Shown one piece after another: positions 1 through 64,000 of a stretch of DNA of 64,000 bases. Every line of letters begins with the position of its first letter. The first letter of the stretch is position 1. The stretch lies in the NCBI GenBank assembly GCA_004519485.1, contig CP038111.1, positions 186,001 through 250,000 of the forward strand, read 5' to 3'. The translations under genes and the position numbers were made by a program. The stretch comes from Nannochloropsis oceanica (lineage: Eukaryota > Sar > Eustigmatophyceae > Eustigmatales > Monodopsidaceae). The notes under the pieces were generated by a model, which had not been told where the DNA came from, did no database searches, and was given only the letters and a program-made list of their open reading frames with translations.

Positions 1-3000
1 GCAGAGGTCAACGTCCTCTTCTCTCGGCGGTGGTCCACCGCAGCGCTGCTCGGCTTCTCCATGAAGATAATTTCTGTTCTTGTGCGGCGAGCGGACCCCT
101 CATCGCCCCCGGAACTCTTTCGTTGTCGCTTTAGCTCCCGCTGGCGTTGGCCACGGCTCAATTTCTTCTCCCCTATGTCTGCGGACCCCCCGTCCGACAA
201 ACCGTCGGTCCCAGTCCCGTCCTCATTCCCATCTTGCTTCTCGTCCAGATTCCTTTTCTTTCGAATGCAATTCCCCCTCCCAGAAGTCACTCCCTTCCGT
301 ATGGCCTCGGGTGCGGCCGCGGTCCGGACCTTCTCTCCGCGTAGAATTTTCTTCTGCAGGGCCTTGTGATTCTCCACGGCAAACGACACGATCAACCGCG
401 AGCACTTCCCACTGCCACTTTGGACGGCGTATGACCTAAACGCCGGGTTATTGTTGACATGGCGGAGCGCTGCCAATGCGTGGGTATGCGATGAGAAGTC
501 TGCGAAGCCGTAGCCCCTGGACGGGTACACGGCATCCTCCGGCTTCTTGTCTAAGTCCCGCATGACCTTCACTTTGACGTGGATATCCCGGGGGCGAGGC
601 ACCGACACGATCAAAGTGTTGGAGTCGGAAGCCTGCTCGTAAAGGCCTTGTGCTCTGAGATGCATCTTGAGATCGTCGGACGTGACTTTCTCCGCCTCCA
701 ACCCTTTCCGCACGGCCTGGACTAGCAATGCACGCAGATCCTTGTCGAGAACAGTGCGATTTAGGTTGCGAATTGAAAGGCGCGTCGGTGAGACGAAGAA
801 AAATGGGTTGCGTAGCTTGGTCCTTTTCTCTGTTTGTTCCCGTTTCCGCTTCTCCAGGTCGCTGTTGGGAATCTACGGCGGAGAGTAGAAATAAATGAAG
901 GAAAGGTGCTCAGATGTCCACCTATGTCTTCATCATTGAACCCAGCACAAGTTTGCGAGAACACTTAGATTCAAGAAAATATTGAATATCAACAGAATGG
1001 ACAAAAATACAAGTAGATGTCTTCTCACAAAATAGATTTGGGGGAGAATCATACCTCGTCTTGCGCTTCGGAATCTACCACCAAGCCTTCATTTGCAAGA
1101 TAAAGGTTGCGTCGGTCCGCCTTGATTTTCTTCAACGAATCGTTCGAAGTGCTGTCGCTATCAAGGCGACTTCCTGGCTCTCTTGCCTGCGGGGCATCTT
1201 CCTTCTCCATCGCCCGGTCTACCTTCAACTCCCTTCCCAGCAACGTGAGCGACCCCCCTGCCGCAGCTGCCGCATCAAGGACAAGATCCATGCCTTGTGT
1301 ACTCTATGTATTCAAAAGGACGGAAGGATGAGAATTTGTGTAATACGTGTTTGTCTGCCAATTGATATCTTGCCATGTTTAATTCCATCTTGAAGCGCAT
1401 ACCTTAAATTTCACAAAAGCGGTACCCTTGGACATGCCTGTCGCGCGATCCTTCACGATGATAGCAAAGGCAACGGGAGCATAATCGTGAAAGGCCATCT
1501 TCAATGAATCGGAAGTCGCGTCGAACGGAATATTGCGCAGAAACACAGTCTTTCCCTCGTTCACATCGGAAGGCTTAGGGGCCGCAATCTTGGCTTGGTC
1601 CTCGTCCTCGTCACCCTCCCCCTTTCCCTTTTCACCCGATGTATCCTTGTCCTCGTCCTCGTCCTCGTCAGCATCCTCGCCCTCGTCCACAAGCCCACCT
1701 TCATATGGGTGAGAATGAAAAGGGATAAATACGTGACAACAGATTCTCTGCTGCGCATTCCTTACAAAGAGCCCACCACATCAACCCTGATGCTTACCCT
1801 CTTCGTCCTTAGCGCGTCCTTCACAGGCCTCGATTTCTCCGTCTAATGCTCCGTTGTCTGAGATGGACATTTCTTCTTCCACGACTGACGCGCTCTCGGT
1901 GTCAGCTGTGTCTTCCTCATTCATGCTTGCTCCCCCCTCGGCCATCTTCTTATGCTTGTCTTGTTGGTATTCCTGCCTCCCCATGCACATGTCTACAGCC
2001 ACTTCCCGTCCTCGCACTTTCAACCCCCCCACATACTTCACCGCCTTCTGCGCATCCTCGACACAAGCGAATGTCACGAACCCGAAACCACGCCGACCTT
2101 CTACTCCACGTACTTTGACCCGGGGGATGCTTGCTTCCAAAACCGGGCCGAAAGCAGACAAGGCATCCTGTGTGAGGTGGAAGTTTGGTGCAAAATTGAT
2201 CGTCACATTTAATTGGTGTATAATCAGACATCAAACTTTAAAGATTCACCTTGAGATCTGCTTCTGTGGCCTTGAAACTGAGATTGCGGATGATGAGACG
2301 GTTGTTGCGTTTTGCCTGCCCGCGCATCTGGCTTAGGTCCAAAATGCTCCCCGGGGTAACAGCGGTGACCCCTCCGGTGGTGGCGCCTTTATCCCCTGCG
2401 GGATGAAATGGGCGCAAGGATATCTTTTGGCCGTGGATGGTATGCTGGTCTAGCTTCTTCTGCACCTTCTTCGCTGCTGCAGGTGAGTCGAAAACTAAGA
2501 TGGCGACGCGCGATAAACCGTCCATGAGCTGGCGATGCAAGGGATCATGGATGGAGAATTGAGGATGTGATGTATACTAGTCAGTATATCTATAGGGACA
2601 CTGACGAATTCACTTTGGTGTGTTTGCGTGCTTTGAGGGCGCGTCTGGGGTCTATGCTCACATGAGGTCGCCTTGGGTGGCCTAAAAACCAGAAAACGCA
2701 CCTCGGTTTTGATGGATTTTGGGGTCTCGATCTTCTTGACGCGCTTATAAAGCTGCTTCTCGGTGGTCTGGGACGACAAGTTAAATACAATGAGGGTCTT
2801 GGACGGCTGGGATGATAACAATGCATGGCCCGGCTTCTTCTTCACCGACGTTGAGGTCGTCAACGCAGCGGTCGAAGCGGCTGCGGCAGCCGCCGCTTTT
2901 CCCCGCTTGTTGGTATTGGTAGTGTTTGAACTCGCCTTACTTGCTGTCAGCTGAACCGTTACTTCAGATACAGCGGACTCTGCCTTGTTATGCTCGTTGC

Positions 3001-3652
3001 GGTCGTCCTCCCCTTCCTCTCTGTCATCCTTTTCCGTTGAGGGTGACAAGGAGGAGGAAGAGAAGGAGGAAGCCGCTTGTTTGCTGTCCTTGCCCTTACC
3101 TCGTTTGGCCGTTGAAACCAGCGGCGCATGAGCAGGCTTCTGGCCACGCTTTACTGCCAACTCCACGGAGATAATGCGTCCCTTAAAGTCGGTGCTGGCC
3201 AAAATGGCGGCCGCACGCACGGCATCTTCAGGGATCGCAAATTTAACGAATCCAAAGCCCCGTGACTCACCGTCCGCTGTTTGGATGATGGATGCACGTT
3301 TCACAGGTCCAATACCACCGCACAGTTCTTCCAAGTCCCCAGTCGTGGCGCTAAATGGCAAGTTACGCACGAAGATAGACCTGATTGGGGGAGGAGGGGG
3401 AGGAGATCAAGGCGGAGAGGACAGGGGGTGTCATTAATTAGGACAGACACGCAGAGCCATGTGAAATTGACAAAATATATTTACGCCGAAAGCAAATTGT
3501 GCTTGACAGGATTTTGTATCTATGCCAGGGAAATGGAAAGGAAATACAGCCCAAGTGACATTCAGGCGAAGAGGGGGGGCTGGGATGGGTCCAGGGGGGG
3601 TTGACTGGCTACAGTCGAGGGTCGGTACTTACTGCGCATCATCAGCGTTCAT
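1..3652 (-). CDS. RBM28: Nucleolar RNA-binding protein, RBM28/Nop4-like (3' end off the window)
   Basis: Multi-RRM protein expected to act in the nucleolus in pre-60S ribosome assembly. Seven exons join in phase with GT-AG introns: 3652-3633, 3380-2702, 2528-2250, 2167-1798, 1698-1403, 1303-1055 and 872 to the window edge, giving at least about 920 residues. The start ATG gives MNADDAQSIFVRNLPFSATT, placing RNP2 (IFVRNLPF) of RRM1 a few residues in. Further RNP signals: GFGFVKF (RRM1), TLIVFNL (RRM2), LIIRNLSF with GFGFVTF (RRM3), TVFLRNIPF with GTAFVKF (RRM4), and a degenerate last RRM (FFFVSPTRLSIRNLN, GYGFADF). Acidic and Ala-rich linkers separate them. The order, the number of RRMs and the basic C-terminal tail fit RBM28/Nop4. 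No stop is seen before base 1, so the C-terminus is missing here. Family assignment is confident; strict orthology is inferred. Confidence 0.88.
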
Positions 3653-4627
3653 GATGTCCGTTGAAGGCTTTGTAGATGACTGACAGTTCAGGCGTATGCT
3701 CAATGTGAAGGGCTCAAAGCACGTTGGCCTCTGCGCTCATGTGGTGGTGGTGCGGGGAGGAAAAGGTTTAGATACTTATGATCAAAAACTAAGTAAAGTC
3801 AGCGGCATGTCTGTCATAAAGGTTAGGCGGTGAGGGCGACGTTAGGGTGCGTATAAATGGACATGCTAGTCTGCATACAAATGCACTCACACACGTCGTG
3901 CTCTACTTTGGATGGACAGGATGGTAAAAAAACGCAGCTCCACCAACGTTCGGTAGTCACAACGACGAACATGATGTTCGTCACCTATGCTGTGCCATCT
4001 TTGTGGCAGTGCGAAAACGGGGACGCAAGACACCCACTACACCACGATTGGTTTGCGTCAAAAGAACCAGCTTTGGCTGATTTGAGCGTATCGACAGCAA
4101 AAGTCTAATGCAAGATAGCGGTTCGTGATAGACGTGGACGGAGACATTTTAGAATGTTATAGGGGAGGTAAGGCGGCTTGGCACCAGCTTTGGCTGATTT
4201 GAATATCGACAGCGAATGTCTAAAGCAAGATTGCGTTGGCTTGGCACGATTTTGCAGCGAACGTCTTATTGGATCTTATTACCGCATTTTGGGGATTTGA
4301 ACAAAAAGTGTCTGTGTTCCTGAGATTTTCAGGGTCAGATAAGAAGGACAAAAGTGGAAATTTTCACACCGCACATCCAGCCGTAACGTAAAAACTGAAG
4401 TAGTACAATGAGAGAAGGTGATAAAATTCTGATCTACCGAGACATGAGAAAATGTGGGCGAGTACAGGATGATCACCTACAGGAAAGCCACAGTTGCCTC
4501 GTTTTAGTTGATCCAGTCAATGCTCGATTACAGGATGAATAGCTTCTTTAAATTTTCGTTTTCGATTTCTCGCATATTGTTGCAGTTACGTCCCTGCCTA
4601 TCTCTTCCATCCCCCTTTTCTTATTGA
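3653..4627. other. Intergenic region without a convincing gene
   Basis: About 1 kb between the RBM28 start and the 3' end of the next gene. No reading frame with recognisable protein character or splice pattern was found. It contains the degenerate direct repeat annotated separately. The RBM28 promoter must lie at its left end. Confidence 0.6.
4067..4236. repeat. Imperfect direct repeat, about 53 bp per copy
   Basis: Copy 1 (4067-4120) and copy 2 (4184-4236) both start with CCAGCTTTGGCTGATTTGA and continue with matching blocks ATCGACAGC, GTCTAA and GCAAGAT, with a few substitutions and small indels. The flanking GGCTTGGCAC occurs before copy 2 (about 4175) and again after it (about 4238), so the array may have a third, more decayed unit. 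No coding potential or transposon ends were seen. Confidence 0.7.
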
Positions 4628-5821
4628 TTATTTGTAGTACACTAAGATGTTCCTAAGCTTTTTCGACATCGTTCCTGCCTCACTGACAGTCTCTCTAAGT
4701 TCGTGATGAACTCGCTCGTACTCCGCCTGCAGCTCCTTGAGCCGCTTCTGAGTTTCAACGACACTGTTGGTTTGCTCACTAAGAACAAGGGGTAGGTGGA
4801 TGTAAGAAGAGAGACGGCAAGGGCGAGGCACAATAGCAAGTTAGATTTCATGCAAACAAGCAACATCAGAACGCCACAAATATGCTCAGATTAAAACATC
4901 AAATAAAAGAAGGACTTACTTACTCTGCGCCTCTGGCAAGGGGTGGAATGACTGGCAAAATTTCGATCACTTCCTCAATTTCTCGGAGAAGGGTGCCAAT
5001 CTCATATCCCAATTGCGACGCCTGTGTGGGTAGGAAAACCATACGAGTACCTAAATTGATCAAAAAGTCCATCACACTTATGTGCCACACGTACATATGC
5101 AACAGAGGCACCAGTGCTGCCAGCACACTTTTGGCTACCCGCATCTCGTTCCTCCTTAAGTATCAAAATGTCTACTTGTCCTACCGTACCCTACTTGTCC
5201 TACCGTACCTTTCCGCTGTGTCCGCCCTCAAGTGTTTGCCTTCGTTCAGCCCGGGAGACAAACAAGACGGCATTAAAGGTCGCTAACGCCAGGCAGTCTA
5301 GCTTCTCCTGCATCAAAGTCGCCGCGTCCGACGAGGCAAAGGGTAATGATGCATGTGGCGATGTGGATGAAGGAGGTGGTTGTGACCCCATACGGCTGCC
5401 CCAGCTCGTACTGTGTTGATGGAAGGGCCGGATTTAGTGAGTTTCGTGGCTGAAAAATCAGCTGAGCTAACAAACAGTCCCGCTGGGTTCTACGTAGCCA
5501 TCGTCCGCGGTCGATTCCAGCTACTACAGAAGCATCGGCAGCCAAAGCCAGGCGCTTGAGAAAAAAAGGAGGAGTTGCTAAGTCCCAATCAAACGATAGA
5601 AGAACAGATTGAATGTAAGACCCTTGACTTACGGCAGTGTAGGTCAAGTACTTTACTTTACTTTCAGGAAATCTGTCATTGATTTTTCAAAAGAAATCGG
5701 AATATCATCTGTAAGAACGAACGACGAGATTCTTGTCTGCAAATCCTCTCTCCCTTGTCCTACGGACAAATCACAATTGTACAATTTTACAGGCCTCTCA
5801 CAAGCTCTTTCTACTTACCAT
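4628..5821 (-). CDS. Unrecognised multi-exon protein with C-terminal coiled coil
   Basis: No family recognised. A phase-consistent chain of exons can be read: 5759-5662, 5554-5494, 5449-5394, 5307-5209, 5144-4924 and 4778-4628 (stop TAA at 4628-4630). A possible short upstream exon ends at 5819. The true start was not resolved. Visible parts: an N-terminal helical piece (ISFEKSMTDFLKRLALAADA), a segment SGPSINTVRAGAA, a hydrophobic stretch (LAALVPLLHMYVWHISVMDF) that may be a membrane-associated or buried helix, then a heptad-rich tail (VVETQKRLKELQAEYERVHH) ending in LVYYK. The gene is divergent from the V-ATPase D gene, with a very short shared upstream region. Because phases agree across five introns, I think the gene is real; its function is unknown and the exon boundaries are provisional. 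Confidence 0.5.
5172..5209. repeat. Perfect 2 x 19 bp tandem repeat over a splice donor
   Basis: Two identical 19-bp units, CTACTTGTCCTACCGTACC, lie at 5172-5190 and 5191-5209. Read on the minus strand each unit begins GGTACGGTAGG, and the right-hand copy supplies the predicted 5' splice site of the neighbouring exon (exon end 5209). The left copy therefore duplicates the donor 19 bp downstream inside the intron. Confidence 0.85.
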
Positions 5822-5958
5822 GCTCGGCTAAAACAGGGGCGCCAAGCCCTTAAGCAGGCAACAGTAGGTCCAACACTCAAGCGTCTCTTCTTAGGCAAAA
5901 GCCTGTTGAGCATCATCACCAATTGCCCGTCCCCGAAGGCATTAGCTAGACCAGGATC

Positions 5959-7273
5959 ATGTCGGGCGCCATCGTTGCCCCCACACGCATGGCGCTGACC
6001 ATGTACAAGGTGAGAGACGTTGGTATACCGGGCGTGGTCCCAGGCTACGTGAATAAATATGGTTCAAAACGGGTTCTGGATTTGCCTTGTCGTCTTCCCT
6101 TCCCGTCCCGCTTTATCTAATTCCCGCACTCATGCAAATTTCCCACACGCTCGCAGACCAAACGCATCGGTGCCAAGAAGGGCTACGAGCTGCTTAAGAA
6201 GAAATCGGATGCTTTAAAGGTGCGCTTTCGCGACATAATGAAGGACATTGCCCGCACCAAGAGCAACATGGCGGATCAGGTGCGTGCGGTATAGGAGGCG
6301 AAGGAAATGAGGCGGATGGAGTCTATGGGCGCATCTTTCTTGGTATTGCTTGCTTGAAGCTTTGTCCATTGATTATATGGCAGTGCATGTCGTATCTTTT
6401 GTAAGGCAAGCAAGGTTGGCAGGGCGGCGAGAGTCTTGTATTGGCTGCGCCATTACATCTTAGACTGTCACACACTGCTGCCTATAAATATTTACCTTTT
6501 CGCTTGCACCCATCTCTCTTCCTTTCGCAGGGTTCGAGTGCCTTCTTTTCCTTGACGCAGGCGCAGTACGCTGCAGGAGACTTCCGACAGCAGGTGTTGC
6601 AAGGCAGCCTGACAGCCTCGGTCCGCGTGCACACTCACACGGACAACGTGGCGGGCGTGAAGCTGCCGGTCTTCCGACAGTACGAGATTCAAAGTGAGGT
6701 CAAGAGCAAATCTGATCGGGACAACCTCGGCCTGGCACAGGGCGGGCGGCAGATCAAGGCCTGTAGAGAGAAGTTTTCCGTTTTCCTCACCAACCTCGTG
6801 CGCCTCGCCTCCCTCCAGACTTCCTTCATAACCCTCGACGAGGCCCTGAAGGTACGTCCAATCCTTTAATCGGTCATTTACTTCTAAATCTGTTTTCGAT
6901 TCCCTTCCGTCGCCTTCCTGCCTCGACACGCACATTCTCCTCTCCTTACTCTGCATCCCCCATGCTCTCACAGGTGACGAATCGCCGCGTGAACGCTTTG
7001 GAGAACGTAACCATTCCCCGTATCGAGGCTATCTTGGCATATATCAATCGCGAACTGGATGAACTGGAGCGTGAGGACTTTACGCGCCTCAAGAAGGTGC
7101 AGGGCAGTAAGAAGGTGGCGCAGGCGTTGGCGGAAGCAGAGGAGGAGGCTAAGCACAAAGCAGCTGCTGCGGCAGGCACCCCCAGCAGTGGCAGGGTCAT
7201 TCGCAAGCCAGGATCTACCAAGGACGTTACGGCACAGTATGATACAGCCGGAGACAGCGACATTGTGTTTTAG
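5959..7273 (+). CDS. V-type H+-ATPase subunit D
   Basis: Central-stalk (rotor) subunit of the vacuolar proton pump, coupling ATP hydrolysis in V1 to rotation in VO. Four exons (5959-6009, 6157-6279, 6531-6851, 6974-7273) join in frame to give 264 residues, the usual family length. Diagnostic stretches: [31 protein letters not shown], the AAGDF region, [31 protein letters not shown] and [18 protein letters not shown] followed by a Glu/Lys-rich helix ([15 protein letters not shown]). The protein is the expected long antiparallel coiled coil. The first exon carries only 17 codons. The ATG at 5959 gives [11 protein letters not shown], close to the family N-terminus, so the start is secure. The tail is slightly extended and ends DIVF. 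Confidence 0.97.
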
Positions 7274-7878
7274 ACGAGTCAACCGGGATCGTGGGGATGA
7301 AATGGAAGCCGGATGGAGGCAGCCGGCCGTGGTCCCCGGCATTTAGCAAGGCCAAAGAAGAAGACGTCGATATGATTGTTCACAACAAGGGCAGGAGCTG
7401 ATTCTAGATGGGAAGACTTTCTGCATTTGTGCAGTCCTAAACATTTATTTGTGCGTCAAATACTTATTGCAGACATGCTTGCCGATGGTACACCGCAACC
7501 AAGGAAAGAAAAAAATGACAAATCGGACTGACCTCGCTTTTGGTTAACCGTAACTCACATTCTGTCTTATGTGAAAGCATAACACCTAGTGCACCATGCC
7601 GAGGGCACCTGGAATCAATTTTACCTCAACAGCTGTTGTCGACAGCAGCAACAACAGGATTATTCCACTATAGCCCCTCCCGTGAAACATTGCACGACCA
7701 TTTCTCTAGCATGCAACACACTCCACCACTCCACCAATACGCAGACACACTCCACGTCGTACTTTTTCTGTTGAGCAAGCGCTACTCCTCGGGGAGGAGC
7801 TGGCTGTTTCGGGGCCCTGTGAGCCCACTTGGTGGGGACAGCATCATCATCGCCATCATCATCACCTGACCTGCCAAA
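7274..7878. other. Intergenic: 3' and 5' untranslated regions
   Basis: About 600 bp between two plus-strand genes (V-ATPase D and the cyclin). It contains CAG/CAA-rich and CACTCCACCA-type simple sequence at about 7640-7760 and a short ATCATC run just before the cyclin start. No gene was recognised. Confidence 0.6.
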
Positions 7879-9048
7879 ATGCTCTTTACGGAAAAGCAGC
7901 TAGCCAAGGGTACGGCCAGCCGGGTGGATGGGATTTCCCAGGAGGAGGAGGAGAACTACCGGCGCAAGACAAACGAGTTCGTGGTGCAGCTGTGTCGGAA
8001 GCTGGATATGAACCCCATGAGCATGTGGAATGCTTCCACCCTCACACACCGCTTCTTTACTTATGAGTCGTTCAAGCGCCGGGACCGCTTGCTCGTAGGC
8101 GCCACGGCGGTCTTTCTGGGGGGCAAGATGGCCGAGAACGCCCGGCGGCTGTTGGATGTGGTGGGACACTACCATGCGCTGCGGCATAAGACGCCCAACC
8201 TGCCCCCGGAGAAGAGCAAACTCGTGCAGGACCTGAAGGAAGAGGTTCTTGCCCATGAGCGCCTTATGCTGCACGTCATTGGCTTTAATCTCTATATCGA
8301 GATCCCCCGTGCCAAGTTTGGGGAACTGGGTGGCAAAGTAAAAGGTACGTGTGTGGGCCGGGATGATGTAGAGGAGGGCGGGGGTGCGCGCACCGCCCTC
8401 GGCCTCGTCAGCTTACTCTTTGTCCACTGCCATACTCCGTACAGCCCACGCACCCGAGGCATACGAAAAGCTTGTGCCGTGGGCAGCGAATGTACTCAAC
8501 GACCTGTACAGTAAGACCACCCTCTGCCTGCGCTGCGAGGCCGCCGTCATTGCTCAGATCGCTTTGTACTTGGCCGTGCGCCACTTCACATTGCCAGAGC
8601 CCAAAATCGACTTGACAGCAGCAGGAGGGAGTGAAGGAGGCGGAGATAAGGTCAAAAAGTCGCCGGGAACCTGGCGAGAAGTCTTTGGGCTTGGAAACGA
8701 CGCCCAGACATTTTGTGAGTGTTCACCATACGGCAGTAGTCGGAGAGAATTGAGAAAGGGATAGCGGGTTTATAATCCCTTAAATGGTCCCCTTACCTCT
8801 CTTTCCTTTTTTGATGCTTCTTTTGTCCATCTTCTTCCTTTGCAGGCCTGATCAAGCGCGCCATCGACGTGTACCGGGGCAACCACTTCGCCGCCTACCG
8901 TCCCCTGGTGCGCAGAATAGACCTCGAGATAGCCGCCGCACTGGCTCTTGAGAAACGAGAGGACGTTGTTGGAGGGGGGATGCTGACAGCATCTCCCCCT
9001 CCGCCTCCACCACCATCCGCGCTACCCTCGGCGAAGCTTGACCGGTAG
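7879..9048 (+). CDS. Transcriptional cyclin (cyclin K/L/T type)
   Basis: Regulatory partner of a CDK9/CDK12-type kinase, expected to act in RNA polymerase II elongation or RNA processing. Three exons (7879-8344, 8445-8714, 8846-9048) give 312 residues. Cyclin box 1 is clear: a starting block REDIS-like (SQEEEENYRRKTNEFVVQLC), then ASTLTHRFFTYESFKRRDRL, VGATAVFLGGKMAENARRL and the helix HERLMLHVIGFNLYIEIP. The second cyclin fold follows (WAANVLNDLYSKTTLCLRCE, AVIAQIALYLAVRHFTLPEP). The LxLGGK-like block and the HxRFF motif are typical of cyclins T, K and L rather than cell-cycle cyclins. There is no His-rich or RS tail, so assigning one of these subtypes is not safe. The C-terminus is short, with a poly-Pro run before the stop. 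Confidence 0.85.
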
Positions 9049-9452
9049 CATGCCCGGACCCGCTTGCCTCCAGAATCAAAACTCGTCAAGAGATAATGCT
9101 GTCCGATAGGAATTAGACTCACAATCGCTGCACAGCCAGCCGCGCAGGCACCGCGCTTCTACATCATATAAATACGTAGACACAGATAGAAAAGGTCATA
9201 TGTACAGAAGCAGGCAGCACATGAAGCAAGGGTGGAATTCGACACACGGGGATGATGTTCTTTTCTTTTGAGTCTCGCTATGGAGTTTTTAGTTGGGAAG
9301 GACGTGGTGGGCTGGTGCGCGCGCGATTAAAGAGGAATTGGTAGCAACACCCGCTCGTTTTTGTTGGGTTGATGCTGTAGTTGATGTTCTTGTTTCTGTT
9401 GTTTTAATTGTTGTCCTTCCAAAGCCCGTCTCTCCCACACCCAGACAGTTGA
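9049..9452. other. Convergent 3' intergenic region
   Basis: About 400 bp between the 3' ends of the cyclin (plus) and the methyltransferase (minus). A TTGTT/GTTGTT-rich stretch lies at about 9360-9420. No gene seen. Confidence 0.6.
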
Positions 9453-11303
<1,851 letters not shown>

Positions 11304-11732
11304 GAGTTTAAATGGAGGGGAGGGGGTCACGAGGGGTACAGGAAGACACGAATTCTAGATGTACTGAGTGTCTTAGTGTATATGAATGGTGAAACCGGTA
11401 TGTCACAGCGCAGCGGTATCCTCAGCACGTAAGCCTTGTAGTGACTCCGAGCCAAAGACCACGTTACATGATGAGATAGAACATTGAACGTGATGTCTCG
11501 CGCATTACTATTTCTGAATTTTGCTTCTATACAACCTACTTTGCCAACACGCGGTAATGATGTCCATTCCTTGCTCACCCTGAAAGAGCCGGAATCAGCC
11601 ATTGGTGCACGGAGAGCTTGATTGGCCAAACCGTAGTACTCTCTCCTTCGCTTGACACCCACGGTCGAATACTTTTTTCGCACACTTGCACATCCCCTCA
11701 ACCCACAGAAAGGTCTCGCATCCGCTCCTGCA
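11304..11732. other. Divergent intergenic region
   Basis: About 430 bp between the starts of the methyltransferase (minus) and the FN3 gene (plus), so it should hold both promoters. No conserved box was identified by eye. Confidence 0.55.
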
Positions 11733-12284
11733 ATGGTTGACGTCGTTGACCGCCCGCTGCCGCCTAGGGAGCCACGATTTCTTGCGGCCGAGGACACTTC
11801 CATCAAGATAGAATGGTAAGTGGTCGTGCCTCTTCCTTCCTTTTAAATTATTTCTCCCTTTTCAAGGATCTCCTGTCTTTCTCATTCGAAAGGACAAGCT
11901 TGACAGCGTCGTCTAAGGAGTAACGCTTGTCCTCCTGTGCGGCAATGGTCTTCCTTCTATTCCCTTCTCGCCCACCATAAGAACTTTCGCTTCGCTTTTC
12001 AATCAGTCCTTATACTTACACAAAGAATCCTCTATCGTAGGGATGCGATTAGCACGTTAAACTATCGCATCCAGTATAAGGAATACCTCCAGACCTGGGA
12101 AGAGGCCACATCGATTAATGTTCCCACTGGACAGAACACCATGATTACGGCCCTGTCTGATCTGCAGCCTTGTGCAACCTACTGCGTAAGAATTGTTGCG
12201 ATAGGACAGAACAATGTGGAGAGCTTGGCAGGCCCGGAGATCGTAATTGACACGGCAGGTACGCTAACGCCGGGTTGGGCTTGA
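11733..12284 (+). CDS. Small stand-alone fibronectin type III domain protein
   Basis: Two exons (11733-11815 and 12041-12284) join across a TG|G codon to give 108 residues. Almost the whole product is one FN3 sandwich: the PREPRF start, the strand-B Trp in SIKIEW, strand C YRIQYKEY, the loop NTMITALSDLQPCATYCVRI with the Leu-x-Pro and Tyr of strands E/F, and strand G (GPEIVIDTAG). There is no signal peptide or membrane span, so an intracellular role is likely. The donor (GTAAGT) and acceptor (ATCGTAG) are good, and the fold is continuous across the junction. An additional microexon in the 225-bp intron cannot be excluded, because the B-C loop is shorter than usual. Function unknown. Confidence 0.72.
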
Positions 12285-12505
12285 GAGGACTAGCTAGCCT
12301 ACCCAACGAGAAAAATTTTACTCAAGTTTCCCAATATAACATTCATAACACACATTAGCTGCAAATTGTACGCCGAGAACTAAAAAGGCATGTTGTATAT
12401 GTTAGTGGCGCTCGTTGAATGAAAAGGAAAAGTTATGCGCATAAAGCCTGTCATTGTGTGGCCCGTCTATCTCGCCATCTGTTTCGTTCACATTTAGATT
12501 TACGT

Positions 12506-15087
12506 TCAATTGATGCGCAAAGTCTCAAGCTCTCCCAGCAAAGGCGCCCTTCCACCACCTTGCTCTCCCAAAAAATACCCCTCGTCTAGGCTCAGGGCAC
12601 CTTCCATATGTGCTACGTCTTTTATCAGCTCCTCCACTTCCCGCGTCAACCGTCGACGCGCCTCCTCGAACTCCCGTTCTATGGCGCGCCTGTTATTTCC
12701 CCCGCCCTCCACCCCCCTACCTCCAGCGTCCTCCTCCTCTTTGGCCTGGACGCGAGCCCACTCCTCGACAGCCCCCAGGCGCTCGTCCAAGTTCCGCAGC
12801 CGGGCCTCAGCAAGCCGTACTTCCTGGAACTTGCGGTTCTCCTGCGGCGTGATGACAGTCCGTACCCAATGCAGCTGCTCGGCCGCCATCTGAGCCACTA
12901 GCTCATCTTTCTCCAATTGATTTTCAGCGTCCGCGACACGGGTCTGCAGCCGCCCGTATGCGGCCCGCAGCTCCACCAGATGGTTGTCCAGCGCCTTCGC
13001 CGCCGCGTGCGCTCGCTCAAACAGCACTGCCACCTCGTCCGCCCGAACCACCATGCGCGTTTGCAGCGCCCGAAGGGGAATCACCACCTCCTGGATCAGA
13101 TCCTGCTTCAGCTGAGCCAGGTCGCTTCCGCTTGGACACGCTACCGCCTGCAAGAAGCGGTCGTAGCCCCGTCGCAGCCGCTCCATGTCCGGCAGACAGG
13201 CCGTCTCAAAGGATACAAAGTTGGAAAAACGCCCGTCCTTGCTCGCCATGCTCCTGCCCTGTTGCTGCGTCGAGCTCCTCCGATCAGCAGCCCCTTCCTG
13301 TTCCCACCCTTGTTCTTCCTCCTCTCCTTCCTCCTCCTCGTCTACCATAAAGGGCAGGATGGCTAAGTTCAACATCTCTACCTCCGCATCGCGTCGCCGT
13401 ACGATAAGTAAACTTCCCACTGAAGCGTTGTACACCATACAGATTCCCGCGCTTGCTTTAATACCTCCTCCTCCTGCTCGCCCTGTCCCAATCCGGTGCA
13501 CCTCCACCATGCGCGTCTTCCCTGGCAGCCGTCGTCCCAGTCGGCCCCCGTTCCTAAAGGAAGTCACATCGTCCCCGCCCTCGCCCAGCTCCTCGATACG
13601 CCTGATCCACGGTAGGACAAGGCGAAGCACCACCTGTTCCCGCACCACGTACAGAGTGCCGTGCACATGCCGCTCCGGGTCCAGGATCAGCCGCGGCAAC
13701 GCCTCGCTGGCGAGGTGGCCCACCTTGAGGCGTGCCAGTCGCCGCGTCTCCAGTGCCCGCCACCGGTGCGAGGCCAGCTCATGACCGCCGGGGGTCTCAA
13801 GCAAAGGCTCCACGAGCGAGACAAGCAACAAGATATCCACCTGCTCCTTGTCGTACGTCACGGCCAGCGCCGGCAAGGTCCCGCGCGGGTTCAGCAAGTC
13901 CAGAGCCCGAGCGGAAATGCTGGCGCCTCCTGCGGTCGTGACGGGCGGGTTGGGGTCTGAAAGAGGGAAAAGAAAGGGGAGGAATGGGTAAATGAATGAA
14001 AGGAGGGACTGAGTATCTTCATTTCGCTTCATTGTCTAAATACCCCAGCCCTGTGGTCTGTCTCTGTCCCTGAGTTGAAATACGTACATTCCACCTCCTG
14101 AAGCACCGGCATGCGGTCCGAGGCCGTGGCCAAGCGGCTCGTTACCCACCGAAAGGCCAGAAACTCTTCACCGCGCTCTTTTGCCAACTCCACCACGTCT
14201 CCGAAGCAGCGCACTAGGAAAGCCCACTGCGACTCCAATTCCTCCCTCCGTCTGGAGACCTTGTCCAACGCCAGCTCTTCCAGGACCGCCTCCTGCAGCT
14301 CTTTTACAGCCATTGCAGGAACCTGTGCCCGGTATGGTACCACAGGGCAGAGTGCCGACAGGCGCGGGGATGCCCCTGACCCCTCCATGCCCGCACTCAG
14401 TAAATAAATAGTGAAGCGCTGCCACAACGACTCGGGCCCAAAGCAAAATGAAGCGACGTCGCCGTCCACGGGAATGACCAGCTCAGGCATGCGTGCCCCG
14501 TCTTCTTGCGACAAGTCGTAGAATCGGAGTTCTGCTGCCTGGCCGCTCTCGGGTCCGTGCTCCGGCCCAATCAAGGCAACTACGAGCGTTTTGCTGAGCG
14601 GGTGCCAGTCGGCCTTGAGCAATCGGCCTCGAATTTCCAATGGCAAGAGCTGGCGATGCGGGGCATGGACGGCCACCTTTTTAAAGGAAGAAGATGAAGA
14701 TAGTGGTGTGGAATCGTCGTCGTTGCGCAGGTCCACCACGCCCAAGTACGGGAAAGACTCGCTGGGCGGCCCGCTGAGCAAAAGGCGGTCACCCATGCTA
14801 TTGAAAGACAGGTTGGTAACGCGCGTCCCACCATAGAAGCGGTCCCGGGGATCTTCCCCTGCCGCCCCACCAATACGCACCGCCCCAACGCCCTGCCCAA
14901 GGTCCGAGAGGGTCAGGTAGTGCAGCGTCTCCACCCGTTGATGCACGTCTTGGCCAAAGAAGTAGAGGCGTTGCTTGGCATCGCTGTAGGCACACACATT
15001 CAGAGGCTCCCCAGCCTTGGCCGGCAACCCTTCCAAGGATGATGCCTTGGCCAATCGCGAAATTGCCGTACGCGTGGCCTCTGTCAT
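12506..15087 (-). CDS. NUP88: Nucleoporin NUP88/Nup82
   Basis: Cytoplasmic-face nucleoporin that scaffolds the mRNA-export platform with NUP214/Nup159. Two exons (15087-14088 and 13956-12506) give 816 residues. The N-terminal half is a degenerate beta-propeller with family signatures: RVTNLSFNSMGDRLLLSGPP, LLKADWHPLSKTLVVALIG, SFCFGPESLWQRFTIYLLS and SALCPVVPYRAQVP. The C-terminal half (about residues 560-800) is a long coiled coil rich in Glu, Arg and Leu, for example LVELRAAYGRLQTRVADAEN, as in NUP88. A poly-Glu run lies between the two. The ADWHPL and LCPVVP blocks are the main evidence; length is close to animal and fungal relatives. It is divergent from the DHX40-like gene with only about 190 bp between the starts. 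A candidate NUP214 partner lies at 44.6-50.5 kb. Confidence 0.85.
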
Positions 15088-15280
15088 GCTTGTGGGGAAA
15101 GTGATGTCGTGTGGCTAGGTAAGGCATGGAAAAAGTGAAGTGGAGAAGTGGTGATGAAGCAGTCGCTCATAGGTGTGCCCGCCTTCAACGAGCGATTAAA
15201 AAAGCACACACACATCCCGATCACGCCCGCAATCCACCACTAAGTTACAGGGGTAGCACTCAGAGACGCACGCGACCACC
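15088..15280. promoter_or_regulatory. Short bidirectional promoter, NUP88 / DHX40-like
   Basis: Only 193 bp separate the two divergent start codons, so both core promoters and both 5' leaders must overlap here. No TATA-like box stands out on either strand. Its role is inferred from geometry alone. Confidence 0.5.
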
Positions 15281-18371
<3,091 letters not shown>

Positions 18372-18820
18372 AAATGTGTCTAAGGCTGTATTGACGGAAA
18401 GAAACATAACTCTACCTCGATTTTGCGTTTCAATTGAAGTCATCACCATCGTGACGGTGGTGGCCTGCCTACTGCTACCGAGTACCGACGACAGAGTGGA
18501 GGTTCTTGAGGAAGGCGACGCGGAGCATTCTGTGGATTTTGTGGTCATAATTTTGATAGCCTTGGCTATAGCCTGTGGATTTTGTGGCCGACATATCAAC
18601 GTTACCGAGGAGTAGAGGGTTTCGGAAGGTGGGGATGTCACACGATGCCTCCTTGCGTTAGGGGAGTTGTGAGAGTAATGTCTAACAAAAAAAAAAAATC
18701 TTTTGTTGCGCGGTCACACCTTCTCACCCAACATATCTATTCGCGCCCCCACACTAAAGAATAGGGTGGTCGAGGTCATAGAGCTGATCCTGACCGCGCG
18801 CGTGCGGTCTTTTTAATCGA
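18372..18820. other. Intergenic region with small repeats
   Basis: About 450 bp between two plus-strand genes. It holds an imperfect stem-loop CACCATCG/CGGTGGTG (about 18443-18461) and a 14-bp direct repeat TGTGGATTTTGTGG (about 18531 and 18574). A 12-A run lies near 18688. The frame running from the DHX40-like 3' end to about 18615 encodes a hydrophobic stretch, but nothing supports it as a gene. Confidence 0.5.
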
Positions 18821-21800
18821 ATGATGCAAGACCAACGGGCTCGACGGTCGCAAGCTGCTGCACTGCTACAGATGGCTTGTCTCGTGCACTGCCTCCCCAC
18901 CGTACACAGTTTCGTCGGCGGAGGAAGCAGGGCTCTGTGGACACCACAATATACGGGCGCGCTACTCAGGTACGACGGACATAGGTGGGCAAAATATCTG
19001 CCTAATTTTGACTGGATTTTCCCGTCGTACCCTTTTTCTCTCACCATCTCAACCCACACATACTACCACCAATTTGCAAAGGCCCGTGTCGGGACCACAG
19101 CGTGCCCGGATAGGAGGGACAATCTGCAGTGCGATTGCGCCACAGACAGGACAAAAGCCCAGCAAGGTCAAAGGAGGTGAGGTTCTTGGTGGCACATAGG
19201 GGTGGGGAGGGGGGGGAATAGCTGGGAACTAATGTGCACTGACACAGCGTCGCGTGCGCATAATCAAACAGAGAGCATGAATCTCTCCTTAAAAGAGCTC
19301 AAAGAACGGACCGAGGCCGAGCGGCAAAAGAACGTCATAGCAGTGCGTGCCCGGCACTTGCTCGTGGAGGTGAGAGAGGGGGCTTTGGGGGGTGGGTAGA
19401 AAAGAAACGAGAGACGATTAGAAGGGGGGCTGAAATTGCTCTCATTTTGAATTAATGTTTACTAAATGTCCCCTTCCTTATCATTTCACGTGCATGCATT
19501 ACAATGCACAACCAGACGGAGCCTTTGTGTGATTCTCTTTACGAGGATATCAAAAAGGGGGCGGAATTTCACATCATGGCACAAGCCATCTCGGCTTGCT
19601 CGGTAAGACTTTGGAAGGGATGAAAAATGATAATCGACTGTATAGAGAATATGGAAATGCGTCGCAGGCCATGTAGGAGGCAATTTAAGGAGAGACAGAA
19701 GGAGCTCCGTCCCGGAGGAAAACTCTTCTATTTAGCTCTTTGGTAAAGTTATGTCAACTTTTTTCTTTCCTCTACCTCTCTTATCACACCGTCAGGTGAC
19801 ACGCGAGGCTGGCGGGGACGTGGGTTGGATTGGTGTAGCGGACGATTTCCTCGAAGACGTGGTCCCGCACCAGGTGCGGGAAGCGGCCCTCAAGCAGAAG
19901 CCGGGGGATGTGATAAAGGTCTCAAGCACGCGGGGTTTCCACCTGGTCAAAATAGAGGATGTCATGTTCGACCTTAGCTACACCTCCAAGCCTCAGGGTC
20001 GAGTGCAGGGCCGGGGTTTGATGCCGACGCCTCTCAAACAGCTCATGGCTAAGGAGGGGGCCGATGCGGACGCCGCGCTGACGTACGCAGTAGAATCAAT
20101 GGGCTGTGCGATGAACACGGCAGACTCGGAGCGTATGGCAGGACAATTGATGGCGCTGGGCTTCAAGGAGGCCTCCACGCCACAGGAGGTCACAAAGGCC
20201 GATGTGGTGGTTGTTAATACTTGTTCCATCCGTGATCACGCCGAGCAAAAAGTCTACAGCTTTCTTGGCCCGTACATCAACCGGAAGAAGCGCGGCGACA
20301 ACCTGGCCATTGTCGTGGCAGGCTGTGTGGCGCAGCAGGAAGGGCAGGCTATCATCACGCGCTTCCCGGAGGTGGACTTGGTGATAGGGCCGCAGTACGC
20401 GAATAGGCTGGGGGATCTCTTGGAGGAAGTGATGGACGGGAATCAGGTGGTTGCGACCGAGGCCACACACATCATGGAAGACGTCACCAAGCCGAGACGC
20501 GACAGTGATTTGCGGGCGTGGGTTAATATAATTTACGGTTGCAACGAACGCTGCACGTATTGCGTCGTTCCCACTACCCGCGGCACAGGTAAGGTTATCC
20601 CCTCTAGTTATTGACTCAGGGTCCACAGCCCTTTCTTGTCAGGGCAGTAACAGTAGTTTGTCTATCGCCCCACTTTTATTCTGACTCCCGCGACCTTTCA
20701 TGGCGATCATGTGCAAATCTTAAGGGCAAGGAAGGTACCTGCAAGGTCTCATGAGGACTCTCAATACAGGAAGACAATGAGAAACGAGGGGCCAGTTGTG
20801 CCACCAACCAGTTTTTGGGAAGGGAGGGGATGGTGGCGTGGTTGGGTGGAATTGTCTTAAGGCTTTTGAGATTTTTTTTTTCAACTTTCAGTATTTACTA
20901 TTTTTTTAGTGTGATTGATAGTGTTGTCTAAATATATGGCCCTCGCAGGTGGCTCGGCAACCACCCCTGTAGCAATCTGTTTTGACCTCAACGCTACCCA
21001 CTTCCACCCACCACCACCCCTCCAAACAGAGCAAAGTAGGCCACGCGAGTCCGTGATCCGCGAGATCGAAGAGCTGGCTCGCACTGGCTATCGTGAAATT
21101 ACTCTGCTTGGTCAGAACATTGACGCTTACGGCCGAGACCTCACCCCGAAGCAGAAATTCTCGGACCTGCTGCTTGCGGTGGGCAAGGTGAAGGGCATTG
21201 AGCGCGTGCGTTTTGTGACGAGCCATCCCAGGTACATGTCCATGGGCGTCATCGACGCTGTAGCCTCCACCCCCAATATGTGCGAGATGTTTCACCTTCC
21301 GGTGCAGGCCGGCGACGATGAAATCCTGAGGCGGATGAGCCGGGGCTACACCGTGGCCAAGTACCTGGAGATCGTCGACCGAATCCGGACCCTGCTCCCA
21401 GACGCCGCGGTCACCTCTGATATCATCGTTGGCTTCCCCGGAGAGACGGAAGAGCAGTTCCAGAACACGCTCCGGCTCATGGAGACTGTCAAGTTTGACC
21501 AGGTCAACACTGCAGCCTACAGCCCCAGGTATGTATTCTTGTGGATGGAGTCATTCTCAGCTGGGCTTTTCGTGTCTTTGAATCATGTTTATTCCGCGAG
21601 AGAAATAAATCTTTATCTTCCTCAATCCAAATGTACAGACCCAATACGCCTGCCGCCATTTATGAGGAGCAGGTTCCCGATGATGTCAAATCAGACCGGC
21701 TGCAGCGGATCAACAGGCTGGCTGCCGACCACGCCTTGGAGCGAAACCAGCGCTACCTGGGCCGGGAGATGGAGGTGTTGGTAGAGGGGCGGTACGTCAA

Positions 21801-21954
21801 GGACCCTCGTCTGGTCAAGGGCCGCAACCGCCAGGGCCGGCCTGTGCTGTTTGAAGGAGACATTGCCGAACTCCGGGGCAAGCTCGTGCCAGTACTCATC
21901 ACGGAGGTCAAATCATTCATGCTGCTCGGGAAAGCGACAGGCGAAGCGACGTGA
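18821..21954 (+). CDS. Parvulin prolyl isomerase fused to MiaB tRNA methylthiotransferase, plastid-targeted
   Basis: Seven phase-consistent exons (18821-18969, 19082-19176, 19248-19369, 19516-19602, 19796-20588, 21030-21528, 21639-21954) encode 686 residues. Residues 1 to about 80: signal peptide-like start ending VHSFVGG, then a basic transit-like stretch. Residues about 114-207: rotamase of the PpiC/parvulin type ([47 protein letters not shown]). Residues about 245 to the end: MiaB-type radical-SAM enzyme that adds the 2-methylthio group to i6A37 of tRNA. UPF0004 cysteines are C255 (MGCAMN), C294 ([12 protein letters not shown]) and C328 ([10 protein letters not shown]); the SAM cluster is C400, C404 and C407 (GCNERCTYC). 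[16 protein letters not shown] and a C-terminal TRAM domain ([15 protein letters not shown]) follow. Exon 5 spans the end of the parvulin domain and the start of MiaB without a stop, so the fusion does not depend on an uncertain splice. I know of no described parvulin-MiaB fusion. Confidence 0.9.
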
Positions 21955-22238
21955 TGTGTGTCGGGGGATGAAAGATGAATATAATGAGGAAAAATATGTT
22001 TTTATTAACTCTTGCTGTGGCGGCTGACTTTGGTTTATTTTTCACGGGCGGTAAAATCGATTGGGTAAAGTACGGCGCTTTTATGTTGTTTTCAAAGTTT
22101 CTCTCAACGGCAGACCGAGCGTTGGATCGAGAATTTTCCACAACATACCTCACCTCACGTACCACTTAGACCCCAAGCAAAAACAGATTTACAATAGATT
22201 CCAGCTTCTCGGTTGTGAGTGCTTTAGGTCCAGTAGCA

Positions 22239-23526
22239 ATGGTAAGTGGACAAGGGAACCCGTCGCGATTTCTACCTTCACGCTCTCCTTCCCCTGTGTA
22301 CCTCACCAACACTTAGGCGACGACTTTAGAGGTCCCAGTAGTGTCCGACGAGGTCGTCAAGGCCTGGCTACCCATGTACAAGCCTATAGATAAGCCTCGG
22401 CTTCGTATTTTGTGCTTTCCCAGCGCGGGAAGCGCCGAGAACATCTATACGGGGTTGGCAGTCCGGGAGAAGCAACGGACGCCCAACAAGCTCATGGCTT
22501 GGGCCGTAGACGCCCAAGCCGAGGTGCTAGCCGTCCAGTACCCCGGTCGGGAACAGCGACGAAAAGAGCCTTTTGTTAAGAGCTGTCAGGCAATGGCGGC
22601 AGCCCTCTTTCCTGTCATCCAACCCAAGCTGCGGAAGGAGGACGTGCCCTACGTTATTGTCGCGCACAGCTGTGGGAGTTGGATCGCATACGAGTTGCTG
22701 AAGCTGCTGCGGGCACGGGACATGCCCATGCCCAAGATGTTTTTTGTGTCGTGCATGGCCTCTCCGGACATTGCAGCGAGTGCCAAGGTGAGTAAGTGGG
22801 GGGTTTGGGTTGGAGAGACAGACCGCTTTGTGAGGCCTCTCGGGGATGAGGGCGTGCGTAGGTTGACGATCCACCATACGTGTACACATATCCATGCATA
22901 AGTTCTTATTTCTCCATTTACTCATTATCCCTACAGCCGTGGAAGTCGAACAAGGAGATGAGCGTGGCCCAGCTACAAGCCGAGTGCCGCCTGTGGGATG
23001 TGAATGAGGTGGTCTTTCGCCCAGACGTCTGGCCCACCTTTGAGCCTCTTCTTCGCGCGGATTTTTCGCTCTTTGATCAGTACACATTTGCCTCTGAGGG
23101 TAAGCAGCAGAGAGAGGATGGAGTGTGTTTGCACGATGCCAGCTAGCTCTGTGGGCAGAAGTGATGGAGTCATCCCGGACATTATTTGTTGCAAGCCGTG
23201 CTTAAATTCGTTCCTTACTCGGCAAAATGCAGGTTTTTGCCCCTTCAATTTTCCCATTCACTGTTACTTTGCCGCAAATGATCGCAAGATTTCAAGGGTA
23301 CGCACTTACAAAAACAGCTTTATGTCACCCGATCAAACACTGCTGCTTCTTATTTTTTTTAATTCTAACAACCCAACAGAAAATGGTGGAGGGCTGGCAG
23401 AGGTTCACGACCTCGGACTTTGACGTGGATTTGGTGCAGGGGAATCATCTCTTTGTTTACAATGCAGACGTGCGAGACGATTGGTTTGAGAGCATTACGG
23501 ACTTCCTAACGGGAGAAGGCTTTTAG
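22239..23526 (+). CDS. Type II thioesterase (GrsT-like alpha/beta hydrolase)
   Basis: Stand-alone thioesterase of the kind that releases or edits acyl chains on polyketide, peptide or fatty acid synthase carrier proteins. Five exons: 22239-22241, 22317-22787, 22937-23099, 23233-23297, 23380-23526, giving 282 residues. The first coding exon is only the ATG, with GTAAGT directly after it. Family signatures: RILCFPSAGSAENIYTGLA, VLAVQYPGREQRRKEPFV, the nucleophile elbow AHSCGSW (Ser119, with Ala where most members have Gly), MFFVSCMASPD, then Asp229 in YFAANDRKIS and His257 in GNHLFVY. An inserted MSVAQLQAECRLWDVNEVVF segment and FEPLLRADFSLFDQY form the lid typical of the family. No targeting signal is apparent, so it is probably cytosolic. 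A substrate synthase is not encoded nearby. Confidence 0.88.
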
Positions 23527-24048
23527 TTGTTGAAACTCGCACAGAACAGCAGCCGAGAAGTGGTCGAACGCAACAAAACCATGTCCGCGTCAAGAAATGC
23601 AAGCAGCAGTACGCCATTGTTGTGACACCATTTTTTCACTTTGCCTCATTCCTTGCTCAGTCTCTGAGGGAGTTGTGATGAAGGAAGGGGGGGTGGCGAT
23701 TGTGAGCTTATTCTTCTTCGCCATAATTTCTTCTTCGGCCTTGTCGCCTTAAGGAGGAAGGCGAACAGTGGCGCTGCCGGATACCAAAGAAGAAATTGAA
23801 AAGAACAAATAATGCGTAATTAATTTGGCAATGTGGCGATGTATGGTGCATAATGGGTTTTTTGTTGTGCTTGACCAGCTCAATGCCGACACACACCTTT
23901 ACAAATCCGATTATTTCTTCTTCTTGCGTTGCACATTTATTTTGACCTCGTGTGAAAGCCCCTTCGCAAATGTCCGGGGGAAGTCATGGCGCGATTCTGC
24001 CACGCTACCAAAGCTCGCAGCGGACCGAATCATTTTCCACGGGAATAT
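23527..24048. other. Convergent 3' intergenic region
   Basis: About 520 bp between the 3' ends of the thioesterase (plus) and the ankyrin-like gene (minus). A small AT-rich inverted stretch lies near 23703-23760 (CTTCTTCGCC / GGAGGAAGGCG). No gene seen. Confidence 0.5.
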
Positions 24049-25355
24049 TTAGAAACCGACCAATGATGCAAAGTAGACGAGCAGCTCTTGACGGTTTTTG
24101 GTGTGTGCAAGCTGAATAGCATTGAGTCCACTCTTTCGGTCAGGGAGGCCCAGATCAAGGCATGGAATTTCAAGAAGTTGCTCGATGATGGGGAGTGGAA
24201 TAGAGGGGTCTGCGCAGGCATACGTAAGAAGGGAGGCCCCGTCCTCTCCGCAATTATTCACAATTGCATACCAGACCTCTTCCGTAGGTCGGAAGACGGA
24301 AAGGAGCTTATTCACCATGGCCAGGATCAAAGGAAAGCCTTGCTTGCGCAAGCGATTGTCAAGCCAGCTTCGAATCACCCGGTGAAGGGCAGTGGCTACC
24401 AGCGGCAAGGGCACGGCCCGGGACAATACGCTGCCCCGATACCGCACCTCGAGTTGGAAGCACTTTCCCTGCTCGTTCTTATCTACCATCCCCGCACCAT
24501 TTGCGACCACAGGGTTGTCATAATTGGTGTTCAAAGAGGAAGGGTTTTCGACGGCAGCGGTAGTAGTTGGACAGCACAAAAAGTTGAGCTCCCGGGAGGG
24601 CCCTTTGAAGAGGAGGGGCTTGAGAAGCTTTGGAGGAAGACCCACTCTGTTCGTTAGTCGTGGTTGTGGTGCAAAGGTGAGTCAGTGAGTAGGTCACCGC
24701 GTGTGTGTTGAGAGTGAGACGTTATAAATAATTCGCTGGAAGATGCGTATCCAGTGCTTCAATTGGAGCATGGTTAGGACATAATCAGGTGTTGAGGAGG
24801 TGGGGGATCGGTCCCATTCAGAGAGAGACATGGGTATGCAGACAGGTCGTGTGGTATGAGAAGAGGACAAGCGTGTCGGTAAAAGAGTCCAGTACTACAT
24901 CCAACACCAGCGAATGAAACGGAGATACGTCATACATATGCAACGTACTTGTGAGTCTGCAAAAAGGCTAAGCGCTCTTGGACAGACAAGAAATCCGCGA
25001 TGAGGGCAGCGGGCTCGGTCTGCTCCTTCAGGAAGCTGTGGGTAGATGGGAGAGGAATTGTTTTGGACAAGATATAAGAGTGTCTTCATTCTATACATGG
25101 CTGTGGGAAAAGAACAATCTTTGTCATTGAGCCTTTCTTCCTCTTGCTCCCCCTAACACGTATGACTCACTGCGTTACATTCTCGTTTGGGTATGGGCGA
25201 ATGGGGCCCCGAGCCTTCTTGCCCAGCACGGGAAATTGGCTCAGGTGGCGGTAGGCCTTGGGGAGCAATTCTGCATGGATGGACGAGCCATCTGGACCGC
25301 TTTGCAGCTCGAGAGGTTCGGGCACGATGGCCACGATGGAGTGCTTGGCCCCCAT
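24049..25355 (-). CDS. Orphan protein with ankyrin-like C-terminus and putative N-myristoylation signal
   Basis: No family recognised for the whole protein. Three exons (25355-25171, 25035-24949, 24646-24049) join in phase to 289 residues. The N-terminus MGAKHS fits the Gly2 and Ser6 pattern of N-myristoylated proteins. The middle has a helical stretch (TEPAALIADFLSVQERLAFL) and a low-complexity Asn/Thr region. The C-terminal third (GASLLTYACADPSIPLPIIE, LDLGLPDRKSGLNAIQLAHT) resembles one or two degenerate ankyrin repeats with the TPLxxA-like and LL..GAD-like positions. No catalytic motif or membrane span is visible. Placement at a membrane through myristoylation and protein binding through the ankyrin-like part are inferences. 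The start is chosen because it is the first ATG of an open exon and gives the Gly2 context. Confidence 0.62.
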
Positions 25356-26348
25356 ATCGTGTCCGGTAGAGGGGGTTGTGGTGGCAGTGGTAAAATGTCT
25401 GAGTGTGGGAATTGAAAAGAACAGTGTGAGTCCTGGTGGGAGTAACGCAGAATCCAGACAGAAACGAACCGCGGGTCAAAAAGCTGTCACTTGAGGGCAT
25501 TGCTCCGAGTAAATCGCCCCCAGAAGGCGAGTTGACATGCCATGTGTTACAGCCAATCATGACTTTATGAGGCAATTGTGTCACTTGTCGACGAGTCAGA
25601 TCACGTAGGCAAGGGCACACACATGTCAGTCCCGGCTGTCTTCCCCGTCGAGGTCAGCCAACAACCCACGCGTAGCTGTTGATAAGAAGGGCTCCTACTT
25701 TCACACGTGGTGAGCGCGGAGGGTAAAGCGTTGAAGGGCGTCTTATTTGCACGCTTCTAAAGAAACAAGCGTGGGCATGACCCGTCACCGCCTAGACAAT
25801 GAAATATGCCTATGCAACTGTCGGGACCACTCGAGGAGCATCAGTTTAAGCCGAACCTCAAAAGCGAAGGGCTGAGGTGAGTGAAAACTGGAACATGTGT
25901 TTCATCAGCCGTTGGCTTTTTGAAAAAATATCATGCCTTCCTTTCGTGAATTTTCGTGACCTGCAGAGGGATGTAGGAACGGCAGAAAAAAAGAACTACG
26001 GATGGTCATCGTTGATGCATCATGCATAGCGAGCCACATGTCTAGTGGCTGAAGTTCATATTCATAGTTTTTATGCTAAGACACTGTATGCCCTCTTCTT
26101 CGCTGCGTCTTTCATGTTTGCAAGCGTATTTTCACATTATTGCTCCGATGAAAGGCCGGTGCCCGGAGGCCGAGAGACCGTGTCTCCTTGGTGGCGCGAA
26201 TGGGGTTGAAGATGAACAGCCTGGACAAAGACTTTGTGCGCATCCTCACACATACGCATCTCCTATACTTACCAAACACAACAGTTGTACATAGAAGCTT
26301 TTCTGGGGATCATCTACGATACGGCGTTCCTTCCACCTCGCACATAAC
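25356..26348. other. Divergent intergenic region, about 1 kb
   Basis: Lies between the starts of the ankyrin-like gene (minus) and the RBBP9-like gene (plus). Nothing with gene character was found; both promoters should lie here. Confidence 0.55.
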
Positions 26349-27597
26349 ATGACCCGCCAAGCAGGATCCTCCAGCACGCACACCACAGCGGCTCCGCATG
26401 CCCCATTTTCTTCTACCGACCACAAGACGGTGACGACGATGATGACAAAGGAAAGGCGGCGTGTTATTCTGTTTAATGGATGGTTGCGGCAATGGTCCTA
26501 TCCCAGGCTTTGGATGAAGCCTCTGGCGGAGGATTTGTTGAGAACACGCTACTGCTCCAAGGACGGTGGCAACGACAAGCAAGCAGTCGAGGTCGAAGTC
26601 GTAGGCAACACAATGCCTGCGCAGACATCCGACGCGGAAAAATATATTAAGCACTTAGCGGCCATGGTAGGCCCCGGCGGCCCTGATGAAAACACGTTTT
26701 TCATCGGGCAATCGATTGGATGTCAGGTTATTCTCAGGTATTTGGCACGATTGCCGCCAGGGTCCAAGGTAAGAGCAAGACGTCTGTTCAATCCTAGCGG
26801 ATAGGATTGTATGCACAACGAGGGTGGATTCCTTTGAAATTTCATATAACGGGTCCGCCTCTTTGAGCAGCGAGTGTGAGCGTGACTTATTGCCATGATT
26901 AATTCTCAGACTGCCCATATGTAGTAAATTATGTAGCCAGCAGGATGCGGGAGTCTGTGACATTTAATTCTCTTCATCATATTACCTTCTCTCTTGGAAT
27001 GTTTCCGGTCCTCTCCTCAGGTCGGCGGCTGCCTTTGCGTGGGTTGTTGGTTGACTCTAGATCACACGACGCGGAAGAGAAGATCCTCCGCGATCGACGA
27101 GCTGATTCGGGACGAATGGGACACGTTCGAGAAGGGGTGGATGGACTATCACAACATTGATTTCGCGGTACGGTTTTGCGGCTCATATTCCTGCACGGTG
27201 CTTGCGTCACACTGACATTATTGTTCAACTTTTTTCTCCCGCTCAGAACGTGCGACGCGTCTGCCCGCCGGGCAAGCTCATGTGTCTCATGTCCGACAAT
27301 GACCCATATCGCGGCCTTGACGACGGTGGACAAAGCAACAAGCAAGACTTTGAGGAAATTGTGGGCGCACGGGTATTTTTTCGGCATGGCAAAAGCCACT
27401 TTAACTCGAGCCGGTTGGACGAAGAAGATGTGCGACTGATTGAGACGGATTTGCTGGGTTTAATCAGGCAAACCTTGCCTGTGGAGGCAGCAATGGTAAA
27501 GAGAAGTAGCAATCGGACGATTAATATTGCCCACAACACAAGTTCTCAAAGGCGACGAAAGAATTTGGTTACAAGCAAGGCAAGATCAAAGCTATGA
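26349..27597 (+). CDS. RBBP9/YdeN-like serine hydrolase
   Basis: Small alpha/beta hydrolase related to the RBBP9 family (DUF452/YdeN-like), enzymes of uncertain natural substrate. Three exons (26349-26768, 27021-27167, 27247-27597) give 305 residues. Signatures: the strand RRRVILFNGWLRQWSYPRLW with the W-x(4)-W spacing typical of RBBP9 relatives, the nucleophile elbow FIGQSIGCQ (Ser122), the acidic residue in MSDNDPY (Asp206/Asp208) and His240 in GKSHFN. The protein is about 100 residues longer than human RBBP9, with a Thr/Ser-rich N-terminal leader, an insertion with KRRSSAIDELIRDEWD, and a basic Asn/Ser-rich C-terminal tail. No clear targeting peptide, although the leader could be one. The second exon is Cys/Trp-rich at its start (GGCLCVGCWL), replacing the usual buried strand. 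Confidence 0.72.
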
Positions 27598-28823
27598 AAA
27601 AATCCAGCGGTGCGATGAACGTAAATCAATTAACACGGTGTGGCATTATGTTTATAACAAACTCCTCGTTCTCCAATCTAGTAAGCGTGCGGAAAGCAAA
27701 TGAGGGGAGCAATGAAGGCAAACAGGCATGTTAAACATGGGCCCTCAAGAGATATGCAGGTAGTCCACTTGCCTCCTGTTACCACAGACAAATCTGAATA
27801 TGACTGGCGAAAGTTTGCAACTGGCCAGAGTAGTCCACCCAGTCGCAGAACATGGGACGATTTAAGGTGAATGCTTTCTCGCTTTTTATGCCGTATGTTA
27901 TACGTACGTGTACATATATATATATCCTTTCCATCTCTTCTTTTTTCCCTTCAAATTATTCCAACAATGACGACGACGTCGGCACGTTTGTCCAACAGTA
28001 TTGTCATATGTAGGCGGGGCAGAGTGTTGGTTAAGTTGGTTGCTTTTAATAGACCTCTTTTCTAATTCTAAGGCCCAAGACGCATAAGCTCGCAAAGTAA
28101 AAACGTGCCACCCATCACCACGCATGTCCGCTTGTCTGTCCGTCTTTGTTTACATGTGTATGTGTGTAAGAGCACTGATTTAATTATTGTGTTGATTTAT
28201 CATAATCAGAAAATATAAGACACCCTAAACACAATCTTGCAAAAACACGGTTTCACCAGATGAAAGTAAGAAATCCACCAATAGGGAAAGCATAGATATA
28301 TTTGCCTACCACAAGCATGTAAATTAGTTGCAAGGACCACTTTATATTCCTTTTCTTCTTGAATGTGTATCTTTCCATGGTTATACAAAGTCCCTTTATG
28401 TTTGTCCTCCAACAAAAATGCAATCTGGCCCTGTTCGTGACTCCCCCCTGCCTTCCTCCTCTCTGCTATCTCCCTCGAATGCCATCCTGCTTGATCTTCC
28501 CTTTTCGTCTTGACCCAAGTTCAAAAGTCATTTACAACTTTTCATCACGCTATCCCTTCGGAGTGGTGGAAAACAAATGACATGTGCGACACAAAGAGAA
28601 GTCTACATACATATTCCTCTAAACAGACACTTGTGAGTGCACGTGCTACACTAAAACTACAATATCGATGGTTCGTGTGTTGATTGCTGGTGATGATAAG
28701 ACGATTCCGATTATACTTATGAGTGAGCGAACTGAGATGAACTGGTACGGAGAGTCCCAGACGAAAATCTTAATCCCTGTTCCAGTTCTCCTGTCAAATC
28801 TATATTTTATACTTGTTATACAT
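27598..28823. other. Intergenic region, about 1.2 kb, AT-rich
   Basis: Convergent 3' region between the RBBP9-like and beta-lactamase-like genes. It is more AT-rich than its surroundings, with a short (TA)n/(CATA)n stretch near 27908-27925. No gene, RNA or element was recognised. Confidence 0.55.
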
Positions 28824-30398
28824 TTACGCATTGTTGCGGAAACGAGTCGTCGTCTTGGTCCCCACCACATCCTTTTCGACAGCCTGATAAGTCTCAGATC
28901 TCTCGGCCTGCTCCTGAGTCAAGGACTCCAACAGCTCCATCTGGTCTGTCTGCACCCACTGATTACCCCACAACCCGGGCAGAGGGTTCCTAGCAGCCCG
29001 ACCTAGTCCAAACCCGCGGTTGTTACCGCCGCTCCCCCCTGCATGGTTGGTCCCATCGTCGACCTCATAGTCCACAGCAGGACCCTCGGGGCCGGGGAGC
29101 TTGCGGGGAGAGTTGCCCTTGATGGACTTCATCACACCCTCCACCACGATCTCCTGGAATGTGTTGGGAATAGGTGTAGCTAAACGCTGCGTGGCAAAAA
29201 CTACCAGCAAGTCATTATCAGCGGAAGCAATCCAATTGGTCATCATCCCGCCACCCCATCCAATAGAACCAGTTTTGTTTGCACCCGTGTGCTTGCTCCA
29301 GTCGACGCCCGGCAAGGGGCCAGGGGCAGACACAGTGAAACCATAACCCCAGCCTGTGTTCATATCGGACTTCCATCCATTGAGGTCCATGGGCAGCAAG
29401 GCTAGGTTCAGGTTATTGCGCCACATCATATCTACCGTTGAAGATTGCAAAATACGGATCCCGTCGATCTCCCCGCCATTGAGCAACATGAGTGCGAAGC
29501 GGCTGTAGTCGTGGAGCGTGGAGACGATGCCCGAGCCACAAGATAGGAAGGTCGGGGGACTGAAGGCCTGAAGAGGGTCCATGCGAGGGCGGATAAATGG
29601 AATGAGGACATTCCCGCGCGTCATAGTGTAGGCGACGGCAAAGCGATCAATCTTGGACATGGGGACATAGAAGTCCGTGTCGTACATCTGCAGGGGTACG
29701 AACAAATTCTGGCGAAGCCAGTCATCGGGGCTCTGATTGGTGATGCGCTTGATCACGTACCCCAGCACGTCATAACTCCAGGAGTATCGCCAAGTTGTGC
29801 CAGGCTGCCAGAATAAGGGCTTGTCAGCCAGGTCGTCCATAAAGAATTCGAGGGATTCAAAGGGCAGCTCCAGGGTCTGCCAAGGCCCATCCCCAGTAGG
29901 GTCGTTGAAGCCTCCGGAGTAGCCGAAGCCGGCCGTGTGCAGGAGGAGGTCGTTGATGGTGATGTCACGGTCGGCAGGGACGGTTTCCGTGGCCCCATCG
30001 TACTTGAGAACTCTCATGTTACGAAACCTGGGATGGTACTTCCAGAGCGGGTCGTCCAACTTAAGCAAGCCTCGCTCGATCAGAATCATGACGCCGGCCG
30101 CCGTTAAGGGCTTCGTCTGGGACATTAGGCGCACAATGGTGCCCATGCCCATGGGCCGCATCAGCTCCCGGTCCTGAAACCCGACGGCATCTTGAAATAC
30201 GAGCTTACCAGCCCGATAGACTTGGAAGGCCGCGCCCGGCAACTGATTGCGGCTCACTTGCGTCTGCAGTTCTTGCGTAATCTTTTCCAGGCGCTTGCGG
30301 TCCAGCCGGGCATCCTCCGGGCTCATGGTGCCGATTCCCATGGCTATGCCGAGCCACGCCAAGCTTAATGCACCAGTTGTGAGAAACCTCAGCCTCAT
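28824..30398 (-). CDS. Secreted beta-lactamase-fold serine hydrolase (class C / EstB type)
   Basis: Intronless gene for 524 residues. Serine beta-lactamase/penicillin-binding-protein-like hydrolase of the group that in eukaryotes and bacteria mostly comprises esterases and peptidases, not true antibiotic-resistance enzymes. The ATG at 30398 begins a signal peptide (MRLRFLTTGALSLAWLGIAM). The SxxK nucleophile motif is SQTK within IVRLMSQTKPLTAAGVMILI. LLHTAGFGYSG follows, then the second motif in WRYSWSYDVLGYVI (Tyr-x-Ser-type) and the late block GSIGWGGGMMTNWIA at the position of the KTG triad. A Gly/Asn-rich linker (HAGGSGGNNRGFG) leads to a family-unrelated tail. The absence of introns, unlike most neighbours, and bacterial-type domain architecture make lateral acquisition possible but not shown. 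Confidence 0.88.
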   Translation of the reverse strand: MRLRFLTTGALSLAWLGIAMGIGTMSPEDARLDRKRLEKITQELQTQVSRNQLPGAAFQVYRAGKLVFQDAVGFQDRELMRPMGMGTIVRLMSQTKPLTAAGVMILIERGLLKLDDPLWKYHPRFRNMRVLKYDGATETVPADRDITINDLLLHTAGFGYSGGFNDPTGDGPWQTLELPFESLEFFMDDLADKPLFWQPGTTWRYSWSYDVLGYVIKRITNQSPDDWLRQNLFVPLQMYDTDFYVPMSKIDRFAVAYTMTRGNVLIPFIRPRMDPLQAFSPPTFLSCGSGIVSTLHDYSRFALMLLNGGEIDGIRILQSSTVDMMWRNNLNLALLPMDLNGWKSDMNTGWGYGFTVSAPGPLPGVDWSKHTGANKTGSIGWGGGMMTNWIASADNDLLVVFATQRLATPIPNTFQEIVVEGVMKSIKGNSPRKLPGPEGPAVDYEVDDGTNHAGGSGGNNRGFGLGRAARNPLPGLWGNQWVQTDQMELLESLTQEQAERSETYQAVEKDVVGTKTTTRFRNNA

Positions 30399-31114
30399 GT
30401 TTCGTCTGATTTGATGGAAGGGAAAGTGGATGGGGCAAAGGGACGGTGGATGGGACAAAGGGACGGTGAAGGTGAGTTTCAGTATCTAGTCGTGCATTGA
30501 TTGAGTCGTGTTGCCTGTGTGAGGTTTGTTCTTCACAAGGCTGGCACAGATTTCCTAATGCGTGAACGCAGTGGGCGACGGGCTTTGAAGGTCCTTTGCT
30601 TGGTCCGAGGTTGGGGAGGCCTGCAGGGACGTTCGTGGCCCATGTTTGCTCTGGGTGTGAAAACGCGTGGCCGCCCCAAAGAGCATCAAAACGTATGTAG
30701 AAGCATGGAGGCATTCACCATCCCAAGACTGGGTGATAAAGACGAAATGTCTGGTAAGATAAGACAAAGGAAAGGCCTGGGGGAATTGCAGAGCTGGAGG
30801 GATGAGGAACGACACGGAAGGATTCGCCATTTTTTTGTGTGATGCGGTGCTTTCTTTTTCCTCGCCAACGCTTGACTCGCGCCGCAGTTCTTGATCATCC
30901 CTACATTCAAATGTGTTCCATCCAGGGCCTACATTGCAAAGCCCTGCGCATTCCACACCCTCATCGCCCTAACCCCATCTCCTTGCGCCCTCGCCATACA
31001 GGTTGTGCATTGCGCTACCGTGGGCCGGTCCTTGCCCCGTGCGTCGCCTCATATCACCATCACCGCAGCTTGGCCCACAGCAAGGTCTCTCTTCCCGTCC
31101 CCTACGATACTCCA
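30399..31114. other. Divergent intergenic region
   Basis: About 700 bp between the beta-lactamase-like gene (minus) and HRD1 (plus). A 20-bp direct repeat, TGGG(G/A)CAAAGGGACGGTG, occurs at about 30431 and 30450 just upstream of the hydrolase start. No additional gene seen. Confidence 0.55.
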
Positions 31115-33865
31115 ATGCCCGGTCTGACCTTTCCCGCATACTTTGCCCTGTCCTCATCCTTGACGGCGTTGGCGGTGAGCTATGCCTTCCAGTCCCGCTC
31201 CCAGTTCTACCCGGCCGTTATTTACCTCGTTACTTCCAAACTTTCCGTCCTCGTACTTGGCAACATGGGTGAGTCCGTAGGAGGGGAAAAGGATGTGAGG
31301 ATGCGAGAAGGTGTGGGCAGTGTGTTTGAATGGAGGAATGAACGTGTCCACGTCGTTTTCTTCATTCTCTCCATCTCATGCCGTGAGAAAGGGTGATATT
31401 CCTTTCAGTTGCATGTCTTGCCTTTCTCACTTTCATCCCTCCCTCCCACCTATTCACTACTCCAGGCCTGATGCTAACGCTTCTGGCCGGGCGCATTATG
31501 AAGAGTGTATTTTTGGGGCAGCTTCGGGGCGTGGAAGTGGAACTTCTGTACGACAATGCCCGATACGCTGTGACTGAGACCTGTCTGGCCCTCACAATCT
31601 TCCGGGAGGAGCTGACGGTGCGCGTGCTGACGCTTTTTACAGCCTTATTGTTTTCGAAGAGCTTTCATTGGCTATGCCAGAGTCGGGTGGAATATGTGGA
31701 GTCAGACAATGTCCCGCGGTGGACGCACATTCGGCTGCTAACTCTCATGTACACATTGCTACTCTGGGACGTGGCGTTCGTGGCCGGCTGCGTCTACTTC
31801 TGGAAGGGGCCGTCGGTGCTAATCCTTTTCGGGTTTGAGTATACTATCTTGGCTGTTTCGGTGACCAGTACCTTGTTACGGTATTGTTTGCATTTGATTG
31901 ACATGCGGATTGAGGGGAACTGGCCCCAAAAGGGCTCTTATATCTTCTTCTTGGAATTTGCCACGGAAGTCGTTCGGTTTTTGTCGTACGTGGTATTTTT
32001 TAGTATCATTTTCACATATTACGGTATGCCTTTGCACATTGTAAGAGATTTGTGGATGTCGTATGTTAATCTCAAGCGTCGCCTTGTCATTTTCAACAAG
32101 TACCGACACTTGACCGCAAATATGAATGAACGCTTCCCCGACGCCACCCCCGAAGAGCTCGTCGCCTGCGAGCACACCTGTATCATCTGCCGCGACCTTA
32201 TGGAAGCTGGACCTGGAGCAAAAAGACTACCTTGTGCTCATATTTTCCATCTTGACTGCCTCCGTCTATGGCTCCAGCAACAACAAAGCTGCCCGACCTG
32301 CCGCGCTGACATTCCCACCACGGCTACCCCACCCGCTGGTACGCCTGCCGCACAAGCCCCTGTCGAAGATGGAGGCGTCGCTGCTGCTGCTGCTGCTGCT
32401 GCAGGACAAGGAGGAGCTGAAGCGGGTGATGAGGTGCAGCAAGGGGTGCTGGGAGGAGTGCATGCCGCCGCGCCGCCTAACGCAGGACAGCCGGCAGCGC
32501 CCCGGCAGCAACAACAACGACTTCAGCAGCAAGAGCGGCAACTTCCCCGACTCGTTGACTGGCATCGAGCTGGGGGAGCAATGCCACACCATGCGGAGCC
32601 TGCCGGAGCAGCAGCAGCAGGAGGAGCAGGAGGGGGGCCTGGTTTGATGAGAGGTGCTGTGGGTACCGGCTTCGCCCCGCCTCTCAACTTCCCGCACCCG
32701 CCCACCACAGTCAACGGCTCGGCCTTTCCTCCCCATCCTTCTTTTCCCCACCCTCCCACAACTCCCGCATTTGCCGGTATTGGTGGTAATGGTGGCATGC
32801 ATTCTCATTTCCTTCCCTCCCCTTACGCTGGCTTTCCTCCCATGTTGCCCCCGGGAGCGCTAGATGCAGGAACAGTTGCAGGCGGAGGTGGTTCCTCCGT
32901 TTTCCAGACTACTGCCTATCAGCCGGTGCCGATGCTATTTGGTGGTGGGATGGGACCGGCGGGAGTGTTTGGTCCTGGCCTGCGCTGGGGAGGAGGAGAA
33001 ATGGGAGGGTCGGATTTCGCGGAGAGGCCGTTTGTGTTGTATCGTGTTGTGAGCCGGGCGGGAGCGGTTGTGCGGGCTTCAAGGAACCCTGCTTCTCAAA
33101 CCTTGCGCCTACATCGGCAGGTGAGCTTTAAAAGAGGGATAGATGTTTTTCGGGAAGAGGAGGAAAGTCGCTCTTTTCCCCATGGTTTTGGTGTTTTTCA
33201 CTCCTAGAATTCTCTACCACACTTCCTCCTAACTCACCTATGTTTCTCTTCTCCACTCAACATAGCACGAAATGATTATCATCCTCGAGCGGGCAGCAGC
33301 CTCCGAGCAGTCGGGCGGTATGGTGGTTTATCGTGTGCTGGGTGGTGGCTTCATTCACGAGCAGGAGCAACAGCAGCAGCAGAACACGGGGGCACGCAGC
33401 AGCAGTTGCAGCAACAACAGCGGAACCATCTTGGAAGCCATGCCCTCCCCACCTCCCATGCCCCTTGGAATGGCTGGCTTCTTGCCGCCCTTTTTCTCAC
33501 CCCCTAACCCATCCTTCAGCAGCTGCAGCAACAGCAACAGCAACAGTAGTGCAACCGGCGCGGGCATTGGTGGGGCGGGAGGGCTGTCGCGGTCCCTTGT
33601 CTCCTTGCGGCTAGATTTGAACGAAGCGAAGGCTGGTGTTGATTCAATGGTGGAGGGATGGGCGGTGCTCTTGGCCAAACAGCAAGTGGAGATGCAACGT
33701 TTTCAGAGAGTCATGGCCCGCTTGGAGCAGGCACATGAGGACATAGCGACACAGGCAACAGCAGCAGCAGCTGCAGCAGCGGCCGTTGCGGGTTGTGGGC
33801 CTGGGTCTGCGCAAGAGAGTGGGACTGGAGGAGAGGAAGGAGGACTGGGGGGGGGGGGGAAGTAG
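31115..33865 (+). CDS. HRD1: ER-membrane E3 ubiquitin ligase HRD1/synoviolin
   Basis: Core ligase and retrotranslocation channel of ER-associated degradation. Three exons (31115-31268, 31466-33120, 33266-33865) give 802 residues. Several membrane spans cover about residues 1-250: the first is FPAYFALSSSLTALAVSYAF; later ones include SVLVLGNMGLMLTLLAG and LLTLMYTLLLWDVAFVAGCV. The conserved MKSVFLGQLRGVEVE and ALLFSKSFHWLCQSRVEYVE blocks are strong HRD1 signatures. The RING-H2 finger reads CIIC, then LPCAHIFHLDCLRLWL and SCPTCR, with all eight ligands. The long C-terminal tail is Ala-, Gln- and Gly-rich, contains FPHPPTT twice, and ends in a coiled-coil-like helix (VEMQRFQRVMARLEQAHEDI). A 13-G run lies just before the stop. 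The start matches family N-termini. Confidence 0.94.
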
Positions 33866-34155
33866 CAGAAGGTAAGGGAGCAGGCGCCAAGAGAGAGGTG
33901 GCGCAGGCTCAGGCACCAGCAGTGGTGGAGAGAGGGTGACGGGTAGGGAGGATGGAAAGGAAATGAATCGGATCAAAAGGCATCTGTGGGTACCAACATA
34001 TGGCTATAAACACAATCAATAGAATTCGAAGGAAACAGAAAATAAAATAACGATTGACCTGATCGTTAAATATGCTACTCGGTTTAAGAAATTATTGTCT
34101 CCTCATTCAATCTGCTACCGGTCTCATCCTCCCCCTCTCCTTTTGCCACTCATGG

Positions 34156-35911
34156 CTAAAACTCAAAGCTCAAATTAACATCATCCTTACTGCTCTCCCG
34201 CAAAAGCACTGGCACACTTGTCGGTGGGATCATGCCAACTTCCGTAATCACCAAAGATACATACTTCATCGGTGTTAAATCATAACGGATATTTAACAAC
34301 TTCAACCGTGGGGGCAACGCCGCTGCTGCCACCTGCATATCCCTTCCCTGCAACTGCCCAGTCTGCCCTCCTATCTCCCCATTACTCCCCGCAGGCCGCA
34401 GGAGTTCTAAGGGGTCCCCTACTTCATTCCAGCAAATAGAATCAAGTTGCACTTTATCTGAAAATTTGTACGTCTCACAGCAGAAAATAGCGGGAATATT
34501 AAAGCGTCGGGCTAGCATGGCCACTACAGCAGTCCCTGCTCGAGAGATAACCGCGCCGTTCGAGAACATGGCAGCCGCACCCAGCAAGACCTTAGAAACT
34601 CCCCTCATCACATACGAAACGGCGTTTAAATTCAGGTACGTACTACTCACTCCCGCCTTCGACAGTGTGGTAAGCAATCGTCGCCCTTCCAAAAGCGGAC
34701 GGGAGTCTACCACCAGCACCCTGAAACTCTTCCCCTGCGTCTTGGCCTTCAACAAAGTCAGCTCCACCGAATAGGACCGCCCGTAAACCAATACAACGTC
34801 TCCATCTGAGATCTTGTCTACAGCTACCTTCGCCAAAGCCTGCGCAGCAAAGGTAATCCTCTCCTCCACGTAGGCGTCAATGACCTCCCCGATCTTCTCC
34901 TTGGCTTCAACCGGCCCCGCCTCTCGGTCCAAACCGTGAATTTGCCCTCGCAGCCACTTAATGGCATTGCCCATAGCGATGGAATGCGGGCGGCAGTCGA
35001 TCAAATATTGAATATGGGGCTTTAAGGCCTTGTCAAGGTCAAGACGCAAGACCTTCCCAGGGGGTAGTTGGTAAGCAAGGACAACTTCCTTGAACGCCAG
35101 AAGCATGGCCGCCGTACGTGCATTTGAACCACGCACCGACCCGTCGGCATATAGCAGACCAAGCGTAACCACAGCTGGATGCAACTCTGGCTTGCTCAAG
35201 CTGACGGTACGTGAGAGGGTGGAGCGTTTGGAGTACTGAGGGAGGTGGCTGAAAAGATGCACCATTTTGGTATAAGCGTGCCCTTGCCGGCCCCAATCCT
35301 CGGATTCGGTACGCGTACTCCGATGGCTTGCTGAATTGGGGCGCTTTGCACCCATGCCACCACCCGAGGTACCAAGAACCCGCTGTAGTACGTGTATATG
35401 GTGTTTGTGGTGGAGAATAAGGAAACTGAGAGGCTTGATGAGTGAAAAGATTGTGCTAGCTGGGAGACTGGTGCAATATGAGGTCAATCAAAAGGCTTTT
35501 GCCGACGTAACAAATAAAAAGTTTGCATAATAATGCATCTCTTACCTCCTCTGCACGCAAGGACCCACTCTGTGTCCCCCTCGCGGCACCCGGGCCCCCG
35601 CCGCCACCGCCATCCTTTCCTTTGCCCTTCTCGTCCTTGCCACTGCCTTTCGCTCCTCCACTTTTTCCAGCACCATGTTTCGGAGAAGTACTCCTCTTGG
35701 TGCTTTTTGGGGAGCCTGCTGGTTGCTGTGGCTGCTGCTGTGGCTGCTGCTGCTGTTGCTTCTGTCGCGGTAGCCCCAGCTTCATGCTGCCCCCAGGGCT
35801 CGCAGGAGAGGTCCCCAAAACAGGTGCAAGCCAGTCCTCTGCTCCTCCACCACCGCCTCCTCCTCGTCCTCCTCCTCCCCCTCTAGGCCCGCTCATGGAC
35901 AAGTCATGCAT
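34156..35911 (-). CDS. Translation initiation factor eIF2B subunit delta
   Basis: Regulatory subunit of the guanine-nucleotide exchange factor for eIF2; with alpha and beta it senses phosphorylated eIF2. Two exons: 35911-35546 and 35382-34156, about 530 residues. The C-terminal Rossmann-like half is typical: GLLYADGSVRGSNARTAAML, IQYLIDCRPHSIAMGNAIKW, DGDVVLVYGRSYSVE, FRVLVVDSRPLLEGR, LLGAAAMFSNGAVISRAGTA and RFNIPAIFCCETYKFSDKVQ, ending with YDLTPMKYVSLVITEVGMIP. The N-terminal exon is low-complexity (Gly, Gln, Lys, Ser) as in other delta subunits. The start at 35911 is provisional: the same frame stays open to about 36199, and an upstream exon is possible. It is divergent from the NEPRO homologue with a short shared upstream region. 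Confidence 0.92.
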
Positions 35912-36109
35912 GGACGTCGACTGTGGGAAGGGTAGGAGTGTATGTGGTGAGGAAGGAGGGTATGTGGAAGAAAAAGAGGGTGAATTTGCTTGCTTACTAA
36001 GTCGTCGTCCGCCATGGCTGGCAATTGTTGCGGCGCGCAGAGACTTCTGCTGCGACTCTGGATTTTTTACCTGTGCGTGTGGTGAGAGTGTGGATGGTAG
36101 AGTGATCAA

Positions 36110-37689
36110 ATGAGGCAGGGCAGCAAAGGCGGCTTCATTTCCGCACGACAGAAAGCCTCCCCGACGATCCTCTTTCTCTTTGCCCAGCTTATAATGCATC
36201 TCCTGTGGGAGTTAACGCCAAAGCACGCACACACATTCGCACGACAGGCCTCTGGCCACGTGGTAGATGTCCAGCAGCAACGTCTCTGTCTGCCGAGGTC
36301 TCCGCACCAAACCATGCAAGAACCCAGCTCGACAGTGGGGGGGGAGGTCAGAGCCCTCTGGAGCACCGAGACAACCTTGCTGGAGAGCCTCATGTACCGC
36401 AACAAAAACCAGCACGGGAGGGCCGGCTATTGGAAGAGACTGCAGGTAAGGCTTTGACGGGTTGACAGTTCTATCCCTAATTTCTTGAAAGAAATGCAAG
36501 ACACACTTTCTCCTCACCATCCTCACACACATAGGAGGTCAAGCGGCGGACAAAGGAGCTCGATGTGCCGGGATTGCTGGAACTGTTGGCCACGGTACGA
36601 CATGATCTGTCAGTGGGAATGCGAGGAATGCAGCCGCAGAGGCAGCAAACGAAAACAAATGCGCAAGCTCTTGTCGCAAGGAGATGCGCCGCCGTAGGTA
36701 TGGCCATCCAGCAGTGCTGCGCGGCCTTGAAGGCGTGCACAGGAGCGGCGGAGTTGTTGGTGCGTGAAGTGGCTCAAGGCTACTTCTTAAACTTACTGGT
36801 TGTATTCCTGGCCATGTTGGGGCGGCTGAGTACGCTTCTCCGACACGTAGGCACGCTGGCATTCGGGTTGTATCAGGCTTTAGAAGGACGGATAGGGAAG
36901 GCGGGGAAGGAAGGAGGAAGGGAGCAAGGCATTAGACCGCGCCTCTCAATGCAGAAATTTTCAAATGTTTTGGGATTGCATGCTGTTTCGCGTGAGGAGG
37001 AGACAACAGTGGAAGTGGCTTCAGCTAAGCGCCAAGTTAAAGCAGGGCAAGACGACGACGACGACGACGACGACGACCTCGGGGTCTCCTTGGGCGTTGC
37101 CGCCGCAGCTGCCTCCCTTAACTTACCCTTTCATGCCGCTCCCGTGCTTTCTTTCAGAACGAGGATCATCCCAGCTTCTACAACTTCCAGTGTCTCAAAT
37201 GCAGCCGCTGCATCCACCACCGGGAAGACTGCTGTTGCGTCGCGAGCCATGCTGGTGAGCGAGTACAGTTCGTCCAGCGAGGAAGAAGAGGAAGAGGTAA
37301 ACGATGACAAGGCGCCAGCAAAGCAGCCACATCCACAATCACAGTCATCTAGGCCGTTGTTGCCCACGGCGGACGAATTGAAACAAGAAGAGAAGGACAT
37401 CTCCTTGGAAACCACCTTACATTTTGTCATCGACCGAAAACCAGGTATAAGCAGCAAGGGGAATGAGAAACTTGCAAAAGAGCAGCAGAATCAGCGGCCT
37501 TCTCCTCAGGAAAAAGTTTCCAGGGCGCCTACTGTCGCTTCAACCGGAGCGGCAAAGAAGATGAAGACTAATAAGGACAAACAGAAAGAGATGTGGAAGG
37601 CTAATCGAGGGTCGCTATTAGATGAAATAGACGATATATTCAAGGCCACCGTGGCAAAAAAAGCCAAGAAAAGAAAGATTAAAAATTAG
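36110..37689 (+). CDS. NEPRO-like nucleolar protein (DUF4477)
   Basis: Homologue of nucleolus and neural progenitor protein, a nucleolar factor linked to rRNA processing and to the RNase MRP accessory protein Rmp1. Two exons (36110-36445, 36535-37689) give 496 residues; an in-frame ATG at 36194 would give 468. Signatures: LLESLMYRNKNQHGRAGYWK across to RLQEVKRRTKELDVP, the helical VGMAIQQCCAALKACTGAAE and QGYFLNLLVVFLAMLGRLST blocks, and a C-terminus with SLLDEIDDIFKA. The RNKNQHxR and (D)DIDDIF motifs are shared with animal NEPRO. The middle is disordered: a GAC repeat encodes nine Asp, an Ala-rich stretch follows, then an SSSSEEEEEE acidic patch. The Lys-rich end (KKAKKRKIKN) is a likely nucleolar localisation signal. 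Assignment rests on motif recognition. Confidence 0.75.
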
Positions 37690-38496
37690 AAAGACACACA
37701 ATAGATGAAAACAATGAAATACCTCTGAACAGGGAAATGAGCCAACAATTTGACATTCTTTACTAACGTGCGCATGGGCGAGCACTCAGTCCCCATGTGC
37801 TCGCCTAGTGCACTTTTTCGGACCATCTACTTGAGGACAAATGGTAAATCTCTCCTATCCGTCATCTTCTATTAATAAAAAGAATTTAACCAACAGAATT
37901 CTCCACTTTTTGCCCCCAGCTCTCGTGGCTTTCCTCTTCTCATACCGGATGTCTTCGATAAAACGAAGACAAGACACAGAAATTAACACAAAGATCAAAA
38001 CCCAAGCGAATCCGGGCCTTTTCTGGTATATTTCCACGTCGTCGTCCTCGTTCCATCGATATCTTCGACTCCTCCCGCAGACTGCACCCCACCGTCTTCT
38101 CTCTTTAGTTTCTTCTAATGCGCACACAATGAAGCCTTCTATAACGAAGAAGATGTGTTTGCCTCTTTTCCGATGGGGCCAATATCAAATAAGTGCTCAA
38201 TGGTAAATGCAAGAGAAAATAGACATGGCCTCTGTAGGAAGCCACGTCATATTCCTTCACTTATTTGCCTAAAACGGTCTACTGCTTTCCTTCATCTCTC
38301 TCACTCCTCCATATCAGACGTATAAGAGCAACTGTCAATCAAAAAGAGACAACCGAAGGAAGAAAACTCCACTCCCCTGTACCCCCGCTGCTCGTCCAAA
38401 TCCTTTCCTCTTCAAGTATTTCATTTTAGCCTCGTAAAATCGAAAACAAACAAATTAAAATAGGTTGTGACCCGGAGACGAACCATCATCATCCGA
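37690..38496. other. Convergent 3' intergenic region
   Basis: About 800 bp between the 3' ends of the NEPRO-like gene and methionine synthase. An inverted pair GTGCGCATGGGCGAGCAC / CCATGTGCTCGCCTAGTGCAC lies at about 37768-37812 and could form a hairpin at the transcript end. No gene seen. Confidence 0.5.
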
Positions 38497-41320
38497 TTAA
38501 TGGGCGCCCTTGACACCCTTCACCTGGCTCTTGCCTCCCGCGGCCATTTCCTCGCGCACCAATTTTGCAGCAGAAACCATGTTACGAAGAGACGGCAACA
38601 CCTCCTCCCAACGGCGGGTCTTGAGGCCACAGTCCGGGTTGAGCCAAATCTTGGAGACATCGATCCCCGCGGCGACATACGCGCGCGCCTTGGAAGCCAT
38701 GGACTCAACGCTAGGGACCACAGGCGAGTGCACGTCGTAAACACCGGGCCCAATATCGCGGCTGTAGCCATAGGTCGCCAGCGCCTTAACCATCTCGTCG
38801 CCCGAGCGGGAATTCTCGATTGTCAACACGTCGGCGTCCAAGGCATCGATGGCACCGAGGATCTCCTCTGTATTAGGGCGGGAAGTGGGGAGAAATGGGT
38901 ACAGTCATTTGGGGTAAATTTAAATGTAAAATTGTGTGCGTGATGTATACGCCCTCTTCACTCTTCCTCTTATTCTCTTTCCCTCGCGTGCGCTTACACT
39001 CACCAAAGTCAGAGTAGCAGAGATGCGTCACGATCTGGCACGCCGACGTGGCCACACCCGTGGAAAGACGGAAGGAAGCCGCAGCCCATTCGAGGTATGC
39101 TGCCTGGCGGTTCGTCTTGAGAGGGAGCCCTTCGCGGATAGCGGGGTCATCGACCTGAGATTGTGAGCGAGGATGAGTACAAAAACGGAGAGGAAATGAA
39201 ACCATGAAGGTGAGAGGAGGGAGGGCGAGGACGTACCTGAATAATGCGGCAGCCAGCCTTCTCCAAGTCGGCAATTTCCTCGCGTAAGGCCAAGGCGATC
39301 TGATACGCTTGCTCCGATCGCGTTATATCTTTGCGAGGGAAGGACCAGTTAATGCAGGTGACGGCACCCGTCAACATGCCCTTGACATACGCACGGTTGG
39401 TCATGGACTGCGCCAATTCAAATTCATGCACCGTCATGGGGCCCAGACGAGACACATCGCCTGTAATTAGGGGCGGACGCACGTAACGCGAGCCGTAGGA
39501 CTGCACCCAAGCGTGCTGCGTGAAGGAATACCCCTTCAGCTTCATCCCAAAGTACTCCACCATGTCCGTACGCTCGGGCTCACCGTGCACCAAGACGTCC
39601 AGCCCCAACGCCTCCTGCGCGCCGATCGAATACCCAATCTCCGAGCCAATCCTCTCCCGGTATTCTATCTCGGAAATTGTCCCTTTCTTGAACTGCAGAC
39701 GCGCACGACGAATGGCGGGCGTCTGGGGGAAGCTACCGATCGTAGTAGTAGGGAAAGCGTGGAATTGCGGCTGCTGCGGGCGACGCTCGGCGAAAGGTGC
39801 GGGGCGCTTGAAGAAGTCCGCAGGGATGCTCTTAGCCGTAGGACCGGCTGAAGGCGCACCCGTGTAAGTGGACAGGTTCAAGTCACCAGCGCCTGCGCTG
39901 AGCTGTGCGGAGACGGCCTCCTTAACAGCGACCATCTCACCCAGCTTCTGCTGGGCGAAGGCGAGACGGGCCTTGACATCGGAGGGGAGTTCCTTCTCCA
40001 AGTTCACATCAATGGGCACGTGCTGAAGAGATGTGGAGGACTGTAGGGTTGGGGGAAGGAATGGAGTGTACGAGAGACTTGTGAGGATAGGAGGAGGAGG
40101 AAATAGAGTAAAAGCTTAGACTAAGAAGCTTAGCAGAAGTTGCAAAGAGCATTGTCCCGTTCCCCAATAGATGATGCTGAGTTGTCGAATATAATCACAG
40201 TAACACTCCCTGAATCCACATCTTCTCGCCTCTTACCTGGACAGTCATCGCCTGGTTAGGTCCCAAGAGCTTTCGCAGTGCCGCTACCACCTTGATAGCG
40301 GTACCATCATCCGCCCAAGGGCTGCGACCATCAATTACACCTACCCCTAGGCGCTTGTCCGCGGGAAATCCATTTTTTGCAATCAACTGGCAGGTCGCAT
40401 TGCCATGGGGTGCCCCAGGAACACCGCAGAAATCAAGGCCAATCGCGTGGACGGGCAAGGCGACCAACCAGGGGTAGACCTCGGGGGCAACGTCGTCATA
40501 GGGCACGACGAGATGAATGGGAACGCTACCCGTCAAACTCTTGTATGCTAGTTCAACATCCGCCTGTAAATGGATGGTAAAGGGGGTGGAGAGTGAGTCA
40601 TAGTTGAAGATTCGATGGACTCGCTTGGGTCATCGCAAAATAGCTGCACACAAATACTCATACTCTAATAAATCGCACCTGGTAGAGACTGGCCGCGCTC
40701 AAGGCCAACACCGGTTCGTGAAACTGTACCTCTGGAACGCCCAGCTTGGCAAGCTCCACGAGCACGGACTGGTACGCGGGAAGCAATCGCTGAATGACAG
40801 TGCTGCGATCAAAATCTCCGCGGGACAAGACCGTGAACGTCACAGGGCCAATCAGCATCGGGCAAGCCTTGTCTTTCCCTACCGTGGCTTGACCACGGCG
40901 GACCGCATCAAGAAACGGCGCCCAATTAGGCTGAGGAGCACTGTCCGCAGTCAGCTCGGGAACGAGGTAGTGGTAGTTAGAGTCCATCAGCTTCGACATG
41001 TCCAGAGCCGTGATGGCGGGCGGGTGGCCTCGCGCAGCGGCAAAGTATTGGTCCAAACCAGACAGCTCTTGGAAGCGAGGGGGCAGCAGGCCAAGGTACG
41101 TGCAATGATCCAGCATCTGATCGTAGCACGTGCCGTCCAGTGCGACGAAATCCACACCGGCGTCCGCCTGTGCCTTCCAAGCGGACTCCTCCACCTGCTT
41201 GGCGACCGCTATGAGCGCCTCCTTGCTCGACTTACCAGCCCAGTACTCTTCCAATGCCTTTTTCATCTCCCTGTTGGGCCCGATGCGAGGGTAGCCGATG
41301 GTGGACGTCTTGACAGACAT
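38497..41320 (-). CDS. metE: Cobalamin-independent methionine synthase
   Basis: Transfers a methyl group from 5-methyltetrahydropteroyl-polyglutamate to homocysteine without vitamin B12. Five exons (41320-40679, 40563-40237, 40040-39237, 39154-39004, 38867-38497) give 764 residues, the normal size. N-terminal half: [35 protein letters not shown] and [14 protein letters not shown]-terminal catalytic half: [54 protein letters not shown], then zinc ligands in VTHLCYSDF (His and Cys), the Glu in [10 protein letters not shown] and Cys in [10 protein letters not shown]. The start gives [14 protein letters not shown], matching the family with no targeting peptide, so it is cytosolic. The presence of MetE means methionine synthesis here need not depend on B12. 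Confidence 0.97.
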
Positions 41321-42258
41321 GGTACGAGATAGCGGGGGTTGTTTGTTCTGTGGTAAATGCGTGGTGGGTGGGGATCGGGATGGATGAGTGGCCTGCGAGT
41401 GCTTGGATGTCTTGAGTCCCTGATGTCAAGGTCTCAAATGTGAATGAAGGTTCGCCTTACGGTGGTTCGATTGTGCAGGGACTCCGTATTACTTGCGGTC
41501 GGGTAAGGTGACTCAAGGATATGGACTGAGTGGGATAGGACGGGATCTGAGATCCTCAGGAGCCATCTTTCCTTGAAAAGTAAACTCTGCTCACCGGCCT
41601 TTTTATCAACCGGCATTGCCTTTACGCATTGACTTGCTCTGCATGGCAGATTTTCTGGGGCCTCGCAAGGACAAAACGTAGGGCCCTGACTGCAACAGAA
41701 CAGGTCAGCCATACACTCAATGTGTGAGCCGGATCGCGGTCTGTTACGCACCTGTTGGCGAGAGGTCTTCTCGTTCTGTTCTACTCCTCCCTAGAACGTC
41801 ACCTCAAGTACATGTCTTTCTCTCCTTGCTTCCTCTGTCGAGGGGATCTACCTACTAGAGGTAAACTCGTTTGGGACGGGAAGGTTCGATTTGTGGCTAG
41901 GATATGCACAAAAAAATGTCGCATGAGATAGGGACGAGAGAGGCGACGACAACGGAGTAGGGGAGGTTACACTTTGTCAATTCCTTTTTGCATTACTCGT
42001 TATTTGCTGTAGGCTCGCAGTCCTTGTGTCTCTCAAAAGTTCATGTATGAACTTCTTGTTACTTAGTCCTTCAGTCTTCGCATTTCTATGGTACATCTAT
42101 GGCCGCAGTCGCACTTCCTCCTCTTACATGAAATCCTCCCGCAGGTCATGGCGGGGCACATTAGTCCCGCAGAAGCAATGACTGGCCAAGTCCAAAATCG
42201 GAAACCCCAAGCTCCTTCTTCCACAGACAACATATGTTACGTCTGTTCTTAATAAGTT
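41321..42258. other. Intergenic region, about 0.9 kb
   Basis: Lies between the start of methionine synthase and the 3' end of the glycosidase-like gene, both on the minus strand. A Cys-rich minus-strand frame of about 100 codons (41434-41751) has no homology that I recognise and is treated as untranslated. The MetE promoter should be in the left part. Confidence 0.55.
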
Positions 42259-43965
42259 CTACCTCACCTCGTCAAATTTCCCGTGAAGGATTTTTTTCAA
42301 ATACGAAGCCGGTGGTCGCAGGTACTCCATGTCCGGATGCTGCAGGAAGAAGCCTTCCAAATATTGCTGGTCATACACCGGACCCTTGGCCACCATTCGG
42401 AAGTCACACAAATCCAAACCGTAATGTTCCTTGCCTTTTGGATTTAGAGCATTGTCGTACATTTGCCAGTAAATCAAGTAGGCCAACCCTGCAGCTGCAC
42501 CAACATTCACAGCATTCTTTATCTTCTCCATGCTATCATCCCAGTCCGTGCTCATGGTATTCACACCGAACTCCCCTACATACACAGCTTTCTCCGGTGA
42601 TTCGGGAGTGCGTCGATGCATTCGTTGAATAAATCGCAAAGCCTCAAAAAACGCCCCGGTGGAAGCCTCTGGGATGAGAGTTGAGTCATAGGCCGAATAA
42701 GAAACCATGTCCAACGCCACCCGGGGCAACACTGTCGTCACCATATCCTGCCGGTGCGTCACGCGTCCGCTTTGCGCGTATTCTTTGGCAGATTCCCTTA
42801 CCAAATTCACTTCTGTGGCGTGGTAAACCTTGGTAGCGCCTGCCTTGTGCCCCACAGCCTTCCGGGCTTTCGTCACCCCCGCCTGCCGCGCCTCCAGCCA
42901 CTTGACCATCCGATCTGCCTTAATCCTGCTCACGGAGGCAGTAGTGTTGTATCGTTGGTCCACAGGTAAATCTTGTCGCAACGTCCAGTCCCCCTCCCAC
43001 ATTTGCAGCACAAAGGTTTTGTGCACGTATGCCGTGAGCAAATGCTCGGTCAGCTCATAAAATTGTGCGGTCTCGTCGCGGAGCTGCTGAGAGGTCGGAT
43101 CTTCAAATACCCAATACCAAGGGTCGAGCCAGGCTTTCCAATCTTCGGGGTCAGGGGAACTTCGGGCGACGTTAGAGTAGGCGATGAGGATGTAGGTGTC
43201 AAAATCCATCTCAAAAAGTGACTTCCAATAGGGGTGTCTGGCCACGTCCACAGGGGTTGGGGTCCAGGTCCGCCACGTGTCTGTTGGCCACTCGGGGGAA
43301 TGCCAGGGGTAGTCGTTCCATGGTTCGTGGAAATTGAAGGCAACTTTAATGATCTTGGCACCCAAGCGACGGACTTCGTCGGCCCCGTCCAGGAGGAAAG
43401 GCTTCGCTGTTTTGTAGTAACAGCCTTGCCAGTGCGCGACCCCGAGGAACGCCGTCATGTCGGGAGGATTGTGCGACATCTGCAGACAGGATTCCACGCC
43501 CTCATGGGCCGAGACGAAGCTCGTGTAGTTGTTGTAGCGGGTTGTGCAACTCCCCCCGGCGTTGGTCGAGTGTTGCCAGACCCGGCAATTGGGCATGGCA
43601 TTGCACAGAGAAGCACAGTCCCGCCGCGACACGCCCTTGAACGAGGAACCAAAGTCTTGATAATCAACGTTAGGAATACATTCGTACGTACCACCCACAT
43701 TGGTCGTACTACTGCTCCCACCCCCAAAGAGGGGGCCCGACAAGCCGGCTATCCCTCCGTTGTCGGAGGCGCTTTCCGAAGGGTGCCGTGACACGACCGT
43801 GGCGATGACCAGGCCCACGGCCAGTACGGCGAAGCCCTTCGAGGCATGCCGATACGCAAAGGCTAACAACGCGCCGCCCGTCGATACCTGGCTGCTTCCA
43901 GCGGCTCGTTCTAGCTGTCGGTGTTGGTGTGTGGACCGCATATCTACGTCCAAGGGTCGATGCAT
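42259..43965 (-). CDS. Membrane-anchored PAN/apple plus glycosidase-like protein
   Basis: Predicted type II membrane protein of 568 residues from the ATG at 43965. A short basic cytoplasmic tail is followed by a membrane anchor (GFAVLAVGLVIATVV, about residues 43-57) and a Ser/Gly linker. A PAN/apple-like domain with paired cysteines comes next (YECIPNVDYQDFG, DCASLCNAMPNCRVW, GVESCLQM). A (beta/alpha)8 catalytic domain follows: MTAFLGVAHWQGCYYK, IIKVAFNFHEPWNDYPW, a candidate acid/base in VYHATEVNLV, ALDMVSYSAYDS, a candidate nucleophile in YVGEFGVN and LIYWQMYDN. The GEFG and IYWQ pattern is that of clan GH-A glycosidases such as GH5, but I cannot place it in one family. The same frame is open upstream to about 44520, but no ATG there gives a convincing protein, so the start is provisional. 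It is likely luminal or cell-surface carbohydrate-active. Confidence 0.72.
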   Translation of the reverse strand: MHRPLDVDMRSTHQHRQLERAAGSSQVSTGGALLAFAYRHASKGFAVLAVGLVIATVVSRHPSESASDNGGIAGLSGPLFGGGSSSTTNVGGTYECIPNVDYQDFGSSFKGVSRRDCASLCNAMPNCRVWQHSTNAGGSCTTRYNNYTSFVSAHEGVESCLQMSHNPPDMTAFLGVAHWQGCYYKTAKPFLLDGADEVRRLGAKIIKVAFNFHEPWNDYPWHSPEWPTDTWRTWTPTPVDVARHPYWKSLFEMDFDTYILIAYSNVARSSPDPEDWKAWLDPWYWVFEDPTSQQLRDETAQFYELTEHLLTAYVHKTFVLQMWEGDWTLRQDLPVDQRYNTTASVSRIKADRMVKWLEARQAGVTKARKAVGHKAGATKVYHATEVNLVRESAKEYAQSGRVTHRQDMVTTVLPRVALDMVSYSAYDSTLIPEASTGAFFEALRFIQRMHRRTPESPEKAVYVGEFGVNTMSTDWDDSMEKIKNAVNVGAAAGLAYLIYWQMYDNALNPKGKEHYGLDLCDFRMVAKGPVYDQQYLEGFFLQHPDMEYLRPPASYLKKILHGKFDEVR

Positions 43966-44584
43966 GCTGCTGCTTGTTGGTGGTCGTAGGTCTGGGAGCG
44001 AGGAGGCCCGCCCTCTGGACCTAGGCTGGTCGAAGCCGCTAGTGTTCTCACAGAATATTGGTAAGACGCGTACCTGTGTGGTTGTGGTGGTGGCTTGCTT
44101 ATTACATTTAACATTGCGATGTTCAGGCTCCAAGCGTCTGCTCCACGGTGTGATGAGACGAGAAGAGACCCGGAGGATGAAAACAAGCAATGCTTGGTCA
44201 AAGGTAGAGGACAAAGACCTATGATGGCCATCAGCTTTAGTCACAGGCACATTTACATGCTTGCCATGGCTAGTCTGTGATTGTGCTTGGCTGTGTCTGC
44301 GGGAGCTGTATGCGTGATGGCATCGCCGATAGAAACCGAGAGTGTTGGCGGCCTCCAGGTTGTCTTCTTTATCACAGAACCATACCACGTACACCACACC
44401 AAACGCACAGACATCCACTGCAATCCATCCCTTTGATTCCCTTTTTTTGTGTTCCGGTCCTTGCATGGCACCACTTCCAAACCACGACCTTGCCTCCACA
44501 CCAACTTCTTCCACCCTCACTCACGGCGTCATCGCACTCCTACAACCATAACCACTACAGGGGAAGCGAGAGCACACGAGCACT
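43966..44584. other. Divergent intergenic region, glycosidase-like / NUP214-like
   Basis: About 620 bp between the two divergent starts. The minus-strand frame of the glycosidase-like gene continues open through most of it. A good splice donor (CAG|GTACGCG, about 44075) suggests a 5'-leader intron or an upstream exon. No extra gene was recognised. Confidence 0.45.
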
Positions 44585-47500
44585 ATGAGTCGTGTGTCAT
44601 GGCAGGCGCATGGCCTCAAGACGCTCAAGGTCAATCCCTCGCCCTACTCGTACGCGAAGGATGAGGAGGCGAGAGAAGACAACCCGCCTGTTGACGGACA
44701 GTCGCAACCGGATGGGGAATTCTTGTGCACAGCAGGGCCCTTGGGCCTCTTTGTGGCCTTAATTGCCGCCCAAGAAGGCGGTCAGGTGGAGTCTGGGCGG
44801 CTGGTGTTTGTTCCTAATGAGATATTGCAACCTCGCTTGCTGGAAACGGCACAAGAAAACGGGCTGTGGGATCAGCCGTATGGAGTGCCGCTGCCGGTGG
44901 GCAGGGAAGCCGCGATGCTGGCCGCCTCATGGGATGGGCAATACGTGGCGGTGGCTTACCTTCCCGCCGAGAAGGGTGGAAGTACAAGTGATGTGGAAGT
45001 TTATCATGTGGGTGATTTGCGCGTGCAGGACGGGAGGCCTCGGGCGTCGGCAACTGTGCAGCTTCCCCTGCGAACGCTGCGTTGGACACAGACAGGGCGG
45101 CACCGCCTCATGCTGGGCGGGGGACAATCACTCATGTTTTTGTGTGGGGATAGCGGTGATGGATCCTTTGTTACCATGCCCATTCGGGATTTATCTGGGC
45201 CGTTGGCGGCTGCGGATTGGAGTCCGAGTAGTGATGAGGTGATTGTGGTGTCATGCTTTGGGGAAGGGCCGGTGGAGGGTGGTGTGGAAAGTTTGTTCGA
45301 TGCTTATTTTCAGACTGCGTGTACATTGACATTGGAAACGGCTTTGGACGGGGAGGTCATCTCGAGGCTGCCGACGGGAATTAGGCATTGGGAGGATCCA
45401 CCGGGCATCGACGTAGAAGAGCCTGAGTTCAGCGCTGATAGGAATAACGTCGTCCATCTTGCATGGCTTCATCCTGATGTGTTGGTGGGTCTAAATAGGA
45501 GGGGGGATGTGGGCTTGTTGGCTCTGGAATCGGCACCCTTGGAGGGGTTTGCTCCCTCGGGACTTGCACCGATGGAGGTCCCTACCATGGAGTCCCGATT
45601 TTATTCGGTTTTGATGACAGACAAGAACAGCGGCAGCAGCAAGAAGAACGATGACAACGATGTGAAGTTTTTGTTCGTTACGCACTCCTTGGATCGGTAC
45701 GTACACACGGCAGATCTGACCAAGCCAGTCGACTCGGATCCGAACATCAAGACGGGCCAACGTCGCGCCCGGCCCCTGGAGCCTGCCGCCGCCGAGGAAG
45801 GCTTACCGCTAGTCCTGGCCGAGGGGGAGGTCTCTGCTCTCGTGCCTGCTAAACAGCGTGTATGCGGCTTGGGGTTGCTAACGAGCAAGACGGCCTTGGG
45901 CGCGAAGGCATATGCCCGTGAGGAATATCGTCCTTTGCTCGTAGCGGCGGGTGTTGGTGGATACGCTTTCCTTTTCGCCCTTCAGGATGGCGGTGACCTC
46001 CAAGCAGAACAACGACTCCTAAAGGACCCTCCTAATGAACCAACTGCACCTCCTCGTGCGGCTGCTGCTCCTACCTTAACCCCTGATTCTGCCTCTGCCC
46101 CGACCTCCGTGTTTGGAGCCACAACGATGCCTTCCGCTTTTGGTGCTGGATTCGGGGCACCTACACTGACCCCTCGCTCTGCTGCTGGCGCTGCTGATGT
46201 TGCTGCTCCTGCACCAATTTCATTCGCCAGCAGTACTGGTACGGCTCTGCCACCGATATCAGGTACGGTCTCTAATTTTAGCAATCCCCTTGGTGGGGGA
46301 ACAGGGTTTGGGGCTACTGGAGGAGGTCAAGGAGGAGGGATGTTTGGTGTAGGGGGGGGGGGAGGAGGAAAGGGGAGCCTTATTAATGTACCGTTTCCCG
46401 CTCCAGGAGAAAGAAAAGGAGGGGGGGGGGGGGGGGGCAGGAGGTCTCTTTGGCGCATCTCCTTCTTCGGCCACAGCCTCTTCTCCTTTTCCAGCTAGCA
46501 ACAGCAGCAACAGCAGAATAAGCTCGACGGGTGCCTTCCTATTTTCCGGTATCACCCCTGCTGCATCAGCCCCTGTCCCCTCCATCCCATTCTCCGCACC
46601 GCTGAAGCCCTCTATCACCTCCTCAACGTCCTCATCTTTCGGATTTGGTGGGTTGAACAGCCAGAAGGCGCCTGTCACTGCTGCCACTGCTCCTGCTTCG
46701 GCTCCCTCGACAGCAAGCAAGCCACCTGCCTTTCCCCCGGCTGCAGCCGCGTCAGCTCAAGTTCATTTGCCAGCTGATGGCTCAGATTTCGAGGAGGAAA
46801 AGGAGAAGGAGGAGAAGGAGGAGAAGGAGGGGGAGGAGGGGGAAAGCTTTGGAGGGGAGGACGAGGAGAAGAGGGGAAGGGAGATTCTTGAAGCAGACAA
46901 AGAGAAAGACCAAGAAGACGCTACTCTGGCTCGACAGCGACTCGCGAGCATCCCTCCTTTCCTTTCTATGACGGGGGAAAGAGGCAAGTCGTCAGTCCTA
47001 CCTCCTCCTTCTTCCTCCTCAAACGCAGCAGCAGGAAGCCCGGAGCAAATGTTTGCGGAGCTACTAGAGCTGGTGGAGCACAGACAGCATGCAGGAGATG
47101 GAGAGGTGGCAGGGAAATTGGCCGCAATCAAGGCGTCGGGAGAGGCGATGGATAGGAGGGAGGCTGTGAGAGAATTGAAACATTGGGCTTGGGAATTGTT
47201 AGATCGCGTGCAATTGTTCGAGGCCGAGGTGGGGGATCTCGAGAATCGGACGCGGACCCTGTATGGGAAACAGTTGGAGTTGGCTCGGAAGTTGAGGTTG
47301 GTTGGGTTGATGGTTGAGCAGGAGGAGGCAAGGAGGAGGGAAGGGGAGGGGGAGGAAGGGAGGCAGGAAGGGAGGGAGATGAGGCCATGGGAGGCAGATT
47401 TTTTAGATGCATTTGCATCGGTAGAGAGAGAGACGTTAGTTGAGGATGTGGAGGAACTGGCGAGGGCTATTGCTCGGATGCTGGCTCGGGGGCCGCATAG

Positions 47501-50500
47501 CGGCAGTAGTAACTGCAGCATTTTGTTGTCGCCCCAGGGAGGGAAGGGGAAGTATCGTCAGGCTTTGAGAGAGAGACATGGGCAGCTGCAGCGACGGAGG
47601 AGCGCAGAAGGGGGAGCGGTCGGGGGTTCAGGAATCAAGGAATGGGTGGGCTCCCAGGCCGAGGCGCAGTTGAGAGATGATGTGATGAGGGAGCTGCAAG
47701 CTGTGTGGGCGGAGAAGGATGCTCTGTGGCAGCTTCTGGGGAGCGATCCGGAGAAGGGTTTGTATTTGGAAAAGGCACGGGTTCAACGACGGCAGCAGGA
47801 TAGATGGAGGGAGACGCCGAAGAAGGTATCGGGGAGAGGGGGCCGGTATAGTGTGGACGATGGGGAGGAGGAGGGCGAGGAAAGGGAGGTGGAGGAGTAT
47901 GGAGGCTCGGCGTTGGCGTTGCGTGGCAGTGATGGTGTAAGTGGGATAGGGGGAAAGGCAGGAAGGAGGACGAGTCATCAACCGCCGTTGGCGGCACATG
48001 GAAGAGGTCGAGAGGTGTTGCGGGAGGCAAGGCGTGTGGCGATGTTGTTGGGGAGAGTGAGGGAGGAGCTGGTGGGGGAAGAAGAGGTGGATGTCAAGAT
48101 CTCTGATCTTGGTATAGGTGGTGCTGCAGCGTTGGAATCCTTGCGGAAGAAGAGGGAGGAACGCCTCAAGGAAAACAAGCGTAAAACCGCCATGCAGGTC
48201 CGCACAGCTATTGTTTCTACAGCTAATCCTGCTCCATCGACTACTCAGCCCTCTTATGGTGCTTCTACTTCAGTTTTTAGCGCTGCTCCTCCTCCTGCTC
48301 TGTCTGGTGGCGGAGATGGGGCGATGGATAGAAAAGATGGGTCATCGTCCTGGAATAGTATGAGTGGGTCGACGTCTAGCACGAGCCCTCCCTCGCGTGG
48401 CCCCGGCCCACAGCTACCGCCTACTGTAGGGGCAGTTGGAGCAGGGGTGTTCGGCGGAACTGGTGGTATTAGTGGTGGCACTTTCGGTGGAATGGGGAAA
48501 GGCACGTTTAATTTTGGTGGGAGGGGGGGGGTAGGTACGTCGGATGGTGGGGAGGGAGTGAAGGAGCAGAATGAGAGCAAGCCAGTGTCCAAGCCCCCGA
48601 CTCCTTTCTCAGGAGGAGTAGGGGGGAAAGGTGAGGGAGGAGGAGAGTATCCGCCTATGGCCAGCAAGGCACCCTCGCCTTTCAATGTTCAGAATGCTAC
48701 AACAGGAGCAGCAGGGGCTGACCCCAAAGCTCCAGCAGCAGCGCCAGCTTCAGCTCCAGGAGTGCCAGCTTCAGCTCCAGGAGTGCAGGGATCTTTGTTC
48801 AAGCAGCTCTCCATGACGAGCTTGAGTGGAGCAATGACAGCAGCAGCGGGAGTCAAGGGATCCGCGGGCACCAGCAGCACAACGGCACCACAGGCCAAGA
48901 GCGGAGGAGGAGGAGGAGGAGGAGGAGGAGGGGGGGGGAAGGGGACGGCAGCATTCCCGCCTATGCCTACGCGTGCCCCTAAGCATTTTGTTCAACCGGT
49001 GTCGAGTCTCACCAGCGTTACCACGGCCGCAATTCATTCCACTACTCCTACCACTGCTGCTGTCTCCAAGCCAGTCACGACCCCAACCCCTGACACGGCG
49101 GCGCCTTCTGCCTCTTCCTCTTTAGATTTTGGTGGCATGGGCATGAGTCTTGGCAGCTTTGCTGGTGGTGCCAATGCGACTTCCTCGACTGGAGGAAGCA
49201 CGACGGACTTAAAATCCACCTCTCTCTATGGTACGGTACCTGCACCGGCTCCTCCTGCAGCTCCCGCTGAGACCAAGCCTCCTGCAGCCGCCTCATCCTT
49301 GACAAGCGCGTCTTCGCTACCCTCGTCGACCCCTTCCTTTGGCTTTGCTGGTGGTGCTTCCCTTTCTGCTACCGCAGCTGCTCCTGCTTCCGCGACTGGT
49401 TTGTTCAATACCCCTCTTAAATCGACTGTCAACGGCACAAGCTCTGGCTTTGGAGGCATCTCCCTCGGTGGTCCTCCCCCTTCTGCCATTCAGAATCCTC
49501 CTGTCAGCAGCAGCAGCGGAGGGTTGGTCTCAGCTCCCCCCGCACCTCCTGCCCAGGGTCCTCCTCCCTTCGGTGGTGGAGGGTTCGGCGCAACAGCGTC
49601 TTCGGCTCCCTTGGGTGGTGGTGGTGGGTTTGGATTTGGCCAGCAGCAAAATCAGCAGCAGGCCCCTCCATCTACGCCGGCTGCCACAAGTTTTGGCGGC
49701 GGGGCGCCGGGAGGCTTTGGTAGCCCGCCTGTCGTTATAGCAGCAGGTTCTCAGGGATTTGAGGGCTTGGGGCCGGAGGATCGAATGAGGAAATTTTATG
49801 AGAAGTATGAGCCGGCGAAGGTTCCTCAGGTCGCCAAGTTGTGGGCTAAATATACTAATAGGCATGCGAGCATGTGGCAGACTATATTTCAGAAGTACAA
49901 TGTTCCAGAGGGGGATCGACGGCTATATTTTATGGAGTATGTACAGGGGCAGCAGCAGCAGCAGCAGCAGCCGCAGCATGCCTCGCCCTTGACCAGTACG
50001 ACCACTACGGCTCAGTTTGGTCGCGCAGGAAGTGGCCTTGGCACCGGTCTTTTTGGCAGCCCTCCAGCGGGTGGGGCGGTGCAATCGCAGCAGCAGCAGC
50101 AGCGGCAGCAGCCACAGCAGCCACAACAGCCACAACAGCCACAGGGTCATTCGAGCGGATTCGCCAGTTTTGCGAATCGTGGGATGGGTGGCTTTGGGGC
50201 TGCAGCAGCTGCTGGAGGGACGGGTTTTGGCCCTCAGGGAGGCACAGGCTTTGGGATGCAATCTCGCCCGACTGGGTTTGGTCAATCCCCCCAGCAGCCG
50301 ACAAGATTTGGCGCCCCGGTGGGTGGTGGTGGCGGTGGTGGGTTTGGGCAAGGAGGGGGGCCACCTTCTGGGTTTGGTGGAGGGGGAGGATTTGGTCAGG
50401 GGGTGGGTGGCGTGCCTGGTGGAGGTGCTTTCAGACAGGCTGCACCTGCCCCTACAGGTTTTGGCTTCGGGGGGCAGCCGCAGCAGCAGCAGCAGCCATT

Positions 50501-50528
50501 CGGTGGTAGTCCATGGACGCAGAGATAA
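44585..50528 (+). CDS. FG-repeat nucleoporin, NUP214/Nup159-like (frame change at a G-run)
   Basis: Large nucleoporin of the cytoplasmic pore face, where this family docks the mRNA-export helicase DDX19/Dbp5. Residues 1 to about 450 look like a beta-propeller: EFLCTAGPLGLFVALIAAQE, AAMLAASWDGQYVAVAYLPA, PLRTLRWTQTG, AAADWSPSSDEVIVVSCFGE and HLAWLHPDVLVGLN. After this come FG/GFG-rich and Ser/Thr/Ala-rich repeats, a central coiled coil (about 47040-48190), more FG repeats, and a non-FG helical module (49761-49940). The tail is poly-Gln and GFG. The reading frame shifts by one at the 17-G run 46421-46437: the first frame stops at 46498, while the second is open from before the run to 50528. Both sides encode the same kind of FG sequence, so one gene is much the likeliest reading, with the run length mis-sequenced or truly variable. 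No introns are needed. NUP214 rather than another FG nucleoporin is inferred from the propeller, coiled coil and FG order. Confidence 0.78.
46421..46437. repeat. 17-G homopolymer inside the NUP214-like coding region
   Basis: Seventeen consecutive G bases encode part of a poly-Gly stretch. The open frame upstream and the open frame downstream differ by one position exactly here. A run one base shorter or two bases longer would keep a single frame. Confidence 0.95.
48743..48784. repeat. 2 x 21 bp tandem duplication in NUP214-like gene
   Basis: Two identical 21-bp units (48743-48763 and 48764-48784) encode the heptapeptide PASAPGV twice. The length keeps the reading frame. It is a recent-looking expansion within the disordered FG region. 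Confidence 0.85.
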
Positions 50529-50859
50529 GTCCTGGTGAGAAGGGAGAGGATGAGGTGGGATTTTAGCTAGAAAGCAACGAGACGGAAAATAGAAAAGTAC
50601 CAATAAAATAATTAAAAACTTTCACTTTAATGGATCTTTCTTGGTGATGCATCTTTGCCTCTTTCTCTAGGTATCTACAATTTTGTGCTCTATTTATTTG
50701 CAAACTTTTTCACTCTCCTGCCCACTTCATCTCTCTCACTTAGACACTTTCTCTTTCTCTCCTTTCCCAGTATCTTCCTGTCTTCTCTTATCTTCTAGCT
50801 GCCTTCGTTTCCTTTTTTCTACTTCTAATTATGCACACAAACTCTCTCTCCATCCACTG
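50529..50859. other. Convergent 3' intergenic region
   Basis: About 330 bp between the stops of the NUP214-like gene and the DEVH helicase. It contains AATAAAATAATTAAAAA at about 50602, a plausible polyadenylation region, and a long CT-rich tract (50650-50850). No gene seen. Confidence 0.55.
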
Positions 50860-53800
50860 CTAAGATGGCCCCATGGCCTCAATCATCAACAGCTGCCGCA
50901 ATGTCTTCACAAGTGGTTTGAATCGGGACACAAGATCAGAATCCGGCCGCGTGATCTTTAGAAGCAAACACGCGTCCAACTGCTTCTTAAATACAGCTAG
51001 AAGCACGCTTGTTTCCTCCTTGCTCTTGAACGATAACCAATCATCCACTACGATACTCACGACCTTACTAGCCACTCCCCCGTGCTCCCTACTCACCCGC
51101 ACATTCGACCCAAACAGCAGGAGGCTAAGCGGAGACACGAATGAGACATCATGAAGATACGTCCGAGTCGTCTGCATCTTACGATGATAAATTGCTAGCG
51201 CCTCCCTCCCCTCGGGCCCTGCCTGTTGGATCCGCTTGGCATTGACGGAGGAGGGGTGAATTGCCACGTTTACGGTCGGATTTTTACTTACGAAATGTGC
51301 GCCTTTCCCACGGGTAGGTCGGACAAGCTTAACAATTTGGGGGGTCAAACCACTGAGCAACACGCACTTCAACAGCCGTTCGTCGTACTCGTTAGCATTG
51401 TAATTGATCGCTTCTGGTTGCCCCGCTGCTGCTATTGCCGCTGCAGCAGCATTGAGTCCTGATCGTTTGGCGGTAGATGACGACAACGAGGAGACGGGGA
51501 CGACAAAGCCACACTTGACAAGGTTGTCTACCAACTGGTTTCGAACCGCTTCCATGTTTTCAAGCGCAGAGATCGACACAAAATTGCTCCTGGCGAAATT
51601 GAATTTATCAGCCCACGATCCGTCTTTGACGTGGCACCAGGCTTTCCACAAAGCAACGAGGGCAAGATGATCACTCTTCGAATCGCCAAATCGCTGCTTG
51701 GCCAGCTGGGCTTCCTCTCGCTTGCCCATGGGGGCGTAAAAAGGGGATTTGCCGGAAAAAGCGGCAGCTATGGTGAGGATTGGGTCGAGGCAATCGAAGA
51801 GGGAGGCGATGACAAGCATTTTGCCCATGCGGCAGTCGACAGGAAGGGAAGCTAGGTGGAATCCGAGGGGTTTGAGGAGGACGGTTTTCCCGCCATTTTC
51901 GTCTTTTGGGCCAAAGGTGACAGCTTCTATGTCAAAAAGGACCTTGAGGGAAGCGGAGACTGCCTTGGGGGAGGGGGGTTCGATGGCCCGCTGAAGGAAG
52001 GCCTGGGGGGCGCCGAGCTCCAAGAGGAGGACGGTTAGTATTAAGTCTTCAAGGCTGACGCGTCGGATTTCAGGGAGAGAGTGAAGTAGCATTTCGTGCT
52101 CTAGAAATGTTTTTTTGTAGAGTCGGTAGCAGATCCCAGGCCTGACACGCCCTGCTCGGCCGGCGCGTTGTTGGGCGGAGGCTTGGGAGATCCAGACATC
52201 GCGGAGGGAGGTCATGTGGGTGTGAGGGTCGAAGGCCATTTGCTTTTCCCGGCCGGCGTCGATAACGTGCGTCACGTCGGAGACAGTGATGGACGTCTCG
52301 GCTATGTTGGTAGCGACGACAATTTTGCAGACGCCCGGCTCCATTTTTTTGAAGACGTTGCGTTGGGCACCGGTAGGAATTGAGGAGTGCAAGGCGAAGA
52401 TGCTGGCGCGTCTGTCATCCTTGAGGAGGGAGTCCCTTTTCATGATTTGAATCGCCCGCTCAATCTCGGCCATCCCCGGCAGGAATATCAGAATGGCCCC
52501 TCCACCGTCCTTTTTCTCGCTTGGTCGATGCCGCTCCACCAGGAACCGTGTGAGACGAGCAATCAATTCGTAGTCGATCGGCACACGATCGGCTGGGGGG
52601 GAAGAAAGTACTTTGAGGTTACGAGCTCCCTCTTCCCCGAAAAAATCTCTCAAAACCTGATCCGCATCATCGCCATTCCTATCCTTCTCCTCATACTCCT
52701 CACTATACCCACCCCAACGTCCCCCTCTCCCTCCCCTGTCGCCCATCCTCGCCTCTCCTCTCCTTATCGGTGGACCCCGACTAGCCTCTCCACTCCTCCC
52801 ACAATGCGGAGGCCGCTTCCCCCCTTCCTTTTCATTCGAATTCATCGTCAGCAAGGACTCCACATCCTCCAAAAACAAATGCTCCACCGGGAAGGTCCTC
52901 CCAGGGATATGCAAACACGGACACCCCCAGAAATAACCGGAAAACAAGGAGGCTTCCACCGTGGCGCTCATCAACACAACCTTCAAATCTTTCCGCCGAA
53001 TCAACAAATCCTTCAAAATGATCAACAAAAAATCGGAGTCTAATGTCCGTTCATGCACCTCGTCAACTAAAATATGAGAGACACCTTCCAAGTCTTTATC
53101 CGACGCCAGGCGCCGAAGCAAGATGCCCGTCGTGCAAAACAACAGTCTCGTCTGCGCACTACGTCGCGTTTCCAAACGAATGCTGTATCCGACCGACTTT
53201 CCTACTTCTCCCTCCATCCTCTCCGCAGCAACACGTTGTGCGACACTGATAGCACTAATCCGTCGAGGTTGCGTACATATAATATTACACTCGCTCCCCT
53301 GTCCTTGCGCAGTCCAATCGTCCAAAATAAATTGAGGGACTTGCGTCGTTTTCCCCGACCCCGTCTCTCCCTCCACCACCACCACCTGATGTTTCGCAAT
53401 CGCTCTCACGATAGCCTCTTGTTGGGCAAAAGCAGGTAGGCAAGTTCGTTGCTTCAACATCTCCTTCTTGTATTCAGTCGACCTCTCCTTCTCCCTCAGC
53501 TTTGTCGCCAACCGTTCGTTTTCCCTCGCCCGCTCCGTCTCGGTCATGGCCCGCCGCGGCTGCTGCTGCCGCTGTCGCCCGTCACCATCCAAGCCCTCCT
53601 TAGTCCGCTTGTGATACGCTTCTTTCACGACGTCCAAGGCCGCCTGTGTCTCTCTCACTCGCTGTGTCTCATTCTGCTCCGCCGCCCTACCAGCCATATG
53701 CCGATTGCGTCGCTCCTCCTCCGTATCCGCAGCGGCCTTACTAGCAGTCAGAGCAGCGGTAGGCGCGCATCCCTTATCTAAAACCACCACAACAGCACCG

Positions 53801-54822
53801 TTCTCCAGCAGCAACGTGTTCTCAAGCTCTTCTCCCGTGTCTTGTAACACGGCAGATTTTGGCTTCATCTTCAGCTTGGTCTTAGCGACGGCGAAGAATC
53901 CCTGCATGTCCTTCCGACGCTCTATCACCACCCCCTTGCGCACACCTTTACTGTTGCAGAGAGTTACGCGGACCTTATTTTTTGTGACTCCTCCTTCCCC
54001 TTTCTCTTTCTCCTTGCCCTTACCCTTCTTCCCCATGCTCTTACTTGCGGCATCAACAGCAACAGCTTCCTCCTTGACGGCATTAGCAGCGGTAGTCAGC
54101 TGCTGGGTGACGTAGTTTTCTCGCTCCTCCTTGATGAGGCTCTTGAGGAGCACATCCTCCTCTTGCTTCGACAAAGGCTTCTTCTGCTGCGCCTCCTCCT
54201 CCTCCTCCTCCTCTACCTCCTCCTCTTCCTCTTCCTCTTCCTCTTCCTCCCTTTCGTTCTCTTTTTCCTCATCATTTGAACAGTAGCCCTCCACTTTTGC
54301 ATCACTATCGTCTTCCTCGTCATTCTTATTTAAATTGGTCCCCGCCAGCACGTTGGCCATTTCCGCGAAGGACCCGTCCTCTCCCAACTCCTCCTGCACC
54401 GAAACACGCCTATTGTCTTCCTCTTCTTCCCTCGCCTCTAGCAATGCTCGCGCCAACTCTTCAAGAGACTTGTCGAAGACGCCACTGTGGGATGATTGGC
54501 TGGCAGGCTTTCTACCGGCCCCGCTCGTGCTGCTGATGCTGCTCCTAAGAGGGGTGGCAGCTCCATTGTCCTCTTCCTCCTGTACACGCAACTGGTGCAG
54601 CAGATCCAGGATCAACGATTTACTCTTGTCGCCCATCGTTAAGCTCTTCGCCCGCAACGGCGCTGCTCGGCCTGGGATGCTACTGTTGGAGCTGGTGCCG
54701 GTGCTGGCGCCTTCCTTGCTACAACTGCCTTGCTTGCTTGACTTGGTGCTCTTGCGAGAAGTGGTGCTGGCCTTCTTGCCGTGTCTGGCTTCCCCAGCCC
54801 GCCCATCGATCTTCCTGGGCAT
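50860..54822 (-). CDS. DEAH/DEVH-box RNA helicase, DHX29/DHX57-like
   Basis: Large RNA helicase of 1320 residues in one uninterrupted frame. N-terminal half: Lys/Ser-rich leader, poly-Glu block, then a compact beta-grasp-like segment (KVRVTLCNSKGVRKGVVIER to LENTLLLENGAVVVVLDKG). The helicase core begins near residue 455 (LPAFAQQEAIVRAIAKHQ). Motifs: [10 protein letters not shown] (about 480), Ia TQPRRISAISVAQRV, II DEVHER (about 587), III SAT, V VVATNIAETSITVSDVTHVI and VI QQRAGRAGRVRPG. HA2 and OB-fold regions follow, and the C-terminus has a DHX29/57-type end (DDWLSFKSKEETSVLLAVFK). A low-complexity insertion of about 80 residues (Gly/Arg/Glu-rich, with RGGRGGRWGG) separates the first RecA domain from the second. 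DEVH and the IPGRTFPVEHLFLEDVE block favour DHX29/DHX57/DHX36 over spliceosomal relatives. The exact subfamily is not certain. Confidence 0.88.
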   Translation of the reverse strand: MPRKIDGRAGEARHGKKASTTSRKSTKSSKQGSCSKEGASTGTSSNSSIPGRAAPLRAKSLTMGDKSKSLILDLLHQLRVQEEEDNGAATPLRSSISSTSGAGRKPASQSSHSGVFDKSLEELARALLEAREEEEDNRRVSVQEELGEDGSFAEMANVLAGTNLNKNDEEDDSDAKVEGYCSNDEEKENEREEEEEEEEEEEVEEEEEEEAQQKKPLSKQEEDVLLKSLIKEERENYVTQQLTTAANAVKEEAVAVDAASKSMGKKGKGKEKEKGEGGVTKNKVRVTLCNSKGVRKGVVIERRKDMQGFFAVAKTKLKMKPKSAVLQDTGEELENTLLLENGAVVVVLDKGCAPTAALTASKAAADTEEERRNRHMAGRAAEQNETQRVRETQAALDVVKEAYHKRTKEGLDGDGRQRQQQPRRAMTETERARENERLATKLREKERSTEYKKEMLKQRTCLPAFAQQEAIVRAIAKHQVVVVEGETGSGKTTQVPQFILDDWTAQGQGSECNIICTQPRRISAISVAQRVAAERMEGEVGKSVGYSIRLETRRSAQTRLLFCTTGILLRRLASDKDLEGVSHILVDEVHERTLDSDFLLIILKDLLIRRKDLKVVLMSATVEASLFSGYFWGCPCLHIPGRTFPVEHLFLEDVESLLTMNSNEKEGGKRPPHCGRSGEASRGPPIRRGEARMGDRGGRGGRWGGYSEEYEEKDRNGDDADQVLRDFFGEEGARNLKVLSSPPADRVPIDYELIARLTRFLVERHRPSEKKDGGGAILIFLPGMAEIERAIQIMKRDSLLKDDRRASIFALHSSIPTGAQRNVFKKMEPGVCKIVVATNIAETSITVSDVTHVIDAGREKQMAFDPHTHMTSLRDVWISQASAQQRAGRAGRVRPGICYRLYKKTFLEHEMLLHSLPEIRRVSLEDLILTVLLLELGAPQAFLQRAIEPPSPKAVSASLKVLFDIEAVTFGPKDENGGKTVLLKPLGFHLASLPVDCRMGKMLVIASLFDCLDPILTIAAAFSGKSPFYAPMGKREEAQLAKQRFGDSKSDHLALVALWKAWCHVKDGSWADKFNFARSNFVSISALENMEAVRNQLVDNLVKCGFVVPVSSLSSSTAKRSGLNAAAAAIAAAGQPEAINYNANEYDERLLKCVLLSGLTPQIVKLVRPTRGKGAHFVSKNPTVNVAIHPSSVNAKRIQQAGPEGREALAIYHRKMQTTRTYLHDVSFVSPLSLLLFGSNVRVSREHGGVASKVVSIVVDDWLSFKSKEETSVLLAVFKKQLDACLLLKITRPDSDLVSRFKPLVKTLRQLLMIEAMGPS

Positions 54823-55190
54823 TTTTACTGTGGCGGTATGGTAATAGTGGTAGTCTTGTGGTGGAGCTTAAGGTCGCGTAGCAAGCAACAGCAAGAACGA
54901 ACGACGAACATTAGGATTCATTCTGGTTGATGATCACATGCCTTGCGACGTTTACAGCCCTGTTCTAACCCACCCCACACGCCACATATAGACGCATAGG
55001 GTACAGAAGTAGGTAGCAACAGTCCTCAACGACGCCGATACCGAGAATCAGCCTCTTAAGGCTTGCAGTGGCAGTCAAATAGTACATCTTGTCCATCACA
55101 TGGCCGACCAGCTTTGTTGAGCAGTCAGCACGCTCCTCCTCTCTCGTTTCCCGTCAAATAGATACTTCCACAGAAACGACATTCCAAAGC
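54823..55190. promoter_or_regulatory. Divergent promoter region, DEVH helicase / orphan membrane protein
   Basis: About 370 bp between two divergent start codons; both promoters must lie here. No specific motif was recognised, so the call rests on geometry. Confidence 0.4.
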
Positions 55191-56295
55191 ATGGTCCTCG
55201 ACAATGTCGTTCGCGGCATTGCCCATGCCTTCAAGGTGCGGCGGGCTCCAATCCTGCCCACGTCCTTTGATAGTCCCCGCCGGCGTCGTAGAATCCGTCA
55301 TGTGGCAGACACGGCCTCCTACTATGCCTCCCGCCTCCGCAAAACCAAGGTGCCCGAGGTCTCCTTTGTACAAGCGGCCACCTATGTGTGGGTATTCGTT
55401 TCTCTTGTCGTGGCGTTGATTGGCTACGCGTCGTGCTCGTACGTACGAGATTCGGGGAACGGGGTCGTCTCTCTATTTCTCTCTTCTCCTCACTCTTATT
55501 TCCGTGTATTTACCCCTCACCCCACAGAGCGTCCTCAACACGGACCCTCCTTCATTGCACACCAACTGCGTGTACGTTTGAACGGTACCGAGGCACCGGC
55601 AAAGTACCTTTGGAGGATGTGTCGTTTCCCCGCGGTCGGCTTCTTGGTTCCCAGAGCGTCCGCACCCGCAACGGCGAGGTAGTGAATTTTGAGTGAGTGT
55701 ACTATGACGCTTTAAAAATGGAAATTCATGGCTTTTAAAAACATTATTCCTTTCTTTGGCTCCACTGCTCCCGCCCTGTTAAACTCCTCTTATCCTTCCT
55801 TTTCATTATCATCACCATTACTTGTCTTTACAGGGGAGTGCGGCGACGTAAGCAAAGGGTTCTAGGGCACAGCTTTGTGATAAAAATCTATACAAGGCGG
55901 AATGATAGGGTTGGAGACGAAGATAAGGAATTTGTGGAGACCAGCATTCTCTTCACAAAGCATAACACCGGCCGAAAACACGCACGGTATGTGACATGCT
56001 CGGGTCGGATGAAAGGGATGTGAGGTGGATAGAAGATTTGTGCATGTAGTCTCTTCAGACTTAGTTGCTCGCTTATGAATCTCACATTACACCTCTTGTC
56101 ATATAATACAGGCAGCAAGCCGCGGAGATCAACAAATACGCCAGGGGTGAGTTGGACTGGCTGGAAATCGTGGAGGTCAAGAAATGGAACGCCTTGGGCA
56201 TACTTGCCGTGGTCGCTGGCCTCGTTTCCACCGTTTTTGCCCTACTGTTGGGAGATGTGTTCGGGCATGGCAATGATGATGGAAAGAACAAATAA
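55191..56295 (+). CDS. Orphan two-span membrane protein
   Basis: No family recognised. Four exons (55191-55438, 55528-55692, 55834-55986, 56112-56295) join in phase to 249 residues. Residues about 1-60 are basic (SPRRRRRIRHVADTASYYAS). The first membrane span is SFVQAATYVWVFVSLVVALI (about 63-82). A soluble segment of about 125 residues follows, rich in Arg, Lys and beta-type patterning (VSFPRGRLLGSQSVRTRNGE, VLGHSFVIKIYTRRND). The second span is LGILAVVAGLVSTVFALLLG close to the C-terminus. A KYARGELDWLEIVEVKKWNA helix precedes it. The hydrophilic Lys-rich end (GNDDGKNK) has no recognised retention motif. The N-terminus lacks a signal peptide, so an organelle or ER membrane is possible. The phase agreement and compact introns support a real gene. 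Confidence 0.6.
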
Positions 56296-58003
56296 AAAGC
56301 ATTTGTTTACTAGCTTTGAAAGGTTGGCTTGATGAAAGTCGTGTATTTTGCATTCAGGATGGGAGGAGACAAGCAACAAGACAACCAAAACACACCTGCA
56401 AGCGAGGATTAAAAAAACGATTTGCGCCAGCAAAACAAATCATAGAAAATGAATGCGTCCCAAAGAGCTTGCTTTGGTATTTACTCAGAGGCTTACATCG
56501 GGTCTCCCAAACTGCATGCTCGGCATGATCCCAGATCGCGGTATCGATCGCTCCATCGATTACGGTGACATCAAAACGCACAGCGTTCAATCCACACCGC
56601 ACAGACGTGATCCACTATTCGGTCTAAATATTTGTGGAAGCCGTTTATTTATTTTCAAAATCTGAATTTACCACCTAACGATCCTCCTCCCCACTTTGCG
56701 ATTGAGGCCGAACTGATCCACGGTTTACTCACGCATTCGTGACACTTGAGAGCACCAGCACCATGGGCAAGCTGAAGATTCAGCTGCATGGCATCCATGC
56801 ACCGGCGGTTATCAGCCCGATCTATTCCCCAGAGGAAGGCTCGTCCTTCAAGAGCGCTTGCACTATTTCTGCAAGTGCAAGGCAGGCCATGTGGCTGGGC
56901 TGGGGCAAGATGCTATGTATGCCTTCCCTATTCTTGCAAATCAAGGTCAGGTTACTGCGGATACGTCCTGAAGCCGGGTACCACGTGCGGGCGCGGATAT
57001 GAAGTGGAGCGGCCCGACAAAAGATACAGAGTGGACGGTCGGGAATTGTGTGCTCTCGAGAGCATGAGAGCCAAATCGCACCACAACAAAGCCAAACCAC
57101 CAGTTTTTGGTCTTCGTGCAGTATTGGCACGCTCGAAGTATCACAATGGCGTGGAAAGGGTGCGGGTGTGAACGGGCTTTGGATGAGCAGCTTCTGTAGC
57201 GGATTCACTTGAAAGATTGTTATTGAGAATGACAAGGCGATAACTTATCATTTACATGCCTGAATGATCAGCGGAGCACAGTACTGGGGGCTGGGTGATG
57301 TCAGAAAAAGAATAAAATCATGATTACATGGTATAACCTGGATTATAATTTTGGGATGGGGCATGTACAGAGCGATGATGATCGAGGACAGGCATGCATG
57401 TATAAGTGCCGATCAAACCCCTAGATTGGTGGAGTTCATGAGATCTGACCGTCTTATCCATCGGAATTTGATGTCCTGCACAGCATAGTGTCGGCCTGCT
57501 CCGGCATGCACTCTAAAAATCACGTCAAATCCAAGAGTAAGAGAAAAGGATGAAAACGCTAAATGTACATGTCTTTCTCTTTTCCAACTTCATGTACCTT
57601 TGTGACTTCCTCGAATTCGTCCTAGTTCATGGGATTTTCCATCTAAGTCGACACCTCCCTGCCCCCCCCCCAAGAATATCCGTTGGCGAGCCTTCAAAAA
57701 AGAAACTTATTTTTTTTTAAAAAATAACGCTGTTCTCTCGCTACGCCTCTGCCTCATGTCGTCCTCTTCCCAACCCCAACGGTTGCCTTTTCAAGAAATC
57801 GACTTCTCCTCGTACCTATATGTTCATGCCATACACATCAAAAGGTGACTCTTCTCACTCTCCTTTGACCCAATACCTCAGGCGAAGTAGCCGGAGGGTA
57901 GACAGAGGCACTGAACGTTTTCCCACCGAGCTACACGATCTTGTTTTGTTCTCGTGAAGGCGTGCATAGGTAAATATATCTGTTCAAGGTAGTCCTTACA
58001 GTC
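56296..58003. other. Intergenic region, about 1.7 kb, no convincing gene
   Basis: Overlapping plus-strand frames at about 56739-57171 start with MGKLKIQLHGIHAP and contain Cys-rich pieces in other frames, but no splice model gives a coherent protein. An 11-C run lies at about 57661, followed by an AT tract that is nearly self-complementary (TTATTTTTTTTTAAAAAATAA, about 57707-57727). The kinase promoter should be at the right end. Confidence 0.5.
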
Positions 58004-60656
58004 ATGGAGGCCCGCTCTCCCTATTTCGAGAGCCAGGTGTACAAATCCTATGCTCTGCAAAAGATCAAGAAGGTTTTGCGGCTCGAAGGAGCCAAGTTGA
58101 CCTACCGGAAGGACGAGTGCGACGATGCGGAGGAGGGCCGCATGCGCCTTACAGCTCAAAGCACAGTTACTGCGACTGTCAACATGCATCGAAAGCGTCA
58201 AGGTAAGCATCGGTGGGGACCAATGCGTGCTGAGTTTGGGATGCCGTCATATCACCACAGGGGCAGCCAACGGAGAGTCTCTTGACCAAAAGATGTCTTG
58301 ACCAAAAGATGTCTTATGCACGTATATACCTCGCGCTTACATATTTCGGCAGGCTTCAAGGTCAAGACAGGCCGTAAGACATGGGCCTTTGAGGTGCGGC
58401 AGCTGGACAAGCATGCGGATTTGTGGGTCAAGGAGATCCAGCAGTCCATCAATAGGTAAGAATAGCTAAGGGTGAAGAAGCTGAGATAGGAAGAACACCA
58501 AAGGCGATATTGCAAGAAAGAGCAGTGGAGATCGTATGACATTGGTGATATCTGTTTAAACCCTATCTAACATATTCTCTATCCCACCTATTTTGACAGG
58601 ATTAAGGCCAAAGAAGCCGCGGGCATCACGAGCCCCAAGGAGCGGGAGACGTCAATGGAGAAAACGAATATCAAGATCCCAGAGCGTGTCATCAAGCCCA
58701 CACGCCCCATGGTCTCAGTAGCAGTAGACGGCCAGATCTATAGCCTCTGCGCACGGAAGACCAAGAGCGTCCAAGTGGAGACGAAGAACTGGGGCAAGGT
58801 CAACTTTGCCTTGGACGAGCGCTACAAGAAGCTTGAGTGAGTGTCGGGAGGGATGCATCAATTGTGTAGCTGGTGTTGTCAATGTGATCTTTGTGTCCAT
58901 AAACGCATCAGTAGTCGCTTCTAAATTCCCATTTTAAATTTCTATCTTCTATCTGACAGCTACCTCGGGGAAGGCTCCTACGGGGTTGTGATAGCAACGG
59001 AGGATACGACGGACAAGGACATTAAGGTTTGAATTTGAGTATCAAATAATGTACTGCACCGCAGTGCATCATTCTTACATTTTTAAATCTCCCATTCTCG
59101 CTTTACCGCCCAGATTGCTGTCAAGGGCGTAATTGGTCTCTTCTCCGGCTCCAACTCCCATTTGGACCCCATCCGGAAGATCGCGCGTGAGGTGCGCATT
59201 TCCCGCCAGGTCGACCATCCCCACGTTATCAAACTCATCGACGCCTATGTTCCCCCTGTGGCGGAATTTGACCACGTGTATCTCATGTTTGAGCACATGG
59301 ACAAGTCTCTCTGGAAGGTAAGTAGCCGCTTTTACAGCAAAACTACGCTTTTTTCTCCAATATAAATAATTCTTGCATTCATAGGTGGCTTACGGAAAGT
59401 ATGATCTGGCGCCCGTGCAGATTCAGTGGCTCATGTACCAACTTGTCTGCGGCATTCACTACCTGCACTCGCTCGGGGTCATGCATCGAGACCTAGCGGT
59501 ACGTACAGTATACTCCGAAATGCGTGAATGTTGCCTGGAAAAACCTAAATCGCCGTCCATTGACGCTCACTCAAATTCTATGATACACTTATAGCCCACC
59601 AACGTTCTGGTAAATAAGACGCTCGAGCTCAAGATCTGCGATTTGGGTTTTGCGCGCACTACCGCCACCATCGGACCGAACGACATAGGACTCAGCCGAG
59701 AGGCGGTCACGCAGTACTGGCGCGCGCCGGAGGTGGAGTTGTCGGTGGGGGGCTACACGAAAGCCATCGGTAAGTATTTCGGTCGAACTGCAGTCTTCGC
59801 ACTCTCGCTCTTGACGCAAAATTTGTACCATTTTGGGTCCCGCAGCCTCTGACCAGAACTTTCAACAAATAATATACACACAGATATGTGGGCGATCGGT
59901 GTAATCTTTGCCGACATGCTCGCGAAGCGCCCAATCCTCCACTCCAAGTCGGTCAAGGAGCTGTTGACCAAGCAGATCGCGTTGGTTGGGAAGCCCGACG
60001 ACGAGACCATCGAGCGCGTAGCCACTGTCAACTACAATCGCCAGCACAAATATTTTCTCCAGCGCATGGATGCGCCCGCTCAGCCCTATGATCTCTCTAA
60101 GCTGTTTAGCACACCGGCAAACGACGCCGAGAGATCCCTGTGGGCGGCGGGGCTGGACTTGGTTTCGAAATTGCTCTTGTTCGATCCTGAGAAGCGCCTA
60201 ACTGCAGCGGAGGCGATGGCGCACCCATTCTTTGATGAACACATCAAGGATTTTGGACCCCGAACCCCTGAAGCAGAGAAGCCGGCGGAGGAGGAAGCAT
60301 ACTGGGGGGATATAGACTCCGATGAGTACACGACTCTGGATTCCACGGCGCGCTTGGCGTGCCGGCGATGGATCTTGGAGGATCTAGTGGCTTTGCATAT
60401 GGACACGCTGTTGGAGAGCGACGAAGACGAGGACGAGGAGGAGTTGGGCTCGTACACAGCCACAGAGGAGGAAACGGACGTGGATGAGACGGATAGTAAG
60501 CCCGAGCGACAGAGCAACCCTACGGCGGGTGTGAGGGCCACTGGGGCTGGAAAGGTCGCAAAAAAGATGGGCAATACACAGCGTGGGCGGGAAGAGCGGA
60601 CGCAGGCGCAGGCGAACAGCGGATTCTGGTCCTGGCTTAACTATATCGTGTCTTAG
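58004..60656 (+). CDS. PH-domain CMGC-like protein kinase with atypical catalytic motifs
   Basis: Eight phase-consistent exons (58004-58202, 58353-58455, 58600-58836, 58960-59026, 59114-59317, 59385-59498, 59595-59769, 59884-60656) encode 623 residues. Residues about 10-100 look like a PH domain: YALQKIKKVLRLEGAKLTY, then FKVKTGRKTWAFEVRQLDKH and the C-terminal helix with Trp (ADLWVKEIQQSI). The kinase domain spans about 178-480: Gly loop LGEGSYGVV, Lys206 in IAVKGV, catalytic loop HRDLAPTN (304-311), metal loop DLG (324-326) and TQYWRAPE, then YTKAIDMWAIGVIFADML. CMGC/MAPK-like features are the TQYWRAPE block, the insert and the late DPEKRLTAAEAMAHPFF. Departures: Ala in place of the conserved Lys of HRDLK, DLG instead of DFG, and no TxY in the activation loop (IGPNDIGLSREAV). 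Asp306, Asn311 and Asp324 remain, so activity is possible. The tail is acidic, then basic, ending WSWLNYIVS. Confidence 0.82.
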
Positions 60657-61114
60657 AAAGGTATTGGTGTGCGAGTGTGTTCGTTTATGTGAGTTATCTC
60701 TGCCGACACGGGGAAAAAAATAATGGGCTGTGTGCATGTTTAGACACAAAAGGAAAGAATATATTGCTCACGCATGCGCGCATACGAAAAGGAGCCTTGG
60801 CATTTCTTTTTCGTAACTTAGACTAAGGGACGTATAGAGAGGAAGAGTTATATTGTTGTTACCCATGTCGCCAGATCATATAAGGAGTCAGCGGAGAGTG
60901 TGAGATCGACAAAAGGAGAAGCAGTCCAGGAAGATAGGGAATGAAACAGGTCAGAGTAAAAATAATGCCGCCTCTAGGATGTGGATAGGTCGTAACGATA
61001 TGCGAGGAGCATCGGAAGGCAATAAAACGAACGAAACCTATGATTTTTTTCGTCTTTTGCTCATCTTATTATTGCTGACGAAGACCACCGCGGAAAGGTT
61101 ACTGAGCGATCGTG
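60657..61114. other. Convergent 3' intergenic region
   Basis: About 460 bp between the stops of the kinase (plus) and PIG-A (minus). It includes AATAAAACG and similar A-rich pieces near 61020. No gene seen. Confidence 0.55.
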
Positions 61115-63421
61115 CTATCTTCGGCCATGATCGCTTTTTTGGTCCTCCATATGTTGTCTCGTGGGAAAATTGCTCGCCAATTCGATTCCATCGCGCGGCC
61201 AGACCCATTCTATTATTCGCCAAACTAAATATATAACAGAGACTGTGAAGCAACACAGCCAACCTGCAACCGTGCCCCCAACCGTGCTGTAGCGCCACAG
61301 ACGCTCAGCAAACGTGGGCATAGTCGACTCGCGCACACGGTCATAGACAGTTTCAGTTCGCCGCGCGACGTCCATCCAACTATACATATGTCGAACCTAA
61401 TATAACATAGTGTGGATTGAGTAGGCTGAGCATTGAGGGCCTAAGAGCGAGTTCTGTTCGTGTCAGAAAAGCAAATGACGAATGCAAGCTTTACAGGCGT
61501 TTGTGCGGGGATACATGAAAGAAGCGCGCGATTTGGAATCGCGCAATCATAAACACAAACCATAATCTAAGTAAAACATTCAAATCAAGATGCATCATTC
61601 AAACAAAGGCAGAGCGCACACAAGCAAAAAATACACATTGATACGACGATGTGCGTGGACATATACATAGATACACACAAACAGCTCCCTAAATACCAAA
61701 TTATTAACTCACCCGCTGATGGAACTCGGCTGGCACGACCTTTTCGGCCAATGGCAACGCAGCACCGATCGCTGCAATTATAGATTCGGCTGTGGGCTCC
61801 GCGAACTTGGTCATGGACGGAGGGAGCACCTCCGGGACGCCGCCCACGCAGGTGCTAACGACAAACAGGCCGCAGCTAGCTGCTTCGAGAATTGCGATAC
61901 AGAATGACTCAGTCAAGGAGCAATTTAGGAAAATATGGCCCCGCACTAAGACGTTGCGAACATGTACGTGCGGCACGCGGCCCAGCATCTCGACGCGATC
62001 TTGCAACTGGTGCTTCTCTCGCATCTCCTCTAAAAGCAGTTTTTTGTTCCCGTCGCCACCAACTATGAAATGGACTCGTGGGTATCGCGCACAAATGACT
62101 GGGATGACCTTGGCAACCAAATCGATACCTTTCCGGTATACAAGCCGACTGACAATCACCACATTGATCCGGCCGTCCTCCCCGTCGCCGCGCCGGCGTT
62201 GGCTGGGATCTGGTGTAAACTTGTCTGGGTCCACCGCATTGGGAATAGTTGAAAGCATGATGGGGTGAAGGCGAGCTCGCAGCGCGAGATTCTCGCGACA
62301 GGTGTTGGAGACGCATATGCCGTGGTCGAAATCAGAGAGGATGAAGCGCATGACCTGGTTGATGTGGATACTAGCGGCGTCTGCAAAGCCGAACAAAGAA
62401 TGATCTGTGTAGACCAGTTTGTAGCTAGTTTGTGTATTTTAGGCGCGCAAGTAGATTGATGCTGAGCTCTTATGTTGGAGCAAACGATATACAGACAGAG
62501 GACGGAAAGAATGCGAGCTCACAAGCATGGCACAATTCGCAAACTTCATTATTATTAATACTCAAATATGCAAGCTAGACCACAGACCAGCCGCGAGACA
62601 CGTCAAATGTACAGCCTATACTCAATAACGTACCCCATGGTCCGGGCGTACAATGCACACTCAATGCTCATGACTGATGTGGCTTGGTGCGTATGGACGA
62701 CGTTGATCTGTTCCCGAATCAAGATAGACCGGAAAAGAGGGAAAAATGCAAAAAGAGTAGGCCATACGTCTTGGTCGAAGAAGGTTAGTAGTGGACAGTA
62801 ATACACCTTGAGTCCATTGTTCATGTACCGGATGCCCCTGTTGTCTCAAGGGAGTAAAAAAGTGAGTACGTGTGTATATGGGTGGAAAAGTTGAACGCAA
62901 AATTCTCCGTCTATTTGAAGTACTCAGCCCTTCTCGCCATACTTACTTGCGGTCGTCGTAGGCGTGGGTAATAATAACAACTTTGTGGCCCAGTTTTAGC
63001 AAGCACTGCGCCAGCGACCATATGTGCATCTCCACTCCCTGATGTGATAAGCAGTATATATATATATATAGTAAGGATATTTTGATGTGAGATGATCATT
63101 CAAATGATGAGAACAGGCTCGCAGAGTGGGCAACAAGCATGGTTTCATACCATTAATCAAAAAAATGAATACAAAACGTACCCCCATGCGCGGATAGAAG
63201 AAGTCGCACACCATGCAGATGGCATGCTGCTCTCTGAGTCGCGGCTTTTGTCCCGCGCCCATGCCGCTCATGGCGGCGTCTATCGCAGGCGCACCCCGCC
63301 GCTTTTCTGCGACCGCAGGTTTTCCCGCAAACCATGACGACAGTAACGAGTGGGAGAATGTTGGTGGCGGGGCACCTGCGGACGGGACACCTTTGGACGA
63401 GCGACGACGACGGAACTTCAT
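61115..63421 (-). CDS. PIGA: GPI-GlcNAc transferase catalytic subunit PIG-A
   Basis: GT4-family glycosyltransferase that adds GlcNAc to phosphatidylinositol, the first step of GPI-anchor synthesis on the ER cytoplasmic face. Five exons (63421-63182, 63038-62947, 62837-62634, 62424-61713, 61396-61115) give 509 residues. Signatures: [124 protein letters not shown] and the nucleotide-sugar Glu motif [20 protein letters not shown]. The C-terminal exon gives [15 protein letters not shown] and one hydrophobic span ([20 protein letters not shown]), as in the family. The first exon carries a 50-residue Arg/Ser/Pro leader before the conserved domain. All splice junctions fall within conserved blocks, so the model is well constrained. 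Confidence 0.95.
63055..63070. repeat. (TA)8 microsatellite in PIG-A intron 1
   Basis: Eight uninterrupted TA units close to the acceptor of the first PIG-A intron (63181-63039). Confidence 0.9.
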
Positions 63422-63912
63422 GTGCACACAGACAGCCACAGCGAGTGATGACGGCGATTGAGAGAGAGGGGATTACTATCAAGCCTGCCCCGCCCGGGCA
63501 AGCCCCGAAGACGGCGACGCTGGCAAGGGCTCCTCCTCCTTCCTGCCCCTGGGTGGACGGTAGTGCATGTCAAGGCGAAGGTGTGAGTGAAAAGGTTTCG
63601 CGGAACACAAGGGAAAACGAAAGAAGCACGTCTGATCAAGTTGTGTAAGCGATGGGGAGGTTGACGGCCCCCCTGCGAACATATTAAATATCGCACTACC
63701 GAGTCCGTGGCAGCACGAAAGATAATCTTCGGCTTCTTCGTGATTCCATACGCTAGCTAAATGTGTCTCGGAGCCGCGAAAGGCAATGTACAGAGACCGA
63801 GACGGTCTGCGAGAGCATGGGACGGGGAGGGGTCGTCGGACGCCTCGCATTACTTACGATTCATGATGCATTCTTTATTGTTTAAATAATACAAACATCT
63901 TCGATTTCTCAT
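63422..63912. other. Intergenic region upstream of PIG-A
   Basis: About 490 bp between the PIG-A start and the stop of the next minus-strand gene. A minus-strand frame of about 120 codons (63479-63850) lacks protein character. The region should hold the PIG-A promoter. Confidence 0.5.
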
Positions 63913-64000
63913 TCACACGACGACGCTTGACGATTGGTGCTGCTCCTGCTGCGAGAGAATTTGGTCGAGCTGCCGCCGGAAGTGCGCTTTCAGCGTCTCC
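63913..64000 (-). CDS. 3' end of an unrecognised gene (partial)
   Basis: The last 88 bp read on the minus strand as an open frame giving ETLKAHFRRQLDQILSQQEQ, then HQSSSVVV and a TGA stop at 63913-63915. The amphipathic helix followed by a Gln/Ser tail looks like a genuine protein C-terminus. The rest of the gene lies beyond the window, so no function can be given. Confidence 0.5.
   Translation of the reverse strand, partial: ETLKAHFRRQLDQILSQQEQHQSSSVVV

What the first reader, a model, noticed from the sequence alone, without database searches (positions are those of the whole stretch)
18821..21954. Parvulin prolyl isomerase and MiaB methylthiotransferase in one plastid-targeted polypeptide
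A complete parvulin-type rotamase domain precedes a complete MiaB-type radical-SAM tRNA methylthiotransferase. The UPF0004 cysteines C255, C294 and C328, the CxxxCxxC cluster C400/C404/C407 and the TRAM domain are all present. The junction lies inside one uninterrupted exon (19796-20588). I know of no described fusion of these families. A peptidyl-prolyl isomerase attached to an iron-sulfur enzyme could assist folding or cluster maturation of the enzyme itself, or link translation tuning (ms2i6A37) to protein folding in the plastid.
Basis: partly seen in the sequence, partly recalled or inferred. Interest (0 to 1): 0.85.

Follow-up and report, generated by a model that had tools for sequence, protein, structure and literature searches.

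The report
Prolyl isomerase fused to tRNA enzyme
In many algae whose plastids descend from red algae, one protein joins a protein-folding domain to a tRNA-modifying iron-sulphur enzyme; the join is real, old and conserved, but what the folding domain does there is unknown.

Summary
In detail: seven exons (18821-21954) splice to one 686-residue protein with parvulin, UPF0004, radical SAM and TRAM domains. The fusion is not peculiar to this species. Of 144 rows (window plus 143 proteins), 122 hold both parts complete, 1 a complete parvulin and truncated MiaB, 10 part of the parvulin domain, 11 none; the 11 look mostly truncated. Named holders include eustigmatophytes, diatoms, brown algae, Triparma, Chrysoparadoxa, haptophytes and chromerids; cryptophytes by tree. 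The MiaB half is closest to cyanobacteria, so it probably came with the plastid. Parvulin and MiaB distances correlate (r 0.855), as one inherited fusion would. Catalytic-type residues are nearly invariant (Cys150 122 of 122, His200 121, His118 119), though pocket residues differ from Par10. N-termini look plastid-directed in 64 of 93 testable rows. Ten library searches listed no paper describing the fusion; a likely prior source (Meheust 2016) is not held. Database records already join the domains. The parvulin part's function and source, and the fusion's presence in red algae, remain open.

The parts
18821..19176 (+). Exons 1-2 (18821-18969, 19082-19176): N-terminus with hydrophobic stretch followed by Phe (PTVHS|FVGG), signal plus transit peptide like
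   Evidence: splicing; hydropathy test
19248..19369 (+). Exon 3: start of parvulin domain, His118
19516..19602 (+). Exon 4: middle of parvulin domain, Cys150
19796..20588 (+). Exon 5: end of parvulin (Ser195, His200), linker, UPF0004 domain, radical SAM cysteines 400, 404, 407
19337..19960 (+). Parvulin domain, residues 112-206 (introns included)
19961..20080 (+). Linker, residues 207-246, 84% identical to N. gaditana
20081..21951 (+). MiaB part, residues 247-686 (introns included)
21030..21528 (+). Exon 6: rest of radical SAM domain
21639..21954 (+). Exon 7: TRAM domain and stop

Best explanation
A single nucleus-encoded, plastid-directed protein. Shown by sequence: its C-terminal part is a MiaB-type methylthiotransferase of cyanobacterial kind with all six cluster cysteines; its N-terminal part is a parvulin domain keeping catalytic-type residues; the two have been inherited together in many algae with red-derived plastids. 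Inferred: the MiaB part makes ms2i6A37 on plastid tRNAs; the parvulin part is an active prolyl isomerase or chaperone held next to MiaB, which helps the imported, unfolded enzyme (or a partner bound to it, such as a cluster carrier) to fold and take up its two [4Fe-4S] clusters.
For: Domains and model. Conservation: 122 of 144 rows with both parts complete; among these Cys150 122/122, Ser or Thr195 122/122, His200 121/122, His118 119/122 (in P0003 the aligned His lies in what looks like intron read-through). On their own, 63 of 65 members of alignment A2 match Pfam Rotamase_3 at E 0.01 or better and 59 of 65 Rotamase (A2 is a set I chose from listed rows). Distance correlation r 0.855, largest of 500 permutations 0.20. 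Nearest prokaryotic MiaBs are four cyanobacteria at 55-59%, the next is 44% (cyanobacteria also rank first of 18 bacterial proteins). N-termini: 71 of 93 rows hydrophobic (shuffle mean 20.7, max 30), 64 with a following small residue plus Phe (mean 7.9, max 16). A MiaA match lies at one place of the genome; its two other methylthiotransferases are not of cyanobacterial type. In E. coli Grx4 cooperates with NfuA in MiaB maturation (PMC3721309, passages, citing Boutigny 2013). Two of the five residues fixed in 95% or more of fusions and absent in 18 bacterial MiaBs are prolines, P310 and P455, possible cis targets.
Against: No activity, localisation or RNA data. The hydrophobic pocket residues of Par10 (M57, F61, recalled) map by eye to I/V/L173 and A/V178 (A in 93, V in 20 of 122), with a spacing like that of PpiD, a parvulin recalled to be inactive; PpiD, however, shows neither histidine in the alignment. 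The proline excess rests on five sites, and the deepest row, P0139, lacks P310. AlphaFold pTM is 0.59 and the linker scores 56-69, so no domain contact can be claimed. 22 of the 93 testable N-termini, both chromerids among them, show no hydrophobic stretch. MiaB of the malaria apicoplast is dispensable in blood stages (PMC8844926, passages), so help to MiaB need not be vital.
Confidence: 0.45

Rival explanations
1. The parvulin domain is a binding module, not a catalyst: it docks the enzyme to a partner (plastid ribosome, cluster carrier or tRNA), with the conserved residues kept for ligand binding.
For: Changed pocket residues (mapping by eye); parvulin domains also occur in chaperones such as SurA and PrsA, which the family profile matches best among solved structures.
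Against: Both catalytic-type histidines and the cysteine are kept in nearly all rows.
Confidence: 0.25
2. The parvulin domain is a general plastid foldase that merely shares a transit peptide with MiaB; the fusion gave both one import signal, and there is no functional link.
For: A single N-terminal targeting region serves both parts. The genome also holds another parvulin match, on C21, near a reading frame that looks like rhodanese by eye.
Against: No convincing split case in the listed rows: in the search whose query lacked a parvulin part (P0120) 99 of the 120 listed rows have both parts complete, 10 part of the parvulin domain, 11 none, the last mostly truncated. The lists are capped, so split genes further down are not excluded.
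Confidence: 0.2
3. Two separate transcripts or genes, joined only by the reader's splicing.
For: No RNA data for this genome.
Against: The end of one domain and the start of the other lie in one exon; both are in one protein in relatives down to about 50% identity, among them eight rows with an mmetsp source.
Confidence: 0.03

Closest known systems
MiaB, tRNA-i6A37 methylthiotransferase (solved: 7mjz, 7mjv; organism Bacteroides uniformis recalled)
   Same: UPF0004, radical SAM, TRAM; six cysteines; Foldseek E 8.3e-41, 37% identity over 443 columns, TM 0.65 by target, rmsd 12.5
   Different: N-terminal parvulin and targeting region are extra
PpiC/parvulin isomerases (PrsA, SurA, Par10, Pin1)
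   Same: Fold: PrsA fragment 6xd8 TM 0.86 by target, rmsd 2.4; profile matches to all four; His, Cys/Asp and His positions
   Different: Pocket region replaced by a family motif (LPxxxR, KPGD); attached to an iron-sulphur enzyme
Proteins of chimeric origin in plastids (Meheust 2016, not held, recalled; Dorrell 2017, PMC5462543, passages)
   Same: A cyanobacterial-type part joined to another part and sent to the plastid
   Different: The terms MiaB, peptidyl, parvulin, rotamase, methylthio, prolyl isomerase and radical SAM do not occur in the Dorrell main text; its tables were not readable

Membership tests
MiaB | NCBIfam TIGR01574 above its cut-off, RimO and MtaB models below | tested here: met
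   446.4 against 355.3; RimO 296 against 356.95; MtaB 320.9 against 357.05
MiaB | Two sets of three cluster cysteines | tested here: met
   C255 121/122, C294, C328, C400, C407 122/122, C404 121/122
MiaB | Methylthiolation of i6A37 | not testable with these tools
   no assay
Parvulin/PpiC | Pfam Rotamase models | tested here: met
   window 45.6 and 35.2 bits, above cut-off; Rotamase_3 in 63 of 65 A2 members at E 0.01 or better
Parvulin/PpiC | Two active-site histidines and Cys or Asp | tested here: met
Parvulin/PpiC | Hydrophobic proline pocket (Met57, Phe61 of Par10, recalled) | tested here: inconclusive
   by eye: I/V/L173 and A/V178
Parvulin/PpiC | Prolyl isomerase activity | not testable with these tools
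   no assay
Plastid protein of a complex plastid | Signal peptide followed by Phe at the transit start | tested here: met
   home-made hydropathy rule, not a trained predictor: met by the window, P0002 and 64 of 93 rows; not by the chromerid models or P0139
Chimeric (symbiogenetic) plastid gene | One part of cyanobacterial origin, the other not | tested here: inconclusive
   MiaB cyanobacterial; parvulin source unresolved

The most novel reading that the evidence does not exclude
The fusion formed once, before the spread of red plastids, and travelled with them into cryptophytes, haptophytes, ochrophytes and chromerids; its parvulin domain isomerises prolines of its own MiaB partner (candidates P455 and P310) to let the clusters be built or switched, a folding catalyst built into an iron-sulphur enzyme.
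Probability: 0.12. Interest if true: 0.75.

Novelty: new variant of a known kind. Interest (0 to 1): 0.5.

Why it matters
A fusion kept through a long history of red-derived complex plastids suggests that the two functions are useful together. It offers a way to study how imported iron-sulphur enzymes mature in plastids, and a rare shared character for the disputed history of red plastids, provided that red algae and dinoflagellates are checked.

Tried and rejected
Rejected: chance adjacency or a splicing artefact; a Nannochloropsis-only novelty; RimO or MtaB identity.

Inconclusive: source of the parvulin domain. The profile A3 gave its best matches in the phylum of the Nitrospinaceae record (46 of 60 genomes at 1e-10 or better, best 1.2e-16). 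In the phylum of the cyanobacterial record 114 of 244 matched at 1e-8 or better, best 1.7e-14, mostly genomes of about 2 Mb. In 12 single genomes 11 matched at 0.001, the one miss being a cyanobacterium. Cut-offs and numbers of genomes differ between these calls, and a 100-residue domain is too short to choose.

Deep tree order is unsettled: relations among the algal groups include open forks (12 of 36 inner branches open, 19 of 62). P0139 is the deepest branch (the other 34 algal rows grouped 100/99); its N-terminus lacks a hydrophobic stretch, which would suit a red alga, but its organism was not given and this is a guess.

Bias: the query holds both parts and only 120 of 7995 matches are listed, so fused proteins rank first; (query without parvulin, 120 of 7999 listed) is the fairer count. 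Some rows with all parvulin columns filled have no rotamase domain in the precomputed column (for example P0058, P0102, P0103, P0105); my own scan found Rotamase_3 in 63 of 65 A2 members.

Literature: ten searches listed no paper whose title or shown abstract describes this fusion. Seen: passages of PMC5462543, PMC3721309, PMC8844926 and PMC8877259; for others the listing only. Meheust 2016 is not held; what I say of it is recalled or from the Dorrell passages.

Full report
Observation. Pfam finds, all above cut-off, a PpiC-type rotamase domain (104-206), UPF0004 (248-349), Radical_SAM (394-565) and TRAM (619-681). NCBIfam calls the second part MiaB (TIGR01574, 446.4 bits against 355.3), with RimO and MtaB models under their cut-offs. 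Linker and domain junction lie in exon 19796-20588. The window lies in a 29.26 Mb assembly of 32 contigs; closeness to N. gaditana (P0002, 85% identity over 99% of residues 85-686) indicates a Nannochloropsis-type alga.

Relatives. A search with residues 85-250 gave three proteins, all fusions by their precomputed domains, one being the N. gaditana protein named adenosine tRNA methylthiotransferase. The search with residues 85-686 (7998 candidates scored, 120 listed) gave fusions from diatoms (Nitzschia, Cylindrotheca, Seminavis, Cyclotella, Thalassiosira and others), brown algae, Chrysoparadoxa, Triparma, haptophytes (Prymnesium, Chrysochromulina), Vitrella and Chromera. P0120 is from the cryptophyte Baffinella (by the taxid in its name); it starts at the linker, and its relatives P0006, P0008 (both parts complete) and P0017 (76 of 95 parvulin columns) form one clade with it (100/99). 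A search from P0120 residues 1-475 (7999 scored, 120 listed) showed no named red alga, green alga or plant; since only the best 120 are shown, this does not show absence.

Counts. Together 143 proteins and the window make 144 rows: 122 with both parts complete, P0001 with a complete parvulin and a truncated MiaB, 10 with part of the parvulin domain, 11 with none. Of the 11, seven lie on contigs of 1.4-1.6 kb, too short for the whole (P0118, P0123, P0124, P0125, P0128, P0133, P0141), P0136 is labelled partial, P0120 looks 5'-truncated, P0121 (12 kb contig) begins at what looks like an exon border inside the MiaB motif, and P0122 is a 368-residue fragment. In one search, whose query has no parvulin part, 99 of 120 listed rows have both parts complete, 10 part, 11 none. 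I found no convincing split gene in these capped lists. Scanned one by one, 63 of 65 members of A2 match Rotamase_3 and 59 Rotamase at E 0.01 or better; all 65 match UPF0004, Radical_SAM and TRAM.

One inheritance. Pairwise distances of the two parts over the 122 rows correlate at r = 0.855; the largest of 500 permutations was 0.20. No match among the 80 covers the parvulin region of the query in full; the earliest starts are residue 184 (L032) and 210 (L037). In the window's genome UPF0004 matches at four places: this gene, a short copy, a gene over the cut-off of TIGR01578 (L005) and a MiaB-like gene with 345.8 bits for TIGR01574, just under cut-off (L006; CDK5RAP1-like, label recalled). Against 18 bacterial MiaBs the four cyanobacterial ones rank first for the window's protein (465-533 bits) and last for L006 (210-218 bits); L005 is about equally far from all (27-34% identity). 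The fusion is thus the only cyanobacterial-type MiaB found. MiaA (PF01715) matches at one place.

Is the parvulin part active? Residues matching the known catalytic set are kept: His118 119 of 122, Cys150 122, Ser/Thr195 122, His200 121; exceptions are P0012, P0068, P0075 and P0038. The His of P0003 is probably from intron read-through. Solved relatives by profile include SurA, PrsA, Par14, Par10 and Pin1 (the short names Par14 and Par10 are recalled). Against: the pocket positions differ from Par10 (mapping by eye, Par10 numbers recalled). AlphaFold on P0002 with 65 sequences gave pLDDT 78.3, pTM 0.59; ten-residue means are 89-98 over residues 111-210, 56-69 over the linker 211-240, and mostly above 80 over the MiaB part, with the weakest stretch at 371-420 (49-78). 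Foldseek matched MiaB 7mjz (E 8.3e-41, rmsd 12.5) and PrsA 6xd8 (TM 0.86 by target, rmsd 2.4).

Targeting. Of 93 of the 122 rows with a Met start and 45 or more residues before the domain, 71 have a hydrophobic N-terminus (shuffles mean 20.7, max 30) and 64 have a small residue and Phe after it (mean 7.9, max 16). Window and N. gaditana both do. The rule is home-made. The chromerid models and P0139 do not fit it.

Mechanism. MiaB enzymes need two [4Fe-4S] clusters (recalled); in E. coli Grx4 cooperates with NfuA for its maturation (PMC3721309 passages). i6A37 or ms2i6A37 is known on chloroplast tRNAs for Phe, Trp, Tyr and Cys (PMC8877259 passages). An imported enzyme must fold and be loaded inside the plastid; a tethered isomerase could help. 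P455 is in 122 of 122 fusions and P310 in 118 of 122, both absent in 4 cyanobacterial and 14 other bacterial MiaBs; five residues in all meet the 95% rule, and P0139 has P455 but not P310. This is a lead, not a test: it may only mark the clade, and unfused algal MiaBs were not available. [quoted passage not shown]

Novelty. Ten searches of the held library listed no description (named in Tried and rejected). Records in public databases already join the domains, some named Peptidylprolyl isomerase. I file it as a new variant of a known kind: a MiaB with a conserved extra domain.

Noticed in passing
19951-20337; L002 1501-1887 (G000:C11, from 853470 downwards): A 387-base piece of exon 5 (99.7% identical, one mismatch) lies on another contig, C11, in reverse, without the rest of the gene: a young fragment copy.
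   Followed up: partly
L007/L008, G000:C21 around 694550-695146: Another parvulin match of this genome, with a reading frame downstream that looks like rhodanese by eye; resembles the parvulin-rhodanese proteins of plants (recalled).
   Followed up: partly
P0139: Deepest branch of the fusion family, N-terminus without hydrophobic stretch; organism not given, possibly a red alga.
   Followed up: partly
L006, G000:C5; L005, G000:C13: The two other methylthiotransferases of the genome: a second MiaB-like gene and a gene of the TIGR01578 kind.
   Followed up: yes
22317-23526 and 16419-18371: Downstream reading frames look like a thioesterase-type hydrolase, the upstream frame like a DEAH-type helicase (both by eye only).
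   Followed up: no
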